In this document: positions 1 through 64,000 of the stretch, in pieces
How the letters are laid out: each line of letters begins with the position of its first letter
Position numbering within the stretch: position 1 is the first letter of the stretch
Translations under genes and position numbers: made by a program
The notes under the pieces: model-generated
What the model was told of the DNA's origin: nothing
The model's database searches: none
Seen by the model: only the letters and a program-made list of their open reading frames with translations
NCBI GenBank assembly: GCA_021927905.1
Contig: BLLK01000069.1
Coordinates: 558,001 to 622,000 of the forward strand
Direction: 5' to 3'
Origin: Chaetoceros tenuissimus
Taxonomy: Eukaryota > Bacillariophyta > Thalassiosirophyceae > Chaetocerotales > Chaetocerotaceae
Length of the DNA: 64,000 nucleotides

Positions 1-1330
1 GTTTCCTTCCGAATGCTCCAATGTCGCAAGTGCATGGTATGGGTTAGGGAAATCAGGAGCGACTTCTATAGCCTCCTTGTACAAAAGTCTCGCCTTTTGA
101 CGATTCCCTTGTTCAGCTTCTAGCTTTGCTAAACCTTGCAACAAATCACCCCTACTACGCTGACTCTTGTTGCGATGAAGTGCTTCTCTCAAAATCTGCT
201 TCGCCTCTGATGTATTCCCCTGAGAAGCTTCCAATCTTGACATTCTACGAATCACACGTGTATCATTCGGAGTCACTTCCATTAATTTCTCTAAATAATA
301 CCTAGCCTTCACCAAGTCTCCATCTTGATCCGCATACTTTGCATTTTGATACCATTGCTTCAATTCATAATTATTAGGCGTACTATGTTTCACATCTTTC
401 TTTTCAAAAGTCTTTGTAAGCTCTGACAAATAATTGGAACTCATATTCAAACTTTCCGTCAGATCCACTTCATCCTCGTCAGTCTCATCGACATCAAAGC
501 CTAATGAAGGTTTACTTTTTGAAAATGAAAATTTCTTACTTCTCAATAATTCTTTTCGACGATTTATCAATGGTTCAATTTCATCTTCAGGCGATTTAGC
601 TGGTGTAGGCGCTTCAGTGTAAAGCGATTGTTGTACGACATCCGTCAATACATGATGTGAGGTATTTATTGCATTACGCTCCAACGCTTGACGTTGCTGA
701 TTATTTGTCCATTCTATCAAACGATCTTGCAATTCTTTTTTATTTCCAGTCTGTAAGAAATCTGAGTTAGTTACTTGATCCCAAGAAGTATAGAAATATG
801 CCATGGGCGGACAAGGGATAACGTACCTTTGGTAAATTTCGTTCTCCAAGTTCATTCTTCAACTCGACAACTTTCATCTCTTGAATCTCAGATCTAGTCA
901 TTATTTTTTCACTTTCTTGTTGTTCTGAAAGGAAATTAGATTTGAATTGTGCCTCTTGTTCCATCAACAAGTTTTCACAAATTTGCTTCTTGATGGGACT
1001 AGGTGTATTTTTACTACTAGGTTTTGTCTCTGTATCTGTATCCGAATCAAAAGATCGCGAAATCATATTTAGATCAAAGCCCAATATAGCTGTAGGTTCT
1101 TGATGCTCTGTCCTTATTATGTTTTGTGATGGAGATGGCCGACCTCCGTACCGACTGCTTTGTTGCATGTCTAAAATGTTATTGGAGGCTAAAGGTGAAA
1201 GGAACGATGTCCATTCATCTCTTTGCAAGGATGCATGTGATGAACCCTTGGGCGAAGACGTTATTGAAAATGCATCACTAGATGATATTGAAAGAGCGAC
1301 GATAGTTATTGCTGTATTTGTAATTCTCAT
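1..1330 (-). CDS. Plastid-targeted SAP-domain / TPR (HAT-like) protein, 3' end beyond window
   Basis: Two exons: 1330-827 and 750 to the window edge, with a 76-bp GT-AG intron (751-826). The first in-frame ATG is at 1330; the open frame extends upstream only through a TTG. The N-terminus is a signal peptide ending DAF-SITSS, the diatom plastid-import context. Splicing rebuilds a SAP motif across the junction (VVELKNELGERNLPK then TGNKKELQDRLIEW). After an acidic linker come degenerate TPR/HAT repeats such as EASQGNTSEAKQILREA and EAEQGNRQKARLLYKEA. This architecture resembles plastid RNA-maturation factors of the Mbb1/HCF107 type, with an added SAP nucleic-acid-binding motif. A role in plastid transcript processing or nucleoid function is inference. 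The C-terminus lies outside the window. Confidence 0.75.
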
Positions 1331-1868
1331 GATTGATACTGTCAAGTAGGAATGGAATGTTTTTATGTCTCGTATAGCCGGAATGTATGAATGAATATAT
1401 TTCTAAATAGCTTTTCTAAATTGAACTGAATGAAGGCCTGCAGTGCTTCGATGAAAAATCAGTTCTAATGAAATATACTATGAATGAGTGAATGAATCAG
1501 AGGAAGGAATGATGGTATGCACTTCCTATTCTTGTTTATGTAAAGAATTCTTCCACCTGGCCTTGTCGACTGATGATGCTTTCGAGATTGGTTTGTTCTT
1601 CTTCCATCTTTGAATTCGATGAGAGGCCATTATGAGATGCGTCGCGTGTTACAAACCGTGTCTGACTAGGGTTCAACTTGGGAGAAAAGAAGTGAAAGGA
1701 GAGAAAAGAGAGATTAGTTGAGAGGGAATGAACGTCATTGTCGTATATGTTTACAAAGCTTAGGCAAGCTACAACAGTGTTCACGTAAGTTAGTGCAGTG
1801 ATTGATAGAAATATAAAAGAGCACAATCTTATAGATTATTTCCTAGCTAGCTATGTTACAGTCAGTTA

Positions 1869-2861
1869 TCATTGCTCTGATATCGTTGAACAAGAATCAT
1901 CTTTCTCTGCCACATTGTTGCCCCAAAGTTTTTCATGAACTGAAGGCAAAATAGTTCCAATGAATGCTTCCATCACGGATACATCCCATCCTTCTTGATG
2001 ATAACATATTAATCCATTATTATCCAGGTAATATCTTGTCCATCCTGTCAACGGTTTCACCTTTGGTCTCCAAGGCAACATTAACACTCCTTCCATCTTC
2101 CAATTCACTTGAATAGCATATTGGTTGTAGTCTTGATTCATTATTGTTGCACAATCATCATCCTTTCTTGTATCTAGACATATTCTCATTCGATTTTCTT
2201 GTTCCTTCTTGCTCAAAGCTACAAATTTAATATTATTCATGGTGGCAAAACTATGCTTGGAATCAAATAAATTACTAGCTGCATTCAAATATTTTCTCAA
2301 TCCACGTACAGGCATATCAGGATCCGGACCATCAAAGAAACAGTCATTTCTATATATTTTAGAATTCAATTTTCCAGTCACGTAATAGCCTTTGTTCTTT
2401 TCTCTATCCCAATCCTCTTCAATGATGGATTGTAATTCCGTTAGAGGTAAATTTGGCATTTTGACTGAATTGCCAAATTCATCTAGAGAAAAGTGACGAC
2501 CGACGGCTTTACATCCAGGTACTTCTATAAATCCTACATCTGTCACGTCCATTCCAAATAAGGCAAGAAGGGATTTATGTCGAATGATTAGGAAATTGCT
2601 CAATAGGCAAAAGTTGTCAATCGTATCTGCTATTCGTCTTTTGATGAATGGACATCGAATAGTTGCTGATGACTGTGTGTAAAAATTATCTAGATTTTGT
2701 AGAAATGAAGTTTGTTGTTGTATCGATGGCTGATTTTGTAAGTTTAGTTTCATAGAAGGAATAGGACGCTGAATATGCCTTCCTTTTGGGGATTGAAATG
2801 CAGATACATTGCTATTCTGTGTAGTGATGTATACAAGAACTAGGACACCTATCAGCTTCAT
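1869..2861 (-). CDS. Plastid-targeted DUF2358-like (SnoaL/NTF2-fold) protein
   Basis: Single exon, 330 aa, ATG at 2861. The N-terminus (MKLIGVLVLVYITTQNSNV then SAFQSP) is a signal peptide with a plastid SAF cleavage context. The body resembles chloroplast DUF2358 proteins. It has the 'LNSKIYRNDCFFDGPDPDMP' strand-turn, then RGLRKYLNAASNLFD, and the late WKMEGVLMLPWRPKVKPLTG and YYLDNNGLICYHQEGWD segments, where the family carries a conserved Trp/Pro-rich sheet. DUF2358 proteins adopt an NTF2/SnoaL-like cone fold and their function is not established. Family assignment is by eye. Its stop lies about 540 bp upstream of the SAP/TPR gene, on the same strand. Confidence 0.65.
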   Translation of the reverse strand: MKLIGVLVLVYITTQNSNVSAFQSPKGRHIQRPIPSMKLNLQNQPSIQQQTSFLQNLDNFYTQSSATIRCPFIKRRIADTIDNFCLLSNFLIIRHKSLLALFGMDVTDVGFIEVPGCKAVGRHFSLDEFGNSVKMPNLPLTELQSIIEEDWDREKNKGYYVTGKLNSKIYRNDCFFDGPDPDMPVRGLRKYLNAASNLFDSKHSFATMNNIKFVALSKKEQENRMRICLDTRKDDDCATIMNQDYNQYAIQVNWKMEGVLMLPWRPKVKPLTGWTRYYLDNNGLICYHQEGWDVSVMEAFIGTILPSVHEKLWGNNVAEKDDSCSTISEQ

Positions 2862-3338
2862 CTTGACTAGTATTTTTATATATAGTTATGATTGTTTCTT
2901 CAGAACACTAGTAAGTATCAATGAATTGTCTTAGCAGAGGTAAACAAATTCCTTATCCAGTCAAAACACTTCACAGTAGTTATTTGCATTGAGTTCGTTG
3001 GTTGAGATGTCTGTATTGAACTCCAATGTCAGTGAAAGATACGGAGGGTTGAAGTTGTCAACGTACGAGGGTACGTAAAGATTGCGAAGACTGAGGGGAA
3101 CAATTTCTTCCCAAAAGTAAATTGGAAAATACTTATTGAATTTTACTAGAAGAAATGAAAGTGTATGTCATTTCACAAAATTGAAGATACCACCATAGTA
3201 TTTTTAGAATAATATATGTATATTATAATTTCATGATTAGCGGTCATTAATGTCGAACTAAGAACATCTATGAAGATATTCATGCAATCTCAATAGCCAT
3301 CTTCTCATCTTCTCATAATTTTTCAACGTTGATCTTCA
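2862..3338. other. Intergenic, no gene seen
   Basis: AT-rich spacer between two minus-strand genes. It must hold the promoter of the DUF2358-like gene and the terminator of the GtrA-like gene. No long ORF or repeat stands out. Confidence 0.5.
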
Positions 3339-4031
3339 TCATATTCCTATAGCTGGCATTTGCTTTGAAAAAGATACCATGAATGCATAATACTGTTGTA
3401 AAAACAAATTAGATGAATCTAATTGATGACCTCCCCTGAAACGACTCAATCTACCCACTTGTTTCTTGTCCATAGTCTTGCGTCCATTCTTCTTCAACTC
3501 CTCTTCCTTATCTTCTTCAGTTCTTCCTTGAATGAGATACTTTAGCAAAAAGAAATTCACAAAACCAAATCCTATGATTGTTCCCCAGAATGCAATATTT
3601 CTATCTATTCCATTTTGAATCAAAACAGCATTACCAATAGTGGACCCAACGAGAGATACAGAATAGCTGCTATACGTCAAAAGTAAAGTCTCCTTGTATT
3701 TATCCCACGTATCAATGGTATCAGCTCCATATACAATAATTGCATTGAGAAAATGTTGCATAACCACTTGAATAAGATAACTGATGAAGAAGGAAATTGT
3801 TTCTTTGTTACGTTTTAGGACGGATGATGCTTTTGGTCTAGATGCCAAAGGCAACAAGATGGTGTTGTAGATGGTACTATCGATGGCAAAGAAACCAACG
3901 TTGCCGAATAATCCCGCAATCATGAATCTTATTGGCTCAGGTATTTGCATTAACGTTTCATTGCTCAGGAATGGAGAGGTAGATGTTGTAGGTACAGTTG
4001 TTATTTGTTTCGATAATTGTTTGAAACCCAT
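3339..4031 (-). CDS. GtrA-like polytopic membrane protein
   Basis: Single exon, 230 aa, ATG at 4031. About four hydrophobic segments are visible: IRFMIAGLFGNVGFFAIDST, SFFISYLIQVVMQHFLNAII, YSVSLVGSTIGNAVL and IAFWGTIIGFGFVNFFLLKY. The first resembles the RF-x-x-x-G opening of GtrA-family proteins, and the last resembles their final VNF helix. GtrA proteins are small membrane proteins often tied to flipping or transfer of lipid-linked sugars. The C-terminal ~60 residues are charged and then hydrophobic, without a recognised domain. The assignment rests on topology and short motif likeness, so a different small 4-TM family remains possible. No plastid leader is seen. Confidence 0.5.
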   Translation of the reverse strand: MGFKQLSKQITTVPTTSTSPFLSNETLMQIPEPIRFMIAGLFGNVGFFAIDSTIYNTILLPLASRPKASSVLKRNKETISFFISYLIQVVMQHFLNAIIVYGADTIDTWDKYKETLLLTYSSYSVSLVGSTIGNAVLIQNGIDRNIAFWGTIIGFGFVNFFLLKYLIQGRTEEDKEEELKKNGRKTMDKKQVGRLSRFRGGHQLDSSNLFLQQYYAFMVSFSKQMPAIGI

Positions 4032-4436
4032 CTTATCATTTATCGTTTCTATGATTGCAGTAGGTAGACTTATCTTTCAAGGAGCAACAACTTCAAAGAT
4101 GCTTTATCTATCTTCAAATTAGAATTTTGATGTTACGAAATGGAAGTGCTACGCTCACTCTATTTAGATTGCATGAGTAGTTTGTGTCATAGAGAGCAAT
4201 CAATCATCATCAATCTATTTGCGATCTTGGATCGTCCGTTGAAAAGTGATGATCAACTTCAAGATCACTTTCGTCTGCAAGTCGTCAGTAAACCTCCTTT
4301 TAACGGAAGAAAATATCTTCACAAACTTCTATTCTAATTGCGATGTTTTTGGTGCGATAAAGAATCTTCTTTCTTCCTATTGAAAATTATCATATCGAGC
4401 TAATGGAACAAATTATTAATCAGAGAAAAAAATTAA
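4032..4436. other. Intergenic, no gene seen
   Basis: Spacer between the GtrA-like gene (upstream side) and the photolyase stop. A 65-codon plus-strand ORF (4140-4337) has no recognisable features and is treated as chance. Confidence 0.4.
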
Positions 4437-6260
4437 TTAGAATTTCTTACTAGCAAAGAACATATCTATAGTCTTTCGACTTTTGACGGGCTGAGCTTGA
4501 GGTTTTGGTGGACTTGTTGTGGAATCTTTTCTTTTTGTGCCTTGTTTTTGGAAACTTGATAATATTGAAGTTTGCTGAGATCCTTTGCTATTTTCAGCAC
4601 CGTCTAAGAGAACATTTTCCGCTTGTTCAAAAGATTCTGCATCGATTTTGTACCTAGATGCAGGTTTGCTAGATATTCTTCCGCTCTTGTCAGGTTTATC
4701 ACACCATCCAAGACACCACAGTAAACCAGCATAACTAGGTGGTGACAAACCATCAAGAGCAAAGCGATCATTCAAATACACAAGAGTTTGTAGCGTTTTC
4801 TCTGTAGTATCCACATCATGTGCTTTTGCTAACCAATGAACAATTTGTTTGCCCCACGTCATCCTAACATTGTTATGAAGTTCACCCGTTGATACGAGAT
4901 ATCTTTGCATTGCATCCCACTTATCGTCATCAGTGCGACTACTCTCTAAAGCTTCGAGACTATGATAATTGTTTGACGATTTAGCTACATTTTGCTCTTC
5001 CAACCACTTTCGTGCCCATTGTGGTACTACTGCAACGCCGTCATAATCTGAACGACTAAAGGCATGCGCATAAGACATTTCCCTCCACTTTACAATTTCT
5101 TCTTCGAACTTGTCTGCACCAGCAACCTTGTTAGTCTGCGCTAGTTTTGTTTCATACACCAATTGAAATATGGATACAACTCCAAAATTTAGATAACAAG
5201 ACATTCGGCTAGATGCATGTGGTTGCAAAGGATCAGTCCGTCGTCTTCCATAGTAAACAAGTCCTTTCCTATCTCTCACAAATTTGTTCCATCGTTCCAT
5301 TCCCGCAGTCGTTGTTCCTACAGTCGCACAAGGTTTTACAGTTGAATCAGCTCCATGCCATTTCTGTGCAAACTCTTTTATCCTACCTGATTCATATAAA
5401 TTGTTCAACTCCATGACAGTCCATGGCCTTTTACCAGGCGCGTCCATGTCAAAATCCTTCCATGTTTTTGGAAAACAATTAGATTCAAAAATATCTGATT
5501 TCAAATGAAGCTTTTCTATAAAGAAGTCATCATCTTCTACTCTGATATTTAAATCTGGTGCATCAAACTCTCCATTCATTGCAGCTTGTAATTGCCCCTG
5601 TCTCATTGCTTCTGTCTGCTTTTGCCATATCCACGCTTTAGACGGTACTCCAGTGTAAAATATTTTCTCATCATTGTACTTTCGTTTCAATACAGATGCA
5701 GGCGGTACAGTAGTAGATCCATCTACACGAAAGCATGGAATGGAATGAGAATGACAAACCTTCTCTGTTCGTTGTACATATGTCAAGAAAGGATTTACAA
5801 ATGGTTCGTCGGTAACTACAGCAAATGCCCTTCCACATAGTGTCAAATTATCTGGCGATCTACATTTTGTGGCATGGACTCGTATTGCAACTGCTGCACC
5901 ATGATCAGACCATTTCTTTGTTGCTTCTGAAAGACTTTCCAGTAAAAATGCAAGTCGACGTGAAGTCATGACGACAGGTTTTGCATGTTGATGAGGCATG
6001 TGATGATCGTCCAACACTGTTGCTAGTACAACTAAAGGAAGCTGTGCATGATTGGCAATGTGACATGCTAGAGTAAACGCAGGATTTTGTTCCATACGAA
6101 GATTCACTGTTGGAAGATATAAAACAAATTGTTTCGCTGGCTTGCTTTTTGATGCAACAGCCCCATTACTTTTGTTTGATGCGTTTGATGGAGGGATTGT
6201 TGTGACGATTCTTGATCGTAAGGCGCTCGTTATGTCCAAATTGCTGAGTAGATTGGACAT
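4437..6260 (-). CDS. Class II-like DNA photolyase/cryptochrome-family flavoprotein with C-terminal PIP-box-like motifs
   Basis: Single exon, 607 aa, ATG at 6260. The N-terminal alpha/beta photolyase domain (about 45-200) runs from FVLYLPTVNLRMEQNPAFTL to the PFVNPFLTYVQRTEKVCHS region. The FAD-binding helical domain (about 315-535) has MSCYLNFGVVSIFQLVYETK, EEIVKWREMSYAHAF, ELHNNVRMTWGKQIVHWL and VYLNDRFALDGLSPPSYAGL. The last two match the class II signature (R-M-x-W-x-K-x-I-x-x-W and YLND-x-x-LDG), so repair of pyrimidine dimers is the likely job. A basic, disordered tail (540-607) carries QTSILSSF (563-570) and RKTIDMFF (595-602). The second fits a non-canonical PCNA-interacting peptide of the kind seen in Y-family polymerases. 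No plastid leader is obvious, so a nuclear location is inferred. Confidence 0.85.
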   Translation of the reverse strand: MSNLLSNLDITSALRSRIVTTIPPSNASNKSNGAVASKSKPAKQFVLYLPTVNLRMEQNPAFTLACHIANHAQLPLVVLATVLDDHHMPHQHAKPVVMTSRRLAFLLESLSEATKKWSDHGAAVAIRVHATKCRSPDNLTLCGRAFAVVTDEPFVNPFLTYVQRTEKVCHSHSIPCFRVDGSTTVPPASVLKRKYNDEKIFYTGVPSKAWIWQKQTEAMRQGQLQAAMNGEFDAPDLNIRVEDDDFFIEKLHLKSDIFESNCFPKTWKDFDMDAPGKRPWTVMELNNLYESGRIKEFAQKWHGADSTVKPCATVGTTTAGMERWNKFVRDRKGLVYYGRRRTDPLQPHASSRMSCYLNFGVVSIFQLVYETKLAQTNKVAGADKFEEEIVKWREMSYAHAFSRSDYDGVAVVPQWARKWLEEQNVAKSSNNYHSLEALESSRTDDDKWDAMQRYLVSTGELHNNVRMTWGKQIVHWLAKAHDVDTTEKTLQTLVYLNDRFALDGLSPPSYAGLLWCLGWCDKPDKSGRISSKPASRYKIDAESFEQAENVLLDGAENSKGSQQTSILSSFQKQGTKRKDSTTSPPKPQAQPVKSRKTIDMFFASKKF

Positions 6261-6730
6261 GGCTAACTCTATATTTCTGTAAGCTCAACAAGCTAGTTAG
6301 TTATTGCAATTATGTACTTGAGTAGTTATAAACTTTACCAGTTCAGCGGAACAGCTATGATGGTGGTAAATGGTACCCAATGATGACTCAAATCTCATTC
6401 TTTTTGGTGAAACTAAAATAGTCAGATAAGAAAGAAATTGTGATGTCATAAAGAGGAACACCACATTTTATTGAAATGACCCACTACGTGATACGAGACA
6501 TAGCTCTCACAACTGTTTTGTCATTTTTCCGGAAAGAAGAAGCTATTACAACAAAAAAACATTTCACACCAACTTACGGTTCCTCTTTTCCTGTTACCGA
6601 AGTTTGTATCTGTAATCTGTATTACCCTTTCGAGTAGGACATAGGGTCTATCATCTTACTATCTTCTTGTGCTGGAAGGGTCCGAATAGCATCTGGTTTT
6701 CATCTCTCCACAGTGCCAACAATTTCAAAA
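6261..6730. other. Divergent promoter region
   Basis: About 470 bp between the photolyase (minus) and galactosyltransferase (plus) start codons. It must hold both promoters. No clear palindrome or known motif was found by eye. Confidence 0.45.
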
Positions 6731-7774
6731 ATGAATTCTACTATGACTAGTACTAGAATAATACCTATGAGACTAAACTCTAATTCCGATCTTTCTTTTA
6801 TGCGACAACGAAAAAAGAGAGGATCAATGTTAGCTCTCTTGTCTATGGCGCTTGTTTTCATCATAAACGCGAGTATTAGTTCATGGAGGATGAATTCCAA
6901 GGGACGTGATCTGGCACAGATAGCAGAAGAATTATTTGCTAAGCCTCTAGACTCCACAGCCAAAAAGACTGTATTTTTACTAGGCATCTTCTCATCAAAT
7001 TCTAACGAGGAATATATTCATAGGAGAACATATATTCGCGACACTTACCTAAGTGTGAGCGATCCTCGGATATGCAAATTGAGCGAGTACATACGCCAAG
7101 TGGAAAAGAATCCTTACAAAACTGTATGCCAAGTACCGTATGCCTTCATTATAGCTGCTGGAGATTCTGATAGGCCTTATGACCATGATGACAATGCACC
7201 ATTGACCATTAGTCCACACTACAAAGAAAATGACGAAGATGATTGTGTATATTTAAACATTAGAGAATCAATGGAGGATGGAAAATCTTCTTCCTTCTTC
7301 AAGTTTGGTGGAGACATTGCGAACAAATATCATATTGATTACATTACCAAGCTGGACGATGACACTCTCGTTTCGACAGAGTTGTTGATGAATTTCATTG
7401 CATACGAACTTCCACCATTTCCGTACAATAGGCGAATATTTGGAGGACGTTCTTGGTTCTCTAATGAGGGGAATGTTTATTATGGCGCTGGGCAATTCTA
7501 CTTTATGTCATCTGATTTGGCGTATTACGTTGGCAATAAACTATCTGCAGAAGATAGGCTCATGTTATCACATAGTAGAAAAACTGAAGATGCAGACATG
7601 GGAAAGTTTGTATTTTCCAATGATCGCCCAATAAAATTTATAGATTTGGTGAGACACAAATTTTGGATGCATGGCGGGACCAAAAGTGAAGAAGATTTTC
7701 GTTCTAAATGGGAGAATGACATGAGTGGTCTTCCATCAAAAGGAAAGTTTTCATGGTCAACGTATTGTACATAA
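6731..7774 (+). CDS. Golgi-type beta-1,3-galactosyltransferase-like protein (GT31)
   Basis: Single exon, 347 aa. The open frame starts earlier at a GTG; the first ATG is at 6731. A type II membrane anchor (about 32-49, MLALLSMALVFIINASIS) follows a basic cytosolic tail (RQRKKR). The lumenal domain has GT31-like landmarks: FLLGIFSSNSNEEYIHRRTY with RDTYL, a DDD metal-binding motif (KLDDDTL, Asp 209-211), YYGAGQFYFMSSDLAYYVG as the GxGY-like acceptor segment, EDADMGKFVF corresponding to the 'EDV-x-G' motif, and a late FWMHGG. This supports a UDP-sugar-dependent glycosyltransferase acting in the Golgi. The sugar and acceptor cannot be told from sequence. Confidence 0.75.
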   Translation: MNSTMTSTRIIPMRLNSNSDLSFMRQRKKRGSMLALLSMALVFIINASISSWRMNSKGRDLAQIAEELFAKPLDSTAKKTVFLLGIFSSNSNEEYIHRRTYIRDTYLSVSDPRICKLSEYIRQVEKNPYKTVCQVPYAFIIAAGDSDRPYDHDDNAPLTISPHYKENDEDDCVYLNIRESMEDGKSSSFFKFGGDIANKYHIDYITKLDDDTLVSTELLMNFIAYELPPFPYNRRIFGGRSWFSNEGNVYYGAGQFYFMSSDLAYYVGNKLSAEDRLMLSHSRKTEDADMGKFVFSNDRPIKFIDLVRHKFWMHGGTKSEEDFRSKWENDMSGLPSKGKFSWSTYCT

Positions 7775-8051
7775 AATTTTCGTGAACCTATCAAATTTCT
7801 GCTCTTTATTTTGTAAATAATACACGTACTAATCAAGTTTCAAGGCTGCAGAAACATGCTACTCTACACCCGCTGCAAACTAGAGTTGATTCTTCCGGTA
7901 GCTTGGCTAAGCAACAGGAGCAAGAGTTCGAGGTCACATGTATAGGAAGTATCTTGTCCACGTAGTGTGCAAGAGATTTCCCCAACATTCGAGATAATTC
8001 GAGAGTGCTCATATAGTCACTTAGAATTTGAAATTACACTCTATATCGCAA

Positions 8052-8966
8052 CTAATTTTCTTTTGGACTTGGAGCAGCCTTTGCACTGGCAATACTCATG
8101 TACATAGCCCAAGCACTTGCCATTAATGCATTTGTAATTGGCCTTACTGCAGGTGATATCAATGAATAGCATACTAAGTCATACAAAGGCCAAATCTTCA
8201 AATCATCTGATAGTACTTCTTTGAAATCCTGATTACAGCTTTGTATACTATCAGTCCAACTGTTTGTAATCAAAGTCTTTGTCTTTTCTTCTTTCTTGGA
8301 TATGCCTTCCCATAGTTGCTTGAAGAATTTTCGAAACATCATTGTGGTATAATTTCCCCATGTTGAGAGAATTGAACATGTGACTAGCATTTTCGTTAGC
8401 ACAAGCCTAACAGATTTACCCGGAATCAAATGCTCGACCGTGGCATAGATTAACGGATTAATATATCCTCCCCAAATACATCCCAAGACAGTAGATAGAA
8501 TGAATCGCTTCTTGTCCAATTCAAACTTTGACCAAGGAGAATTCAACTTCCAGTGTGTTAATATTTGAGCAGCCCAATCCCCAATCATAAAAATGATGGT
8601 TCCAGTCTGTAAATTATACACCAATGACTTGTGTGGTAATCGCTTGAGAGCAGCTGTAAGAACAGCAACTACCATTGACGTCTTGAGGACTGTCGTTTGC
8701 TGTCTCAACATGTGCACTGCTGCTTCCCTTCTATTGGCATTACTTGAATTGTCCGCTGACTCTACTTTCTTGTAACCAGTAGAAGAAGACGATGGAGCTG
8801 CGAGGTCAGCATGTTCTTCCTCTTTTCCATCGAATGGGCTTACTGATGACTCTAGAAGAACTCTAGGTATAGGGCTCACTGCTGTTGAAGCTGAAGGGGA
8901 AAACCCCTGCACTGAAGCAAAGTTTGAGGCTGAATGTAGAAGGAATAGTTTCAATAATAGCTTCAT
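8052..8966 (-). CDS. Mpv17/PMP22-family membrane protein, probably plastid-targeted
   Basis: Single exon, 304 aa, ATG at 8966. The leader ends VQG-FSPSAS, a plausible plastid-type cleavage context. The core shows the family pattern: GDWAAQILTHW (the GD-x-x-AQ signature), KKRFILSTVLGCIWGGYINP (helix 2), a central RLVLTKMLVTCSILSTWGNY, and the diagnostic C-terminal segment LKIWPLYDLVCYSLISPAVR with P-x-x-N. Mpv17/PMP22 proteins are four-helix membrane proteins of mitochondria, peroxisomes or plastids, thought to form channels affecting redox and metabolite balance. The plastid placement is inferred from the leader. An E2F-like palindrome and a CRE-like half-site lie 120-150 bp upstream of the ATG. 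Confidence 0.75.
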   Translation of the reverse strand: MKLLLKLFLLHSASNFASVQGFSPSASTAVSPIPRVLLESSVSPFDGKEEEHADLAAPSSSSTGYKKVESADNSSNANRREAAVHMLRQQTTVLKTSMVVAVLTAALKRLPHKSLVYNLQTGTIIFMIGDWAAQILTHWKLNSPWSKFELDKKRFILSTVLGCIWGGYINPLIYATVEHLIPGKSVRLVLTKMLVTCSILSTWGNYTTMMFRKFFKQLWEGISKKEEKTKTLITNSWTDSIQSCNQDFKEVLSDDLKIWPLYDLVCYSLISPAVRPITNALMASAWAMYMSIASAKAAPSPKEN

Positions 8967-9803
8967 GATGAGTAGTAGCGGGATATATGTAAGGTATTAT
9001 TCTTTTTCAAAGAGGAATGAATGAATGGAAGAAGTTTGGCTGTCGGCAGCTTGTGTCTTTTCTCATTGGCTTTCATTCAATTTTCCTTTTTTGGCGCGAA
9101 AAAATGTCCGACGTCATCGCTTTTTGAACCTCATGGTGTCTGAGAAAGAGTCATTGGAATTTTCTTTTTTATCTCAATTTAAAAAAGTTTATTTTTGATA
9201 ACCATTTGAGGATCGAATGTTTTCATTCTATACAGATAAACATATGAACGTTTCATTCAATTTGTTTTCAATAAATGAAAAAAAACACAAATGAGTATTC
9301 AGCAAAAGACACTTTAGTATCAACTTTATAAAAGAGTTTGTACGCAATCATGTTTGTTTCTCAACAAGACTTGCAAGTAAGCAAAAGATCAAGATCCAAA
9401 GAATAATAATCATTTCTCGCGGTATAGAGCAATAAGTACAAGTAAAAAGATGGAGGCACGACGTAACTTTTTCATGGAACCAGGATTGACTGTGAAAAGC
9501 TGTAAAAAAGCGGCGGGTATCTTGGAATCCGTATCAAAGATAAAGCTAACACTGGTTACATTTTTACGATTGTTCATAAACTCCATATTGTTCTTTCGAA
9601 GTGAAAAGCCTGAATAAACACATTTGAACGACCTTGTGACGGTTAGAATAGACGTTACTTTCTCCTATTTGACATCAAAAGCTGAAAGCACGACATTGGC
9701 ACCGAACACACACACAGCACACAACAGCAACGAAAAAGATTTTCATTTCTATTCCTTTTTCCCACCATTAAGCCCGCATTGAATAGCAATTACTTTGAGA
9801 AAA
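8967..9803. other. Divergent intergenic region
   Basis: About 840 bp between the Mpv17-like gene and the ankyrin gene. It contains the E2F-like palindrome at 9087 and the ACGTCA half-site at 9111. A 55-codon ORF starts at about 9450 (MEARRNFFMEPGL) but has no features that mark it as a gene. Confidence 0.5.
9087..9104. promoter_or_regulatory. E2F-like palindromic site
   Basis: The sequence is TTTTTTGGCGCGAAAAAA, a near-perfect dyad containing TTTGGCGC on one strand and TTTCGCGC on the other, both matching the E2F/DP consensus TTTSSCGC. It lies about 120 bp upstream of the Mpv17-like ATG and 700 bp upstream of the ankyrin gene. An ACGTCA half-site (9111-9116) follows directly, and an inverted CCAAT (ATTGG) lies at about 9065. 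Binding is inferred from motif likeness only. Confidence 0.45.
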
Positions 9804-12032
9804 ATGAGTTCAAGTAGTCGCGACCAGATGGCAGTCAACAAGAAAAGAGGGAGAAGAGATATCTCCTCTAGTGGTACTAGCTGTCATGCTTCTCATGAGG
9901 CGCTTTCGTCGATTGATATCAACCAAAGAGCAAAAGAACTCTCCAACAAGTTATTATCTTTGGACAAAGAGTTTCCGGAAGTAAAGTATATTGCAAGTTC
10001 TGAATCGTTGTTAGAATCGGCTGTCAAAACGCACAGAGATGCAATGCAAGCAAAGGAAAAAGAAGTGACGAAAGAGGCAAAGAAGCGAAAAGCTCAATCT
10101 ATTCCGAATGGCAGAGAAGAATCAATGTCACTTTTTTCGCTGCCAGATGAAGTTCTACAGAATTGTTTGTCCTATGTAGGTAGAGGCTATTATGGATTAG
10201 TAGCTCTAGCATCAAAGAAGCTCTACAAAGCCTACAAAATCAAATTCGGAAATGAGACTGCGTTTCTTGAGATGGCAACAACTGTGAAAATTGCAAACTA
10301 CTGCATCAATGAACTATGTCGAATGAGAAAAGAAAAAGATGAAATGCTTAGAGCTGCGGCTGTGAATGGAAATCTTGATATTTTAAGATATGCTGTAAGG
10401 TCCGGATTAGATTTGTTTCCATTGGTAGAAATGAAGAAGGAAACATTGTATGAAAACGAGTATGATTGGGGTTATAGTCACTACGATGAAGATAAGCATG
10501 GTCACCTTGAAGTATTAGTGCTTGAAGCAATTGCAATAGATGTTTACTTCACCGACGAGGACGAGAAACAAACAAATTGGAGTGGAAAAACGGTGAAACT
10601 CTCCAAGCTTGTGGAGAGGGGTCATTTACATGTTTTACAATTCTTACATGCAGAGTTTCAAACCGGGTTGCAGAGGTACTGTAAACCTGCTATTCAACAC
10701 GGGCAGCTTCAAATCTTAGAGTGGCTAAACAACATGGGCTATATGAAACCAAAAGATAAATTTCATAATCTTGTCGACTTTTGTCTTTGTGCAGTCCAAA
10801 CAGGAAATGTCGAAACATTGAAATGGTTGATGAGCAAAGACTTTGATTTTGGCTGGAATGAGGAGGATGATCCAATGGATGCCGCAATTCGAAGCAAGTC
10901 CACAGAGATGATTCAGATTTGTTCTGATCTTGGAACAGGAGGCTTGGAGTTTTCTTGGCATGTAGAAGCAATTCGTGAGACAAAATGTCTTGACGTGTAC
11001 CGTAAAGTGCATGAATTAGGCTATGATTTCAAGGAGCTTCAAAAATGGTATGATCAACGCAAACCGTGGGAGATTAAAGATTCCTTTGAAATCATAATGT
11101 TTCTTAGAAGCGTGTCTGTTCCTTGGAGTGAAAAAGTTATGACTGATATTTTACAACACGGCACTCTCGACATGATTCGTACTGCGCATGAAGATGGTTG
11201 TCCTTGGTCAAGTCCTGGTGGATATCACGCTTGTTTGAGTAGTGAACATTCCACTGTCGAGAAATGCATGTTTCTCATAGAAAATGGCTGCCCATTGGTT
11301 TATGACCTTTCATTTGTGGGTGAACTTCAACAAAAGAAGGATCTAGAATTGCTTGAACTATTTGCCGGAAAGAACTCAAACTTCGATGATGGCCTTTTCA
11401 AGAGGATAGTGGAATGTAAGGATGACATTTGGCTTGAAGGGATCACATTCATGTTGGAGAACGGCAGAGAAATTGAGAACTTTGCGTCAATTGAAGAGGT
11501 TTTTGAAATTTGTCAAAATATCAAAGGAATCAAATACTTTCATAGCCTAGGTCTACCTTGGACTGAAGACAATGCTACAAATACTGCGCTTCTTTCCAGA
11601 ATTGCATGTTTCAATGATATGGATGATGTAAAGTGGGCGTACGAGAATGGTTGCAAAGGAGGAGAACTAGTTCAATTCGTCAAAAAAGAATGGGCTCCTT
11701 CTGGAATTAGAGAGAGAAGGGAGTGGAAGGCAAATCGTAATTTCTTTGAAGAGAAGGGGTTGCTATCTTCTATTGATATCCAAGAGATTGGAGACGCCCA
11801 GCTTCATTCGAAATATTCCTCACTTACCTCAACATTTTTCCCCTCTATGTTTTTCAGAATTGACTATATTTCGTTGAAATTTCTTGTCGATCGTGGCTAC
11901 GCCTTTCGCTCAGACTCAGAAAAAGATAGTATTATCAAGGAAGCTTTGGAGAAATGCTTCAAGCATCCCAATAATTACAACTTACGCAAGAGACTTGCCC
12001 TGCTTCAACAAATGGGGGTTCGAGAGGCATAA
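9804..12032 (+). CDS. F-box-like / ankyrin-repeat protein
   Basis: Single exon, 742 aa. The frame opens with a TTG; the first ATG is at 9804 (MSSSSRDQM). Basic, low-complexity N-terminus, then an F-box-like segment (about 109-150: LFSLPDEVLQNCLSYVGRGY, LASKKLYKAY). The remainder is a long run of degenerate ankyrin repeats with the spacing and wording typical of large diatom families: AAAVNGNLDILRYAVRSGLD, AIQHGQLQILEWLNNMGY, AVQTGNVETLKWLMSKDFD and HGTLDMIRTAHEDGCPWS. Such proteins could be adaptors that present targets to an SCF-type ubiquitin ligase. That function is inference from the F-box-like start. A second, unrelated ankyrin gene is at 59055. Confidence 0.75.
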   Translation: MSSSSRDQMAVNKKRGRRDISSSGTSCHASHEALSSIDINQRAKELSNKLLSLDKEFPEVKYIASSESLLESAVKTHRDAMQAKEKEVTKEAKKRKAQSIPNGREESMSLFSLPDEVLQNCLSYVGRGYYGLVALASKKLYKAYKIKFGNETAFLEMATTVKIANYCINELCRMRKEKDEMLRAAAVNGNLDILRYAVRSGLDLFPLVEMKKETLYENEYDWGYSHYDEDKHGHLEVLVLEAIAIDVYFTDEDEKQTNWSGKTVKLSKLVERGHLHVLQFLHAEFQTGLQRYCKPAIQHGQLQILEWLNNMGYMKPKDKFHNLVDFCLCAVQTGNVETLKWLMSKDFDFGWNEEDDPMDAAIRSKSTEMIQICSDLGTGGLEFSWHVEAIRETKCLDVYRKVHELGYDFKELQKWYDQRKPWEIKDSFEIIMFLRSVSVPWSEKVMTDILQHGTLDMIRTAHEDGCPWSSPGGYHACLSSEHSTVEKCMFLIENGCPLVYDLSFVGELQQKKDLELLELFAGKNSNFDDGLFKRIVECKDDIWLEGITFMLENGREIENFASIEEVFEICQNIKGIKYFHSLGLPWTEDNATNTALLSRIACFNDMDDVKWAYENGCKGGELVQFVKKEWAPSGIRERREWKANRNFFEEKGLLSSIDIQEIGDAQLHSKYSSLTSTFFPSMFFRIDYISLKFLVDRGYAFRSDSEKDSIIKEALEKCFKHPNNYNLRKRLALLQQMGVREA

Positions 12033-12395
12033 TATTATCTCTTTATGCTTCGTCGTGTTCTCCTATGAACATTTTAGCCAGTGTAGACTATTTTCTAGAA
12101 CACGATAAAACACTTTGTGGAGCTAATATTTTGGAATGTTCATTCAAAATCATTGCTTTCAATAACAGGGTTTATTAGTCTACTTTCGAATCAATTTCAT
12201 TATAAAAATCATTTACTTATATTAATATAGCTAGCTAGGTTAGATAATGAAAATGAGGCAATTGGGTTGAGTCATCAAAGGGGGCTGTACTTTTGGCATC
12301 AACTCATGAATAGGTTCAAGCTGAGTACCTAAAGACCAAGAGTCGCAATTTCATATCCACGTTTTTATTACATTAAACATGCATTAAGGAAATAT
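12033..12395. other. Convergent intergenic region
   Basis: AT-rich spacer between the stops of the ankyrin gene (plus) and the F-box/LRR gene (minus). Only 3' UTRs and terminators are expected. No ORF or repeat is seen. Confidence 0.5.
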
Positions 12396-13622
12396 TCAAA
12401 AACCAAAGCCAAACATATTCATATGTCTCTGTTGCATTCTTCTTTGATTTTCCATCCTTTGTAAGACAGGGTGTAGAGGTATGTCACGTAACAATTGCTC
12501 ATGTTGGTCTACATTAGGTGGCTGGTAGAATCCCTTGTAAAAGTCTGGTTGCTCCTTTTCCAGAGCTTCCAAGTATTGGCTATATTCTTGAGAATCCTGA
12601 TCTGGCTCTTCTTCGAGCCAATGTATTTCGCAATCACCTCCATTAACACAATTTGTCCATCGCCATCCAGATCTTGGTCCGACTTTCACAAATTCTAGCC
12701 AAAATGGTGGTTCTCTTGAATGATGACAATCAACCTCATATCTATCTGGAGAATCATGTGAAAGCATTCGACGACCGACTGCAAAGAGTGTCGGAGATCG
12801 CTTTTTCAAACAAAACATGGCACGCATAATATCTGGTGCTTCAGTGATACGATCAAACGATCCGCCTCCGTAGACCCCATCAGGTAAATCCAAACGTTTG
12901 ATTTTTGGAAAGTGATTTTCACGTATTTTGCGAAGATCCCCTTTCACTTTAGTGTTGACTAGACTGAGTTCCTCCAAATGGGGAAAGTCAGCCAAATCCA
13001 TTAAATCTCCTTCTACTTCAGAGCATGTAGCAATCACTACTTTTTGAAGTGTATTTTTGAGAACGCGTAAGCTTTTAATTTCACCAGTCAGTCGATGATT
13101 ATGCGCCACATACAAATCTTGGAGTTCAGGGAAATTAGAAATCATTGATAAATCCCATTGTAGAAACCCGACGCCATAAATACGCAATTGTTGTAAACGA
13201 GGAAAATTAAAAAGAAATGGATATCTTCCATTCAAGTCAATTCCTTCTAGAAAAAGCTTTCTGAGATTTTTCAGTCTCGATATGCATTCCAAATCAATTA
13301 CTGGTGTAGTTTCGTGTACTCTAATGTAACCCCAAACTTGTGCATCTTCTCCATCTTGAAATTTCACGTCATCATTTTCATATAAGCTTAGTTGTTGCAA
13401 ATTCGGTAAAGCTTCAATGATTTGAGGCAGTTTTTGATATTTGGCTTGAGTTTTCACATAGAGTTCCGGCTTTTCCATTCCTCTAATCTCGATGCTAGAT
13501 GGGGGGACTAATGTCAACTTCGATGCAGCCCTCCACTTGTTGCAAACACGCACTTTTAGAATTTCCTTCCATGATAAGAAAGAAAAGATGAGTGCTAATT
13601 CATCTTCACTGAGAGCTTGCAT
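12396..13622 (-). CDS. F-box / leucine-rich-repeat protein
   Basis: Single exon, 408 aa, ATG at 13622. Residues 3-45 (ALSEDELALIFSFLSW, then KVRVCNKWRAASKLT) form a recognisable F-box: Leu-rich helix, W and VC-x-x-W spacing. About six LRR units follow, e.g. LPNLQQLSLYEND, LKNLRKLFLEGIDL, FPRLQQLRIYGVGF, FPELQDLYVAHNH, FPHLEELSLVNTKV and FPKIKRLDLPDG. The C-terminal ~140 residues hold a W/H-rich stretch and a Q/M-rich end without a recognised domain. It probably acts as the substrate-recognition subunit of an SCF ubiquitin ligase, its target being unknown. It is divergent from WDR24 across a 380-bp shared promoter with a perfect CRE-like site. Confidence 0.75.
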   Translation of the reverse strand: MQALSEDELALIFSFLSWKEILKVRVCNKWRAASKLTLVPPSSIEIRGMEKPELYVKTQAKYQKLPQIIEALPNLQQLSLYENDDVKFQDGEDAQVWGYIRVHETTPVIDLECISRLKNLRKLFLEGIDLNGRYPFLFNFPRLQQLRIYGVGFLQWDLSMISNFPELQDLYVAHNHRLTGEIKSLRVLKNTLQKVVIATCSEVEGDLMDLADFPHLEELSLVNTKVKGDLRKIRENHFPKIKRLDLPDGVYGGGSFDRITEAPDIMRAMFCLKKRSPTLFAVGRRMLSHDSPDRYEVDCHHSREPPFWLEFVKVGPRSGWRWTNCVNGGDCEIHWLEEEPDQDSQEYSQYLEALEKEQPDFYKGFYQPPNVDQHEQLLRDIPLHPVLQRMENQRRMQQRHMNMFGFGF

Positions 13623-14003
13623 GCTTCTTGACTAAGAAAGAGGGTAAATAAAAAGATATACTCGTCGTGTACATCCATTGACTGTGTGTAAGATGTGAGA
13701 TTAGGATATCATATCTATGTGAGAGATTACCAGATCAACGCAGAGCAACGCAGTGGAAGATAATATCTTTCACATACCTATGACGTCACATGTCAAGTTT
13801 TAAATCTGTCGTAGACAGATTCATTTGACTTCAGTTCTCATTGGTACTTCGAGTACGTGTATTTTCTACGTAAGTACCCCACCAATGGAACGATCTTTTT
13901 TCATTTTTCAAACCACTTCATCTTTCAATTAGATTTTGTTTATTGAAGAACAATAAAACACATAGATAGAAACAAACATAAGATCCATAGAACTCACCAT
14001 CCA
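13623..14003. other. Bidirectional promoter region
   Basis: Spacer of 381 bp between the F-box/LRR and WDR24 start codons. It contains the CRE-like octamer at 13781. Confidence 0.5.
13781..13788. promoter_or_regulatory. CRE-like palindrome TGACGTCA
   Basis: A perfect TGACGTCA octamer lies 159 bp from the F-box/LRR ATG and 216 bp from the WDR24 ATG. In diatoms, CRE-type elements bound by bZIP factors mediate CO2/cAMP-responsive transcription of carbonic anhydrase genes (established in Phaeodactylum). Function here is inferred from the motif and its position in a shared promoter. Confidence 0.4.
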
Positions 14004-17000
14004 ATGGAGACTATAGATCAAAAGCAAGAAGTAGTCGTGGCATCTCTGTCCAATGATGAGATACCCATTTCATACAGTTGCGTTTCCAAATCACCCGATA
14101 ACCGCTTAGTCGTCCTCTGTGGAGAAGATACAATACGCATCGTATCCATAAAACCTTCAGGACTGAAAGAAGTTCGAACTGTTTGTATATCTCAATTTCT
14201 ACGAGCGCAGAATTCAATAGATAAATCTTTAAACGATGTATTTCAACAAGGAAACAACATCAACCCAAATCTCAACATGAACCGCAGTGTCAATACAGGT
14301 CTGATACATATCTCCGATGTGAGCTGGAGTATATGCCAATATGACATGCCAGATGATAATGATGCATCCTCTACAGATATAAACAGTGATGATAATTTTA
14401 TATCCAAGGAAAAAGTTGATGATTCCTTCTTGAATATATTATCCATGCCAGATGATTTGAAAATGGCTGATGATTCTTTGATTGCAGTTGGAGGATCCAA
14501 TGGTGTCGTTTTGATTTGGAGAGCTTGTGATTTACTACGTGGTTTGTCGGATATGACAAAGACTAAGCAAGGAATCTATCAACAATTTTATGGTCATGAT
14601 AGGTTTCATAAGCAGGATTCTAATAGTGCGGCTGTAGGGTATCCCGAAGCAGTTTTAGTGGAACATAGTAAAACTGTCAAGGTCGCTTTTCATCCACGGA
14701 AACCAAACTTGCTTCTAACTGCCTCCTTGGATGGTACAGCGAAATTGTGGGAACGGATTGAAAATGTTGACCCTGAGATTGATCGAAAGAATCAAGAAAA
14801 GAAATGGAGTTGGCTAGGTGCTTTATCAACCAAACAATTCGATAACGCACAAGAAAGAAATTTTCATTGGCGATGTAAGCAAGTATTCAAACCTAACTGT
14901 GGTGGGATTCGTGAAATAAAATGGTCTTGTTTCAGTGATGATTTGTTTGCCATGGTGGCGGAAGGGTGGTTAATTGTGTATTTTACCATAGTTCCTCACC
15001 GTCCAGCATGTAGGATTGCTGCTCATGCTAGAGAAGCAACAACTTTGGACTGGTAAGTATTGAAATGGAGTTCTGTGGTTCTATTTGGATTATATATAAT
15101 GCCCTATACTTTATACGACTCTTTGTACTCACTGTAAACTTTGAAAGGCATCCTTCGAAACCCTTTGTGATTGCCACGGGAGGTGTCGACAAAAAAGTCA
15201 AAGTATGGAACCTTGAAGATGAATTAAGTGTGAAAAGTATGGGGGTTGAAAATTTTAACTTTTCAAATAATACAAACACTCATAAATCAACAGATAGTCA
15301 TGGATCAGGTTCGAATCATTCAATGGCATCTACTCCATCCCCATCTACTTCTCCACCACCTAGAGTGAAAGATTCTTTGGATCATTCATATCATGGGAAA
15401 CTCCCAGTCAGTGACAATTCTAGTAACATACTGAACCGCTCCATGCATACTATTACTTTGCAAAACACAGATCATTGGGGAAATGGGAGTAGTCATAGTG
15501 AGGGTTTGCTGAGAAAAATGAATTCTCCAATGTCAAAGGCTTCAAAATCAACATCAAAATTATCATATGAGCTTTCCATAGCCGAGCGGGTAGAAAAGTT
15601 GAGATGGCGACCACCGAAATGTCCAGTTTCTTCAAATGATCGGAAAAAACATTTGAATTCAAACAGTATTAATTCTGACCATCATGGAGCAATGCTTGCT
15701 GTTTCAACATCGGTCATTGGTTCTGCATCGGCAGGAAGCGGTAAGGTATATCTATTTTCCTGTGATAGGCCATTCATGCCACTCAGTATAGTAGATGGAC
15801 ACAAAGAAAAATGTTGCCCAGATTTTATTTGGCTTGACACTCCTGATGGTGAAGATATTGACATGAAAGCTTGGGATGGTAAATATTATTCCACTAGAAG
15901 GAACATGAATGCTTCTTCTCGAAATTATGATGAGGTGAATCGCTTAGAGAACACATGGCAGCATATACTTACGTGTGGAAGGGATGGTAAATGTCTTGTA
16001 CAAAATTTGTGTAGAGGTGAAAAACCAATCTCTACTGTACCTCCATCTGCGTTTGCACTTGCAGAATTATCACCCTTTCAACAAGGGTATGGATCTTTAC
16101 AGATTATTGCTGCTCATCAGAATGTGCCCGCTGGTAACATTAATGAATATGAACTTTGTGGTTTTAGAAGAGATGAATTCTCGGCTAAGGCACCAGGTAT
16201 ATTCAATGAGAAAGATGCCCAAATTGTTGATAACAATTATATTCATGATCCAGACCGCAACACTTTGAATGAATTGAGTCAAAATCTCGAGTTGACTTTT
16301 TCGACGACTGATAGCGGCGATATTCGAGACATTGGAGTGAAAAAACAAAACAATATAACAATTGCTCCCGAAGTTGTACACTTATCAAGATTCGCAGATG
16401 CATACAAGCTAGGTGTTGACAATCAATGTCCATCGAAGGCATCTGTCTGTCGGTATAATGCTTCTGTTGCTAGAAATTTGAAGTTCAATGCTCTAGCTCA
16501 CATGTGGGACACCCTTGCATCACTATTAGTTGGTGCTGGTAGCGATGATCTTTCTGATGCAAATCCAAAGAATGGATTTCCACTTAATGCTCTGTCGTTT
16601 GCGTTGCTTCCAACTTTGAGAAGATTACTAATGGAAAGAGCTGATGCAGGTGATGTGCAAACTTGTGCTGTCATTTGCGAAGTCATGGAAGTGTTTTCAT
16701 CATCAAAGAATTCATCTTCAAGGGCACCTCAAACATTAACATTGGCCATACCCAACTTAGACATCAGATTGGTGCGACAATGGTATGTTTCATACATAGA
16801 ATTACTTCAACAAATGTGTCTCTTCTCCCATGCTACAAACTTGATTAGAATATGCAAAGATCCAGAGATTGCGAAATTGAATCAACAGTCTACAACGTAA
16901 GTGATCACTTGTATTTGTCTTATATTCTACAAACATAATTTCTAACATTTCATGCACATTATTCCCTTTCAGATTTCACGAATCTTGTCCATCATGCTAC

Positions 17001-17237
17001 AAGCCTTTACAAAGCGGTCAGAACTCATGCAAATCATGCAGACAGCAAATTGGTATTTGTTTTCTCTGCCATGAATCTGTGAAAGGTGTTTTTGTTTGGT
17101 GCCCTGGATGCGGACACGGAGGTCACTTAGCTTGTGCTTTGGAGTGGTTTGGAAATAGTCAAACTGAAAAACTGAGAACACTGTGTCCAACCGGATGTGG
17201 GCATCAATGCAATTTGATCCACTCATCTTGTCACTAG
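14004..17237 (+). CDS. WDR24: WDR24 homologue, GATOR2/SEACAT subunit (three exons)
   Basis: Exons 14004-15052, 15148-16896 and 16973-17237, with GT-AG introns of 95 and 76 bp; the spliced frame is 1020 aa. The first splice rebuilds a WD repeat (TLDW joined to HPSKPFVIATGG). WD-type blades are visible, e.g. HSKTVKVAFHPRKPNLLLTA then LDGTAKLWE, and GGVDKKVKVWNL. After a long Ser/Asn-rich and helical middle region, the last exon encodes a Cys/His RING-like zinc domain: CPSC, CKSC, CFLCHESVKGVFVWCPGCGH, GGHLACALEWF and CPTGCGHQC. The phrase G-x-F-V-W-C-x-G-C-x-HGGH plus C-P-x-GCGH-x-C is the hallmark of WDR24. GATOR2 activates TORC1 in response to amino acids at the lysosome/vacuole surface. Confidence 0.85.
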
Positions 17238-17457
17238 AACAGCAGTTAAGATTTGTATATTGTTAATTTGAAATCGTAATTGAAAATTGTACAATACAAT
17301 CGAAATAAAATATCTCTGTCATACATTTTAAAATATGAATATAGGGATTTAGACATCAGTATCAGAGCCATTCTAATTATCTCAACTACTATTGTGAAGA
17401 ATCCAGTCTCTCCCATAGATGTTATTATGAACTATGAATAGCTGAAACACCTGTTAT

Positions 17458-19014
17458 CTAATTTTGGGTATCATTTCCTCCATTCTTGTGATGACTAGGT
17501 GGACTACTATGGAAGTCTCGATGTTGCTCTTCTTGACTCATTTGTCTAGAAAAGTTATCTTGATCTGAAGTACCAATATTATCTTTCCCAACAACGCTTC
17601 TAGTGAAATCTGTAAAACCGCTCAGCCCTGATTGAGAGAATCCATCAAAATCTCGAGACATGTAACTAAGTTGTTGCGACGACACGTCTTCCATTTCATC
17701 TTTATGCTTGCCAACTGCTGGAAGATCTCGAGACATGTAACTAAGTTGTTGTGACGATATGTCATCCATTTCATCTTTATATCTGCCAAAAGACGACTGT
17801 TCTTGCAAAGAATTGTTGTTGTTTCCAACGTCACGATGTTTCCTTCTTGCCATGACACGATTAATGGCATCATCTAATTTCACATCTATATCAAACTGAT
17901 CTTGTTCGGTGAGAAAAATATCATCAGCGCCGATATTATCCTCACCATATGCATGGAATCTATGTTGCTCGTCATCGTCTTCATCATCGTCGTTGTCTTC
18001 GTTGTTTGCATCTAAATGAAGCATCTCACCAATTCTCTGGTAGCTTTTGTAGTTGAATTCTTCATCAACTATTGCCAGACCATCCATTAGAAGTTTACTT
18101 TTTTCACCAGTAGCTTCATCTGCTTCTACATTATCAATTGTAGTAAATAGTTGTTTCAATGCTATTAATGTGTCAATATCTGGATTTGATCGTTTGATAT
18201 CAGTTACCTGATACCAACAATAAATCGCCAACAGAAACACGCCTTGGATGGGATAAAGAGATGCTAAAATAAAAACAATGTATACAAAAGCTTGTAATGC
18301 GATACCTCTTGTTGCTTGAAGAGAATCTTGTGAAGCTTCGCTATCTTCATCCAAGGTGCCTGGATTTGGTCTCACCTTCTGTTCATCACGATAAGTAGTG
18401 TAGATGATCAGGAACAGGAACAGTACTGGTATATTCTGATCAAATACTTCTGTGACTGATATGAGAGATCTATAATCACTACAGATTCCCCCTTCATAAT
18501 AGACACTATCTTGCTCAAAACACTGAGGTTTCCATGGTATATCCCACGTTTTCAACATCGTATTAGGTTCAATCAAGTTATAATGTATAGCCTTTGAAGC
18601 CATTCTAATAGAATACAAGACAATAAAACCATGGACTCCAAAGAATTCGAGATACTTTGGTATACTATCATCATTCAGGAAATATCGGATCTTGATGAAA
18701 AAGTAGAGACAAAGCCAGGAGCTTTCCATAATAAAACCCATATATCCAAAGTAATCTATGCCACCAACCAAGTTACTTATCAAAGTACTTTTCATTTCTT
18801 TATCAAAAATGCTCATGCTGATCAAATTGTTCACAGCAGTGATTATAGCATACACCGACAGTGCAAACATTGTTCTATTGTAGACTGAACTCTTCAACCC
18901 TTCCCTGGACTTCTTGGTAATTAGAAATATAAGCACAGTTGCACATCCTAGAGAAATGAAATCCACATTGAATGGGAAGGAGGATGAAGACAACTTGTTG
19001 CGTGCAAAAGCCAT
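17458..19014 (-). CDS. Seven-TM receptor-like protein with Asp-rich, internally repeated C-tail
   Basis: Single exon, 518 aa, ATG at 19014. About seven hydrophobic helices fall in residues 15-290: FISLGCATVLIFLI, MFALSVYAIITAVNNLI, YFGYMGFIMESSWLCLYFFI, VHGFIVLYSIRMA, IPVLFLFLIIYTTY, ALQAFVYIVFILASLY and GVFLLAIYCWYQV. An extracellular-type Cys-containing loop (PQCFEQDSVYYEGGICSDY) lies between helices 4 and 5. This matches orphan diatom 7TM/GPCR-like families, and a signalling receptor role is inference. The cytosolic tail has a poly-Asp/Glu run and a tandem 75-bp (25-codon) duplication at about 17651-17800 giving two copies of SSQQLSYMSRD. A second unrelated-looking 7TM gene is at 57482. 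Confidence 0.65.
   Translation of the reverse strand: MAFARNKLSSSSFPFNVDFISLGCATVLIFLITKKSREGLKSSVYNRTMFALSVYAIITAVNNLISMSIFDKEMKSTLISNLVGGIDYFGYMGFIMESSWLCLYFFIKIRYFLNDDSIPKYLEFFGVHGFIVLYSIRMASKAIHYNLIEPNTMLKTWDIPWKPQCFEQDSVYYEGGICSDYRSLISVTEVFDQNIPVLFLFLIIYTTYRDEQKVRPNPGTLDEDSEASQDSLQATRGIALQAFVYIVFILASLYPIQGVFLLAIYCWYQVTDIKRSNPDIDTLIALKQLFTTIDNVEADEATGEKSKLLMDGLAIVDEEFNYKSYQRIGEMLHLDANNEDNDDDEDDDEQHRFHAYGEDNIGADDIFLTEQDQFDIDVKLDDAINRVMARRKHRDVGNNNNSLQEQSSFGRYKDEMDDISSQQLSYMSRDLPAVGKHKDEMEDVSSQQLSYMSRDFDGFSQSGLSGFTDFTRSVVGKDNIGTSDQDNFSRQMSQEEQHRDFHSSPPSHHKNGGNDTQN
17651..17800 (-). repeat. Tandem 75-bp coding duplication in 7TM C-tail
   Basis: Two adjacent near-identical units with a 75-bp period lie inside the 7TM gene. 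Each encodes a KDEM-D/E-D-I/V-SSQQLSYMSRD peptide. The period is a multiple of three, so the frame is kept. Confidence 0.7.
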
Positions 19015-19328
19015 GATGTTTAAAACTCTCCTCCTGCAACTCAGTTGAAAATTTGAGCACGGACACTGGGCACTGCTTCTAGTATCACGTAAACTAGTGA
19101 CTAATGAGGTCGTGAGAGCTTGAATATGGGTAACTCAATATGAAATTTCATTGTAAAAAGAAAAGAAAAAGAAACTTTTGATCATTCTATCAGTCATTAT
19201 TCACCATCCAATCACCAAAGACCCGGATAATACCTTCTCGACACACATCCATGTATATTTTTTGTCACATATGACAAAGATTGAAAATATCTTCATATCA
19301 GTAGAATTACACTGCATTATTTTTAATA
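19015..19328. other. Intergenic, no gene seen
   Basis: Spacer between the 7TM ATG and the pseudouridine synthase stop, both on the minus strand. An 89-codon plus-strand ORF overlapping its right edge is antisense to the synthase and not credible. Confidence 0.45.
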
Positions 19329-21029
19329 TCAATTATCTCGCTTTGATTTCTTCTCATCCACGGCGTCATAGTTTGCATATTTGTTATGGTTCTCTTGTGT
19401 GTACAAGTAGTCTACAAAATTTCCTTGTCTCTCCTCCTCGTCCATGATGTGCGTCATAACTTTGTCTTCTTTAAATTCTTTCCAACGCTGTGTTGCAGGT
19501 GCCGTAGGGTCAGAATACCAGTCTAATGGATCGCCGGCGTTAGGCCTTCTATTGAAACTTTCAAAGTAACTCATGTCCAAGAATAAACCTTGAGCAGGAG
19601 CGGTATTGACATTCATATATTTATCTGAAAACGATTGCTTCATGATGTCAGTGGAAGAAGAGCCTCTAGCTGCGTCCATGGCCATGCTCATCATTTTGCG
19701 TATTTGATGCAGTAAAAATGATTGACCCACTACTTGACAAGGAATCCATTCCATACCGTGCTTATCGACTACTGGGTCTTGTACTGTAAAGGATAGGATG
19801 TAACGCGATGCACTAGCATCAGTAAACGTTTTGCCACTTGTATAGTTGTGGAATTTATGAGTTCCTTCATAGGTCGCAAGGGCTTCTTTCAACCTATCAA
19901 GTCCATTTGCATCCACTCGAATTTTGCGAAACTCATTCTGTAGAGCTATCTTTTCATCTTTAGTAAATGGATCCTTAAGGTTGCGTTCTTTTTCGTTGAT
20001 TTCCTTATTCATTACCTTTCCAAAGATCTCCTGCACACTTTCACTCGTACTCAGAGCGAAACTTGGCAAAATGTACTGATAGCGGACTTTGTCCCTTTGC
20101 GTTCTTGCACAAAAAGTTTTGGAGACTCGAACAACGTCGGCGATATTGATATCATCCGGTAACTCCTTATTAATCATTTCCCGAATCTCGTTCATGTCTT
20201 CAGTAGGCAAGAGTATTTTACAGCTGCAAACTTGTGCGCAGGAATGTACACCTTTATCTGTTCGCGCAGAGTTACTCCAAGAATATTTACCAGGAATACC
20301 AAAATTAGTGGCTGCCAAAAGACCAGCTTTGTAAAGAGCCAATTCAATTTCCGACTGGATCGTTTGTTGACCTTCATTAATTTGCATACCACAATATTTT
20401 GTACCAATAAACTGTATCAACAGAGCCACTTTTCTCTTTGGAACTTTAGGTTCAGAAGAATTATTTTCTTGATATTCTGCTTTTCTTTCACCCTTTTCAG
20501 CTAGTTCCGCTTGTTCTGCTTGTAGTTTATCCATTTCTGGCAAAGATACATTGAATAAATCTCTCATGGCTTTATGTGCGTAAGATCCTTGATGTACTTC
20601 ATCCCTTTTTTGATTTCTTGCTTTAAAGTCTACAGTAGTCTTTTGCTTATTCTTTTTATTATTGTCTTTTCCCATTCGTTTATTTTTTCCATATTTTCCT
20701 CCTACGAACTTGCGTTTATTGTTATTTCTGTTGTTTTTCTTTTTGTCGGACTGGTTGTCGCCATTGCCTGCAGCAGCTTTTTCAGTTGTTTCTACTGGTA
20801 CCGCAGACTCCTTCTTCGATTCTGTCTCACTCATTGCCGATAAAGAAAATGATTGAATAGATGAATATTTATAATTTGAGAAATGAAGTGTAGTGACCGG
20901 CGGGTGCAATGAAGTCCAAAAAGATCTTTGATAGACTTGGTTTGCAGAAATTGAAATTGAATGGCGATGAGAGACTTTTGATAACTTTGTCAATGGTATT
21001 GTTGATAGCCTCTTTCGCAAGTGGTTCAT
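19329..21029 (-). CDS. PUS1: TruA-family tRNA pseudouridine synthase, PUS1-like
   Basis: Single exon, 566 aa, ATG at 21029. The catalytic motif SNSARTDKGVHSCAQV is present with Asp258, the nucleophile of TruA/PUS1 enzymes. Flanking family signatures are VALLIQFIGTKYCGMQ (Y-x-G-x-Q), INIADVVRVSKTFCARTQRD, KVRYQYILP, GTHKFHNYTSGK and QSFLLHQIRKMMSMA. These enzymes convert U27/28 and related positions of tRNA, and also some mRNA sites. The first 65 residues are basic/Ser-rich and look like a mitochondrial presequence. Met66 (MSETESKK) starts a version with a Lys/Asn-rich NLS-like stretch (about 95-130), which suggests dual mitochondrial/nuclear forms as in yeast and human PUS1 (inference). It is divergent from the DnaJ gene. 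Confidence 0.88.
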   Translation of the reverse strand: MNHLRKRLSTIPLTKLSKVSHRHSISISANQVYQRSFWTSLHPPVTTLHFSNYKYSSIQSFSLSAMSETESKKESAVPVETTEKAAAGNGDNQSDKKKNNRNNNKRKFVGGKYGKNKRMGKDNNKKNKQKTTVDFKARNQKRDEVHQGSYAHKAMRDLFNVSLPEMDKLQAEQAELAEKGERKAEYQENNSSEPKVPKRKVALLIQFIGTKYCGMQINEGQQTIQSEIELALYKAGLLAATNFGIPGKYSWSNSARTDKGVHSCAQVCSCKILLPTEDMNEIREMINKELPDDINIADVVRVSKTFCARTQRDKVRYQYILPSFALSTSESVQEIFGKVMNKEINEKERNLKDPFTKDEKIALQNEFRKIRVDANGLDRLKEALATYEGTHKFHNYTSGKTFTDASASRYILSFTVQDPVVDKHGMEWIPCQVVGQSFLLHQIRKMMSMAMDAARGSSSTDIMKQSFSDKYMNVNTAPAQGLFLDMSYFESFNRRPNAGDPLDWYSDPTAPATQRWKEFKEDKVMTHIMDEEERQGNFVDYLYTQENHNKYANYDAVDEKKSKRDN

Positions 21030-21590
21030 GGAGATAGCAACAAGCGTTGAGACAATGATATATGAAATAGCATGAACTGTGATATATCACTTATTCAATT
21101 CATCTACCATCTAGTACTTTTGAAACAGTATGTAGCAACGTAGTAAAACTCATCTATCTCTTCAGATTTCTGCCGACCAATCATTTTTGGCGCGCCACAG
21201 CCATGTCCAAACAGCTTAAAAACACATAATGAGTCCCATCTTCACGAAACATACCATACTCTACGTACACAAAGATCCTCATTCGTCAGCAGCCACAAAC
21301 AACGAACTCAGAGGCCACAAAGCAACGAAGAAAATCTAAGAAAAGAAAACCATTCTAACCCTTTAACCTACACATCACACCTGACTTTGCTGACTGTTTC
21401 ACTCTTTACTTTCCTCAAACAATCACACTTTACATTTGATCTCGATCTGTCTAGATTTTGAGTAGGAATCACATCTTTTTTCAACGAAAAAGTTTCCTTT
21501 ACAACATTAATTTCCCCTAGGATCACACTCTAGTACCAGCTATATTCTAGAAATTCTATTCCATACCATCTACATCATTTATATACAATC
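21030..21590. other. Divergent promoter region (PUS1-like / DnaJ)
   Basis: About 560 bp between two start codons. It holds an E2F-like site at 21184. The right half is C-rich/T-rich and probably the DnaJ 5' UTR. Confidence 0.5.
21184..21197. promoter_or_regulatory. E2F-like site
   Basis: TTTTTGGCGCGCCA contains TTTGGCGC, the E2F/DP consensus, with a GGCGCGCC core dyad. It is about 155 bp upstream of the PUS1-like ATG and 400 bp upstream of the DnaJ ATG. Evidence is motif only. Confidence 0.35.
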
Positions 21591-22910
21591 ATGAGTCGAT
21601 TCATCAAAGGAGCAGCACTCTCATTATTGCTTGCAAATGTATCTGCATTCACTTCATCACCAGCATCGCATGTATCATCAACTTTTACTTCCTCCAGCAA
21701 TGCGGTCAAAACTCCATTTACTACCAAGCAATCTTCAACACAACTATTCATGTCCACACGCAGCTCAGGCAATACTGACTTTTATCAAATTCTTGGCGTT
21801 TCACGTGACGCATCTGCAAAGGAAATCAAGTCGGCATACCGTAAACTTGCAAAGCAGTACCATCCAGATGCAAACCCTGATACAGATACAACAGAAAAAT
21901 TCCAAGAAATCAACAGAGCATACGAAGTACTTAATAACCCTGATTTGAAGAAGAAGTACGATATGTACGGTGCAGCTGGTGTTGGAACCTCAGCAGCATC
22001 AGATCAGACTGCAGGAAGTCCATTCGGTGGAGGAGGATTTGGACAGGAAGTTGATCTTGGTGATATCTTTGACAGTTTCTTTGGCGGTGGAGGAGGAGCT
22101 GGTTTTGGTGGACCAAGAGGAGGACCACGTTCCAGAGGACCTGTTGCTGGAGATGATCTGAGATTTGACCTTGAGGTTGATTTCAAGACTGCAGTCTTTG
22201 GAGGAGAAGAAAAGGTTAGAATTAGACATTTGGAGACTTGTGATACCTGTGGAGGAGATGGAGTTAAACCTGGATCTAAAGTCAGTACTTGTGGTGTATG
22301 TAATGGTATGGGAGTTACTATGCAAGTTACTAGAACTCCACTTGGAAACTTCCAAACACAGCAGACTTGTTCTGCTTGTCGTGGAACTGGACAAAAGGTT
22401 GAGGAGTACTGTGGATCTTGTTCAGGACAAGGACTTAAGTCCAAGACTAAGCAAATTAAGGTGACCATTCCTGCTGGAGTTGAGGATGGAAATAAACTTC
22501 GTGTCAGAGGGGAAGGAGATGCAGGACCAAAGGGAGGACCAGCAGGAGACCTTTACATCTTTTTGAGAGTTAAGCCAGATGAAAAGTTCCGTCGTGAAGG
22601 ACCAGAGATTTATTCCGATGAAAATGTTAGTTACCTTGATGCAATTCTTGGAGCGGACATCAAGACACCAGTTGTAGATGGAGAAGTTACCATTAAGGTA
22701 CCACCTGGAACACAGCCTGGACAAGTTATGAGATTGAGAGGCAACGGAGCACCTAATCTTGGAAATGCAGATGTTCGTGGAGACCACTATGTTACTATGA
22801 ATGTTGAAATTCCTAAAGATCTTAGTAAGGAAGAAAGAGAGTTGGTTGAGAAACTCAAAGAACTTAGAGAGAAAAATGGAAAGGGAAAGAAAGGATTCGG
22901 TTTATTTTAA
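21591..22910 (+). CDS. Plastid-targeted DnaJ (type I Hsp40) co-chaperone
   Basis: Single exon, 439 aa, ATG at 21591. A signal peptide ends VSAF-TSSP, the classic diatom plastid-import motif, followed by a Ser/Thr-rich transit region. Domains in order: J domain (about 63-127) with the HPD motif at 91-93 that stimulates Hsp70 ATPase; Gly/Phe-rich linker (about 145-185); cysteine zinc-finger domain with four C-x-x-C-x-G-x-G repeats (CDTCGGDG, CGVCNGMG, CSACRGTG, CGSCSGQG; about 217-281); and C-terminal substrate-binding beta domains with VTIPAGVEDGNKLRVRGEGD. The complete type I architecture and length match DnaJ. The partner is presumably plastid Hsp70. Glycine codons are strongly biased to GGA, consistent with high expression. 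Confidence 0.93.
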   Translation: MSRFIKGAALSLLLANVSAFTSSPASHVSSTFTSSSNAVKTPFTTKQSSTQLFMSTRSSGNTDFYQILGVSRDASAKEIKSAYRKLAKQYHPDANPDTDTTEKFQEINRAYEVLNNPDLKKKYDMYGAAGVGTSAASDQTAGSPFGGGGFGQEVDLGDIFDSFFGGGGGAGFGGPRGGPRSRGPVAGDDLRFDLEVDFKTAVFGGEEKVRIRHLETCDTCGGDGVKPGSKVSTCGVCNGMGVTMQVTRTPLGNFQTQQTCSACRGTGQKVEEYCGSCSGQGLKSKTKQIKVTIPAGVEDGNKLRVRGEGDAGPKGGPAGDLYIFLRVKPDEKFRREGPEIYSDENVSYLDAILGADIKTPVVDGEVTIKVPPGTQPGQVMRLRGNGAPNLGNADVRGDHYVTMNVEIPKDLSKEERELVEKLKELREKNGKGKKGFGLF

Positions 22911-23021
22911 AATAGATTAGCTTTAGTTTTGACAAGTATGATAGACGAAAGTCAGACAACATAACTACATTGTAGATAAGTAGAAAATCAATGACATGAA
23001 AGTCGTTAACAGTATACTAAC

Positions 23022-26000
23022 TTAGTACTGTGCTGTCTCATCAACAACAACTTTTGATTGTCCTTTATGTTTGACTACTTCATCAATACAGTCAAAACTT
23101 TCGGAAAGCTCTTCCGCCACAAGATCTTGGAGAATAATGAGAATAGTATTTACAGATAGACCACCTAGAGTTCTTACTTGTCCATCGACCTGTTCACTGG
23201 ACTGATTTGTAATGATCTTGCGAAGAAGTTTACCAACAGAATCTCTACCAGAAGAATCCAAATGAGTCAGTGGTTCATCGAGTACAAGTAGAGAAGAGCA
23301 GAGCCTTCCTCGTCTCGAGATTAGGTCTGCAAAACCTAAACTGAGAGCAAGAGAACATCTTCTCCATTGACCTCCACTCAAGGAAGACAGAGGACGAGCT
23401 ACCCAAACTCCATCTGAATTGAGGACCGAAACAGTTCGAAGTATTCTATCGCCGGAGTCTAGCACTAGTTCCAGACGCAAAGTACCATCAGAAAGTTCAT
23501 CTAAATAGGACTGTGATGCAATCTGAAGAGCTTTGACTGTGTTTTGTAAGATGAATGTCTGTACTCCTCTAGCGCCAAAATTATCAGCAGCATTCTTCAT
23601 TACTTCAGCTTCGCGTCTATCATTTTCGCGCTTCGACTCAATATCTTCTAGACTGTTCTGAAGTTCTTCGAGCTCTTTCGCAATCTCATTGCGATTTTCA
23701 ATGGCCGCTGTTAGCCCTTCTTTGAAAGACCTTAGCTCAATGACTGCATTCGATTTCAATGTTTTGACTTCGTTGATGACATCCATGTTCTTTGCTGCTT
23801 GGGCAAGATCATTTGACAACTGAGAGTACGAACCTCTTACTTCTTGGAGTGTTGCTTCGATTTCAGATTGTTTTCCTTGCCATTGATCCTCAATTCTTTC
23901 CATCTCTTTCGTTAGAAATCTGACTTGGTCCTCAATAACATCCACTAGAAGCTGCTTCTCCTTCAATATTTCTTCAGAACTTGATAAAAGACCTTGTAAT
24001 TCTTCAATTTTCCCCATTGCTTCAGACATTGTAGTCTCAACTTCATTTATGAAATGCTGATGAGCTTCATCGTCTTTGATTTCTTGTTTGCAAGTTGGGC
24101 AAACTGAGGGTGGATTTGCTGCTAGAGATGACAAGTCGCTGCTATCCTCAATTCCCCATTTTCTTTCCAAATTTTCCATTGTTTCACAAGCAGATGAAAG
24201 AGATAACTCGTATCTATCAACTTGTCGTAGACACTTTTGTAGTTCTGACTTCTCGAATGATAGATTGTTTGCATATTTGACACGCTCTGCTTCTAGAGGC
24301 TCCAGTTCTTTCTTCATCTCGACAAAGTTCGACGATAGAGAAGATTCGAGGTCGTCAATCTCTTTTCTCAACTCTTCAATCGATGTTTGGATGGTCTCAA
24401 TATCTACACTATCTGACACTTCAGACACAACTTCTTCTTCCAAACGCTTCTTTATCTTCTCCTCCATTTCTAGAAAGGTCTTACCTTTTGATGCAACAAT
24501 ATTATCCGCATTTTCGCGCTTGACTATAACTTTTTCAAGATCACGCTTCCTTATGGAAATCATTCCATCATACTCTGAAACAGATTGAGATAGTGTACGG
24601 GCCATCTTTCTTGCCTTAGCTGCTGCATCTTGCCAGATTTTTAAAGGCACTATAATCGACAGCTCTTCTTTTAGTTTTGCATCAGTTGCCTCTAGCAAAC
24701 CATTCATAGTGTGCTGCCCATGAAAGATGGTTCTTGACAGCACTTGAGGGTCAGCTCCTAGAGATTCTTCAATAAATTGTTGAGTTTCCTTTGCACTCTG
24801 TTTCGTCATATCCTCACCATCCAGCATAAATGTAAGGCTACCTTTTGATGCAGTCTTGGTCCTCGATATGACAAATTCTTTGTTGTTTATCAAACCTTTG
24901 ATAGTAACTTTGGCACTCTGGTGAAATAAGAATTTGTTGTGAGAAAAAGAAGAATTGAACAAGATACATATGTACTTATCAAATAGATACCCACCGATGC
25001 CTTATCGTGAATTACATCTCCTACTTTACCATCATTCACTGGACGGGGATCGATAGATCCGGTTAATGCCCAAAGAGCTGACATGGCTAGTGTTGATTTG
25101 CCACTACCATTGCTATCGGATCCGCCGTCGCGATTAGACCCACGTAGAAGAACAAGGCCCCGATCATTCAGAGGATAAGTAGTAGACTCTTTGAATGGTC
25201 CAAAACCTTCAACAGTGATTTTGTCTAGAGACAGTTTAGTGCTTTGATTCGACTCACGTGTGTCTGCCTCGTTATCATTAACATCTTTAGGAATTCCAAG
25301 TTCCTCCAAAAGATTGTTCCCAGCTTCGAGCAGAATTTCTGCTGTTGAGTTCTTCATCGACTCTCTCTTTACTTCACTACTCAAATAATTTGTCCAAGTT
25401 GTGGAAGGACTCATATCCTCTATCAAAAGCCAGTCTAGAGCATCTTTAAGTTCATCATCGTTGTCAATAACAGAACCTACATGCTGAACATTTGGAATGG
25501 CTTTTGTTTCACGTACTTCAACCGATACACCCAATGATCTCAAGTCTCTAACTTTTGTATCAAATGCAGAACCTCCATTCAGTCTATTTTCTCTAGACTT
25601 TGAATTATTTCTACGATATTCTTCCAAGTCTTCTTGTTGTACAGAAATAACCACTCTATCACCACCCCTTACAACTTTACATGGGCCAGTCAACGCATCA
25701 TTGAAATCGTCTTCATTCATGACTGGAATTTCAAGGAATTCGTCAATGCTCTTACATCTCCAATGCCGCCTTCCTATACTCAAGGGAATTTCTTCAGCAC
25801 AGGTCCAATTCTTGCTAGAATCCAATACTAACAGTGCTTTTTCTTGGTTTGCTTCTGCCAAAGTTGTCTCGTACGGCGAACCTACGTAACGAATTTTCAC
25901 TCCTGGCGCAGCTTCTGGCTTCTCTACTGTATGGGGTTTGTGAAAATGTCCAGACCAAATAGGGACATTTGGAGGAAAATAAGCTGGTGCAATACCACCA

Positions 26001-27607
26001 GATGATGTTATCAAGTCATTCATGTATGCTCCAGTCACATCAGCATGCACAAATAATGCATTGGATGAAGCAGAGGTTTTAGATTGAAGGATAGATTGCA
26101 TCACACCAATTTCTCGAATATGTGGAATAAACATTGCCTCTTTGAACTTTGTCGGATGACTGAAAATCAAAATACCATTGACGTCCCCTTCATCAATAGT
26201 ATTCTTTGTTGAAACTCTATATGCATTTTGTAATGGAGTGAGTGCATGTTCTAGACCACCCAGTGAAACCTGATCATGATTTCCTGGGATCATGATACAT
26301 GGTTGTTCCCAATCACTCAATTCATTCAATACAGCATTGAGACAGTCAACTCTCACTGTTCCTCGATGATGCCAGAAGTCTCCTAGAAATAATATTCCTG
26401 CATTCTGCTTCTTTGCTTCCTCATGTACAGTTTCCAAAACTTTTAGACAAGTACTGAGTGAGGCAGGTGCACAATGCAAGTCAGTAAACATGACCCATTT
26501 ATCATATTGTGCAAAATGCTGACATTGATTGAGATATTGCGCATATCTTCTATTACGAATTTGATCTTGATCCGATTTTTGACATAATACAGATGCATCC
26601 AAGTTTATGACTGTTAGACTTGGTGGTGAAATCAAATCCATCAACATATCCTTCTCTTTCTGCATGACTTCTTCTTTGAAGGTTTCCTCTACTTCTGGAG
26701 GTATTTCATCTAAATCATCAACTTCTTCATAAGTAGCAGCTTTACTTTTGAGAGATTCCAAGAATTCCTCTGAAGAACGTGTTGGTTTAGCATCTATTTC
26801 TGTTGCTTTCTCAGTATTTTTCACTTCAGATGCTAGTGGCCTATCACGAATAGTGAAGTCACCTTCTTGACTAGACTTTGTTGTTTTGTCAGTATTTTTC
26901 ACTTCAGATGCTAGTGGCCTATCACGAATAGTGAAGTCACCTTCTTGACTGGACTTTGTCGTTTCAACTGGTGCTGGAGATGGATTAGGAGCTTGCTGTG
27001 ATTCGCCGGTCTCTGTTCGTAATACTTCACCTGGCCGCGGTTTATCTCTAATGAAAAAATCACCCTTTGGTTTCTCCGGTTCTTTCTCGATTTTGAATGG
27101 GCTTTCATCTTTTTCAACCTTTGCTGGTTCATCTTTCATCCTTTCCTCTCTGGGACGATCAGGAATAGTAAAGCCAATGTTACCCATTAAACCAGAAATT
27201 TTAGGAGTAAGTTCTCCTCCGCGTCTTTTCAAAGTAATGAATCCATTGCCATCTTCCTTTGGAATAGCCACTGTATACCAAACTCCATTGCGTCCTTGAA
27301 TGGTACCTTCATATTGTGCACCATTCATTTGAACCAAGCAAGGCTCTCCTTCTTGAAAGATTCTGTTCTTTGCCTTTCTCCGAGTTGAAAAATATGAATA
27401 AGCTATGACATTTGTTTCAGGGGTAAATCTATTTATTGATTGAGCTGCATTTGTTTGACGTTGTAAATGCTTAGTTGCATGTGACGAAACACGGATCCAT
27501 TGATGAGGACTGAAAGCTCGAACTCTGACCACTGCAAACATCACAACGAAAAGAGAGATGTAGGAAGAGAATATTCTGCTGGCTTCAGCAGTCTTCTGAT
27601 GTCGCAT
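23022..27607 (-). CDS. Single-chain SbcD-SbcC (Mre11-Rad50-like) nuclease-ATPase fusion, plastid-type leader
   Basis: Two exons, 27607-24995 and 24917-23022, with a 77-bp GT-AG intron; spliced length 1502 aa. The first ATG is 27607; the open frame upstream begins at TTG. The signal peptide ends VRVRAF-SPHQ (plastid context). Then come a Tudor/SH3-like stretch (PCLVQMNGAQYEGTIQGRNG), four F-x-I-x-D-R/K-P motifs including a 78-bp tandem duplication, and an SbcD/Mre11 phosphoesterase with FTDLHC (about 374), GDFWHHRG (408), IPGNHDQ (441) and GHFHKPH (about 552). Next is an SbcC/Rad50 ATPase: Walker A GSGKST (about 833), coiled coil, CPTC zinc hook (about 1142), second coil, LSGGQ signature (about 1382) and Walker B LLVLDEP (about 1416). 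All catalytic motifs appear intact. The coils are short compared with bacterial SbcC. Processing of DNA ends or hairpins in the plastid is the inferred role. Confidence 0.9.
26805..26965 (-). repeat. 78-bp in-frame tandem duplication in the SbcDC linker
   Basis: Two near-identical 78-bp units encode the 26-residue segment containing EGDFTIRDRPLASEVKNT. Two more diverged copies of the F-x-I-x-D-R/K-P core lie nearer the N-terminus (GDFFIRDKPRPGEV and GFTIPDRPREER). Confidence 0.8.
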
Positions 27608-28123
27608 TTGGAAATGATTTCTTTTCAGATGTACCTTCGTATAGATCAAATATGAGAAAAATGATCAAAAGGAGGAGATGCCTTTCTTTTCAAGCAAGAT
27701 GTATCTGCAAGGTTTTCTTCAGCCCCAGAACTAAATGCTTTCTACTTAGAATAAGGTATTGGTCTGATGAAGTAATATATAACTTGAATGATAAGAGGAA
27801 AGAAGTTCATAGAGGTATGCACTTCGATTATAAAGATATCATTCATCATTTATGTCCGTCCCATCAGAACTTTTGATGGTTGAGATACACAGGGCAAAGA
27901 TACAGTGCTAGATGGCTATGGTGTCTTGCTATCTTCAATTACTCTTTCGTTTTTTTATCCTTTTTTGATTAGCTTTCTACTGTTTATACTTTGAAGTTAC
28001 TATCTTCGTCTTGCTCAATAATAAATTTATATTATATATTGCAAGAATATCTATCAGACTCTTTCACTTTTTTGTTTGAAATTGCAAAATTCTTTAGACA
28101 GTCAATTCTTATGGTCACTATAC
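27608..28123. other. Intergenic, no gene seen
   Basis: Region between the SbcDC start codon and the stop of the next minus-strand gene. It holds the SbcDC promoter. Two plus-strand ORFs here (27652 and 27991) are AT-rich and featureless. Confidence 0.45.
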
Positions 28124-28957
28124 TCACTCAAGTTTTGCTCTTTGTCCTCCTCCAAGAACAAAACAATGCATAATTCTTGTTAGACTAAGCAAGATAGCTA
28201 TGGACATCCTTACAAGCCCAAACAAATCGCCGATAGATCGCACTGGGAAAGGCATGAAATTTCCACCAATTGTCAACATGAATATGACCTTGAGCACTCC
28301 TACAAGAGATATTCTCGCAGTTGTTTCTGGAGGAACTCCATTTAAAAAGTCAACGACACCCTGACAAGAAACTCTTCCAGTCTTGGTATCTCCTCCACAG
28401 TATAGAAAGATCAAAGGAATCTCATTATAGCTGGCAAAGGTCATTCTCATTTTTTCCTTATCAGCAGTTAACTTTTTTATATGAAATAGATCTTTGAGGC
28501 CTATATCACCTTTGTCGTCCTTTCGTGACTGTAGGAGGATGGTTGCAAGTTCTGCACGATATGGCCACATGAGATCCTTATGCGAAGCAATAGAAATGTC
28601 ATCCAAATCAGAAGTATCTAGAGCTTTCTTTCGAAATAAAGATGTGATCAAACCTTGTTGATTGACAATACTTCCCCAACCAAAAGTATCCATGAGTATC
28701 TTGTCTAATCCTCCTCTAACTCCATCTTCACGGAATACTTTGTAGTTTGCAGTTCTAGGATTAAGAACCCTAAAGAAGGCACATTGGATCGAAGGGTCCG
28801 GTTTACCGAATGGAATTCCATTGTTGTTCACATTATCTTCATTGAAGGCCTGGCGATTTGGGGTAGACATGCTCAGCTGTGATGAAGGGCGGACAAGTAG
28901 GGCAATGACTAGTAGCACTAAGATAGAATGCATGGTCATCATCCAGTTCTGATACAT
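28124..28957 (-). CDS. Secreted or membrane protein of unknown function
   Basis: Single exon, 277 aa. The frame opens at TTG; the first ATG is at 28957, with further ATGs a few codons on. A strongly hydrophobic N-terminal segment (HSILVLLVIALLVRPSSQLS) looks like a signal peptide or anchor. The middle is soluble and basic (FFRVLNPRTANYKVFREDGV, then HIKKLTADKEKMRMTFASY). The C-terminal third holds two hydrophobic segments, SLVGVLKVIFMLTIGG and LVRMSIAILLSLTRI. I do not recognise the family. The compact soluble part followed by C-terminal hydrophobic helices resembles several unannotated algal secretory or plastid proteins. The reading frame is long and intact, so a real gene is likely. Confidence 0.55.
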   Translation of the reverse strand: MYQNWMMTMHSILVLLVIALLVRPSSQLSMSTPNRQAFNEDNVNNNGIPFGKPDPSIQCAFFRVLNPRTANYKVFREDGVRGGLDKILMDTFGWGSIVNQQGLITSLFRKKALDTSDLDDISIASHKDLMWPYRAELATILLQSRKDDKGDIGLKDLFHIKKLTADKEKMRMTFASYNEIPLIFLYCGGDTKTGRVSCQGVVDFLNGVPPETTARISLVGVLKVIFMLTIGGNFMPFPVRSIGDLFGLVRMSIAILLSLTRIMHCFVLGGGQRAKLE

Positions 28958-29244
28958 TTGAATCAAAATAGAACACTGTTGTTCGCATATGATATGTGAG
29001 CAAGCAGACAGATAAAACTGTTTTTCAGTTCTGAGTTCTCATAAAAGAGATCTATTTCAATTTGGTGAAGTTATTGACCTCTGTCTAAAATTAAATCAGT
29101 CATATTACGTCATAATTAAGATGACAAAAAAGAAAAATGATTCTTGATGATGGATGATGGGCGGGACAATAAGTATCTCATTCAATAGTGGTAACTGAAT
29201 GTTGTGAAATCCGCAAAACATATCTACTGGCATCAAAATTGAAG

Positions 29245-30348
29245 ATGCAGCCTAATAGACACGTGTTCAAATTGCCTTTGGTAGACTTCACTAGCTTTGC
29301 ATCGTCACTCTCTCAAACCGAAAAATTGTATACTGCACAAGCTATTCACGAAGCTAATCGCCAGCATGGATTTGTATGTCTTCGCAACTCCGGTATTCCA
29401 AAGCAATCCATAGAGAAAGCATTTGGAGCTTCCAGAACATTATTTGATCTAGATTCTTCCCAGAAGCAAAGCTTAAAACAGATTGACCCGAAAAGTAATA
29501 CAGGATATGTAGGATATGGTCGTGAAGCTTTGAATAGAAGACGTGCCACTGATTTGAAGGAAGCATTCAACGTGCGCAATACTTCCTTTATGGATAGTAC
29601 AGATCTAGAAGGAACTCCGGAAGAATTCCAAGAGGCAACTCAAGATCTATGGACTCTACTAAAGAAGTTATCAGATGAATATGCAGCATGTTGTGCAATG
29701 GCTTTAGATTTGGAAGAAGATTACTTTTCAGATACTCTAAAGGATATGGATCTGTGTACATTAAGATTACTACATTATCCACCATGTGATGAATCGGACC
29801 AAACACCAAAAGCTGGCAAAGAATCCAATGAATGTGCAATTCGCGTCGGGGAACATACTGATTTTGGAATATTTACCTTTCTCTTTGTGCATGATTATCA
29901 TGATGAGTCATCATTAGGATTACAAGTCAAGGCTGTGGAAGGTGGTGAAATTGATCATTCAGACAACAATGTATGGAACGATATTGAGTTTGATCAAGAA
30001 TCGTTAGAGATCATTGACCGGGATGATACTGCAGCTTTAATTGTAAACACAGGAGCTCTAATGGCGAGGTGGACAAATGATGTATGGAGAGCGACTGCAC
30101 ATCGTGTAATTGTTTCCCCGAAATCATATTCATCGCATAGATATAGCATTGCAATGTTTGTGGATCCAGATAAAGAGACAGTTTGCTCTGTTCATCCAAA
30201 GTTTGTAAATAATGGTGAAGAGCCCAATTACCCTCCCATCAAGAGCATAGATTATTTATTAATGAAATTGAGAGAAGCTCAAGGGGAGAGCGATGACAAG
30301 GGGAAGAATAAGAGTAATATATTCTGTAAATGTTTTGTAAAAAAGTAA
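29245..30348 (+). CDS. 2-oxoglutarate/Fe(II)-type dioxygenase (isopenicillin-N-synthase-like family)
   Basis: Single exon, 367 aa. The open frame begins at GTG; the first ATG is at 29245, giving a normal family start (MQPNRHVFKLPLVDF). The N-terminal DIOX_N-like region (AIHEANRQHGFVCLRNSGIP) is followed by the jelly-roll core with the iron-binding HxD...H triad: His204 and Asp206 in GEHTDFG, and His286 in WRATAHRVI. An R-x-S motif (Arg299, Ser301) binds the co-substrate carboxylate. This is the fold shared by isopenicillin N synthase, gibberellin oxidases, flavonoid oxygenases and ACC oxidase. The substrate cannot be assigned. The next gene, 244 bp downstream on the same strand, is an ACC-synthase-like aminotransferase. 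Confidence 0.85.
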   Translation: MQPNRHVFKLPLVDFTSFASSLSQTEKLYTAQAIHEANRQHGFVCLRNSGIPKQSIEKAFGASRTLFDLDSSQKQSLKQIDPKSNTGYVGYGREALNRRRATDLKEAFNVRNTSFMDSTDLEGTPEEFQEATQDLWTLLKKLSDEYAACCAMALDLEEDYFSDTLKDMDLCTLRLLHYPPCDESDQTPKAGKESNECAIRVGEHTDFGIFTFLFVHDYHDESSLGLQVKAVEGGEIDHSDNNVWNDIEFDQESLEIIDRDDTAALIVNTGALMARWTNDVWRATAHRVIVSPKSYSSHRYSIAMFVDPDKETVCSVHPKFVNNGEEPNYPPIKSIDYLLMKLREAQGESDDKGKNKSNIFCKCFVKK

Positions 30349-30592
30349 AAATAAAGTAAACTATGCAATTGTAGTAACCATGACGGATAGGTAGTCGACG
30401 GACACCCTTTTCATCCATGAAAAAGCGATCCAGCAACAAACGGAAACGCAGTCATAGGAACAAGGAACAGATGAGCAAACAAACATACACATCTCATGTT
30501 TTTATGAGATGAACTACACTCTGCTATAATTGCTATCGATCTGTGACTACTTAAAGCATTTCATCAGCTAACAAACAACTATAACACCAACT

Positions 30593-32188
30593 ATGCGTGC
30601 AACAAGATCAGCGGCCTGTGCATTCCTTTCTCGATCATCTCTAAGACACTCAAACAACATGCCTTGCATCCAAAACATTTTCGCAGCAACTACCGGCAAC
30701 AAGAAGAAGAATATCATTTCGTCACCTACAGCCTCATTCTCTTCTTCATCTTCAACAGCGAGTCAAGAGAATGATCTTTCATCGGCTCGTGGGCGAAATG
30801 CAGTGTCTCTACTTCCAGTTTATCTCACAGACGCGAGAGCTGTGACAAAGTACCATCCAACTGAATCACCAGAAGGAGCCTTGCAACTATCCGTTGCAGA
30901 AAATCAAATGCTTGAAGATTTACTCGTACCTGCTTTGCGTAAATTTTCAACTCAAACATCTGATCAAGGATTGGAAGGACTCTTTCATTCTGATCAGATT
31001 TACTATCAAGCAACTCATGGACGAGAGGGGCTACGAAAAGCTATGGCAAGTTATTTACAACGTATTTTGAAGTTGGACAAAGATTTAGATTTAGACGGTA
31101 TGGTACTTGGTGCAGGGTGTAATGCTGTGTTGGAAAATTTATGTTTTTGTCTGACTGAACCTGGTGATGCTGTACTGTTGCCTACACCTTATTATGCAGC
31201 ATTTGAATTCGACCTTGTTGCTAGGGCAGCTCTGAACATTGTTCCTGTCAATACCATGAACTTTAATACACCACAAAATGATAATGAAGGGGGCATCTGC
31301 CAGAGTATGTATTATCCAAATAGAGAATCACTAGATGCAGCATATGAAAAAGCATTGGAGTCGGGATCGACACCAAAAGTTCTTTTGTTGAGTCATCCAA
31401 ATAATCCTTTGGGAGTATGTTATCCACCAGAGGTTGTGAAAGAATGTATTGATTGGGCTAGAGAGAAGCAGGTACATCTTGTGTCAGATGAGATTTATGC
31501 TGGATCAGTATATCAGCAGTCAAAGGAAAATGGAGAAGAAACTTTCAAAAGTGCTTTATCGTTAGCTTCTAGTGGAAATGATGATGTAGGCTTGGGATTA
31601 GGACCTTACATCCATTTCGTGTATGCTTTGTCTAAAGATTTTGCACTTTCGGGATTAAGAGTTGGAGTAGCATATTCAGAGAATGAGGAAATCAGACTAC
31701 CAATGCAAAAACTTAATGATTTGTGTCAAATTTCTTCTCAGACTCAATTGACCGTTCAAGAAATGCTAAGTTCTTCAAGTTCGACAGAAGTAAATGATAA
31801 ATGGTCTACAGACTCGTTCTTGCCAGAAAATAATAGTCGGATCAGAGCAAGAAGTGAACAACTTCAAAGTGTGTTATCTGAATGTGGTATCCCATATTTA
31901 AAGGGAGATTCTGGTTTATTTCTATGGATGGATTTCTCACAATTTTTACCTCCTCTACCATCGGGAGAGTCTGAAGGGCTTTTGGAAAGTCCAGAAAGCA
32001 TGGATGCTAGAGAACGCGAATTGTATCTCGATCTAATGCAAAACTTTGGACTGTTATTTACACCTGGAAGAAGTATGAGAAATGAGCTACCTGGTTTCTT
32101 CCGTTGTGTATTCACTGCTGCTTCGGATAATGAATTCTCATTGGGCCTCGAGAGAATCAAAACCTATGTAGCTGCTAAGAAAAACTAA
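30593..32188 (+). CDS. PLP aminotransferase, class I/II, ACC-synthase-like
   Basis: Single exon, 531 aa, ATG at 30593. The first ~45 residues are Arg/Ser/Ala-rich and lack acids (MRATRSAACAFLSRSSLRHS), a probable mitochondrial presequence. The fold-type-I core is clear: GLEGLFHSDQIYYQATHGRE, LGAGCNAVLENLCFCLTEPG, LLPTPYYAAFEFDLVARA, SHPNNPLGVCYPPEVVKECI, LVSDEIYAGSVY, then ALSKDFALSGLRVG with Lys348 as the likely PLP Schiff-base lysine, and a C-terminal Arg in FFRCVFTAA. The SKDF-x-L-x-GLRVG form and the SDEIY motif are typical of ACC synthases and related aminotransferases. The true reaction is uncertain. Confidence 0.87.
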   Translation: MRATRSAACAFLSRSSLRHSNNMPCIQNIFAATTGNKKKNIISSPTASFSSSSSTASQENDLSSARGRNAVSLLPVYLTDARAVTKYHPTESPEGALQLSVAENQMLEDLLVPALRKFSTQTSDQGLEGLFHSDQIYYQATHGREGLRKAMASYLQRILKLDKDLDLDGMVLGAGCNAVLENLCFCLTEPGDAVLLPTPYYAAFEFDLVARAALNIVPVNTMNFNTPQNDNEGGICQSMYYPNRESLDAAYEKALESGSTPKVLLLSHPNNPLGVCYPPEVVKECIDWAREKQVHLVSDEIYAGSVYQQSKENGEETFKSALSLASSGNDDVGLGLGPYIHFVYALSKDFALSGLRVGVAYSENEEIRLPMQKLNDLCQISSQTQLTVQEMLSSSSSTEVNDKWSTDSFLPENNSRIRARSEQLQSVLSECGIPYLKGDSGLFLWMDFSQFLPPLPSGESEGLLESPESMDARERELYLDLMQNFGLLFTPGRSMRNELPGFFRCVFTAASDNEFSLGLERIKTYVAAKKN

Positions 32189-32415
32189 TTGAAACTGAAT
32201 AAGGACTTTGCGTATGAATAAATGAATTGTGTCATATATACTGTGTACAAATGAAGTACGTATTAGTTTAAAATAGGTTGCATTTATAGAGGCAATTTGT
32301 TAAAACATTATGTCTATTCCTAAAATTTTTCTGCCATTTTAATAGAAATTACAACTTGCATTTATTCCTATTTTATTCCTAATCTATTCCTGAAAATAGC
32401 GTGAGTTTCAGGGCG

Positions 32416-32718
32416 ATGGCAGTCATACTCTATCGTATGAATTCGATAGGCATTAGAACACACAAAATATTACCAAGTATTTCAATGGTGTTATGTTGCG
32501 GTTGCGGATTTAGAACCAGTGGTGACGTGGATGATTTACTTGGTCATGTAAGAGGTATGCACGATGTGGAAGTGAGACTTGGAAATTGGCATTACGCCCA
32601 TTGCAACGAATATCAATGTTGTCGCCAAAATGGACATGGTAGAAGACTGAATAGCTTTGAAAGTCTCCAGCATCACCTTGAACATTCGCATTATGTTGAT
32701 ATTTGGGAAGAAGATTAG
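32416..32718 (+). CDS. Small C2H2-like zinc-finger protein
   Basis: Single exon, up to 100 aa. The frame opens at GTG; ATGs occur at 32416 and 32485. Two zinc-finger-like units are visible: CGCGFRTSGDVDDLLGHVRG followed by MH, and a second unit beginning YQCCRQNGHGRR and ending LQHHLEHSH, each with paired Cys then His-x4-His spacing. It is much shorter than most transcription factors. It could be a nucleic-acid- or protein-binding zinc protein of unknown role. The later start (MVLCCGCGF) would leave little but the fingers. Upstream bases lack an obvious promoter, so the 5' end is uncertain. Confidence 0.5.
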   Translation: MAVILYRMNSIGIRTHKILPSISMVLCCGCGFRTSGDVDDLLGHVRGMHDVEVRLGNWHYAHCNEYQCCRQNGHGRRLNSFESLQHHLEHSHYVDIWEED

Positions 32719-32786
32719 TAGCTCGTTCATTTCAATTTGATCTCAAACAAAAAGAATAATCGTGAGATCGTCAAATAAAACAAATT

Positions 32787-33845
32787 TTATTTGAAATCCT
32801 CTTCCAACATATATAGCACAACATTTTTTGCTGTCTCTGTCTCAACAAATGCCAATTTCTCTTTTCTTATTCTCTCATGCTTCGTGCATAGATATTCAAC
32901 CAACTGCCCATGAGTCCTTACTCGTTGCCCATTATATTCTCGGTTTGGAAATTCACTTGGGAACACACAGCAAGGTCTAGACACGAAAAGAGTTTAAGGA
33001 CATTCTGCATACAAAAAGCATACAATACGTCACAAAACTTTCACTTACACGACTGCAAAAGGAATCTTCAATAGTAAAGCCAAATCAATTGTCGCTTCGG
33101 TTGCTTGATCAGGATGAAAGCCAACAATCAAATCTAATGATTGAAATACACACAAGGCTTCAGTAGGATCTTTTATTTGTTGCATATCTTCTTTCTCTTC
33201 ATCTCTTTGTTTTGGTAAAGTTCCTCCGTAGTAAACTTTATTGGCTTGCACCCGATCACTTTCTTTTTGCCAATATTCATTCCATATGTTCTTATCTCCG
33301 TCATTTAAATCTTTCTTCAGTGAAATATTGCGGATTGTGTTCACCAATGCATCATCTACATGAATACGCATGTAATTAGGAGAAGACAGGGTCAAGTTCA
33401 CACTTTCTTCATTATCTCGCTTCCTCTTGATACTACAATTTTCTATCATACGAGTTAGGAATTTTGCCAATGGCTGGTGCGTCGGCAAACCTTCAACAGC
33501 TCTAATCTTTGCTTCGGCGGGATTATCCAATAAAAATCTTACAGACTTGACTAATCTCTTGTGATTTGGTACTCGTCGATCAGCTATGATGGAATTTATG
33601 CCGTCGATATTCTTTAGAATCCAAGATAGGTCTCCCCGCCCTCCTGCAACGTCGAGTATTTTAGGATTTTGATGCGAAGTTATAGATGGATACATACGAT
33701 GAAGGAATTCTCGGAGCACATATATCCGGTTCTTTTTCGATAATGCCCGTGTGCTATTCTCGTTGTTGATTATTGTTCCATCGGGCGGTGAACTCTTTCC
33801 TGTGCCATCGATGACTGTGCATATCTTTACTTCTACGTTCGACAT
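32787..33845 (-). CDS. SAM-dependent methyltransferase-like protein (two exons)
   Basis: Exons 33845-33049 and 32976-32787, with a 72-bp GT-AG intron; spliced protein 328 aa, ATG at 33845. Residues 62-72 (KILDVAGGRGD) fit motif I of Rossmann-fold methyltransferases, and IIADRR about 20 residues on fits the acidic end of strand 2. The splice rebuilds LLLKIPFAVVPCCVFPSEFP, a proline/cysteine motif seen in a little-studied eukaryotic methyltransferase-like group where LDLIVGFHPDQATE precedes it. Basic and acidic insertions (KRKRDNEE, KQRDEEKEDMQQ) occur in the middle. The substrate is unknown. It is divergent from the 8-TM duplicated gene. Confidence 0.7.
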
Positions 33846-34232
33846 GTTATTTCTGGTTAATCAAAATAATACATCAACAAAACAGGCAACAACACGGAAC
33901 ACTGATGGAGCGGATAGCGTAATATGTGGCCATGAACGTCCGTGCATTGACCGATTGACCGACGTGGGAATGTCTCATTTGTACGACATTTCTGACAGGA
34001 ATGTCTCATCATTACGTAGAATTCTTTGGGAAGAACTTCCAACTTTTCTCCAAGAAGTTCAACCATACCCTAGAAAAAAGATAAAAACCTGCTCGTACTC
34101 ACTTTAACTTCCCTAAATCGAAGAATAGTTTACTTATGACACGTATGTGAACACAAAAGTTCTTTGAAAAGATATGATAGATCTTTTATCTCAATATATA
34201 CTCCAACAAAATTAATTGAAATTCTCGACCAA
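33846..34232. other. Divergent intergenic region; start of duplicated block
   Basis: It lies between the methyltransferase-like ATG and the 8-TM protein ATG. Sequence from about 34040 onward is shared with the block beginning at about 37761. Confidence 0.5.
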
Positions 34233-35753
34233 ATGAAAACGACTAGCTCGACAGCCTCGCAAATCCTAAGATCGAGGACAAGAAACATATCTTCCCAGCC
34301 TCTCTCGACCACAATCACCGAAGAAAGAAATGGTTATGGGAGCAGTATAAGAACTACAACAGTTAGATATTCGAATGGATCAGAATTTTCATCAAAGGAA
34401 CTCCTAGCTACTTCTAATGAAGTACTCGTACCTCTTCAAGAGGTACGAGTACATACACCGCTGATGCTCTCTTCTTGTGATATCAATCAGGGCCTTACTT
34501 CCAGCAGTCCTTCCACTGTTTATCCAGAAAGATATTCATTTCTCCAAGTTCCGAGTTATCGAAAATCTCTCCAGGCTTTCTTTGCAGGAATAGCATCAAT
34601 TATTGCTGCAAATATCTTGCTTGCTTGCGTTACAAACCACGATCATACAGAAATTGGCATCATTCTGGTATACTTATTTAGTATATTCTCTCTTTTTTGC
34701 TTTACATTTGCGTTTCTGGATATGTATTCAGCTCTGCTTTCTTTCAAATACAATCAGGATAAAAACAGCATGAACAATTACGACTCCGTCAATTTTGGGG
34801 ATATTTGGAAAGAAGTGATGGCAGAAGGTGCTTCTTGTATGCTTGGAGTAAGCTGGTTGATTTTTTGTCTTGGTTTTGTTACAGCGGCCACCACTTTGAT
34901 TTTGGGTGTCTTTACAAATAAAGCTGTGATCGGATTGATTTGCTTGATGACCATGTGGTTATCAGTTGCCTATGCCTTGATGTGTCACCAAGCAGAGTCA
35001 TCAAGATTAGGACCAAAGGGGAAAAAATCAAACAATCCAGACGAGTATGTGGATGAATCCATTCATTCATTCTTTGTGGCAGTCAGGAATGGTATTCTCT
35101 CTGTGGTATTCCTCGTAGTAGAAAATACCATGATAGATGGAGATTGGTATGAAAACCCTGTTCGCGTGGTATTGGTAATGATGACAGTGGGGTTTGGTGT
35201 AGCTTCATTCATCCACTATACAATTGCATTTACATTGATTCGTCTTGCGAAGGCTGATTCAGATGAGATGAGAAAGACGAAGAAAGAAAAGGATGGTTAC
35301 ATTGTGCGTCCTTCTTCTCTCTTCGTGTTTGCAACCTTTTTACAAATATTGGGTTTGATCACTTTCGTTGTTACTCTAATCATGGCTTCTATTGATGAAC
35401 CAATTAATCCTAGGTTCGTTCTCTTTTTGATTTTTTGGCACTCAGTTACATGGTGGCTTTTAATGCTCGAACATGAGCCTTCACTGAAACGTACATCATC
35501 ATGTCATGTATGCTTTGATTATGTTGAAACTGACAACATGAAGTACAAGATGATTGGTGTCGAGCACGATATAGAGAGTCAAGAAACTCTCACTTACGAC
35601 CCCATTGGACAGGAACCTAGTCAGGATCTTACAGAAAATAGCAGCAATGATAGCAGTACTCAGGATCTGAATACAGTAGATACTATCGAGGCGAATAGAA
35701 TTACGTCAAATACAACTTATGAGCCTCCAGTGCTCGGAAGCAATGAAGAGTAG
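34233..35753 (+). CDS. Unknown 8-TM membrane protein (single-unit paralogue)
   Basis: Single exon. The frame opens at TTG; the first ATG is at 34233 (MKTTSSTASQ), giving 506 aa, and the same ATG is conserved in the sister gene. A Ser/Thr-rich cytosolic N-terminus is followed by a membrane unit with eight predicted helices, including FFAGIASIIAANILLACV, VYLFSIFSLFCFTFAFLDMY, LGVSWLIFCLGFVTAATTLI, IGLICLMTMWLSVAYALM, VVLVMMTVGFGVASFIHYTI and FLIFWHSVTWWLLMLEHEP. The tail is acidic and Asn/Ser-rich. The family is not recognised. Positions 34422-34452 are a perfect palindrome that replaces a different coding segment present in the sister gene. Confidence 0.8.
   Translation: MKTTSSTASQILRSRTRNISSQPLSTTITEERNGYGSSIRTTTVRYSNGSEFSSKELLATSNEVLVPLQEVRVHTPLMLSSCDINQGLTSSSPSTVYPERYSFLQVPSYRKSLQAFFAGIASIIAANILLACVTNHDHTEIGIILVYLFSIFSLFCFTFAFLDMYSALLSFKYNQDKNSMNNYDSVNFGDIWKEVMAEGASCMLGVSWLIFCLGFVTAATTLILGVFTNKAVIGLICLMTMWLSVAYALMCHQAESSRLGPKGKKSNNPDEYVDESIHSFFVAVRNGILSVVFLVVENTMIDGDWYENPVRVVLVMMTVGFGVASFIHYTIAFTLIRLAKADSDEMRKTKKEKDGYIVRPSSLFVFATFLQILGLITFVVTLIMASIDEPINPRFVLFLIFWHSVTWWLLMLEHEPSLKRTSSCHVCFDYVETDNMKYKMIGVEHDIESQETLTYDPIGQEPSQDLTENSSNDSSTQDLNTVDTIEANRITSNTTYEPPVLGSNEE
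34422..34452. repeat. 31-bp perfect palindrome inside coding sequence
   Basis: Two 15-bp arms (GTACTCGTACCTCTT and its reverse complement) flank a single C. In the sister gene (from about 38150) only the left arm exists and a different sequence follows. The net length change is 9 bp, so the frame is kept. Confidence 0.9.
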
Positions 35754-36117
35754 CGTATAGATCCAGATGGAGGTATTCAATGCCAACTCATAAGGATCTG
35801 TTGCTGATGAGTTCAATGATAATGCTCAAGACAATGAAGAAGTTGGTGAAGTGGCGAGGACTTGATTGCATGGTGTGTGTAATATGTTTTAAATCCGTAT
35901 TGTATAATCAAAACATTTTCGTGTATATTCAAAAGTCCACGATGATGGCATACGTACTCTTATTTCCTTCTATATTCACTTTCCATGTATTCTCATAACA
36001 TGTATTAGTAGTCCTAAGAGGCAATGCAAGTATTATAGTCCAAGTGAAGCTCTGAAGACAATTGATATTACAAGAAAAAGACCACGAAATGATTCTAAAC
36101 TCATGGATACGACCTCA

Positions 36118-36587
36118 CGGTATTAGGATTAATTTGTGGACAATGTACATTCATGGGTTACTCTCTTATTCGAGGAGGATACTATCAACCACTAGCAATT
36201 GTCCCTTTGATTTACTTTTCACTTTGGACCATGACTTATTTTCATGAAAATTATGCCGAACCATCGGATCGTCTCACATTGGAACATGCCATGGAATTGG
36301 ATAAAAAGGTTGAAATTGTCGAACAAGCCACTACACGTCAAAAGAGAAAGGAAATGAATTGTCCCATTCCTAAAGATACTTTTTCAAAAGATCATTACAA
36401 ACAACCTGTATTGACAGAGAAGCATGGTTATCCTTTATTTTATAGAATGGGAAAAGAAGATGAATTGACATTGAAAGCGAGAGATAGGTTAGGTGTAGGC
36501 GCTCGATCTGATCTTTGGATGGGATATGAAATCAATCAAGGTTCTTCTGGTGATTTGAGTGAAAAGGATGAGAAGATGATTGTATAA
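36118..36587 (+). pseudogene. C-terminal fragment of an OSCA/CSC1/TMEM63-like channel gene
   Basis: An open frame starts right at the edge of duplication copy A (GTA at 36120) with VLGLICGQCTFMGYSLIRGG and continues YYQPLAIVPLIYFSLWTMTY, then a soluble tail to a stop at 36587. This resembles the last TM helices and the cytosolic end of the RSN1/DUF221 domain in OSCA/CSC1 calcium-permeable mechanosensitive channels. Everything N-terminal is absent, so this is a stranded 3' piece, presumably cut when the duplicated block arrived. An internal ATG at 36153 could start a 144-aa product, but nothing suggests a promoter. Family assignment is by eye. Confidence 0.55.
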
Positions 36588-37760
36588 TTTTAGTAGTGCT
36601 TGATTATGTTGCATACGCTATGTTGTAGCAATTTCAATTTCATTTCATTTAGCATTAGTTTATAAAAAGATGTATAAAATCACTTCTTCTAAGCCATCCC
36701 ATCTTGACAACAAAAGACACAGATGCAATTTGAATGAAAAGAAGTAATTGTCAAAGGAAGTGACGACACTCTTGCATCAAGCCAAGGTATCCTAAACTTT
36801 CCACATTCTAGTATGGATCTTTATAAATATCGTCTTTATTGAATCATTCTTTTTGCAAATAGATTTCATGATTGATTTAAGCATTCTCACATGTTGCTCC
36901 TACAGCTTCTAGTTTGACCTTGAACTCTCTACCTCTTTCATCTTGATTTGCTTCTTTCTTTATATCTTTTCAACCTTTTGATCCGTCGCCACTTTGAATC
37001 TTTATGCAGTGACTCCTCTAATTTCCTGAATGACCTTACCCGTCAGTTTCAAATAAAAAGCTCTTCCACTTCTTCGGCCGCAGCTGCAACAACGTCTTTT
37101 CCTACAGCCACCTTGCTTGCATAGATATACGCCCGGTAAAGGTGCGGAAGATACCCATGTTCTCATGGTCTAGTTCTGATAGATTTCGAAAGGCTTGATC
37201 CACTTTTCATAAAAGTGTGAAAGTTTGATCTTATCGTGACATGATCTCAAAGCAGGTTTTCATGTTCTTGTTGCATGTTCGTGTTGACTTTTTCGACAAA
37301 GCAGATTTCTTAGCAACGATATGAGACACCATTTTCAAAAGGTTTTGACTGCAAACATTTGTTGTTTGAGTTTTTGATCAAAGCTGGATCAATTCAATTT
37401 TGTTGAGATGTTACTAGTGTTATGTTCATCATCTCTATCTCATCCGTTCGAATAGATGAACTACGTACGTACTAGCTCTACTGTATATCAAGGCCCCCCA
37501 AAATATGGCAGTGACCCAACAGATAAATTATGATTATGGGATTCAATTTTGCCGGGGTTGGGGCGGGGGCTAACAACTCCGTCTTAAATAAAATGGCTAG
37601 ACAATGAGTCCCGAAAAGGCGGGGGCTAACAACTCCGTTTTAATTATATGGCTCGAAAAATGAATCCCATAAGTGCGGGGGATATCTTTTGGCTCCAATT
37701 TTCTTGGTTCCCCCCTCTGATTCAAAAGAATTGGACAGAACTTTTGACACCGTCAAAATT
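36588..37760. other. Intergenic region with possible coding relic
   Basis: About 1.2 kb without an intact gene. On the minus strand around 37020-37250 short protein-like stretches occur in different frames (AFRNLSELDHENMGIFRTF and YASKVAVGKDVVAAAAEEVE), which may be a decayed gene I cannot identify. A 56-bp GC-rich tandem repeat lies at 37562-37673. Confidence 0.35.
37562..37673. repeat. 56-bp GC-rich tandem repeat, two copies plus a partial third
   Basis: Two units begin GGCGGGGGCTAACAACTCCG at 37562 and 37618. A third, shortened GCGGGGG start follows at about 37674. The base composition stands out sharply from the AT-rich surroundings, just before duplication copy B. Confidence 0.75.
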
Positions 37761-37917
37761 CAACTTTTGCTGAGGAAGTTCTACCTTATACCCTAGAAAA
37801 AAGATAAAAACCTGCTCGTACTCACTTTAACTTCAAATCGAAGAATAGTTTACTTACTTATGGCACATCTGTGAACACAAACGTTCTTTGAAAAGATATT
37901 GATAGATCTTTATCTCA

Positions 37918-40900
37918 ATGTATTCTCCAACAAAATTAATTGAAATTCTCGACCAAATGAAAACGACAAGATCGACAGGAGCCTCGCAAATCCTAAGATC
38001 GAGGACTAGAAACATATCTTCCCAGCCTCTCTCGACCACAATCACCGAAGAAAGAAATATTGATGGGAGTATTACAAGAATCACAACAGTTCGATATTCG
38101 AATGGATCAGAGTTTTCATCAAAGGAACTCCTAGCTACTTCTAATGAAGTACTCGTACCTCTGGAAGATACTTCTTCTCGTCAGTCATCTACACCGCTGA
38201 TGCTCTCTTCTTGTGATATCAATCAGGGCCTTACTTCCAGCAGTCCTTCCACTGTTTATCCAGAAAGATATTCATTTCTCCAAGTTCCGAGTTATCGAAA
38301 ATCTCTCCAGGCTTTCTTTGCAGGAATAGCATCAATTATTGCTGCAAATATCTTGCTTGCTTGCGTTACAAACCACGATCATACAGAAATTGGCATCGTT
38401 CTGGTATACTTATTTAGTATATTCTCTCTTTTTTGCTTTACATTTGCGTTTCTGGATATGTATTCAGCTCTGCTTTCTTTCAAATACAATCAGGATAAAA
38501 ACAGCATGAACAATTACGACTCCGTCAATTTTGGGGATATTTGGAAAGAAGTGATGGCAGAAGGTGGTTCCCGCATGCTTGGAGTAAGCTGGTTGATTTT
38601 TTGTCTTGGTTTTGTTACAGCAGCCACCACTTTGATTTTGGGTGTCTTTACAAATAAAGCTGCGATCGGATTTATTTGCTTGATGACCATGTGGTTGTCA
38701 GTTGCCTATGCCTTGATGTGTTACCAAGCAGAGTCATCAAGATTAGGACCAAAGGAAAAACCTTCAACCACTCCAGACGAGTATGTGGATGAATCCATTC
38801 ATTCATTCTTTGTGGCACTCAGGAATGGTATTCTATCTGTGGTATTCCTCGTAGTAGAAAATACCATGATAGATGGAGATTGGTATGAAAACCCTGTTCG
38901 CGTGGTATTGGTAATGATGACAGTGGGGTTTGGTGTAGCTTCATTTGTCCACTATACAATTGCATTTACATTGATTCGTCTTGCAAAGGCTGATTCAGAT
39001 GAGATGAGAAAGACGAAGAAAGAAAAGGATGGTTACATTGTGCGTCCTTCTTCTCTCTTCGTGATTACAACCTTTTTACAAATATTGGGTTTGATCACTT
39101 TCGTTGTTACTCTAATCATGGCTTCTATTGATGAACCAATTAATCCTAGGTTCGTTCTCTTTTTGATTTTTTGGCACTCAGTTACATGGTGGCTTTTAAT
39201 GCTCGAACATGAGCCTTCACTGAAACGTACATCATTATGTCATGCATGCTTTGATTATGTTGAAACTGACAACATGAAGTACAAGATGATTAATGTCGAT
39301 CTCCAAGTTCCGAGTTATCGAAAATCTCTCCAGGCTTTCTTTGCAGGAATAGCATCAATTATTGCTGCAAATATCTTGCTTGCTTGCGTTACAAACCACG
39401 ATCATACAGAAATTGGCATCGTTCTAGTATACTTATTTAGTATATTCTCTCTTTTTTGCTTTACATTTGCGTTTCTGGATATGTATTCAGTTCTGCTTTC
39501 TTTCAAATACAATCAGGATAAAAACAGCATGAACAATTACGACTCCGTCAATTTTGGGGACATTTGGAAAGAAGTGATGGCAGAAGGTGCTTCTCGTATG
39601 CTTGGAGTAAGCTGGTTGATTTTTTGTCTTGGTTTTGTTACAGCAGCCACCACTTTGATTTTGGGTGTCTTTACAAATAAAGCTGCGATCGGATTTATTT
39701 GCTTGATGACCATGTGGTTGTCAGTTGCCTATGCCTTGATGTGTTACCAAGCAGAGTCATCAAGATTAGGACCAAAGGAAAAACCTTCAACCACTCCAGA
39801 CGAGTATATGGATGAATCCATTCATTCATTCTTTGTGGCACTCAGGAATGGTATTCTATCTGTGGTATTCCTCGTAGTAGAAAATACCATGATAGATGGA
39901 GATTGGTATGAAAACCCTGTTCGCGTGGTATTGGTAATGATGACAGTGGGGTTTGGTGTAGCTTCATTCATCCACTATACAATTGCATTTACATTGATTC
40001 GTCTTGCAAAGGCTGATTCAGATGAGATGAGAAAGACGAAGAAAGAAAAGGATGGTTACATTGTGCGTCCTTCTTCTCTCTTCGTGATTACAACCTTTTT
40101 ACAAATATTGGGTTTGATCACTTTCGTTGTTACTCTAATCATGGCTTCTATTGATGAACCAATTAATCCTAGGTTCGTTCTCTTTTTGATTTTTTGGCAC
40201 TCAGTTACATGGTGGCTTTTAATGCTCGAACATGAGCCTTCACTGAAACGTACATCATTATGTCATGCATGCTTTGATTATGTTGAAACTGACAACATGA
40301 AGTACAAGATGATTAATGTCGATCTCCAAGTTCCGAGTTATCGAAAATCTCTCCAGGCTTTCTTTGCAGGAATAGCATCAATTATTGCTGCAAATATCTT
40401 GCTTGCTTGCGTTACAAACCACGATCATACAGAAATTGGCATCATTCTGGTATACTTATTTAGTATATTCTCTCTTTTTTGCTTTACATTTGCGTTTCTG
40501 GATATGTATTCAGCTCTGCTTTCTTTCAAATACAATCAGGATAAAAACAGCATGAACAATTACGACTCCGTCAATTTTGGGGACATTTTGAAAGAAGTGA
40601 TGGCAGAAGGTGGTTCCCGTATGCTTGGAGTAAGCTGGTTGATTTTTTGTCTTGGTTTTGTTACAGCAGCCACCACTTTGATTTTGGGTGTCTTTACAAA
40701 TAAAGCTGCGATCGGATTTATTTGCTTGATGACCATGTGGTTGTCAGTTGCCTATGCCTTGATGTGTTACCAAGCAGAGTCATCAAGATTAGGACCAAAG
40801 GAAAAACCTTCAACCACTCCAGACGAGTATGTGGATGAATCCATTCATTCATTCTTTGTGGCACTCAGGAATGGTATTCTCTCTGTTTTATTCCTCGTAG

Positions 40901-41535
40901 TAGAAAATACCATGATAGATGGAGATTGGTATGAAAACCCTGTTCGCGTGGTATTGGTAATGATAACAGTGGGCTTCGGTGTAGCTTCATTCATCCACTA
41001 TACAATTGCATTTACATTGATTCGTCTTGCAAAGGCTGATTCAGATGAGATGAGAAAGACGAAGAAAGAAAAGAATGGTTACATTGTGCGTCCTTCTTCT
41101 CTCTTCGTGTTTACAACCTTTTTACAAATATTGGGTTTGATCACTTTCGTTGTTACTCTAATCATGGCTTCTATTGATGAACCAATTAATCCTAGGTTCG
41201 TTCTCTTTTTGATTTTTTGGCACTCAGTTACATGGTGGCTTTTAATGCTCGAACATGAGCCTTCACTGAAACGTACATCATTATGTCATGCATGCTTTGA
41301 TTATAATGAAACTGACAACATGAAGTACAAGATGATTGGTGTCGAGCACGATATAGAGAGTCAAGAAACTCTCACTTACGACCCCATTGGACAGGAACCT
41401 AGTCAGGATCTTACAGAAAATAGCAGCAATGATAGCAGTACTCAGGATCTGAATACAGTAGATACTATCGAGGCGAATAGAATTACGTCAAAGACAACTT
41501 ATGAGCCTCCAGTGCTCGGAAGCAATGAAGAGTAG
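37918..41535 (+). CDS. Triplicated membrane protein, about 24 TM segments
   Basis: A single open frame of 1205 aa from ATG 37918; the ATG shared with the sister gene is 37957. After a Ser-rich N-terminus come three head-to-tail copies of the same 341-residue, 8-TM unit (residues 121-461, 462-802 and 803 to about 1140), then one acidic tail (EHDIESQETLTYDPIGQEP). Unit starts are at 38278, 39301 and 40324, an exact 1023-bp (341-codon) period. The units are nearly identical in DNA, so the expansion is very recent. They differ at scattered codons, e.g. IVLVY versus IILVY, MYSVLLS versus MYSALLS, and DIWKE versus DILKE. An even number of helices per unit keeps topology the same, so the fused protein could fold as three equivalent domains. 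Function unknown. Confidence 0.8.
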   Translation: MYSPTKLIEILDQMKTTRSTGASQILRSRTRNISSQPLSTTITEERNIDGSITRITTVRYSNGSEFSSKELLATSNEVLVPLEDTSSRQSSTPLMLSSCDINQGLTSSSPSTVYPERYSFLQVPSYRKSLQAFFAGIASIIAANILLACVTNHDHTEIGIVLVYLFSIFSLFCFTFAFLDMYSALLSFKYNQDKNSMNNYDSVNFGDIWKEVMAEGGSRMLGVSWLIFCLGFVTAATTLILGVFTNKAAIGFICLMTMWLSVAYALMCYQAESSRLGPKEKPSTTPDEYVDESIHSFFVALRNGILSVVFLVVENTMIDGDWYENPVRVVLVMMTVGFGVASFVHYTIAFTLIRLAKADSDEMRKTKKEKDGYIVRPSSLFVITTFLQILGLITFVVTLIMASIDEPINPRFVLFLIFWHSVTWWLLMLEHEPSLKRTSLCHACFDYVETDNMKYKMINVDLQVPSYRKSLQAFFAGIASIIAANILLACVTNHDHTEIGIVLVYLFSIFSLFCFTFAFLDMYSVLLSFKYNQDKNSMNNYDSVNFGDIWKEVMAEGASRMLGVSWLIFCLGFVTAATTLILGVFTNKAAIGFICLMTMWLSVAYALMCYQAESSRLGPKEKPSTTPDEYMDESIHSFFVALRNGILSVVFLVVENTMIDGDWYENPVRVVLVMMTVGFGVASFIHYTIAFTLIRLAKADSDEMRKTKKEKDGYIVRPSSLFVITTFLQILGLITFVVTLIMASIDEPINPRFVLFLIFWHSVTWWLLMLEHEPSLKRTSLCHACFDYVETDNMKYKMINVDLQVPSYRKSLQAFFAGIASIIAANILLACVTNHDHTEIGIILVYLFSIFSLFCFTFAFLDMYSALLSFKYNQDKNSMNNYDSVNFGDILKEVMAEGGSRMLGVSWLIFCLGFVTAATTLILGVFTNKAAIGFICLMTMWLSVAYALMCYQAESSRLGPKEKPSTTPDEYVDESIHSFFVALRNGILSVLFLVVENTMIDGDWYENPVRVVLVMITVGFGVASFIHYTIAFTLIRLAKADSDEMRKTKKEKNGYIVRPSSLFVFTTFLQILGLITFVVTLIMASIDEPINPRFVLFLIFWHSVTWWLLMLEHEPSLKRTSLCHACFDYNETDNMKYKMIGVEHDIESQETLTYDPIGQEPSQDLTENSSNDSSTQDLNTVDTIEANRITSKTTYEPPVLGSNEE
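38278..41346 (+). repeat. Three in-frame 1023-bp tandem units
   Basis: Units start with CTCCAAGTTCCGAGTTATCG at 38278, 39301 and 40324. Junctions read YKMINVD-LQVPSYRK at both internal boundaries. The third unit ends in the original YKMIGVEHD context. Confidence 0.92.
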
Positions 41536-41900
41536 CGTATAGATCCAGATGAAGGTATTCAATGCCAACTCATAAGGATCTGTTGCTGATGAGTTCAATG
41601 ATAATGCTCAAGACAATGAAGAAGTTGGTGAAGTGGCGAGGACTTGATTGCATGGTGTGTGTAATATGTTTTAAATCCGTATTGTATAATCAAAACATTT
41701 TCGTGTATATTCAAAAGTCCACGATGATGGCATACTATTACATTCTTTTGTACTCTACTTTTCATATCTTCCCACTTGTAGACTTGTAGTAGTCAGAAGA
41801 GGAAAGCCAAGTGTTACAGTTCTAGTGAAGGTCTGAAGACAATTGATATTACAAGAAAAAGACCACGAGATGATCAAGCATTCATGGTAAATACGACCTC

Positions 41901-42373
41901 GTCTTGCTTGCATCATCATTGTATCGCTATATTTACAATCTCGATAAACGAAGGAATGTGCTGCCCATACACGGTCTCTGGATAAAGTGCTGCTGAAACA
42001 AGATTAGTTCCTTCATTCTACGATTGCTCTTGTTCAGTAAAATACCTTAGCTATCTCCTAACCTTAATACAACCTATCGGAACCAGTCGTATATGCCATA
42101 CCTACTCATCTGCATTCATATGCATAAAAAGTTGGTCCTAGTCCTGCGAATATTTATTTGAATGAGCGGTCATTGTCGCATGCGACTTCATTGCCATAAT
42201 TACATGATGAATACATACAGTCAAAATGTCACAGGATAAAAAGCTCCCTAGTAATCGTACTTGAGCAATGACTTCTTCTCATTTTTCCAATCGTTTCAAA
42301 TTTGGTGGTTAATCCATCTATCTCATAATTTCCAACAGTATTTTATAAAATATCAATCAGCAACTTATCAGAA
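41901..42373. other. Intergenic, no gene seen
   Basis: Unique sequence after duplication copy B, up to the DUF1996 start. It must contain that gene's promoter. Nothing else stands out. Confidence 0.45.
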
Positions 42374-44394
42374 ATGAAAGTCACAATCTTCTCTACAGCA
42401 TTGAACCTTGGATTACTTAGTACAGTCTGGTTTGTTCCTTCTGCATCGCAACAAGTCGAGGATGGCAGTGGGAACATGGTAAAAATGTGTCTTTAAGTTT
42501 TTTCGTTCCTAAACCTTTCAAATATATAGACGCGACCCTCACTTGTTTCACTTCTTAGTTTTTATGACTCCCCATCTGGACATGCCCGAAGTGATCCAAT
42601 CATTACCACAACTGACTTGAGTGATCATGTCCATACTTTCTATGGCCCACTGAACTTCCACCCGGATACTTCTCATGTCAATTTGCGAAGCATTGGAAAT
42701 GCTTTCACTTCGTCCCCCTGGGTTGAAAATCAAAGTTTGTACTGGGTAAGGAAAATTTTTACAATTTGAACTAGGTAGATTTTCTATATTGTCTTTCTAA
42801 CAATTTCAAACTATCATACATTATAGCATCCCAGTATTTATGAGAAAACGAGAGGTACCTCGCCACCAACTTACACTCGTGTGAACCGTCTAAAGACAAG
42901 TCCATGTGAGTCCAGTATTTGTCAATTTCTTTTCCATATGATATTTGAAAAAAGTGCATCTAATACCTTATCCTTCTTCCTACAGATTATCGCTGGGATA
43001 ATAGTGTGAAGGATGTGAATGGTGAAACAACGCAGGCCTTCCCTGACGACTTTAGAATGATTGCTTATTCCAATGAACCAAATGCGAACAAAGGAGGTGA
43101 AACTGGTGGGAACATATTCACCGAATGTTGCAAAGAAAATGAAGAAGATTGTTCTGTCATCTCTGGACGACTTGAATTCCCAAAGAGAAATTGTAGCTTG
43201 TAAGTTCCTTTGTATATCTGGCATCATATCATTTAGTTGTGTGCTCATTTCATTCCCTTTTCAAAGCCTCGGATTAGCATTTGCAATGCCAACCTGCTTT
43301 AACGGAAATTCTGATAGTGAGAATCATAGAGCACATGTAGCATACACTTTGAATGGAGAAGTTGCAGGTGAGTATTACTTTACTTCAGATTGGGGCGTTA
43401 TAAGTAAGTTTTCACTCTAACACTTCTATCGTCGAATAGGACCATGTCCTACTTCTCATCCAAAGAGACTGCCACAAGTCCAACTATTTTTGAGAATTCC
43501 TCAATATAGAGGGGCTGAGGTAGATTACGTTCTAGCTGATGAAAGTTCTGTATTTCATGTTGATTTCATGAATGGTTGGCAAAAGCAAAATGGCGTTTCC
43601 GTTTTGCAAAATATAATCAATAATTGCCCTATTGAGGCCCAAGGAGATGCATCCTACAATCCGCCTTGCACTTGTACCTCGTTTCTGACTGCGAATACAG
43701 AGAGAACTGGCGCTATGTGTGATAGTGATGTAAGAGCTCTGATTGCAGACGAGGCAACTGATGTTGTTAATAAGCTACCAAGAAAGAGTAACTCCAACAC
43801 TCCAGTCATTACGAAATCTTGGAGCACAGATCCAACGCTCACCTGTACACCAACTGTTCCGGATTTTGAAAACCCAGATAAAGATAATCCAAATGAAGAC
43901 GAGGAAGAAGAACCATGTGAGGATTGCGAGGAGGAGCCAGAGGAGGAGGAGGAAGAAGAAGAACCATGTGAGGATTGCGAGGAGGAGCCAGAGGATGGAC
44001 CAGATGAGGAGGAGGAAGAAGAACCATGTGAGGATTGCGAGGAGGAACCAGAGGATGGACCAGATGATGAGGAGGAAGATGTGCCAGAAAATCCATCATG
44101 CCTTGATTCTGATAGAAAATTCCTATTCAATGCACAAAACAAGCATTGCAAATGGGTGGGGAAAAAGTGGATAGTCGTTGTTCCAATACTACAGATGACG
44201 GGCAGACTATTTCATCTTTGTGCCCTTTGGCATGCAAATCGATCACTGGTTGTGCGCCATCTGATAACACCTCAACGTTCCTTCATCCAAAAAATGGCAC
44301 AGCGAAAAATTGCGCATGGGCTAATTCTGCGAAGAAATGCAAAAGATTCTGGGTAGTTGCAAATTGTCCAGAATTCTGCGCTCCTTACGTTTGA
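42374..44394 (+). CDS. Secreted DUF1996 protein with acidic CEDC repeats and Cys-rich tail (six exons, one frame break)
   Basis: Exons 42374-42478, 42530-42745, 42827-42905, 42986-43199, 43267-43367 and 43440-44394, all GT-AG. A signal peptide (MKVTIFSTALNLGLLSTVWF, cleaved near SAS-QQ) is followed by a DUF1996 domain: RSDPIITTTDLSDHVHTFYG, SPYYRWDNSVKD, QAFPDDFRMIA, MPTCFNGNSDSENHRAHVAY, GPCPTSHPKRLPQV and FHVDFMNGWQ. Next are three PCEDCEEEPE acidic repeats, then a Cys-rich C-terminal domain (SLCPLACKSITGC, FWVVANCPEFC). The spliced length is 1670 nt, one short of a multiple of three. The two halves of the Cys-rich domain sit in different frames, meeting in GGGGAAAAAG at about 44158-44167. 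A homopolymer sequencing error or a recent one-base loss are both possible. DUF1996 function is unknown; the protein is probably extracellular or in the cell wall. Confidence 0.75.
43897..44080 (+). repeat. Acidic CEDC coding minisatellite
   Basis: Three copies of a GAA/GAG-rich unit encode EEEPCEDCEEEPE, spaced 51 and 60 bp apart (AACCATGTGA at 43911, 43962 and 44022). They encode C-x-x-C pairs in a poly-Glu context. Confidence 0.8.
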
Positions 44395-44737
44395 GTAGTA
44401 ATGAGAACTTAAGAAAAGGCATCTCTTAATCACACTTAGAAATTACATTATAAGAATTTACAATTAACATGACTATCAGCTGTATGGAAGCTTTTCATAC
44501 CTATACCAAAGTATCGCCACTACAAAGTGAAGCAAAGAAATTCATTATTCGTTTCGAAAGAAGACCATCATGAATAGCAAATAGTGAACAATTGTATCGA
44601 TCAATTTCAACCATGTATGATTTCTCCGAATGCTTTTAAATATAATTACAAACAGTGAGTGTACTTTATGAGGACTAATGTTATACAATTAGAATATCTA
44701 TCAATAGAATCCAAGACAACTATCAAATGTCTGTATT
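44395..44737. other. Convergent intergenic region
   Basis: Spacer of 343 bp between the stops of the DUF1996 gene and ST13. AT-rich, with no ORF of note. Only 3' UTRs are expected. Confidence 0.5.
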
Positions 44738-46171
44738 TTACTCTAGATCTGGAAGATCATCTAAATCTGGCATGTCGTCATCATCATCATCGTCATCATC
44801 TGCTCCGCCAAATGGAGATCCACCCATACCTCCCATTCCTGGCATTCCACCCATTCCTGGCATACCGCCCATAGCTCCACCTCCTAGCTTGCCCATGAGT
44901 TTTGAAAGAACAGGACTATTCATTCCCAAGTCGTGCCGAAATGAGTGAATTTTATTTTTGATGAAATCATGTAATGTAAGAAAACAATACTCGTACTTAC
45001 CCAACATCAGGGTCGTTCATGTATCCCATTAGCTTGCCCATATCAGGCGTACCCCCGCTCATCATGCCTTGCAATGCAGCCTAAAGTCAATGAAGAGCAA
45101 GTGAGAGTTGTACTCTACAAGGAAATTACAACACAGCATAGATATACTCACCATTACCTTTGGATTCTGCATAGCAGCAACCATTTCAGGATCAGACATG
45201 ATATCATTCATCATACCACCCATACCTGGAGGCATTCCAGGCATTCCTCCTCCCATACCAGGCATTCCTCCTCCCATTCCTGGCATACCTCCAAACCCAC
45301 CAGCTCCAGCTGCACCTGCCGCACTACGTGCCTTTGCCGCCTTTTCTGCCTCCTCCTTTTCTTTTCTAGCTTCTTCTTGTGCTTTTCTAATTTCCGCAGC
45401 CTTTTTCTTGAGTTTTTCTTCCTCCTGTAATAGAAATCATGAGAAATGAAACACATTGCAGTATTCAATAGTTCAATACACACTTTCAAAAACTCACCTC
45501 CAACTTCTTCTTGACGACATCAGCTTCAATTTCCTTCATTTTCTCAGTAACAAACTTTAGATCTTCTGCAGCAACATCATCATAATCAATCTGTTGACTA
45601 GCAGCTAAATCCTTTCTAGACTTTTCATACTCCCCAAGTTCCTTCAAAGATCTTCCCCTAATCCTCAAAGCCTTTGCAGAATCTGGATTCTTCTCCAAAG
45701 CCAAATCACAATCATGTACAGCATCCTGATATCTCTCGAGACGATAAAGTGCATCTGCTCTATTGGCCAATAACAAAGCTGATGGTGGAGCGGAAGTAAT
45801 TGCTAGATTGTACTTTTCCAAAGCGGATGCGTAATCTCCTGCAGATTTCAAATCGCTCGCTTCCATTTTATACTGTGTAGCTTTGTCATAGTCTTGGCCA
45901 TTGGTGTATTGTGGCAAGTCGTCATTTGAGCTTGGTGTAGATTCTTGTTGCTGTACGGGTTCTTCCACTGGTTCTCCCTTGAGTGTTGCAATGTAATCCT
46001 TGATTGTTTCTAATGAGTGAAGGACGAGAGCATTAGTAATATTGGAGCGAGATTCTTCATATTGACATTTTTTTAGATGCAAGTCATTTCAAATCAAAAT
46101 GGAACGAACTTACTCTGATCTTCGGCACCAAGCTTGCCGATGGCATCTAGTACGTTTTGAGGTGTCGACAT
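44738..46171 (-). CDS. ST13: HSC70-interacting protein (Hip/ST13), five exons
   Basis: Exons 46171-46114, 46009-45498, 45424-45152, 45080-45001 and 44915-44738; every junction is GT-AG and the spliced frame is 366 aa. Domains in order: short N-terminal dimerisation-like helix region ([29 protein letters not shown]), three TPR units ([60 protein letters not shown]), a charged helix rich in K/E, GGMP-type repeats, and a C-terminal STI1/DP-like domain ([30 protein letters not shown]). A second GGMP run and a poly-Asp end follow. This is the full Hip layout. Hip stabilises ADP-bound Hsp70 and slows substrate release in the cytosol. The many short introns contrast with the mostly single-exon neighbours. 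Confidence 0.88.
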
Positions 46172-46543
46172 GTTTGAACTATTACGTTTCGCAATGAATG
46201 AATGGATTGTATCTTTGATAGTTTCAGTGTAATTCTATGCAATCTTTGTTCCATTTTTCTTTTGGCTTCGACGCTCGACCATTACGTTTAATGGCAAGGG
46301 ACTAGCCACGGCACGCTCGTGAAGATCATCTTGGACCAGTAGTGCACCGATGCGAGCAAAACGATTGAACCGAACTTTGATTTCACACGTGATGCTTCTT
46401 TTACACAACATATGTTCATTCTTTAGTAGATGCAAATCTTTTACAATTGATCGAGATTACTGCTTTCACTCTTAGCACAAATATCTTCTCGGCCAAAAAC
46501 TAAAAGGACTTGAAAATTCATGAGATTGTAAAGAAAGCAAGCT
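46172..46543. other. Divergent promoter region
   Basis: Spacer of 372 bp between the ST13 and kinase-like start codons. A 66-codon minus-strand frame (46235-46435) has no features and is ignored. Confidence 0.45.
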
Positions 46544-47986
46544 ATGAGTAACGCAACAAATTACCAACACTCAGACTATCCCAATCCTTCACCTATAAAA
46601 TGGGAAGAATTTGATCATCCAGAAGATGAACTAAAAACTTGCTCATCGTATGCAGCTACAATCACTTTTGAAAATGGACAAACATATCATGGAGAACGAA
46701 TCATTCATGTAGACGCTATCCGAAATAATTTACAATCGCACTATGGTTACTGGCTTCAAAGGTCCTTGTTCGAAATTGAATACGGGGCACTGTGGCAAGC
46801 ACAAAGGTTGGAATGTATCATATCATCACCGGATCAAGCGCCAATATGGAGACCTGTTGGTCCTTCATTACGAATAAAAGTGATGGAATTGATACGATTG
46901 GCGGAAGAAGGTGAATCGCAATTTCGGCCTTCGAGGGAATTATCTGCACTGGCTCATATACAAAAGAACTTAACTACTGCCAATAGTCAAGATGGTTTGC
47001 AGAATTCTCTAGAGCAGAAGATAGTTACTCATATTGAAGCTTTATGTGATGATTGGCTCAAGTATTATGTATTTCCTGAATTTCAAAATGACTTTTTGGG
47101 TATGGATGTGGCTCATTTTCGGTTCAATGAGGATGTTGCGAGGAATGTAGTGAGGCAACTCATTACAGCGGTGGAAAGTATGCAAAGGTTTGGAGTCTCA
47201 CATCGGGATGTTTGTTTGGATAATATTGTCAATATTTATGGACAAAGTGTTGCTTTGACGGACTTTTTGCAGTCCATCAAGGTTCCTTATGAGAATGGAA
47301 GAAGATGTCTTATTCATTACGATGGGAGATCTGGACATGTAAGTGAAACATTGGGTTCTATTATTCTTATTTGGTTTGCAATGATTTCGTTCTCATATTC
47401 TTTATGTACGTTTATTATTGATTAGCCAATATATTGTGCACCGGAGATTGCAGCTGGTGACGAAAACTCTTCGTATGATGGGCATGCCGTAGATGTTTGG
47501 TCACTGGGTGTATTAATATTTGTACTTGTGGCCGGAATACCGCCATGGCAGTTTGCACATGATCATCATGATAGAGCTTTTTACCATATATCTAGAGGAA
47601 GTCTTGCAGAAGTGATTGCAAATTCTCGTTTCGAAATGTCATCGGTTTTGGTAGATTTACTACAAAACATGTTTCATCGAGATCCGAGACAAAGGTTGAG
47701 TTTGCAACAAGTAAAAAGTCATCCATGGATTGAATTTAGTTTAGAGTTGGACCCGTTGGAAGTTTTTGAAGAAATTGCTGGTGTAGATGGTTCCCTTCGG
47801 CTTGGTGATTCTATGGAACTTATTGGGCAAGATGAAATAAACGAAGCATCGCTTAGATTGGGCGATTCCATCGACATGCTTCAAGAAGCCCTCGACTTGG
47901 ATCTCGAGAGCTCTTTGAATATCGTACAAGGAGGTTTTGATAGTTTAGAGTTGATAGAAGGGATAGCCATGGATGAAAATATATGA
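46544..47986 (+). CDS. Divergent protein-kinase-like protein (possible pseudokinase), two exons
   Basis: Exons 46544-47338 and 47426-47986, with an 87-bp GT-AG intron; spliced length 451 aa. The C-lobe is clearly kinase: VVRQLITAVESMQRFGVSHR, then HRDVCLDN (220-227; catalytic-loop H-R-D and N present), then LTDFLQ (Asp240-Phe241-Leu242) where DFG is expected, then PIYCAPEIAAGDENSSYDGH (APE), DVWSLGVLIFVLVAGIPPW, and RDPRQRLSLQQVKSHPWIE. I find no convincing glycine-rich loop or VAIK lysine in the N-terminal 150 residues. The C-terminal ~80 residues repeat a SLRLGDSxxx-like phrase (GSLRLGDSMELI, ASLRLGDSIDML, FDSLELIEG). The Gly loss in DFG and degenerate N-lobe suggest weak or no catalysis, or an atypical enzyme. 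Confidence 0.75.
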
Positions 47987-48137
47987 GAATTTTTGTAATA
48001 GAGAATGTAAACATTAGAACTAATATTTGGGTATTGTACTTGTAGCAGCAGGCATTAAATGTTTACTTTTGGTTAATGATACCAAATATTATTATCACGA
48101 AACTTATTGAATAATTTTTTCCCCATCAGACAATTAA

Positions 48138-48920
48138 TTAACCAAGCCCAAAATCACAATCAAGACGAAAATCACAATCAAATAGAAGACAATCGTATAG
48201 ACATCTACATATTTCACCAACACATTCAAAGAGATCTCCTTTCGTATCATCATCAAGATTACTAGAGTAATGGAACTCTCTATTTCGGGAAGATCCACTT
48301 CTACAAAGCCACTTTTTTCGTGACTTTTGTTTTGATTTCAATATCGTTCTGTTTGACTGTGGTTTGGGTATGCTTAGTTTTCTACATTCTGTTTTATAGT
48401 AGATTGGTTTCAGATACCTCACTTTCTTCTTAGGGAAAAGTCTTTTCACCAGACTTTTACTGCAGAAAATGGCAATAGTATTCTCATCTCTTGTTGAAAG
48501 CTCGTCATGAATCATTCTTAGAGCTATCGCTCCATGATATAAGTTATATGGAATGTAGTTGTAAGATGATTGGCAGCGACTGCAGTCCATAGCATTCAAG
48601 CACGAATTAGCAAAGGAACCAAATTCTGTTAATTGTTGTAAATATTTAGTATCGATAGGTTTTCTTGATACACTCAGATTAGGATGTATGATGAAAGATG
48701 TATGTCTCCCTGTCTCAAGCTTATCTTTTCTAATTTGTCCCAGTGAAAGGGCGCTCATCATAGCAGCATCTAAGCTGGTGAAAACTAGTTCAATTTGATA
48801 ACCAGCAGTATCCTTCACAAGTTTGTCATGTAACTTTTGCGCATCCTTGCTTTGATTATTTATTCCAAGTGAACTTTTGGAATAAGTTTTACATGGTACA
48901 AAGACAATGTTTTTCACCAT
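48138..48920 (-). CDS. Unknown protein with cysteine-rich C-terminus
   Basis: Single exon, 260 aa, ATG at 48920. It begins with a strand-like MVKNIVFVPCKTYSKSS and a later IELVFTSLDAAMMSALSLGQ, vaguely like a Rossmann or phosphatase-type alpha/beta fold, but no catalytic motif is convincing. Two C-x-x-C pairs (CSRC, then CRCLYDC near the end) and a basic linker (SKQKSRKKWLCRSGSSRN) are the only notable marks. The final residues repeat LFDCDFRLDCDFGLG. The family is not recognised. It is divergent from the tiny two-exon gene at 49268 across a promoter with an E2F-like site. Confidence 0.5.
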   Translation of the reverse strand: MVKNIVFVPCKTYSKSSLGINNQSKDAQKLHDKLVKDTAGYQIELVFTSLDAAMMSALSLGQIRKDKLETGRHTSFIIHPNLSVSRKPIDTKYLQQLTEFGSFANSCLNAMDCSRCQSSYNYIPYNLYHGAIALRMIHDELSTRDENTIAIFCSKSLVKRLFPKKKVRYLKPIYYKTECRKLSIPKPQSNRTILKSKQKSRKKWLCRSGSSRNREFHYSSNLDDDTKGDLFECVGEICRCLYDCLLFDCDFRLDCDFGLG

Positions 48921-49267
48921 GCTTCACTAGCTACCTGGAAAATGAAAACCCTTGTGGCTTTTCTATTGCAGACTCAAATTTATGAGAAGAGTAGGCGATT
49001 AGTTTGAAATGGACCCAACAAAGCATGGAATGCTTTCTATTCCATAGGAACAATCAATTGTTCTAGAAAACAATGACAAAGTTAAATTTTGGCGGGAATC
49101 ACTGACGCTTTGTTCCTTCCCTTCTCTTTCCTATCGTTTTTCTTTTCGATAGAAAGCGGAAAACAAAAAATGCAAAATGCAGGCTCTAGAATGAATAGCT
49201 AATAGTTGTAAGTATTTCCGTTTCAATTGGAACTATAAATACAATTCCCTTCATCGCATTTCTAAAT
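48921..49267. other. Divergent promoter region
   Basis: Spacer of 347 bp containing the E2F-like site at 49085. The rest is AT-rich, with no ORF of note. Confidence 0.45.
49085..49100. promoter_or_regulatory. E2F-like site
   Basis: AATTTTGGCGGGAATC contains TTTGGCGGGAA, a textbook E2F/DP consensus. It lies 168 bp upstream of the small two-exon gene and 165 bp upstream of the unknown gene at 48920. Motif evidence only. Confidence 0.45.
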
Positions 49268-49564
49268 ATGGAGCTCCCAGTACCAGATCAGCTACAAGTG
49301 CAGCTTGGAAAGTGTAAAACAGTAAGAGATGAGGACTACCACAAGTCCAGATCGAAGACTGCACAGGTGAGACTTTGCAATTAATGTGCTTGTCGACTGT
49401 TCCATGTGTTCTTATTTAATGGCTGTCTATTCATGGACCTAACTGGTGACAATCAATAAACATAACTATGATTTTTCTATTCCAATCTAATGTTTTTTTT
49501 GTATCTCTAGGAAATCAAAGCTTCAAAAGCAAAGTTGCCTCCACTTCCAACCGCAAGCAAATAA
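49268..49564 (+). CDS. Very small two-exon protein (50 aa), unknown
   Basis: Exon 1 is 49268-49366 (MELPVPDQLQVQLGKC, then a basic SRSKTAQ). The intron 49367-49510 (144 bp) has a GTGAGA donor and a T-rich tract before CTCTAG. Exon 2 is 49511-49564 (EIKASKAKLPPLPTASK, stop). The frame stays open across clean splice sites and there is a matching E2F-like site upstream, which is why I list it. The product is basic and Pro/Lys/Ser-rich, with no recognised domain. It could be a small cell-cycle-regulated protein or chance; transcription evidence is needed to decide. Confidence 0.4.
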
Positions 49565-49872
49565 ATTACATTTTGAATACTGAAGAAATATCGTGAAATT
49601 TTGACTGAAACTATGACTTGACAAAGAATAATACAGAAAAGAATAAGTGAAATGTGGATTTAGATGATCGAGCCATTTTAATTCTTGTGTGGATTCGGTC
49701 ATTACTTCGGTGTATTTTCCGTATTCCATAAAGTAGAGGTTATAGTTATGTAATTTTCGAATCCCCGTTTATCCTGCATCGTGAAATGTCCGTACAGATG
49801 TACTGATACACAATATTAAATATGATTGCCACATATGTTTCTATTCAAAGGAGACCTATAGCAGTGGTAGTG
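49565..49872. other. Convergent intergenic region
   Basis: Spacer of 308 bp between the small gene and the PsbP-like stop. AT-rich, no gene seen. Confidence 0.45.
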
Positions 49873-50706
49873 TTATCTTCTCAAACTTGATTTTGGTGCT
49901 TCCACCACTTCAAAAGAGTCCGAGATTTTCTTCAATAAATTCTCTTGACTCTTGAATCTCCCTAAAGTTGTACCAGTAACCAACATGTAGACACTTTCAC
50001 CAATCACTTTACATGAGACATAATATTTACGATCACTTTCTCGCATAGCTGGAGTAAGCGTGGTAAAGCTCAATAGGTATAAATCTCTCTTGCCGTTGTT
50101 ATCAACCTTTGATACTTTCACATCCGTTGGCTGCCCATAGGCTCCAAATTTTCCAGTCTGTGCTAATATCGTATCAGTAAAAAAGGATTTCTTCAAAGTA
50201 GGAGCCTTTTCTCCTCCTTCAACATAATACGCCGGTTTACTCGCCACTTGTACAAATGATGCTTCTGCATTTGCTAAATCTCTACTTTCTATTCCTTGAG
50301 ATTTTAACATGGGCCAAGCAGCATAAAATGAAAGTAAAACATTTGTTCCATCGGGTCCAATAAGTTCTGTATTGTATGTTCCTGGGATTTGAATAGATGT
50401 ATCATTTGCTTCTTCCGATGCAAATACTACACCTGTTTGTGGTTTTGTTTTTCCGAGACCTCCTACACCACCCGTCTGACCAGCTAATGCCTGACTTGAT
50501 TCTGGATTATTCATTAGTAGCGTCAGTGACGCCAATGATGCTGCGATCTGTTTATTGAATTGCTTTCTCGATGTCACATGCACTGCTTCATCTGACGGAG
50601 TTTGATTCATAGGAGGAGAAATGCGATGAGGTTTCTGCACTTGAAAGCATTTTCCATTTTGAAAAGCTAGCGCCAAAGACAGTGCAGTTAAAGATGAAAC
50701 CTTCAT
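49873..50706 (-). CDS. PsbP-like thylakoid lumen protein
   Basis: Single exon, 277 aa from ATG 50706; an in-frame ATG at 50757 would add 17 residues that spoil the signal peptide. The targeting is tripartite: signal peptide (MKVSSLTALSLALAFQNGK) ending KCF-QVQK, plastid transit region, then a hydrophobic lumenal-type segment (AASLASLTLLMNNPE) ending QALA. The mature part has PsbP-family traits: GVGGLGKTKPQTGVVF, FYAAWPMLKSQGIESRDL, FTDTILAQTGKFGAYGQP, YLLSFTTLTPAMRESDRKYY and LGRFKSQENLLKKISDSFEV. PsbP-like proteins help assemble or stabilise photosystem II or NDH complexes on the lumenal side. Which subgroup this is cannot be told by eye. Confidence 0.75.
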   Translation of the reverse strand: MKVSSLTALSLALAFQNGKCFQVQKPHRISPPMNQTPSDEAVHVTSRKQFNKQIAASLASLTLLMNNPESSQALAGQTGGVGGLGKTKPQTGVVFASEEANDTSIQIPGTYNTELIGPDGTNVLLSFYAAWPMLKSQGIESRDLANAEASFVQVASKPAYYVEGGEKAPTLKKSFFTDTILAQTGKFGAYGQPTDVKVSKVDNNGKRDLYLLSFTTLTPAMRESDRKYYVSCKVIGESVYMLVTGTTLGRFKSQENLLKKISDSFEVVEAPKSSLRR

Positions 50707-51219
50707 TTTCTCGTTGGGTTCAAAGTACAAATATATATGTGTGTATGTACAAACCATGTAAGTAGTCTAGGCATTCCAAGTACACCACACAGCGTCCACA
50801 ACAAGAAAGAAGAAAATTGAAATCGTATCAGAGAGTGATCAAGGATTACCCGTCTTTTACCGGCTCAATTCTATTTATTGGGCTTTCCTCCTCTTCTTTG
50901 TCTTTTTTTCAGGGTTGTCAACATGAGAACTCAATCAGTTTCACTTCTTTCTTTTCTGTTGCATCTTTGTTTGGCATAACTTATTCAAGAGCATATTATA
51001 TTGACCATATATACACCTTGAAACCCGAAGCTTGCTTTTTAAAACTCGAGGAGAACATAACGACTTATAACTTGATTGAACCCTACAAAGGAACGCAATT
51101 CACTTTTCCAAACAGAAGCATTATACAACTTTTACTTTGCAAAGAATTCAGAGACATCAAGAATCTTGACACTTGAGGGCATTCAACAACAATTCAACTT
51201 ACTATAGTAATCAAACAAA
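50707..51219. other. Divergent promoter region
   Basis: It lies between the PsbP-like and coiled-coil plastid protein start codons. A long plus-strand open frame (50817-51176) begins at TTG and has no ATG at its start; it is not credible as a gene. Confidence 0.5.
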
Positions 51220-51975
51220 ATGAAATTTCTAGCACTATCAACCCTCTTTGCTATCACCAGCAATTCAGCTGCATTTGCACCTAGCCTACAATCAGCTATT
51301 ACAACATCACATGCAAGCTCTACTCAAAGATACATGTCTGCTGTCGAGGATGCTGCAGAACTGTTGCGTAAAGCACGCGAACTGCGCGAACAAGCCGAAG
51401 CGGATGAAATGCACTTACACAAAAAACTCATAGACAAATTGAATCAACAGGATCAAGAGACTGATGCTGTGATTGAAGAGATCTTTCCAGCCAATTTGCC
51501 AAAAGGTCAAACAGGGGTATGGAAAGTTGCTGAGATTCTCGAAAAGAATCGCTACTCCGCTCCTTGCCTTGAAAGAGTTGTGGAGAGGCTGCATCAGCGT
51601 GAAATGACTGCTCGAGGCCTAGAGCATGTTGAACCATCTTTGCATCATTCGCATGTCAAATTTGAGCGAGTTACGGATGTGGACGAAGATGAGTTACAGC
51701 GAATTGAAGGCTTGATTCAGATTCTCATTGATGCTGCAGGTGTGTTAGATGAGAAGGTGCTTACTGAGAGACATGAAAATAACACCAAGACCCACCATGT
51801 TGATTCTACTCATTGGTGCTCAGGTCAATTGAAGAAGAAACTGGATGACAAGCTTCACTTCATTGGTAGAGAGCATGAGGACCAGTTTAAGAGTAGGCTT
51901 GAAGAGTTTTATGAGGCTGCACGAAAAAAGAAGCATACCAAGAATGATCGTAACGAAAGCACACGCATGTATTAG
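51220..51975 (+). CDS. Plastid-targeted coiled-coil protein, unknown function
   Basis: Single exon, 251 aa, ATG at 51220. The N-terminus MKFLALSTLFAITSNS then AAFAPS is a textbook diatom plastid-import sequence. A coiled-coil segment (about 42-75) reads AAELLRKARELREQAEADEM. The middle has a conserved-looking VWKVAEILEKNRYSAPCLER motif, which might fit a small winged-helix-like or helical domain, then LQRIEGLIQILIDAAGVLDE and a charged C-terminus rich in K/E/H. I recognise it only as a type of small stramenopile plastid protein and cannot give a function. It shares a divergent promoter with the PsbP-like gene, which suggests, but does not show, light-linked co-regulation. Confidence 0.65.
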   Translation: MKFLALSTLFAITSNSAAFAPSLQSAITTSHASSTQRYMSAVEDAAELLRKARELREQAEADEMHLHKKLIDKLNQQDQETDAVIEEIFPANLPKGQTGVWKVAEILEKNRYSAPCLERVVERLHQREMTARGLEHVEPSLHHSHVKFERVTDVDEDELQRIEGLIQILIDAAGVLDEKVLTERHENNTKTHHVDSTHWCSGQLKKKLDDKLHFIGREHEDQFKSRLEEFYEAARKKKHTKNDRNESTRMY

Positions 51976-52092
51976 ATTTAAAGTGCTTGGATATCGTAGG
52001 ACATAAAGAAGCTATCACAGACTATAAGCTGTAGGCAGCAACAATTTTAACTCTCTAACCTTAATTTAGTTACACAGATGACATGTATTTTA

Positions 52093-53208
52093 CTAAACTT
52101 CCATCTGGCCAGCCCTGGCTCCAAAATTCCCGTCGTAATCATCAAATGAACTAGGCATATCACTACTCGGAGCTCTGTATACATCACGCCAGTTTTGAGC
52201 ATGAATCTCATCCAATACCAAACTAAAACAATTTACCAAAGCATCTCTTTCTAATGCAGTGCTAGCTTGTAAATCTAAACTTCCTTCCTTAGTCAAAAGT
52301 GACAAACATAAATTATCTGGTATAGAAGCATTCTCCACTCTCCGCAACGCGGTCGTAGCCTTTCCAACATCTACATACATAATGTGCGTCAAAGGAACTT
52401 GATGCGTTTTGCTCACTTTATTCTTCTTTTTACTCTCAGTCTTCCATTCAATCGCAACTTCCGTTAAACTAAGTCGAACCTTCTTCGGTTTTCCTTTGGA
52501 TCCATGAGCAATTATTTGAATCCCCGTATCACGTAACTGTTGCATAGTTGTCGAAATTGCAATTTCATCATTGAAAGCACTTGCCGCACCTGCTGAAAAT
52601 GGTGTATTGGAATTCATATACGTGGCCGAATTTGGTGAAGCAAAGTCAACAACCTCTTCTTCTTCCGGTAAAGACTGTGGTCTCCGACCTTGTAATGGCT
52701 GTTGTAAATGACGAGGAGTAGTACCCGTGGATCCCTTGTACAAATTATTAGTATTGACAGATAATAAATCAGGTGCGGTGCCAATCCCTGTAGCAGCCAA
52801 TTCGCGATGATTAGTATTCATAGTGCTTGAACTTTCTACAGTGCTCATGGATACCACGCTTGATGCTGAATTTATAATGCTACCATTCTGTCCATTTCTA
52901 AAAGGCAGGCCCTGTTGTCTCTGTCTCCTCTTTCGTTTGGTACGTGAACTCCATGCATATCGCTTTGGATAGGAACCACAGATAGTTTTACGATACCCTC
53001 TTGGCACGAGGAGATACATCACCCAAAATGCTAAACAAGCTATGATAAATTGTGTATAATGAAGGGGGTCAATGCCAAGCGGTCCTACTCGTACAGTTGA
53101 TCTAGTGTGTATATCACTGAGAAAGCCATCGTCTGTTACTTCAGCATCACTACTCGCTTGAGAGTAGTACTGCTGTTGATTTTGATTTTGATTTTGTTGA
53201 TTTGCCAT
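52093..53208 (-). CDS. Single-pass membrane protein with PH-like C-terminal region, unknown
   Basis: Single exon, 371 aa. The frame opens at GTG (53271); the first ATG, in strong context (CAGCCATGG), is at 53208. A Gln/Asn-rich N-terminus is followed by one TM segment (YTQFIIACLAFWVMYLLV) and a basic stop-transfer stretch (RTKRKRRQRQQG). A Ser/Thr-rich linker leads to a C-terminal ~140-residue region with beta-strand-like phrases (KPKKVRLSLTEVAIEWKTES, HIMYVDVGKATTALRRV, LCLSLLTKEGSLDLQASTAL) and a final helix (RDALVNCFSLVLDEI). The strands-then-helix order resembles a PH domain (inference). The location, secretory pathway or plasma membrane, is unresolved. Confidence 0.55.
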   Translation of the reverse strand: MANQQNQNQNQQQYYSQASSDAEVTDDGFLSDIHTRSTVRVGPLGIDPLHYTQFIIACLAFWVMYLLVPRGYRKTICGSYPKRYAWSSRTKRKRRQRQQGLPFRNGQNGSIINSASSVVSMSTVESSSTMNTNHRELAATGIGTAPDLLSVNTNNLYKGSTGTTPRHLQQPLQGRRPQSLPEEEEVVDFASPNSATYMNSNTPFSAGAASAFNDEIAISTTMQQLRDTGIQIIAHGSKGKPKKVRLSLTEVAIEWKTESKKKNKVSKTHQVPLTHIMYVDVGKATTALRRVENASIPDNLCLSLLTKEGSLDLQASTALERDALVNCFSLVLDEIHAQNWRDVYRAPSSDMPSSFDDYDGNFGARAGQMEV

Positions 53209-53636
53209 GGCTGTTTGGTTTTGATATAAGGGATGGAACTTGGAATATATATATGAATTGTTATTAATCACTTCATAGCATATTCAAATGTTAATTCGTG
53301 GCTTTTAGGTTTTATGTTTTAAATACTGCTTTGTTTTGCGTTGCAGTGGTATTTTGTGCCTAAAAATGAGCCAATGTCAGTCTTGTTTTGCAACGATCTG
53401 TCAACCAGAGTCAATTCAGACGTCATTGACACTGCCGTTGAATAGGCGATAGGCGAAGCAAAGGAAGAATGAAAGATGAAAGCATGAAAGCATGAAAGCA
53501 TCTAATAGCCTAAGGTACCATATGTAGGCTCTACTTATATATGTGTATATCTATCATATTCATCATCAACAACCATAAAAGTTCCTTTTCTTTAGATTAC
53601 TTCCTGCTCATAGATTGATCTTTTCTTTTTGAAATC
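53209..53636. other. Divergent promoter region with CRE-like half-site
   Basis: Spacer of 428 bp. GACGTCAT at about 53419-53426 is CRE-like. A short repeated AAGCATGAAAGCATGAAAGCAT tract, written here as three AAGCATG-type units, lies at about 53478-53500. No ORF with features. Confidence 0.4.
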
Positions 53637-54900
53637 ATGGTGGACTTGGACCCAAAGACTCTCGCTGCATTCATCTCAACTACGATGATATCTTTGGCAC
53701 CGAATGTTCTTCTATTTCTTTTCCCAAACTATGATCCTACGAAAAAGTCTGCCATCAATCCACTTGCCATTGGTCAAGCATTAGCTGCAGGTGGACTATT
53801 GGGTGATGTGTTTCTTCAGTAAGTAAAAGTCATAACATAGGATGAGAACCGTCCAATCTTTGTTTCGCAAAAAGAACACACTAACCAAATAAATATATAA
53901 TAGCACATTACCACATACAGTCACACATGAAAATGGAGAAACAATTGGATTAGCAGTATTGGCAGGGTTTGTTGTATTTCTACTATTTGATATTCTTGTT
54001 CGATCTACACACGACGATCATAATCATAGCCATCACCATCACGATAAGGACGATGAACATTGTCAAAACAAGAATTTTTCTGCAGTTGTTTTAAACCTTG
54101 CAGCTGATGCTTTGCATAATTTTACAGATGGGATCGCAATTGGAGCTTCTTTTGCGGGAAGTACCTATGATTCATCCTTGCCGTTGGTAGCACAAGTGCA
54201 GACTTTGTTGAAATCACGCGGTGGGCTTGCTTCGTTGGCAGTTCTTTTTCATGAAATTCCTCATGAGTTGGGTGATTATTCAATCTTGGTGAGTGCGGGT
54301 AAGACCAAGAAGGAAGCAATCATGTTGCAGTTTTCAACTGCTATTGCGGCATATTGTGGAACATTTGTAGGATTAGGATTATTCGAAACTGTGCAAAATA
54401 TGTTTGGAAGTGAAATTATGGTACCGTTCACAGCGGGAGGATTTGTTTATCTTGCTGCTGTCACAATTTTGCCTGGATTATTGGAAGAAAAAGTTTGCAA
54501 GAAAGCTAGAGCATTTCAAGTCATGGCATTCTTGGGAGGAATTGGATTCATGTATGTTGTTGCAATGTTGGAACATGCAAGCGGTGGCTGCTCTCACGAT
54601 CATGGTCATTCAGGTCATTCTCATTCGCATCATTCATACGAGCACCATGCGCATGTTCATCATGTGCATGAGCATCATGATATTGATCATCATTCACACA
54701 ATCATATGCATGAGGAAGAATTTGATATTGATCCAGCAAAACTTAAAGATTTATTGGAGGAGGAAGAAACTCATCATCATTCGCATGAGCACCATGGACA
54801 CACTCATCATGACGAAGAAGCTCATCATCATAGTCATGACCATCATCATCATGAATCCCACCATCATAGCCATGGACATAATACACACGGGGAATTGTAA
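53637..54900 (+). CDS. ZIP-family zinc transporter (ZIP7/ZIP13/KE4-like), two exons
   Basis: Exons 53637-53818 and 53904-54900, with an 85-bp GT-AG intron; spliced length 392 aa. The splice rebuilds LLGDVFLHTLPHT, the ZIP helix-2 signature. The metal site is present: DALHNFTDGIAIGASF (HNFTDG, helix 4) and HEIPHELGDYSI (HEIPHE, helix 5), which identify the LIV-1/KE4 subfamily. About seven to eight helices are visible. A His-rich cytosolic loop (DHNHSHHHHDKD) follows helix 3, and an extreme His/Asp/Glu-rich tail of ~100 residues follows the last TM. Family members move zinc out of ER/Golgi into the cytosol; the tail may buffer or sense zinc. Confidence 0.9.
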
Positions 54901-54971
54901 AAACTATTCAATAATGCTATTTTTACGTAGTCATAGTACTATACCGAAACAATTATTACCTTGCTGTAATA

Positions 54972-54972
<1 letters not shown>

Positions 54973-55030
<58 letters not shown>
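54973..55030. repeat. (TA)n microsatellite
   Basis: About 55 bp of uninterrupted TA dinucleotide just downstream of the ZIP stop codon. Expected to vary in length between strains. Confidence 0.95.
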
Positions 55031-55035
<5 letters not shown>

Positions 55036-55075
55036 GCGTTCCTTCTGTCCTTCCTGATCGTCATTGTTTCTTCAG

Positions 55076-55092
55076 AAATTTCGCGCCAAAAA
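55076..55092. promoter_or_regulatory. E2F-like site
   Basis: AAATTTCGCGCCAAAAA contains TTTCGCGC and, on the other strand, TTTGGCGC. It is about 140-150 bp upstream of the MIF-like ATG. A CGCGCG run follows at about 55102. Motif evidence only. Confidence 0.4.
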
Positions 55093-55229
55093 ATCTTTTC
55101 AGCGCGCGACGAGTGTCATAGAGTTCTTTTCTCCAAGCTGTCAATAATGAGAGTATCTTTATGGCACACACTGCTAATACCATGGAGACATTAGATAGTA
55201 CTCTTGCTGATGCAAACGCAACAATAGCT

Positions 55230-55818
55230 ATGAAATATTCATCTGTAATCACTACTCTAGCACTCTACGTATCTTCTCTTCAAGCTGTAACTGCTTTCAC
55301 TGCAAACTCTCGCTCAATTGAAAACCGACCAACTACTAGTTTGAACATGTCTTTCTCAGAAGCTGAATTGAATGCTTGTCCTAGCACTCTTCCTGGAGAT
55401 CCTTCACTTACATTGATTACAAATGCAGACCTTGGGGATAAAAAGATGGAGATTATGAAAGCTTGTTCAAAAGCTATTCAGGCAGCTACTGGTAAGCCTG
55501 AATCTTATATAGCAGTTTCAATTACTGACAAAGGTGAGTTGTGAAGAATTCAGATTGAATGCATATCATCTTGACATCAGGATCTTATGCAATATTTGTA
55601 TCATAGCTGATGTGATTTTCGGAGGAACTGATGCTCCGTGTGCACTTGGAAATATGTATTCTCTTGGAGGAATCGCTATGGAAAGTAATGGTCAAATTCA
55701 TGCTGCAGTTAGCGATCTATTGGAGCCGTTTGGTGTGGGTTGTAGTAGAATGTACATCAATTTCTTTGACATGGAGAGATCAAACATTGGTTGGAATAGA
55801 AAGACTTTTGCGGGATAA
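55230..55818 (+). CDS. MIF/tautomerase-superfamily protein with plastid-type leader, two exons
   Basis: Exons 55230-55533 and 55607-55818, with a 73-bp GT-AG intron; spliced length 171 aa. From ATG 55230 the N-terminus MKYSSVITTLALYVSSLQAV ends TAF-TANS, a plastid import context. An upstream in-frame ATG (55161) would bury this. The C-terminal 115 residues align with macrophage migration inhibitory factor over nearly its full length: PSLTLITNADL, AIQAATGKPESYIAVSI, GGTDAPCALGNMYSLGGI, SRMYINFFDME and IGWNRKTFAG. MIF homologues are tautomerases using an N-terminal proline. Here the equivalent Pro lies inside the chain (PGDPSLT), so activity needs exact processing. Function in algae is unknown. 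Confidence 0.82.
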
Positions 55819-56035
55819 AATTTGATAGTACTTTGAGGTTATATCTTCATGTTTCAATCAACGAAATAGAACAGATGTGCGATCCTTTGTCGATAACTCT
55901 GCAAGTGTAGGGTAAACTAGGGTAATATAATCCACATTTATTTATTTAAGTATCACTTGATCATAGTGCATGTTTCTATTGAACAGAATATTTCTTTTGA
56001 ATATTGATCGAATATGATAATTTTCTTTGATTGAT

Positions 56036-56920
56036 TTACTTCTCAACCTTAGCAAGTTCAGCACGCATAGCATCGATGGTCTCCTTGTATGCCTCCATGG
56101 TACGTGGCTCCTTAAGAATAGCAGATCCAGCAACCATCATATCAACTCCAGCCTCTGCAACTTCCTTGATGTTATCAACCTTAACTCCTCCATCAATCTG
56201 AAGACGGCAGTCAATTCCAGCCTCATCAATCAACTTACGTGCCTCCTTAGCCTTATCCAATACAGCTGGGATGAATGCTTGTCCTCCGAATCCTGGGTTT
56301 ACAGACATGAGAAGAATAATATCAAGCTTGTCCGTAACATATTTAGCGTAGTCAAGGGAAGTGTGTGGGTTGAATACAAGTCCAGCCTTGCATCCTCCAG
56401 CCTTGATAAGTTGAAGAGATCTGTCAACGTGGTTAGTAGCTTCTGGGTGGAAGGTAATGTAGGAAGCTCCAGCATCGATGAAATCTCCGATGATTGCATC
56501 AACTGGGGAAACCATAAGATGAACATCAATTGGTGCAGTTACTCCGTGATCACGAAGAGCCTTGCACACCATAGGTCCAATGGTAAGGTTTGGTACGTAG
56601 TGGTTATCCATAACATCGAAGTGAACAACATCTGCTCCAGCCTCAAGTACATTGTCTACCTCCTCTCCAAGCTTTGCAAAGTTAGCAGAAAGAATAGATG
56701 GTGCGATAAGGTAGTCATTCATTTCCTCTCCCCATACATTAAGAGAAGTGGAGGAACGTGCAGCTGGTGCCTAAGATTCGCCGAAAATGAGAAAGCATCC
56801 ATTGTTAGTACATAAGTTCGATGATTTCAGCAAAAAATGGTGTAGAACACAAAAACTTACAGGAGCGAAAGCAGCAGCAGAAGAAACAAGAGCAGCAGTT
56901 GAAAGGAGGGAGAACTTCAT
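56036..56920 (-). CDS. RPE: Plastid ribulose-phosphate 3-epimerase, two exons
   Basis: Exons 56920-56861 and 56770-56036, with a 90-bp GT-AG intron; spliced length 264 aa. Exon 1 encodes just the signal peptide ([20 protein letters not shown]), the exact AAF-AP plastid motif; exon 2 begins with the transit region. The TIM-barrel enzyme is complete: [38 protein letters not shown] (metal His and catalytic Asp), [27 protein letters not shown] and [13 protein letters not shown] (second catalytic Asp). It interconverts ribulose-5-P and xylulose-5-P in the Calvin cycle and pentose phosphate pathway. Codon use is strongly biased (many ATC, CTT, GGA), as expected for high expression. It is convergent with the MIF-like gene. 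Confidence 0.94.
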
Positions 56921-57481
56921 CTTGATAAAGGTATGAATTAAGATATGTCTATTACGGATTGGAGGAAACGTTGTTGAAATTGTTTCGATGAACGATGAAT
57001 GAAATGCCAAAGAAGCGATGTGTCTCGACGCACATACGTGTATCTAGAAAGTCCTTACCTAAGAGGGATGAATGAAAAATAACCTATTTTCTTTCTGATA
57101 AATTATGTTTCAAAAATGGTTGGGAAAGGAAGGGCGGGCAGAAGTGTGCAGTATTGTCTAAGAAAAGTCGTGTTGAGTAGGCATTTCGGTTGGAGGGCAA
57201 AATTTCGCTGTTTCACGGGCACTCCCCGTCGGGGGAATTACGGAAATCCCGTGGCCCGTCAAACCGAAAAGCCTAGTTGAAACGGGAAAAAACAAACCCC
57301 AAGCAAGCTCACCGTGTCGTTAGTAGAATTCTTAGAAGGAAGACTTTGAGTCGAGTTTGAGTCGAGTCTATCACTATCCATCACTACAAAAAGAATCAGA
57401 CAAAGCGATCTTACCAAATCAGTGCAGTTGTACAACCACACTACGGAAACATTTCTTCTTGATTCATCGTCCACCACCACT
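56921..57481. other. Divergent intergenic region with GC-rich foldback
   Basis: About 560 bp between the RPE and 7TM start codons. The left part is the RPE promoter and 5' UTR. A GC-rich inverted-repeat cluster lies at 57183-57275. Confidence 0.5.
57183..57275. repeat. GC-rich nested inverted repeat (foldback)
   Basis: Outer arms TTTCGGTTGG and CAAACCGAAA enclose ACGGGCAC / GTGGCCCGT and an inner CCCCG / CGGGG pair. The block is far more GC-rich than its surroundings. It could be a small foldback/MITE-like insertion or a structured regulatory element of the neighbouring promoters. Confidence 0.55.
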
Positions 57482-58987
57482 ATGGAGGACCATTACTACG
57501 ACACTCCGGGAGATTCATCCTACATATCTTCGGCCAGCTTTTACCTCAACACAATATGCGGCTTCCTTTCCTGCGCTTCATGTTTAGTGACAATTCTGAT
57601 AATAGGAAGATTGCGAACTTATTTCAAATCCAAATATCACAGAAGTATAGCCATGGACTGTTGCTATGGACTCATTTTCTCGTTGCCTCACATCGTTCCA
57701 AGCGCTTACATCCCAAAAGATAGCGTTTACCACCACTCGAAGCCACCTGGTGTCACGGAAGGAAACATCACATCATGTGAAGCTCAAGCTTATCTGATAC
57801 TATTTGGTATGATAGGATTGATATATTCTCGCTTCGTTTTGGTGTTGAACTCCTTTTTAAGTAGAAAAGGTTTGAGTAACTGCTCCAAAAAGAAGACAAA
57901 GTTCTTTGACATTGTGATTTTTTGTTTACCGATACTGCTTGCAAGCGGACTGCCCAGTTTCTTTCTCTACTATGAACTACTGAATCCCACGCCGTACAAC
58001 TCCACATGCTTCATTGGACCCTATCCTTACGAATGTCTTGAAGAGAATATTGATTGTATTAGAGGCGACACGGGGCGAATCAATACAAATCAGTTCGAAA
58101 ATGTCCTCCGGATATCTTCTTCAATAGCTCTGTCAGTCTTAATTGTTGTCGTCCTGTTATCTATCAAATTCATTCCAGGAAATAGAAGAATTTTCTTTTC
58201 AGAGCACATTAAGGAGGGCAGAGAGCCGCAAAGAAATGAAATTGATGAGGAGCAAGAGGGCAACATTTCCCCAAGTGATTTCGATTCGAGTCAAAGTGAA
58301 CCCCCTAACGTAGCCTTGGCATATAGCCTCGCATTCCTTATTTCTTGGATCACAACACTTATCGTTTACATTGAGGGCAAGGGAAGTGCAAGCCAACCCA
58401 TGAAATATTTAAGCACAATATTTCAAAATCTTCAAAGTTTTCAAACAATGATCATATTTCTCTTTTTCGAAACATGGTTGGTTCGTCACTCAAGGAACGC
58501 TGCTGAGCTGTTCAAGTGGCAAGAGGCTCTGAAGATTGTAGTTTCAGGTCGCCACCACGAAGCGGATATACGGAAGTCATATAGAACTTCTGTAATTTCA
58601 GGTCACCACTACGAAGCGGATATACGGAAGAAGTCAGATAGAGCTTCAGTCCCTAATGTCTTTGAACAACAACATGATATCGACCCCAGTCTTCAATCAG
58701 AGATGCTTCCAAGAGCAAATAGCGAGACCGATAACAGTTTTTCTCTGCGTCCAAGTAAAGCCAGTACATGTTGCAGCAATAGCACGAAGTCAAAATATGA
58801 TCAGTCATCCATTCTTTTCCCGAAGAATTTCAAATTTTATGATTTACCTTCAATTCCACCCAGCAAAAATGAAGATGAGGAACAGCACCATTCAATTGCA
58901 TGTCTACAACCTATCTTTGAATTCCCTATGGATCAATTTGAGGTTTGTCGTCCCCTAGAGCTCTCTCAAGTAGAGGAGGAACCATAG
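57482..58987 (+). CDS. Seven-TM receptor-like protein (second of two)
   Basis: Single exon, 501 aa. The frame opens at GTG (57422); the first ATG is at 57482 (MEDHYYDTPGD). About seven helices: LNTICGFLSCASCLVTILII, MDCCYGLIFSLPHIVPSAYI, YLILFGMIGLIYSRFVLVLN, FFDIVIFCLPILLASGLPSF, ISSSIALSVLIVVVLLSIKF, VALAYSLAFLISWITTLIVY and FQTMIIFLFFETWLV. An extracellular Cys-bearing loop (YNSTCFIGPYPYECLEENID) sits before helix 5, with N-glycosylation sequons near the N-terminus and loops. This is the layout of diatom orphan GPCR-like proteins. The long cytosolic tail has an 18-codon tandem repeat (HHEADIRK / HHYEADIRKK, period 54 bp at 58543). Confidence 0.65.
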   Translation: MEDHYYDTPGDSSYISSASFYLNTICGFLSCASCLVTILIIGRLRTYFKSKYHRSIAMDCCYGLIFSLPHIVPSAYIPKDSVYHHSKPPGVTEGNITSCEAQAYLILFGMIGLIYSRFVLVLNSFLSRKGLSNCSKKKTKFFDIVIFCLPILLASGLPSFFLYYELLNPTPYNSTCFIGPYPYECLEENIDCIRGDTGRINTNQFENVLRISSSIALSVLIVVVLLSIKFIPGNRRIFFSEHIKEGREPQRNEIDEEQEGNISPSDFDSSQSEPPNVALAYSLAFLISWITTLIVYIEGKGSASQPMKYLSTIFQNLQSFQTMIIFLFFETWLVRHSRNAAELFKWQEALKIVVSGRHHEADIRKSYRTSVISGHHYEADIRKKSDRASVPNVFEQQHDIDPSLQSEMLPRANSETDNSFSLRPSKASTCCSNSTKSKYDQSSILFPKNFKFYDLPSIPPSKNEDEEQHHSIACLQPIFEFPMDQFEVCRPLELSQVEEEP

Positions 58988-59054
58988 CTATGATTTGTAA
59001 TTACACGAAGAACTGTAAAACAAATAGGAATATGCAAATAATATTAGTTGAATA

Positions 59055-60326
59055 TTAATCATCTGCTATACTTCGCATAACATCAGGATTTGCGTATAAA
59101 AGAGAGTACACAGTGTTAATGTCAGCATTGTCCCAATTGAAAGATTGAATCGCTGCAAGCTGAAAAGGATAGAGCCCAGTTTGCATATCTCTTGTTTGTA
59201 ACGCCATGGGTTCAGCATTTACAATTGTTTCGACACCATTATGCCAGCTCCTTCCCTTTTCAACAGCGACGTGAAGTGGAAGACGTTGCTCGTGATTAAC
59301 CATTTTCGCAGCTTCTTTTCCACTTCGCCTTGCATCCAGCAATACATCGATTACTCCTTCTCGCGTTTTGATTCCAGTGTGATCCCCATTATCGACAGTT
59401 TCAGATGCTATACATAAAGGCGTTCGACCTTTCGAGTCCCTCATCAAGATCTCATGTGGGTATAAATCAAGAGCATGTTGGATAATATCAACATGACCCC
59501 CAAATTCGACCAAAGTATGAAGCAATGGTATCTCTTTTGACTTCCAATCTTTGGGGAACTCATTGATTGCCAAGTAAGATGCCCGAGCGATTATGCATAA
59601 TTTAGTCCAGAGTGGACTATCAGAATCAATTACCAAACCATCTTTGGTTGATTTACTACTAAACAGTAGTCTTCGAAATAGAATCTTGATTGGCATTTCG
59701 CCCACACCATCTTTGACAAGAACTCCACCGCAATAGTTGCCATCACCACACTGTGTGCCTATCTTTTGTGCACGACCTTGCACAATTAATTCCTCAACTA
59801 CTTCTGGAGGAATGGAATTATCTGAAACAGCATCGTGAAGTGGCAATCTACCAAAAGAAGATCTAATACCTAGACCATCAGGGTATACTTTGATCAGTTC
59901 CCTTGCAATCGGAATAGATTGCACTTTGTGCAGTGGTATTCTTCCTTCTTTATCGATATGCCGTGCACCTTCAGGATATGCATCTAAAATCATTTGAATG
60001 ATTGGATATCCATTGACTTCATCACTTGAATGATCGATACATGCTATATGTAAAGCATTTCTCCCTGTCTGGCTATCTGACAACTTTAGTACACTTGTAT
60101 CTGCTTGAATCAAATATTTAATAATATGCAAGGGAACTTGACAATGTCGCTTTCGTATTACATGATGAAGAGATGTGAGGCCAAAACGATCCTTCTCTGC
60201 TGCATCTCGAGGGAACTTTGCAAGTCTATCTTCCACTGCTTCCCATGACAGGTACTTGATGTTTGTAACGAGCTGGAGGACTGTCTGACCTGTTGGATCT
60301 TGGGGCCTTTGACACCAGTAACTCAT
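59055..60326 (-). CDS. Ankyrin-repeat protein of diatom type
   Basis: Single exon, 423 aa, ATG at 60326. The whole protein is ankyrin-like repeats with the wording seen in large diatom families: DRFGLTSLHHVIRKRHCQVP, TGRNALHIACIDHSSDEV, DAYPEGARHIDKEGRIPLHK, SFGRLPLHDAVSDNSIPPEV, DSKGRTPLCIASETVDNGDH and HEQRLPLHVAVEKGRSWHNG. There is no F-box, TM segment or leader. The final MQTGLYPFQLAAIQSF repeat precedes an S/L-rich end typical for this family (TVYSLLYANPDVM). It is likely a protein-interaction scaffold; partner unknown. It lies tail-to-tail with the 7TM gene, with only 67 bp between their stops. Confidence 0.75.
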   Translation of the reverse strand: MSYWCQRPQDPTGQTVLQLVTNIKYLSWEAVEDRLAKFPRDAAEKDRFGLTSLHHVIRKRHCQVPLHIIKYLIQADTSVLKLSDSQTGRNALHIACIDHSSDEVNGYPIIQMILDAYPEGARHIDKEGRIPLHKVQSIPIARELIKVYPDGLGIRSSFGRLPLHDAVSDNSIPPEVVEELIVQGRAQKIGTQCGDGNYCGGVLVKDGVGEMPIKILFRRLLFSSKSTKDGLVIDSDSPLWTKLCIIARASYLAINEFPKDWKSKEIPLLHTLVEFGGHVDIIQHALDLYPHEILMRDSKGRTPLCIASETVDNGDHTGIKTREGVIDVLLDARRSGKEAAKMVNHEQRLPLHVAVEKGRSWHNGVETIVNAEPMALQTRDMQTGLYPFQLAAIQSFNWDNADINTVYSLLYANPDVMRSIADD

Positions 60327-60612
60327 CTCATATGAATAAGAGGTATATGGTGACTACTGAATGAACTTGAATTTGCTTTTGCATTGCAAATCCAATGCCA
60401 TAGATGATTGTGATGAAAAAGTGATCAATCAACAACACGTCTGCGTGGAGTAATGTTCGGTGTTCGGCAGAATTTTCATTTTTTGTGATGTCCTTTTCAT
60501 AGCTAGTGCCATAGCTAAAACGTGCTGAAGTCGGGGTTCTCATCATTTCAGTTCAAGTCACATTTTGGAAAATATTTTACGATCTATCTTGAACTGATTG
60601 AATTTTCTGCAG
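60327..60612. other. Ankyrin gene promoter region and possible intron
   Basis: It ends in a T-rich tract and TTCTGCAG, which looks like a 3' splice site for the short exon that follows. No upstream exon could be identified with confidence. Confidence 0.35.
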
Positions 60613-60781
60613 GATAATTACCGTTGGAAATAATAAAAGGAAGGCAACCAATGACGGTAGTAGCAATCATGCTAAAATTGTAGAACGCCAAAAGAAAACG
60701 TACGCGGAGGCAGTAAAGGCTCAGAATGAAGAATGTGTGGAGGAGATGAAGCAGCACGTAACAGCAGCATCATCTCATTAA
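60613..60781 (+). CDS. Possible last exon of a host gene, 5' part not found
   Basis: Directly after a good 3' splice site (TTTTCTGCAG), a frame reads IITVGNNKRKATNDGSS, then NHAKIVERQKKTYAEAVKAQ, and ends with MKQHVTAASSH and a TAA at 60779-60781. The composition (K/E/Q/A-rich helix) is protein-like. No matching first exon is visible upstream on the plus strand within 300 bp. It may be a relic, or the end of a gene whose start was displaced. The copia-type element begins immediately downstream. Confidence 0.3.
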
Positions 60782-60921
60782 ATAGAAACCATCCGTTTCT
60801 GTATCGAGTAAACTAAAACTATAGAAGACCAAGTACTTCATCTAGCTACAGAGTATTATATACTACATAGCTTAAGGACAAGTAGCTACCAAAGGAGAGG
60901 TATTTCAACGTGGTTTCTATT
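60781..60921. repeat. Inverted-repeat-bounded segment, candidate element terminus
   Basis: Perfect 11-bp inverted arms, AATAGAAACCA (60781-60791) and TGGTTTCTATT (60911-60921), bound about 141 bp just upstream of the copia-type element. It could be part of a terminal repeat, but the second copy would lie outside the window, so this cannot be confirmed here. Confidence 0.3.
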
Positions 60922-60980
60922 TAAAAAGGATAACCCAAAAATCGCCGAAATTTTGCACAACCTAAGAACTGCAGCGGTTT

Positions 60981-61295
60981 ATGACCATCAGTCAGGTGAG
61001 CAACGACGACCTTTTAGAAGAGATTAGACTACTGAAAGCCACCGTGGAATCGCTTTCGAAGCAGTTAAGTGACTTAAAGTTAGAGAAAGAGAGTGAAAAT
61101 AAGGAGAAGCTCCCTAGCAACTCGGAGAAGAAACTAGTGGTTGGAGCACGTGTGAGAGTGCAAACCAAAGCCAAGTACGGGAAGCACGGAGACTTCGCTA
61201 TAGTGACACATATCAGGAAAGTGTTCGTGTCTATAAAACTGGAGTCAAGTGGAAGGACGACAACCAGGCTACCAGAGAATTTAAAGCTAGTGTAA
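60981..61295 (+). CDS. Small coiled-coil/KOW-like ORF upstream of gag
   Basis: An ORF of 104 aa, ATG at 60981, ending 7 bp before the gag ATG. The N-terminal half is a heptad-like coiled coil (LLEEIRLLKATVESLSKQLS). The C-terminal half reads KLVVGARVRVQTKAKYGKHG and continues FAIVTHIRKVFVSIKLES, which resembles a KOW/SH3-like RNA-binding loop (G-x-x-V-x-V, G-x-x-G, V-T-x-I). Its place between the candidate 5' terminus and gag suggests that it belongs to the retroelement as an accessory protein. I cannot exclude a host origin. Confidence 0.5.
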   Translation: MTISQVSNDDLLEEIRLLKATVESLSKQLSDLKLEKESENKEKLPSNSEKKLVVGARVRVQTKAKYGKHGDFAIVTHIRKVFVSIKLESSGRTTTRLPENLKLV

Positions 61296-64000
61296 AAGCA
61301 AGATGAGTGAAAGTGGAAATCAGCAGCAGCAGCAGCAACCGGCTGCAGAGAATCAGCAGCAACAAGACCAGTCTGGGAACGTGAATGGCCCAGGTATCGA
61401 TGGTAGACAGAGAAACAACAACAGATTTGGTGGAGGCAATGCATTCAGGAACTTCAAAGGACAGATCCAAGAGTTACCGGTCATGGGAACAAAGGCAGAG
61501 AGCAGCAACCAAAACACGGCAAACTTCATCAAGAAATTTGCTGCGTATATTCTGGTAAACTTCAAGAGCCCAAGCGTGCTATCTAGAGCGGTGTCAGAGC
61601 TAGAGGACCCGCTGGTTCTCCTCAGGAATGAGCTGCCAGACATTAGTAAGATTGTAGCTTACTTGCAGATTGTGCAAACTGAACCAGGAGAGAACGAGAC
61701 CGAAGCCGAGAGGACCCTTAGAGTACAGCAGAACAGCATGGCAATGGCGCCTGCGAATGCTCTATACGCACAGGAGATGAACCAATTTTCTAAGAAGAAG
61801 AGCCTGTTGCAAGAGAACATGGCTAAGTTATGGGGCATAATCCTAGGCCAGTGTACCAAAGCCCTCGTCGAGAACTTGAGAGCAGAGCATGATTTTGAGA
61901 TACAGCAAAACAACTACAACGCTATTTGGCTATTGAAGAGCATCAAAAGAGTTGTGCATGGCGTGACAACATCCTCGAACCCTATTCACACAGCTTTCAC
62001 AGCAACCAGAGATTTCTATAAGACCAAGCAGATGGGTAAGCCTCTGGAGGATTACCAAGCGGATTTTGAGAATGCACAGGAATTAGTGGCTCAAGCAGGT
62101 GTTGATATTGTCGACCATGAAGACCTATTGAAGAAAGAGAAAGCTAAGGACCCAACCATCACAGATGAAGATGTAAGACAGAAGTATGCGGCGATGGCAT
62201 TCCTCATGAATGCAGATGTGAAAAGATTTGGAGGACTTTGGGATCATCTACACAATAGTCTATTGCAAGGACAGGACAATTATCCTACGACAATGGCTGC
62301 AGCAATCCACATGATGACAAATTGGAAGAGTGGAAACAACAACAATGGCGATAGAAGTAATAATCAGCAGAGGAACAGAGGAGCAGGACGCAACGGTATG
62401 CAATTTGCACAGAGCGGAGGTGCAACGACATGTCAGGCGGTAGCAGGTAGAACAGGACCGCTACGCCCTGACATTACCTGCTACAGGTGCAACACACCTG
62501 GACATTATGCAAATGATTGTCCGAATGAGAATGGCACCACAGGTAATTATATCATTCTCTCACAATTTGGCTACATTTTTGTCCAGTCGCAACCACGACT
62601 CCCTGAGTCGCTTATCATTGTCGATACCGGCTCAACTTTCTCTTCTTTCTTTAACAGGGGGTTGATGGTAGGAGTAGGTGTGTGTTTGCCAATCCGAGGA
62701 CATACGAATGGAGGATTCATGGACTATGACAAGAGAGGTCATATTAAGTTGTTACCAGCTTTGACTGCTTACTTCAATAGCAAGTCTCTGGCTAATATCC
62801 TTAGTATGGCTGATCTGGAGCGGTATTACAGAGTTTTCAAAGACTCCCAACATTCCAGCAGCTTCTTTGTTTTTATCTCCGACGATTACATCTTGGAATT
62901 CAAACAATTAAGCAATGGTCTCTACGGTTTCGATGTCAACAGTAGTAGTAACCTAAACAGGATTCACACATCTACTTCCTTCCATCACCTCTTCTTTTCA
63001 ACTGTTAAAGCTAACAAGAGATTCTTCTCCAACGCTGAAGTGGAAGGAGCGGAGAAGGCGAGAATACTTCAAGGAAGGATGGGTTGGCCTTCTGATGCAG
63101 AATTTAAGCGCATTTTAAGTGGACAAGGCAACAGTATTATTAATGCCCCCGTAACAGCAGAGGACGTTACTAGAGCAAGAGCAATTTATGGGGGATCGGC
63201 CGAGCAACTCATCGTAGGCAAAACAGTAAGAAAGCGAGCGAACAAAAAGAACAAGATACTCAGAACTGCTTTACCATCAGAATTAGTACGCCACCATCCT
63301 ACAGAGATATTGGACATAGACTTTTTCTATAGTGACTATGCCCCATACCTCATCATAAGGGGCAGAAATATCCTCTTCATCATTGGAGTCACATTTAACA
63401 AACGAAAAATAAGTGCAACAGGAAGAATAACATACTACAGACCAACAGATGAAATAGTGAAGGCATTAAACGACGCAATAGCATTACACAACAATAGAGG
63501 CTTCACCGTCGAACTAGTGAATGGAGATAATGAGTTTGAGAGAATTAAAGGGAAGGTGAATGCAACAGTTGAAACTTGTGCTGCAAACGAACATAATCCT
63601 TTTGCTGAGAGAGAAATCAGATTTGTAAAAGACAGACAGAGATGTTACTGGGACAAGCTACCATATAAACAAGTTCCAAAGATCATGGTAGACGAAAATA
63701 TCATCGATGTATTCTACTGGATCAATCAACATCTAAGAGAAGGAAGCATTGCAAAAGACATAAGCCCTGGAGCTGTAATAGAAGGTCGAGGCCCACATGA
63801 TGCTGGTAACCTCGAAGTTACTTTCGGAGCATATTGTTTGGTGTACAGAGAGTCGAAGAATAATAGACAACCAAGATCCATACGCGGAATAGCACTACGA
63901 CCTTCCAATTCCCAAGGAGGGTACTACTTTATGTCTTTGAACACCGGAAAGAGAATACATGGCCATCAATGGGATGAATTAGCAATCACTGATGAGGTAA
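60982..64000 (+). mobile_element. Ty1/copia-type LTR retrotransposon of the diatom (CoDi-like) kind, continues past window
   Basis: Virus-like element in the plus orientation; the 5' edge lies between about 60780 and 60980 and the 3' part is outside the window. Parts in order: a small accessory ORF (60981-61295), then one long gag-pol frame from the ATG at 61303, open to the last base. It contains a Gln/Asn-rich gag, a CCHC zinc knuckle (CYRCNTPGHYANDC at about 62482), an aspartic protease (IVDTGS at about 62620), and a gag-pre-integrase and integrase core before any reverse transcriptase. Integrase ahead of reverse transcriptase is the copia order. The visible part looks whole, with no breaks seen, so it is probably young. 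Terminal repeats cannot be compared here. Confidence 0.85.

Follow-up and report, generated by a model that had tools for sequence, protein, structure and literature searches.

Fusions that place an Mre11-type nuclease and a Rad50-type ATPase on one chain were described in a bioinformatic study that reported them from Mimivirus and a further twelve sources (Yoshida, Claverie and Ogata, 2011; PMC3175470). These include Mimivirus R555, Phaeodactylum B7FXD6, Physcomitrella A9RK34, and Micromonas C1N0B1 and C1FJU6, with a moss–diatom–prasinophyte group (Physcomitrella, Phaeodactylum and Micromonas) among them. The family is described as lying apart from the canonical clades of bacteria and of eukaryotes, its two halves being joined by linking residues, of which 9–12 would suffice (PMC3175470). 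Neither the cellular site nor the role of the algal fusions is stated in that paper.

The gene described here lies in a window of 64,000 nucleotides from Chaetoceros tenuissimus, a genome whose diatom identity is borne out by 11 silicon-transporter matches. It is best read as a new, non-canonical diatom member of this known family, probably of viral stock. On balance, we think it likely that the locus is a nuclear diatom gene encoding a phage/virus-type SbcD–SbcC (Mre11–Rad50) fusion of the 2011 kind, equipped with a plastid-import leader. The initial annotation had treated the fusion as without characterized precedent. As a claim of novelty this fails, as the architecture has been known since 2011, diatom included (PMC3175470); since that study was bioinformatic, the narrower statement that no such fusion has been biochemically characterized may still hold. 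The protein is ordered as leader, N-terminal extension, Mre11/SbcD-type phosphoesterase, linker and Rad50/SbcC-type ATPase (Table 1). The coordinates of the exons and the 77-bp intron proved exact, and the eight motifs named by the initial annotation are all present.

Table 1. Features of the fusion gene, in window coordinates.
Feature	Position	Strand	Remarks
Fusion gene, two exons, 1502 aa	23022..27607	(-)	Spliced frame open from M1 to stop
Exon 1, 871 codons, from the leader through N-terminal extension, nuclease and linker to the ATPase N-lobe (Walker A)	24995..27607	(-)	
Signal-peptide-like leader, residues 1-31, ending VRVRA before F32	27515..27607	(-)	
Transit-peptide-like stretch, residues 32-80	27368..27514	(-)	8 basic, 1 acidic residues
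Residues 82-140, possible SH3/Tudor-like small beta-barrel (low confidence)	27188..27364	(-)	Foldseek E 0.13 at best; pLDDT 65.9
Four FxIx(D)(K/R)P repeats	26798..27172	(-)	Last two within 78-bp tandem duplication
Mre11/SbcD phosphoesterase core; motifs DLH, GDFWHH, GNHD, FVHAD, GHFH	25940..26500	(-)	
Polar linker, nuclease to ATPase, about 20 residues (771-791)	25235..25297	(-)	By eye from phage SbcD chain ends; limits approximate
Walker A with phage-type pre-P-loop insertion, GSNRDGGSDSNGSGKST	25091..25141	(-)	
Putative intron, 77 bp, GT-AG	24918..24994	(-)	Frame shift without removal; spliced ATPase half aligns with phage SbcC over full length
Exon 2, 631 aa and a stop codon; encodes the coiled coils, the hook and the ATPase C-lobe	23022..24917	(-)	
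Zinc hook CPTC	24090..24101	(-)	
ABC signature LSGGQ	23367..23381	(-)	
Walker B LLVLDEP, then D-loop LD	23271..23291	(-)	
H-loop position, ILQD	23124..23135	(-)	Q in place of H

The single-chain reading stands on the spliced frame, the named motifs and the profile matches. DLH, GDFWHH, GNHD, GHFH, Walker A, CPTC, LSGGQ and Walker B lie at residues 376, 409, 442, 553, 834, 1144, 1384 and 1415, and the fusion has all the Mre11/SbcD metal and catalytic residues (D-x-H, GDxx(H/D), GNHD, GHxH). The ATPase half carries Walker A, Q-loop, CxxC hook, signature and Walker B/D-loop; the H-loop histidine, present in 16 of 18 compared rows, is Q in the fusion and in one phage row. Pfam Metallophos (6.5e-7) and AAA_23 (7e-8) both exceed their cut-offs, and the PHROG SbcC-like (1.1e-63) and SbcD-like (7.4e-22) models match as well, D then C along the chain; with such scores the domain match is not due to chance. 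Conversely, the canonical NCBIfam models score far under their cut-offs (TIGR00618, SbcC, 28.9 vs 478.5 bits; PRK10966, SbcD, 27.2 vs 450; TIGR00619, 19.7 vs 77.65), and phage-type homologs score higher. The label SbcD–SbcC thus holds only in its broad sense, and the remaining motifs and profile scores suggest an ATPase half that is Rad50/SbcC-like without being canonical SbcC or Rad50. PADLOC also reported LmuB matches to exon 2 (3.4e-19), taken as general Rad50-like homology. An AlphaFold model of residues 366-870, built from two sequences, had a pLDDT of 34 and was set aside.

The leader has the plastid-type form initially described for it: a hydrophobic core (top 13-residue hydropathy window, residues 17-29), an F past the putative cleavage site and then a basic, acid-poor stretch, in the correct order. 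In diatom plastid import, the F of the ASAFAP motif is reported to be almost invariant, and import to require the motif (PMC2567999); in the fusion as well, F directly follows the putative site. The form of the leader is consistent with diatom plastid import, and the protein is probably plastid-targeted. The leader could instead serve secretion or membrane anchoring, or the site of action could be the nucleus, the mitochondrion or the periplastid space. The context VRVRAFSPH matches ASAFAP only in part, and plastids, chloroplasts, organelles and targeting all go unmentioned in Yoshida et al. (2011; PMC3175470). Against such a location stand the order of the leader elements and the conserved F, and we consider it unlikely. 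Separate canonical Mre11 and Rad50 genes elsewhere in the genome (contigs C44 and C17) mean that the nuclear role is probably filled.

Behind the leader, the Tudor-like domain proposed earlier is hinted at by a five-strand model of residues 82-140 (pLDDT 66), with neither a Pfam match in the extension nor a confident fold match: the N-terminal model gave 787 PDB matches at E <= 10 and none at E <= 0.001, with several Tudor chains among the best 50 of the 787 (E 0.14 and above). The F-x-I-x-D-R-P repeats were recovered as four copies of a looser pattern (Table 1). Genome-wide, a repeat pattern fitting three of the four copies is confined to this extension, which had no second genomic match at E <= 10 (7 candidates scored).

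The ATPase half has its highest phmmer score with an unfused SPO1-like phage SbcC. The values were 91 bits for the best phage, 51 for the best of six cyanobacterial proteins, 12 for E. coli SbcC and 11.5 for the diatom's own Rad50 pieces, best scores that are unevenly sampled because phage rows were drawn from 50,697 records and cyanobacterial rows from 194 genomes; three of the nine phage/plasmid ATPase rows were low or unlisted (32, 6 and none). By eye, an insertion before the P-loop was found in 9/9 phage/plasmid rows and 0/7 bacterial rows (six cyanobacterial), and is absent from the diatom's Rad50. Short coils, rightly claimed initially, are likewise common to the fusion and phage proteins and absent from the same seven bacterial SbcC; the ATPase half has 713 aa, vs 1003–1054 aa in the six cyanobacterial rows.

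All trees are long-branched and the placement of the fusion is not firm. With the diatom's own Rad50 and Mre11 included, both halves group with them at low support (59/71 and 73/83), a placement flagged as long branches meeting. Because of their long branches, Rad50 and the ChrysMA9V3 phage row were left out of a second ATPase tree and Mre11 out of a second nuclease tree; the fusion then lies weakly on the bacterial side for the ATPase (82/74) and weakly on a phage side for the nuclease (79/87). A clade of the ATPase half with four Herelleviridae fits worse and is not rejected (p-AU 0.08).

An origin from the plastid endosymbiont, in which SbcD and SbcC of cyanobacterial descent were transferred to the nucleus and fused, would suit the leader and the bacterial-side ATPase placement, and cyanobacterial SbcC is detectably homologous, exon 2 being matched in 61 of 194 genomes at E <= 0.001. 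The top match, however, reaches 49.4 bits over residues 341-561 of the 631 in exon 2, and a clade of the fusion with the six cyanobacterial SbcC is rejected (p-AU 0.0039, for a group named after the first tree was seen). Exon 1 found no match in four cyanobacterial genomes, in a search run without a positive control. The phage-best score, the P-loop insertion and the short coils make a simple cyanobacterial origin improbable. Were the gene a leftover of a viral insertion, decayed or without enzymatic function, the Q at the H-loop and the phage-type affinity would be accounted for, yet 1502 codons are open, the remaining motifs are intact and no viral family appears in the seven neighboring frames scanned (five gave tRNA pseudouridine synthase, DnaJ, 2OG oxygenase, aminotransferase and photolyase, and the other two nothing above the cut-off); we regard a relic as very unlikely.

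Intron removal is inferred from the frame, the GT-AG ends (GTGGGT...CAG) and the alignment with phage SbcC. Unspliced, the frame reads through the intron to a stop at 24890, barely into exon 2, and the product is a truncated ATPase. That two distinct genes were falsely joined across an unreal intron is scarcely credible, even with an intron deduced from sequence, since the junction sits within the ATPase, 32 residues past GKST, skipping splicing would cut the ATPase short, and exon 1 alone reads without a break from nuclease through linker to Walker A, a fusion that holds whatever the fate of the intron. A single copy was found in the 41-Mb genome with exon 2, the N-terminal part and the PHROG SbcC model as queries.

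Scans of viral and genome collections with single proteins or alignments as queries found no fused relative; resting on few exact peptide patterns, they are weak evidence of absence. One pattern scan gave 21 matches and one relative, the SPO1-like phage L014, whose D and C genes are separate and overlap by one base; a further scan gave 17 matches and no relatives. When viral contigs were scanned for degenerate forms of GDFWHHRG, the one match fell in an alternative frame of a gene resembling a terminase by eye, and was put down to chance. No single annotated gene covered both halves among 60 listed of 900 matching phage records, some of them unannotated, and megablast of E. coli genomes with exon 1 gave no match. 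A plasmid tblastn returned 162 records, nine covering >80% of the query; in one matched record, of 109 kb and from Cronobacter, the metallophosphoesterase and ATPase genes are separate.

The protein is probably a plastid DNA-end/hairpin nuclease. Two chains would probably dimerize by way of their nuclease parts, their CPTC hooks and ATPase heads with ATP sandwiched between, with a stoichiometry that fusion would fix. ATP binding and hydrolysis would gate a manganese nuclease on DNA ends, hairpins or blocked ends, and this processing may feed plastid DNA recombination or replication. Phage-type polymerases serve organelles, a parallel to a viral-type SbcDC in the plastid. It is conceivable, if somewhat doubtful, that photosynthetic eukaryotes (diatoms, perhaps mosses and prasinophytes that have related fusions) acquired a phage- or giant-virus-type SbcDC and sent it to the plastid, where viral-type machinery, in place of cyanobacterial or nuclear machinery, would process DNA ends. 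A plastid leader on such a protein would suggest plastid genome maintenance as the role of the moss–diatom–prasinophyte group. With nuclease and ATPase inseparable, the single chain is also a convenient object for structural and mechanistic work.

Compared with known systems, the fusion shares domain types with the diatom's own Mre11 and Rad50, which are separate genes on other contigs. It shares motifs and presumed chemistry with E. coli SbcCD and cyanobacterial SbcC, which have longer chains, no P-loop insertion and weak scores. Like the fusion, the SPO1-like Herelleviridae SbcD/SbcC (of the T4 gp47/gp46 kind) have the SNG-x-GKS-type P-loop with the preceding insertion and an ATPase chain of similar length (634–714 aa vs 713), but they are separate genes, without a leader and at ~20–28% identity. 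All nine phage and phage-like plasmid records used have D and C as separate genes on a single strand, D first; the genes overlap in two records (SBSphiC and MA9V-3), and elsewhere up to several small genes lie between them. A plastid leader goes unmentioned for the 2011 fusions; these, likened by description, have the N-terminal nuclease, C-terminal ATPase and short linker of the present protein (about 20 extra residues, limits approximate and set by eye), their hosts keep separate canonical genes, and a diatom is already among them (PMC3175470).

The fusion gene, which encodes an Mre11/SbcD-type nuclease and a Rad50/SbcC-type ATPase in one chain, was correctly observed in the initial annotation: it is real and intact, and its spliced frame carries the motifs of both halves (see table). 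Its open frame has M1 as the earliest methionine. The unspliced frame reads through the intron to a stop at 24890, with the remainder of the ATPase lost. The exon junction is located within the ATPase; thus, the nuclease and Walker A lie on a single unbroken exon in any case. Metallophos and AAA_23 score over the Pfam cut-off in the fusion, and SMC_N and SbcC_Walker_B score under it. Among the 27 distinct solved sequences matched by a profile of the fusion's nuclease half and five phage SbcD, SbcD (7dog) and T. maritima Mre11 (3qg5) rank first. At the H-loop position, 16 of the 18 rows compared have histidine, and the fusion has a glutamine that may slow or alter hydrolysis; the SbcC of Chryseobacterium phage MA9V-3 likewise has glutamine there.

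Features of the fusion gene and of other frames in the window
Feature	Position	Strand	Remark
Fusion gene, two exons, 1502 aa	27607-23022	-	spliced frame
Exon 1	27607-24995	-	
Intron, 77 bp, GTGGGT to CAG	24994-24918	-	predicted
Exon 2	24917-23022	-	
Nuclease motifs	residues 376, 409, 442, 553		DLH, GDFWHH, GNHD, GHFH
ATPase motifs	residues 834, 1144, 1384, 1415		GSGKST, CPTC, LSGGQ, LDEP
H-loop position	23124-23135		glutamine
Tandem duplication, 78 bp, 2.1 copies, 95% match	26801-26964		in N-terminal extension
LmuB match	23022-24917	-	ATPase half
537-aa frame	34140-35753	+	
1209-aa frame	37906-41535	+	

By sequence, the ATPase half of the fusion is phage-type. In phmmer comparisons with nine SbcD/SbcC of phages or phage-like plasmids, its top match is Bacillus phage SBSphiC (91 bits), followed by five at 69-87 bits and two at 32 and 6, RaK2 having no listed score; six cyanobacterial SbcC reach 35-51 bits, E. 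coli 12 and pieces of the diatom's own Rad50 11.5. A pre-P-loop insertion was seen by eye in the fusion and in 9/9 phage/plasmid rows, in 0/7 bacterial rows (the six cyanobacterial and E. coli) and not in the own Rad50. ATPase chain lengths are 634-714 in the phage/plasmid rows, 713 in the fusion and 1003-1054 in the bacterial rows. The PHROG SbcC-like model, which also matches 14 of 14 control prokaryotes, gives the fusion 217 bits, compared with 55 from the top NCBIfam Rad50 model and 29 from the bacterial SbcC one. For the nuclease half, six of the nine phage/plasmid rows score 30-42 bits by phmmer and the remaining three 7-19; SbcD of E. coli scores 5, and the own Mre11 is not among the matches listed. 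PADLOC LmuB models also match the ATPase half (67 bits, 3.4e-19), a higher score than the 28.9 bits that NCBIfam bacterial SbcC gives the whole protein; defence ATPases lie near phage-type SbcC.

The trees of both halves, with long branches and weak support, give the fusion no firm position inside or outside the canonical clades. When the own Rad50 or Mre11 is included, each half pairs weakly with its own counterpart, a result flagged as long branches meeting; when they are left out, there is weak grouping of the ATPase half on the bacterial side and of the nuclease half on a phage side. A clade of the fusion and four Herelleviridae is not rejected (p-AU 0.08). A clade of the fusion and cyanobacterial SbcC, named as a group after the first tree was seen, is rejected (p-AU 0.0039).

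The host is identified as a diatom because its 41-Mb genome holds 11 silicon transporter family matches, 11/11 over cut-off. Genome contig 17 (442278-446357, minus strand) carries three of these domains as a tandem array within a single long frame region, where one match holds two internal stops, possibly an intron. Pieces of canonical Rad50 (contig 17) and of Mre11 (contig 44) each score under the curated cut-off, probably because exons were scored one by one; a diatom survey also lists separate Rad50 and Mre11 (PMC4647503). Searches of the genome with exon 2, with the N-terminal part and with the PHROG SbcC model matched only the fusion locus in each case. Of seven neighbour frames scanned, five gave a tRNA pseudouridine synthase, a DnaJ, a 2OG oxygenase, an aminotransferase and a photolyase, a sixth had no match and the seventh only a sub-threshold one. 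By eye, the 537-aa frame resembles a multi-span membrane protein; the same unit is repeated three times in tandem, almost identically, in the adjoining 1209-aa frame, a recent intragenic amplification.

In the leader, the best 13-residue hydropathy window (residues 17-29) is followed by VRVRA, FSPH and a stretch, residues 32-80, that contains 8 basic residues and 1 acidic one. In heterokont plastid proteins, a signal peptide precedes an ASAFAP motif, whose F past the cleavage site is nearly constant, and a transit peptide comes next (PMC2567999). A plastid role of the fusion is plausible. A hydrophobic leader and then a similar F can also be seen, by eye, in at least five further frames of the window. 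Residues 82-140 may form a small beta-barrel, modelled with low confidence, and downstream are four FxIx(D)(K/R)P repeats, two within the 78-bp duplication. Our guess is that the N-terminal extension is a lineage-specific tail, perhaps binding DNA or a partner.

Mre11-Rad50 complexes consist of a nuclease dimer, two ATPase heads that close on ATP and coiled coils joined at a zinc hook. By homology, the fusion would form a nuclease dimer with two ATPase heads shut on ATP, and its coiled-coil arms (~170-200 residues each) would be joined at the hook. Covalent fusion would fix nuclease:ATPase at 1:1, and the predicted substrates are likely plastid DNA ends and hairpins. Yoshida et al. (2011, PMC3175470) considered the geometry of such a fusion to agree with the T. 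maritima complex.

The initial annotation knew of no characterised covalent fusion, and its claim of novelty falls to the same 2011 paper. It identifies R555 of Mimivirus as a fusion of Mre11 and Rad50. Of the twelve further fusions that it lists, five come from bacteria, one from a phage, two each from slime moulds and Micromonas, and the remaining two from a moss and the diatom Phaeodactylum tricornutum (B7FXD6). It positions the fusions outside the canonical clades, with a moss-diatom-prasinophyte group (bootstrap 91%), and proposes a viral origin; all cellular hosts except Deferribacter are said to keep separate canonical genes. Plastids, chloroplasts, organelles and targeting go unmentioned in it. 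The R555 fusion is cited again in later work on Mimivirus (PMC6466248), and a prasinovirus study reports a Rad50-like protein that has no Mre11 part (PMC12906663). No other algal fusion description was recognised from titles and abstracts on fusion and plastid topics in the open-access papers searched. The C. tenuissimus protein is a new member of this known family, and it shares with the fusions of Yoshida et al., as there described, the domain order, the linker and the separate canonical genes in the host.
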